6,780 nt of DNA from Candidatus Poribacteria bacterium. GTDB taxonomy: Bacteria; Poribacteria; DTPJ01; WJIO01. The position numbers and the translations under genes are program-made. The DNA lies in assembly GCA_014730235.1 (NCBI GenBank), contig WJIO01000057.1, forward strand, positions 1-6,780, written 5' to 3'. A model generated the notes under the pieces. The model had not been told where the DNA came from. It ran no database searches and saw nothing but the letters and a program-made list of their open reading frames with translations. Shown piece after piece: positions 1-6,780 of the stretch (position 1 is the first letter of the stretch; each line of letters opens with the position of its first letter).

Positions 1-511
1 CCCTTGCTGCATAAATATGCCCTTTTTCAGTTAAAATAAGAACAGAGGCAGAACCCTTAACCTGTTCAAACAGGTTCTTAATTCCCTCAACATAGTCTTC
101 ACCCTGGGCTATTATCTTGGCAGCTACTTCAACTGAGCTTATCTTACCGTCGCTCATTTCAGTGAAAACATGACCATTAGCCTGAAGATTCACTGCCAGT
201 TCCTTGGCATTGGTTATTAAACCCAGAAGCACCAGGGCGAAAGTACCCATTTTAGATCCAACTACAAGAGGTTGAGATTCTCGTATGCCGGTTATGACGC
301 CTATTCCCTGGTTGCCTTTTAGTTCTAATAGGGTGTGGCCAAATTTTCCCCTGAATTGTTCAGATCCAAGCCTGTGAATTTCGTGTTTAAATGTATCCCC
401 TAAAACTGCCAGACCTGCTCTTTCCGAACCCATATGGGAATGATAATCTGTCCCATGAAATAGCTCTTCAATGCAATCCTGTTGACTTACTAAACCAAAA
501 ATACCCGACAT
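1..511 (-). CDS. PurF-like (amidophosphoribosyltransferase-type) protein with degenerate glutaminase domain, partial
   Basis: This is the N-terminal 170 residues of a longer protein; the rest lies beyond the left edge. The start MSGIFGLV, the segment Y23-HSHMGSERAGLAVLG, G66-NQGIGVITG, ESQPL (78-82) and the 89-105 segment align by eye with the class II (Ntn) glutamine amidotransferase domain of PurF, which releases ammonia from glutamine for phosphoribosylamine synthesis. The catalytic signature is missing. Residue 2 is Ser instead of the nucleophilic Cys, the usual GH-x-RYST-type stretch reads GVITG (71-75), and the usual HNGN stretch reads LGLI (96-99). The start is firm: an in-frame TGA lies two codons upstream (515-517), and AAAGGA (518-523) sits 6 nt before ATG. 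It begins 26 bp after the preceding gene, so it is probably co-transcribed with it. The phosphoribosyltransferase domain, if present, is not visible. It could be a purine-pathway paralogue using free ammonia, or a protein with another role. Confidence 0.8.
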   Translation of the reverse strand, partial: MSGIFGLVSQQDCIEELFHGTDYHSHMGSERAGLAVLGDTFKHEIHRLGSEQFRGKFGHTLLELKGNQGIGVITGIRESQPLVVGSKMGTFALVLLGLITNAKELAVNLQANGHVFTEMSDGKISSVEVAAKIIAQGEDYVEGIKNLFEQVKGSASVLILTEKGHIYAAR

Positions 512-537
512 TATTCATCCTTTCATGAATTTTACAT

Positions 538-1461
538 TCAGGCAATTTTAAAACTTCTGGCATCCTTAAATGAGGGTTCTAAAATAATATCTGATAAACC
601 AATATTATGATCGTATACCTTCTCCATTTCTTCAATAGAATCAAAGAATCCTACCACATAAGCTGTGGAAAAAGTTTCACCCTCATTAACTTCTTCGCGA
701 CCATTTTCCTGGATGAAACATACATATCCTCTCTGATGACACCATGCTTCAGAAACACCAGCCGGATTTAAAGTCATTCCTGCCAACCATGTTCCTGAAA
801 GGGTCTGGTATGCACGAATAAAGCGTTCTGGCATGGGATCAGTGCCGCGAAGATAGCGATAACGGGCATCTGGAGGAAAATCCTCTAAAAAATCCGTATT
901 CGGTATAGTTCCATAATAGCTCAGGTAAATTTGTGAGAAAGAATCGCCTTTATTATGTTTGAGATGACCGGGCATATCAACTCTCAGGGAAAGATTTTTC
1001 ACTGTGTTGACAGAGGTGACTCGATCTGCACAGAAGAAATACCGTGTATTTTCCGGAAAAACTAATATCTGTTCCCACAAAGATCCAGGTTTTCTTCCGT
1101 AGGTGGCTACTTTCCATTTATACCAAAGTTTTACAGCTATAAAATTTTCAGCTTTAACTATTTCATAAGGTAGCTTCTTTGCCCCGGTACATATCTGTGG
1201 AAGTTCCACGTATCGTTTTGGTATATCTCCGTGATAAAGATCGCCGTAATCGTATGTATTGGTTTCACCCGGTTCATCTTTTCCCGGTTCCAGCAGAAAA
1301 TCAACTATACATAGGCCGAAACCCAGATCTCTAGCGTTGGTTTTTTTGTCCATTAATGTTCCGGCAGAAATCCCTGAAACATAACCTTCCGTCTGTATTT
1401 TCGCATGGAGTGCATTAGTTTCAATACTTATTTCAGAGTCGTTGATTTTGTAGTTAAGCAT
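538..1461 (-). CDS. conserved uncharacterised protein, probably cytoplasmic
   Basis: This is a 307-residue protein I cannot assign to a characterised family. There is no signal peptide or membrane segment. It is rich in aromatic residues and alternating hydrophobic stretches, suggesting a mainly beta fold. Well-formed, conserved-looking blocks are G30-ISAGTLMDKKTNARDLGFGL, YDYGDLYHGDIPKRYVELPQ (70-89), PGSLWEQ (125-131), DMPGHLKH (162-169), EDFPPDARYRYLRG (193-206) and EAWCHQRGYVCFI (238-250). From memory, similar hypothetical proteins occur in Planctomycetes-like genomes near carbohydrate genes. A sugar-binding or sugar-processing beta-sandwich is a guess, not a call. ATG at 1461 is preceded by AAAGGT (1469-1474) with 7 nt spacing. 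Only 14 bp separate it from the Uma2 gene, and its ribosome site abuts that gene's stop codon, so the two are likely translationally linked. It also lies 26 bp ahead of the PurF-like gene. Confidence 0.85.
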   Translation of the reverse strand: MLNYKINDSEISIETNALHAKIQTEGYVSGISAGTLMDKKTNARDLGFGLCIVDFLLEPGKDEPGETNTYDYGDLYHGDIPKRYVELPQICTGAKKLPYEIVKAENFIAVKLWYKWKVATYGRKPGSLWEQILVFPENTRYFFCADRVTSVNTVKNLSLRVDMPGHLKHNKGDSFSQIYLSYYGTIPNTDFLEDFPPDARYRYLRGTDPMPERFIRAYQTLSGTWLAGMTLNPAGVSEAWCHQRGYVCFIQENGREEVNEGETFSTAYVVGFFDSIEEMEKVYDHNIGLSDIILEPSFKDARSFKIA

Positions 1462-1475
1462 TATTTTTACCTTTT

Positions 1476-2081
1476 TTATTCACTGAATATATCGTCCACA
1501 GAGGCCTGAAAACCAGACAGCACTTCAGAATGTATTATTTCACCTAAACCCCATTTACCTATCATTTTGTATTTTTTATTATCAATTATATAAATTTCAA
1601 TTGTTCTATCCAGGGGATCAACGATCCAGTATTCTGAAACACCTGCTTTTTCATATTCGGCAAATTTTTCTATCCTGTCGGTTTCTTCTGAACCTTTTGA
1701 TATTATTTCAACTGCCAGATCAGGTACCCCCCAGTATCTTTCTATAATCCTGTCTTTGTGTTCATTGCTCATGAAGATTATATCTGGTTGCCTGATTTTA
1801 TCTTTCTGTAATCTGACATCTAATGGAGAATATCTTACTTCGCCAAGTTTTTGTGTTTGATTAAAGCTTCTAATTAAAAAATACAGATTACCTGAAATCT
1901 CTTGATGTTTAGATGTTGGTGATGGCGCTATGATAAGCTTCCCTTCAGACAATTCGACTTTCCTGTTAGTCTCTGGCAGGTTAAAATAATCTTTCTCTGT
2001 CCATTTTCCCTGACGTGGGAATAGTTCCAGGATTTCCAAGACCAATCCTTCTTCTTTTAACTCTTTCAGAGTTTGAGCCAC
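1476..2081 (-). CDS. Uma2-family (DUF820) PD-(D/E)XK nuclease-like protein
   Basis: This 201-residue protein has the usual length and layout of Uma2-family putative endonucleases, a large group with a restriction-endonuclease-like fold whose biological role is mostly unknown. Visible family marks, in order, are VELSEGKLIIAPSPTSKHQE (42-61), RQPDIIF with D100, PDLAVEIISKGS with E125 (120-131), then DR-x2-KF-x2-Y-x3-GVSEYWIVDP (135-156). The acidic positions D100 and E125 expected at the active site are present, so the protein looks intact. The start is GTG at 2081, supported by a strong ribosome site AGAGGTGA (2088-2095) 6 nt upstream; no better ATG is available nearby. A consensus promoter lies just upstream, and the gene probably leads a three-gene unit with the uncharacterised and PurF-like genes. 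Nothing shows a target or a partner toxin/antitoxin role. Confidence 0.93.
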   Translation of the reverse strand: MAQTLKELKEEGLVLEILELFPRQGKWTEKDYFNLPETNRKVELSEGKLIIAPSPTSKHQEISGNLYFLIRSFNQTQKLGEVRYSPLDVRLQKDKIRQPDIIFMSNEHKDRIIERYWGVPDLAVEIISKGSEETDRIEKFAEYEKAGVSEYWIVDPLDRTIEIYIIDNKKYKMIGKWGLGEIIHSEVLSGFQASVDDIFSE

Positions 2082-2134
2082 AGTTTATCACCTCTTTTAT
2101 TAATTTAATCAGTTTTATTGGATATTCTGTAAAT

Positions 2135-2164
2135 ATTATATCATACTGAAGCGTTTTAACACAA
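2135..2164 (-). promoter_or_regulatory. sigma70-type extended -10 promoter for the Uma2-led unit
   Basis: Read on the minus strand, TATAAT (2140-2135) is a perfect -10 box, preceded by TGA (2143-2141) as an extended -10 element. A weak -35, TTGTGT (2164-2159), lies 18 bp upstream. Transcription would start near 2128 and give a leader of about 45 nt before the GTG codon. It lies in the 89-bp gap after the dehydratase stop, so the Uma2 unit need not depend on read-through. No terminator hairpin is apparent between the two genes. Confidence 0.6.
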
Positions 2165-2170
2165 AGATAT

Positions 2171-3304
2171 TTATATGTATCCAGTTGATCCATCAGGACG
2201 AACAGGACATGTCCTCTGCCAGTGTATATATGAGTCTTTACTTATAGCCTCCTCATTTACTTCCACGCCAAATCCGGGACGATCCCTTAATTCAAGAAAA
2301 CCATCAATTGGCACATAGGGATCTTCCAGCCAGTGATTATCTCCTGGTAGCAGGTATTCGAGAATCTTGAAATTGGGTGTTGCCGCCGCAAAATGCAAGT
2401 TTACCGCAGTTGCCAGGGGGCCCATCGGGTTATGTGGGGCTACAGTCACATAATGGGCTTCTGCGATGGCCGCGATCTTTCTCATTTCCAATAAACCTCC
2501 GCATGTGCAGATATCCGGCTGGATTATATCTGCACCCTGAGCTGTAAGGAGTTCCAAAAAATCAAAGCGTGTATAAAGACATTCACCAGTGGCCAGAGGA
2601 ACTTGTAATTGACTTCTCAATCGGGACCATGCGGGAATATGCTCCGGTCTCAGGGGTTCCTCGTAAAAATACGGGTCATAAGGTGCTAAGGCGTTTGCCA
2701 ACTGCAATGCCTGTATAGGTTCGAAAATCTTTGCATGAGCGTCAAATGCAAAAAGCCACTCCTGGGGGGTGTTATCTCTCAATTCTTCAAAATATCGGGC
2801 TGCGGCATCGCAAACCATTCCCCATCTGTGGGAATCAGGTGATAACTTATATGGACTAGTTTTAAAAGCTGTAAATCCCCATTCTTCATTAAGCTTTCGA
2901 GCATTTTCCGCTGCTTCTTTACCGTCCCGTCCACCTACTCCCCGGTAAACCTGTATACGATCCCTTACATTTCCTCCAAGGAGCATATAAACAGGCAGAC
3001 CGGCGGCTTTGCCGCTAATATCCCATAGTGCATGATCCAAAGCGGACATAGCTGCCAGGCCAATAGAACCGGGGGGGAAGCGAAGCTGTTGGAAAATTTT
3101 TAGCATTATATACTCGATCCGTCTAGGATCTTCACCTTTGATCATTTCAAATATATAATCAATTGTAGGTTTAATTGCAAGATCCGGACCGTGATTATAG
3201 GCTTCCCCCCAGCCGTATAAGTCTTCGTCAGTTTCAACTTTTATCAACGCCCTGGGACGATTTCCATCTCTGGTTATATAGGTTTTCATAGCTGTTATTT
3301 TCAT
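2171..3304 (-). CDS. mandelate racemase/muconate lactonizing enzyme-family sugar-acid dehydratase (galactonate dehydratase-like)
   Basis: This is an enolase-superfamily enzyme of 377 residues, a normal length for acid-sugar dehydratases, which remove water from an aldonic acid to give a 2-keto-3-deoxy acid in the cytoplasm. The N-terminal capping domain spans about 1-115 (DLYGWGEA, then ALDHALWDISGKAAGLPVY). The barrel follows with K148 in FKTSPYK, D188-A-H190, EEPL with E215, GECLY with E241, QPDICTCGG with D264, APHNPMGPLA with H291, and LEY with E316. D188, E215 and E241 are the three metal ligands. A His two residues after the first ligand is a feature I associate with galactonate/mannonate-type dehydratases. 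I chose ATG at 3304, with GAGGGGG (3314-3320) 9 nt upstream, over an upstream TTG at 3340 that has no ribosome site. The substrate is not determined by sequence; galactonate is the best guess, with gluconate, arabinonate or another hexonate possible. Confidence 0.9.
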   Translation of the reverse strand: MKITAMKTYITRDGNRPRALIKVETDEDLYGWGEAYNHGPDLAIKPTIDYIFEMIKGEDPRRIEYIMLKIFQQLRFPPGSIGLAAMSALDHALWDISGKAAGLPVYMLLGGNVRDRIQVYRGVGGRDGKEAAENARKLNEEWGFTAFKTSPYKLSPDSHRWGMVCDAAARYFEELRDNTPQEWLFAFDAHAKIFEPIQALQLANALAPYDPYFYEEPLRPEHIPAWSRLRSQLQVPLATGECLYTRFDFLELLTAQGADIIQPDICTCGGLLEMRKIAAIAEAHYVTVAPHNPMGPLATAVNLHFAAATPNFKILEYLLPGDNHWLEDPYVPIDGFLELRDRPGFGVEVNEEAISKDSYIHWQRTCPVRPDGSTGYI

Positions 3305-3361
3305 TTGCAGATTCCCCCTCACGAAGTTTTTAAAGATCAACCTATTTTATTAGATGAATTG

Positions 3362-3390
3362 AGTTTAGCATACCATTAGCATGTAGACAA
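3362..3390 (-). promoter_or_regulatory. putative sigma70-type promoter for the dehydratase gene
   Basis: On the minus strand, TTGTCT (3390-3385) and TAAACT (3367-3362) are separated by 17 bp, with TGC directly before the -10 as an extended element. Each hexamer matches the consensus at four of six positions. The start point would be near 3355, leaving about a 50-nt leader. The spacer contains two copies of TTAGCAT on the plus strand (3365-3371 and 3376-3382), 11 bp apart, which could be an operator. Confidence 0.45.
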
Positions 3391-3460
3391 GAGGTATTCA
3401 TATTTACTGGTATTTATTTGTTTTTACGGCAGAATAATGTAAAAAAATTAATATTTACTC

Positions 3461-3488
3461 GAACATTTGTATTGTGTTTCTCGTCTAA
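3461..3488 (+). promoter_or_regulatory. ECF (sigmaE-type) autoregulatory promoter
   Basis: GAACATT (3461-3467) and GTCTAA (3483-3488) are exactly 15 bp apart. This closely matches the E. coli sigmaE pattern, GGAACTT then about 15 bp then GTCTAA/GTCTGA. Transcription would start near 3494, giving a leader of roughly 20 nt that still includes the ribosome site AGAGGT (3502-3507) and ATG at 3513. It sits directly in front of the ECF sigma gene, so the simplest reading is self-activation. That this particular sigma factor uses it is inference. Confidence 0.6.
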
Positions 3489-3512
3489 ATGGTCGAACAA
3501 GAGAGGTAAAAG

Positions 3513-4112
3513 ATGATAAACACAGGGATCATTCTTAATAGTTCAGGGAATCTAGAAATGGAAGATGCGGAACTTATCCGGCTTTGTCAAGAAGGGGATA
3601 TGTCTGCTTTTGAATCCATATTTCGTAAACATCAGAACAGGGTCTATAACGTGACCTATAGAATGATGGGAAATCAGGATGATGCAATGGATATGACTCA
3701 GGATATATTTGTAAAAGCATATCAGAAAATAGGCAAATTTAATTTCAAATCGTCCTTTTCCACCTGGATTTATCGTATAGCTGTTAATCATTGCATTGAT
3801 GAACTAAGGAAGAGAAAAAGAAACGGACAATCGGTTCCTCTGGAAGAAGCGATAACAAAGGCAGATGAAACAACACCAGAGAAACAAGCTGTATTAAATG
3901 ACAGGCAGCAAAATGTTTGGAAAGCGATTAATTCACTTAAAGATAAAGACAGATCAATTATAATACTTAGAGATATAGAGGGCTTGTCTTATAAAGAGAT
4001 TTCAAAAGTGATGAAATGCTCCATGGGTCGCGTAAAATCCAGAATTCATGAAGCAAGACAGAAACTGAAGAAAATATTGGAAGAGCAAACTGAGTTGTGG
4101 AACGAAATCTAA
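3513..4112 (+). CDS. ECF-type RNA polymerase sigma factor (RpoE/SigW-like)
   Basis: This 199-residue group 4 sigma factor directs RNA polymerase to stress-type promoters. Region 2 covers about 33-100: AFESIFRKHQNRVYNVTYRM, DDAMDMTQDIFVKAYQKIGKF and FSTWIYRIAVNHCIDELRK, the core-binding and -10-recognition helices. Region 4 covers about 130-188: LKDKDRSIIILRDIEGLSYKEISKVM followed by the recognition helix GRVKSRIHEARQKLKK, which reads the -35. Regions 1 and 3 are absent, as is usual for this class. The start at 3513 has ribosome site AGAGGT 5 nt upstream; an internal ATG at 3558 with AGGGA upstream is an alternative giving 184 residues. An ECF-like promoter sits immediately upstream, and the anti-sigma gene follows after 14 bp, the typical arrangement for a sigma factor controlled by its neighbour. 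Confidence 0.96.
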   Translation: MINTGIILNSSGNLEMEDAELIRLCQEGDMSAFESIFRKHQNRVYNVTYRMMGNQDDAMDMTQDIFVKAYQKIGKFNFKSSFSTWIYRIAVNHCIDELRKRKRNGQSVPLEEAITKADETTPEKQAVLNDRQQNVWKAINSLKDKDRSIIILRDIEGLSYKEISKVMKCSMGRVKSRIHEARQKLKKILEEQTELWNEI

Positions 4113-4126
4113 GGAGGTGTTTATTG

Positions 4127-4663
4127 ATGCGATGTGATGAATTTAGTAAGAATCTTTCTGCTTTTCTGGATAACGAGCTACCCCTGGAAGAGCATAAAAA
4201 AATGGAACTCCATATAGCATCTTGTGAAACATGTCATAAAGAAGCAGAAGAATTGAAAGTTATGGTTAATATCGTTGCAAATACACCTCGACTTGAAGCA
4301 CCTACACAACTGTGGGAAATGACACATAAAAAGATAATCGAGGAAGCTGAAATACCTAAACATTTTAGGTTACCCAACTGGAGTTTTGTTCCTGTAGCAG
4401 CGGCGGTTTTTGCACTTATGCTGTTTTTTGCCAGTAATTATATTTTCTTTCACCAGGATGAAAGTGGAGAAATACCCGTTGCGTATTATATTCAGGAACA
4501 CGTTGCCACTCAAAGCGAATACTCGTTATCAATAGAGCCTGTTTCCGAGTTGACGACAATGACTCAAACTGAAGAAGATTATACACAATTGAATGATAAT
4601 ATATCAGAGCTGGAACTGCTCATGGAGGTCCATTATGGGATTGACGCGACGAATGGTTCTTAA
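4127..4663 (+). CDS. membrane anti-sigma factor with ZAS-type zinc finger
   Basis: This 178-residue protein probably binds the upstream-encoded ECF sigma factor and keeps it inactive at the inner membrane. The N-terminal cytoplasmic domain has C3, H29, C33 and C36 in the spacing C-x25-H-x3-C-x2-C, the ZAS zinc-binding anti-sigma signature. One transmembrane helix follows at about 87-108 (FVPVAAAVFALMLFFASNYIFF region). The remaining 70 residues, about 109-178, are acidic and lie outside the inner membrane; I see no known domain in them. I chose ATG at 4127, with an excellent ribosome site AAGGAGGTG (4111-4119) overlapping the sigma stop codon; an upstream ATG at 4097 lies inside the sigma gene without such a site. 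The 3' end overlaps the next gene by 29 nt. Regulation could be by proteolysis of the periplasmic part, as for RseA, or by redox/metal loss at the Cys cluster. Confidence 0.92.
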   Translation: MRCDEFSKNLSAFLDNELPLEEHKKMELHIASCETCHKEAEELKVMVNIVANTPRLEAPTQLWEMTHKKIIEEAEIPKHFRLPNWSFVPVAAAVFALMLFFASNYIFFHQDESGEIPVAYYIQEHVATQSEYSLSIEPVSELTTMTQTEEDYTQLNDNISELELLMEVHYGIDATNGS

Positions 4664-5762
4664 GACCTGGTGCTATCTGTGCCTTTTTGGTCTAATACTT
4701 ACAGCGTCATCAAATATCAGGGCTGAGGATATGCCTGATCCGCAGGAATTATTTCAGAAAGTCATTAACTCTTATCAAAGTGTGGATTACATTGGTAAGA
4801 TGACTATGATGTTTCTGGGCCCGGGTGGAAGAAGCTCCGTAAGCGAAGCAATAGTATACAGAGAAACACCCGATAAATGGCGAATAGAATTTATATGGCC
4901 CGATGAAATAAAAGGAAGAGGTATGGCCTCAGTAGGTGAAAAAAGATGGCCTATCAAGAGAGAGCGAGGGACAAGAGATAGGCGTTTTATGTGGCACCCC
5001 CCAGGCAGAATGCTGGAAGAAATGCCGTTAAAAAGCATAAAATTGATTCTCAGGAATTATTATATACATATTCTTCAAGGCGGAAGCATTGCCGGACGGG
5101 ATACATATATGATAGAGCTGGAACCAAAAGAAGGTGGAAGACCGTCACGCAAGATATGGGTGGATAAGGAGAAAGGCGTAATGCTCAAGATTGAGCATTA
5201 TGACACCCAAAAACGTCCGGTAGGTTTTTACACCTTCAGCGAAATTCAATATAATCCGAAGATAGATGAATCCCTGTTTCGCGAACCTGAAGATCATGAT
5301 GACAGACCACTAGACCGGGGCCCCAGAAGAAGTGAACGAAGCGAATTGTGGGATCATGGTAAAGGAAAATTGGATATTGAAAGGATCACAAAGGAGGTAG
5401 AATTAGACTTAATAATCAAGGCTGAAATACCAGCAGGATTTGTACTACAAAGCATAGAATCCATGAAATTTGGAAGACATAAAAACGTACATCTTAAATA
5501 TACCGATGGTATGGTTGTTGTCTCGGTATTCCAGTCTCGTAAAAGACCACCTCGTCCAAGGGATCAGGATAATCCATCTCCTCCAAGGGATGATGAGATG
5601 AAAGATATAAAAATAGACGGAGTGAGTGGTCAGGAAAAACAAGCAGGCCCCGTATACATATTACGGTGGAATTATAAAAAACTAGATTTTACATTAATTG
5701 GCGAATTAAATAAAGACAGCATGATTCGCATTGCAAAAACACTGATCAAAGAAGCTGGTTAG
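4635..5762 (+). CDS. exported RseB/MucB-like (LolA-fold) sigma regulatory protein
   Basis: This is a 375-residue exported protein. Residues 1 to about 30 form a signal peptide: R5-R6 and K10, a hydrophobic core at 12-24, and probable cleavage after A30; no lipobox is obvious. Residues about 35-215 resemble the LolA/RseB N-terminal half-barrel (DPQELFQKVINSYQSVDYIG, later GRDTYMIELEP, IWVDKEKGVMLKIEHYD, FSEIQYNPKIDESLF). A highly charged linker (217-245) leads to a second domain (250-375) with the RseB/MucB C-terminal pattern PAGFVLQSIE, YTDGMVVVSVFQ and a closing segment ending in IAKTLIKE. RseB proteins sense lipids or lipoprotein stress and shield the anti-sigma factor from proteolysis, which fits the gene order. 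ATG at 4635 has GGAGGT (4624-4629) 5 nt upstream and overlaps the anti-sigma gene by 29 nt. A Pro/Arg/Asp-rich loop at 303-322 looks like a lineage insertion. A general outer-membrane lipoprotein-sorting role is the main alternative. Confidence 0.82.
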   Translation: MGLTRRMVLKTWCYLCLFGLILTASSNIRAEDMPDPQELFQKVINSYQSVDYIGKMTMMFLGPGGRSSVSEAIVYRETPDKWRIEFIWPDEIKGRGMASVGEKRWPIKRERGTRDRRFMWHPPGRMLEEMPLKSIKLILRNYYIHILQGGSIAGRDTYMIELEPKEGGRPSRKIWVDKEKGVMLKIEHYDTQKRPVGFYTFSEIQYNPKIDESLFREPEDHDDRPLDRGPRRSERSELWDHGKGKLDIERITKEVELDLIIKAEIPAGFVLQSIESMKFGRHKNVHLKYTDGMVVVSVFQSRKRPPRPRDQDNPSPPRDDEMKDIKIDGVSGQEKQAGPVYILRWNYKKLDFTLIGELNKDSMIRIAKTLIKEAG

Positions 5763-5793
5763 CGAATACAGATATATAGAAAGGAACACAAAA

Positions 5794-6459
5794 ATGAAAA
5801 AACTAGCCGGAATACTAGCAGGTACAATGTTAATAGCCATGTTTGTAGGGTTTGTATATACCCAGGAACCCGAAGGGGAAATAATGGAAGAAGAGACCGT
5901 ATTCAGATGCCCGGGAATGGGCATGGGAAGAGGCGCAGGTATGCCCGGTATGATGGGTCGCGGTCGAGGAATGACCAGACATGGTCAGCGTGGTCGAATG
6001 GGCCCAGGTCCTCGACGGGGATTGGCCGGATTTATGATGATGGGACAAATGGGTATAATGGAACATCTTGCTGATGAAATAGACCTGTCAGAAGATCAAA
6101 AAGATGAAATTCATGGGATTATGATTGAACACAGAAAAGAAATGATTCGAAAGAAAGCTGACAGGGAACTGGCGAAAGTGGAACTCCAGGAAATACTCAG
6201 TAAAGATAATCCTGATATGACTTCTATAGAAGATCAAATTCGAGAGCAGGCCATGATCGAAGCTGATATGAAATACTCTCGAATTAAAGTCATGGTTGAT
6301 ATTAAGAACGTATTGTCAGAAGAACAGCACGAAAAGCTCAAAGAGCTTATGAAAAACAGACCAAGAGGCCCACGAGGTAATGATAACCCACCGACAGGTA
6401 GGGGGAGACGTGGTCGCGGTGGTAGATGGGCAAATCCTCCAAAGCCAGATGATAGATAG
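5794..6459 (+). CDS. exported Spy/CpxP-like protein with Met/Gly/Arg-rich N-terminal region
   Basis: This is a 221-residue exported protein. Residues 1 to about 23 are a signal peptide (K2-K3, hydrophobic core 5-21, likely cleavage near T23-Q24). A low-complexity region at 39-90 follows, with many Met, Gly and Arg and a single Cys (C39). The helical core at 90-188 carries two LTxxQ-type motifs, LSEDQ (98-102) and LSEEQ (174-178), the mark of the Spy/CpxP/ZraP/CnrX group of periplasmic chaperones and metal sensors. The C-terminal tail from about 190 is rich in Arg, Gly and Pro. ATG at 5794 is preceded by AAAGGAA (5780-5786); the gap to the RseB-like gene is 31 bp. As last gene of the sigma operon it is likely either the stress effector that protects envelope proteins or the sensor that reports metal or misfolding. 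The Met-rich head could bind copper, but that is a guess. Confidence 0.85.
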   Translation: MKKLAGILAGTMLIAMFVGFVYTQEPEGEIMEEETVFRCPGMGMGRGAGMPGMMGRGRGMTRHGQRGRMGPGPRRGLAGFMMMGQMGIMEHLADEIDLSEDQKDEIHGIMIEHRKEMIRKKADRELAKVELQEILSKDNPDMTSIEDQIREQAMIEADMKYSRIKVMVDIKNVLSEEQHEKLKELMKNRPRGPRGNDNPPTGRGRRGRGGRWANPPKPDDR

Positions 6460-6470
6460 TGCTCATCAAC

Positions 6471-6500
6471 AAAAGGCAGGTTTAATTAAACCTGCCTTTT
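6471..6500. terminator. bidirectional rho-independent terminator between convergent genes
   Basis: The segment is a perfect palindrome of 15 + 15 bases, reading AAAAGGCAGGTTTAA and then its reverse complement. The RNA would fold into a stem with GGCAGG/CCTGCC as its strong part, with A-runs and U-runs flanking it on both strands. It lies 11 bp after the stop of the Spy-like gene and 7 bp beyond the stop of the opposing aldolase gene, so it can serve both transcripts. Confidence 0.9.
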
Positions 6501-6507
6501 GGTTAAT

Positions 6508-6780
6508 TTATTCCATAACAAAAGGTTCTGCCATTTTAGTTCCTGTAATACCTTTTTCATTTAGTTTTGATTTGATACCACTTACATATGAAAACCAGGA
6601 TTTACCGCTTGTATAAACCCTTTTTCTTGCATCAAGCATCTGTTTTTTCAAGATTTCAATTTTTTCATCATTACCATCAATTATCGCATCATAAAGCTTT
6701 GCACAGATTTCAGGTACAACATTTCCTATAGATGGAACACAGCCATGAGCACCGGCTTGAATACATTCAACCATATAAAC
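6508..6780 (-). CDS. dihydrodipicolinate synthase/N-acetylneuraminate lyase-family aldolase, C-terminal part
   Basis: Only the last 90 residues are in the window; the frame is open to the right edge. The segment AGAHGCVPSIGNVVPEICAKLYDAIIDGN matches the C-terminal part of the barrel and following helices in DapA/NanA/KdgA-type class I aldolases (typical pattern AGA-x-G-x-I/V-S-x2-x-NV-x-PE). The ending with helix EKIEILKKQMLDARKR and then KGITGTKMAEPF also fits. The Schiff-base Lys and the Y/T catalytic residues lie outside the window, so activity cannot be judged. It could be 4-hydroxy-tetrahydrodipicolinate synthase, N-acetylneuraminate lyase or a 2-keto-3-deoxy-sugar-acid aldolase; the last would fit with the dehydratase at 2171-3304. 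The stop lies 7 bp from the shared terminator. Confidence 0.82.
   Translation of the reverse strand, partial: VYMVECIQAGAHGCVPSIGNVVPEICAKLYDAIIDGNDEKIEILKKQMLDARKRVYTSGKSWFSYVSGIKSKLNEKGITGTKMAEPFVME

Follow-up and report, generated by a model that had tools for sequence, protein, structure and literature searches.

The closest described relative of the gene investigated here is PurF, as known from Escherichia coli and Bacillus subtilis (TIGR01134; PDB 1ao0 and 1ecc). β-Lactam synthetase and carbapenam synthetase (AsnB relatives; PDB 1jgt and 1q15) are class II amidotransferase descendants with a vestigial Ntn domain that has no glutaminase function. In E. coli PurF, replacement of Cys1 by Ser or Ala abolished the use of glutamine and left the use of ammonia (Mei and Zalkin 1989, cited in PMC3261824). 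Crenarchaeota carry a PurF paralogue, PurF', which lacks the N-terminal Cys, coexists with real PurF and lies near it and other purine genes; an ammonia-dependent activity was put forward for it as a proposal (Biol Direct 2011, PMC3261824). In the open-access literature searched, the crenarchaeal PurF' was the only such protein found, and no description of a bacterial clade was encountered. Thus, Cys-less PurF' and the idea that it uses ammonia are already known from Crenarchaeota, whereas the bacterial clade reported here was found undescribed in that literature.

The window, i.e. the whole stretch of DNA analyzed, is contig C421 (6780 bases) of a draft Poribacteria genome (G000; 5.5 Mb, 451 contigs). 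An open reading frame of 170 codons on the minus strand (2-511), open at the contig edge, encodes the N-terminal pseudo-glutaminase Ntn domain of a PurF paralogue without glutaminase, as identified by PF13537 (E = 3.4e-8) and by alignment. The fragment matched TIGR01134 with E = 5.6e-10 and the full-length homologue from a second Poribacteria genome (G001, the sole relative within its order) did so with 2.5e-60; Foldseek comparison with B. subtilis PurF gave E = 6.9e-40 and a TMq of 0.83. The likeness to PurF is far above chance. The ATG start codon (509-511) follows ATA and, before that, the in-frame stop codon TGA (515-517), so that the region reads TGA ATA ATG, and the likely ribosome-binding site AAAGG lies further upstream of both the ATG at 511 and the TGA. 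With an in-frame TGA only two codons away, the reading frame cannot be extended to a Cys upstream of the ATG, and residue 2, encoded by TCG (506-508) at the place of the catalytic Cys1 of PurF, is truly Ser. A mis-chosen start was rejected on this ground, in agreement with the earlier note.

A search of the contigs of the same genome with the PurF model located the second half of the gene as a 295-codon open frame on the minus strand, right at the edge of contig C95 (G000:C95:20336-21220 = L044:6334-7221). It starts at codon 171 (DKHGRTPL...) and provides residues 171-465 including the PRPP-transferase domain. The two parts add up to 465 codons, which is the exact length of the G001 homologue. 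The ends of C421 and C95 overlap by 2 bases only, so that the join is supported by homology and by the exact match of the frames rather than by shared sequence. The gene extends beyond the 1-511 covered by the earlier note: the N-terminal 170 codons lie there, and the remainder resides on C95. Breakage between two contigs might suggest a decaying pseudogene, a sequencing error or an assembly fault at the contig end, but neither half is interrupted and the frame is maintained. In addition, the window gene shared 78% identity with the full-length gene of G001, pN and pS amounted to 0.15 and 0.75, dN/dS was about 0.09 in the glutaminase domain, and the gene is accordingly under purifying selection in this comparison. 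Independent orthologues in unrelated genomes carry the same changes. Decay or a sequencing fault, to which we give practically no credence, was rejected on the basis of these shared changes and of purifying selection; the gene is interrupted by the contig end alone and is neither decayed nor erroneous. The earlier claim that the rest of the protein is conserved thus held, and the fault that it had named as a possible refutation was not encountered.

To count residues, 19 members of the clade to which the gene belongs (termed X in the following) were aligned with 21 ordinary PurF proteins, with E. coli residue numbers assigned by motif. Cys1 was present in all 21 ordinary PurFs and in none of the X members, which have Gly (11), Ser (7) or Asp (1) instead; in a sister branch the position is occupied by Ala. 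Arg26 and Asp127 were likewise found in 21/21 PurFs and 0/19 X members, the former being replaced by Leu, Met or Phe. Asn101 was retained in two X members as compared with all 21 PurFs, and Gly102 was mostly kept. The glutamine loop Arg73-Tyr74-Ser-Thr76 was deleted throughout X and kept throughout ordinary PurF. In the window protein, GVI-TG corresponds to the GHxRYST stretch and LLGL to the HNGN stretch, and residues 71-78 (GVITGIRE, 278-301) mark the site at which Arg73-Thr76 of E. coli PurF are absent. The earlier note was right that the GHxRYST motif is gone and that recognizable glutaminase residues are lacking from a PurF-like protein; it had read GVITG as a set of substitutions, whereas the alignment reveals a deletion. 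In E. coli PurF, structure and simulations show Arg73 in a salt bridge with a glutamine analogue, and Tyr74 together with Ile335 walls the ammonia channel (PMC7953260). Loss of this loop thus removes the glutamine-binding side and the mouth of the ammonia channel in addition to the nucleophile. As judged from the alignment, the glutaminase of X cannot bind or hydrolyze glutamine by known chemistry.

These data also bear on the suggestion that Ser2, after removal of Met, acts as an alternative Ntn nucleophile and X is still a glutaminase. Ser2 does occur in the window protein and in six members close to it, but the variation at this position, the absence of the glutamine loop and of Asp127 even from the Ser2 forms, and the lack of glutamine activity reported for E. 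coli C1S (PMC3261824) make this vanishingly improbable. The idea, raised by the earlier note, was rejected for the clade because residue 2 varies.

In contrast to the glutaminase half, the phosphoribosyltransferase (PRT) half of all 19 members retained PDS, the flexible-loop Arg332, the closing Lys349 and [DE]DSIVRGT (Ser368, Arg371, Gly372, Thr373). In the window gene itself, the C95 half carries PDSG, the flexible loop (YTPSYGRSYTP...RMKL), EDSIVRGTQ and cysteines that we take to be the equivalents of the 4Fe-4S cluster ligands of B. subtilis PurF. These Fe-S cysteines were kept in all X members except the one from G157; in the genus of G157 (L096+L097, L136, L137), three of the four are replaced by Asp, Ser and Val. 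TIGR01134 spans the C-terminal half of the paralogue, and PF00156 was not reached by this half in the profile search. The PRPP-binding loop, inspected in the full gene, ends in Gln and not in Thr; Thr374 was replaced by Gln and Thr333 by Ser in 19/19 X members. The former position is also varied in ordinary PurFs (Thr 16, Asn 3, Glu 2). Thr374 of the E. coli enzyme contacts a PRPP analogue in simulations (PMC7953260). X members further possess about 30 additional C-terminal residues that ordinary PurF lacks. By its sequence, the PRT site of X is largely intact and under selection.

An AlphaFold2 model of a Poribacteria orthologue (P0002; 78% identical to the window gene), calculated from an alignment with 19 relatives, reached a pLDDT of 84 and a pTM of 0.85. 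Residues 304-321, the flexible loop, were of low confidence, as expected for a PRPP-free enzyme. The best PDB match was B. subtilis PurF (1ao0; Z 41.8, rmsd 2.5 Å over 423 residues), so that two-domain order and fold are shared with PurF over the full length, and an Ntn fold is predicted for the half that lost its glutaminase; the underlying alignment is rich in ordinary PurF and pocket details are not certain from the model. β-Lactam and carbapenam synthetases appeared as distant fold matches; unlike X, their second domain is an ATP-dependent synthetase and not a PRPP transferase. A sequence search for a solved structure of the X clade returned ordinary PurF and GlmS only.

In a maximum likelihood tree of 46 proteins, X and its deep branches separated from all ordinary PurFs with 100/100 support, and the window protein grouped with that of G001 inside X. 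Sequence and tree thus assign the window gene to a distinct bacterial PurF paralogue clade (MxG..GTDYHSHLG) that is spread over many phyla. The deepest branch (G207, L099) kept Cys1, Arg26 and Asp127 and already lacked the glutamine loop. From this single branch, loss of the loop appears to have come first and loss of Cys later. The TIGR01134 equivalog has a cut-off of 350 bits; X members scored about 170-208 (P0002, 205; core orthologues scanned, 178-204), and among NCBIfam models there was none whose cut-off the core members pass. The crenarchaeal PurF' resembles X in the missing Cys and in its coexistence with PurF, but it is archaeal and in many cases has Ala or Val at position 1; the two are likened by published description, not by sequence.

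Within the phylum, X was present in 2 of 84 genomes, and a contig search with the 170-amino acid query returned G001 as the sole Poribacteria relative. Among 204 sampled genomes from other phyla (288 in total, less the 84), 12 encoded X at 46-58% identity and four more contained distant forms at 39-42%. The phyla of G122, G140, G157 and G212 were also searched and gained few genomes, these phyla being small in the collection. Full-length relatives at 42-48% identity were found in Peptoclostridium, Phocaeicola, Parabacteroides, Bacteroides finegoldii and on a contig from faeces that was submitted as "phage". Overall, orthologues in a dozen other bacterial genomes, gut Bacteroidota, Peptoclostridium and one phage contig were 42-58% identical. 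Some are named amidophosphoribosyltransferase in RefSeq, and the guess in the earlier note that the protein represents a known but uncharacterized subfamily proved correct. An IMG/VR contig of 83 kb (L146) also encodes an X member, assigned to phrog_26846, a family without assigned function. This member (L146:8001-9374) is a Ser2 form, and the contig is phage-like, with RNA ligase (PHROG), deoxyribonucleotidase (PHROG) and HNH neighbors.

Purine or amidotransferase genes adjoined X or lay within two genes of it in six of about 15 independent lineages, where neighbors without a Pfam call were recognized from their own sequences. The arrangements were purE-purC-X-purF-purM-purN (L053), purB-X (L085), carB-X-glmS-DUF1846 (L086), gdhA-carB-X-DUF1846-purL-hisF (L136, with the same order from carB on in L137), guaA-X-carA-carB (L099, deep branch) and serA-X-DUF1015-purF (L095). 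At a rough 2% per locus, such a context would arise by chance with a probability of about 3e-7, a figure that is indicative only since the 2% is an estimate. DUF1846 proteins (L136:6516-8063, L086:5009-6532, L101:7110-8624) adjoin the paralogue or its sister branch or lie two genes away in three lineages and are possible functional partners.

The purine and nitrogen gene context together with the largely intact PRPP site leads us to favor, tentatively and with considerable doubt, the reading that X is an active, glutamine-independent PRPP aminotransferase that uses free ammonia. PRPP would occupy the PRT site, the flexible loop would close over it, and free ammonia instead of channeled glutamine nitrogen would attack C1, yielding phosphoribosylamine, the first purine intermediate; X would run beside a normal glutamine-dependent PurF. 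Attack by ammonia is suggested by analogy with the C1S and C1A mutants of E. coli PurF. We thus infer for X an active PRT half, ammonia as acceptor and a product entering purine synthesis. In the genus with gdhA-carB-X-purL, searches of the drafts (90-96% complete) did not find carA in G288, G289 and G291 or purQ in G288 and G291; the same search did not find carA in G212, in which purQ is present. These absences fit ammonia-fed synthetases in that genus and are suggestive only. If they are real, the synthesis of carbamoyl phosphate, FGAM and phosphoribosylamine could all use ammonia there. The carA gene of G157 (L188:73-1167) is split by two in-frame stops, possibly by error in this draft genome.

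Several observations speak against ammonia-dependent synthesis of phosphoribosylamine. Conservation of the pseudo-glutaminase domain is close to that of functional glutaminase domains (mean pairwise identity 49% versus 51%), and the domain has invariant residues of its own (Thr21, Asp22, Tyr23, Ser25, Ile45, His46, Phe57), which exceeds the need of a dead scaffold. This conservation indicates that the domain probably does something and perhaps binds another ligand or partner. Gln at Thr374 in every member, a Cys-type PurF alongside and many loci without purine neighbors, the window's own among them, point in the same direction, as do several loci with pepT: X-pepT-gcvT in Bacteroidota and X-pepT in Peptoclostridium. 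In L049, L050, L051 and L052, from Bacillota and Bacteroidota, pepT lies directly downstream of the paralogue and gcvT follows in Bacteroidota.

As a rival reading, X might be a phosphoribosyltransferase with a different acceptor: an amine other than ammonia would be bound or delivered by the remodeled Ntn pocket, and the product would then not be phosphoribosylamine made from free ammonia. The new invariant residues, the changes of Thr374 and Thr333, the extra C-terminal stretch, the pepT and gcvT neighbors and the coexistence with normal PurF are in line with this explanation; no enzyme that could provide or consume such an acceptor is a regular partner of X, however, and in several lineages X is placed in purine operons. 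We consider a different acceptor unlikely, albeit a serious contender. That the glutaminase pocket was converted throughout the clade to bind a different ligand, with transfer of the phosphoribosyl group to a new acceptor, appears improbable.

A Cys-type PurF was found beside X in 17 of the 18 genomes searched with the PurF model; in 15 of them an ordinary PurF scored above the curated cut-off besides the X-type gene. The two Poribacteria genomes, that of the window included, instead possess a divergent Cys-type PurF of 523-532 amino acids with GHTRYPT and AHNGT motifs. These proteins (L045:1502-3070, L145:3884-5482) have a very long branch and replace the usual Poribacteria PurF in the window's order. 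G137, a genome about 90% complete, contained only the Cys-less deep-branch form. With a Cys-type PurF present, purine synthesis can begin without X. PurF works as an oligomer, and X might accordingly be a regulatory pseudoenzyme that forms mixed oligomers with ordinary PurF or acts as a sensor of PRPP, nucleotides or nitrogen status, in either case without chemistry of its own. Such a role would agree with the coexistence of both proteins, whose genes are at times adjacent (L053) or two genes apart (L095), and with Gln in the PRPP loop. The invariance of PDSG, of the flexible-loop Arg and Lys and of EDSIVRGT in 19 members would be unexpected if catalysis were unneeded, and we regard this role as quite unlikely.

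Should X feed ammonia into purine synthesis, the first step of this pathway would be independent of glutamine in many bacteria, among them gut Bacteroides, and would be annotated there as the ordinary PurF. A different acceptor would mean that current metabolic maps lack a reaction: in many phyla and at least one phage, the label amidophosphoribosyltransferase would conceal an unrecognized reaction that consumes PRPP. Either way, automatic annotation miscounts purF. The clade represents a natural experiment in which the glutaminase was lost and the partner domain kept.

In the window, the PurF paralogue follows, at a distance of 26 bases and on the same strand, a gene for a 307-amino acid protein without Pfam or NCBIfam match (538-1461, minus strand); in G001 it follows argH, and neither arrangement is conserved. 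Further upstream on the minus strand are genes for a Uma2-family putative nuclease (1476-2081) and an enolase-superfamily sugar-acid dehydratase (2171-3340), for which the nearest model, galactonate dehydratase, gave 277.6 of 311 bits and thus stayed under the cut-off. On the plus strand (3513-6459), genes for an ECF sigma factor, a zinc-finger anti-sigma factor, an RseB/MucB-like protein and a Spy/LTXXQ-type protein stand in a row that looks like an envelope-stress operon.
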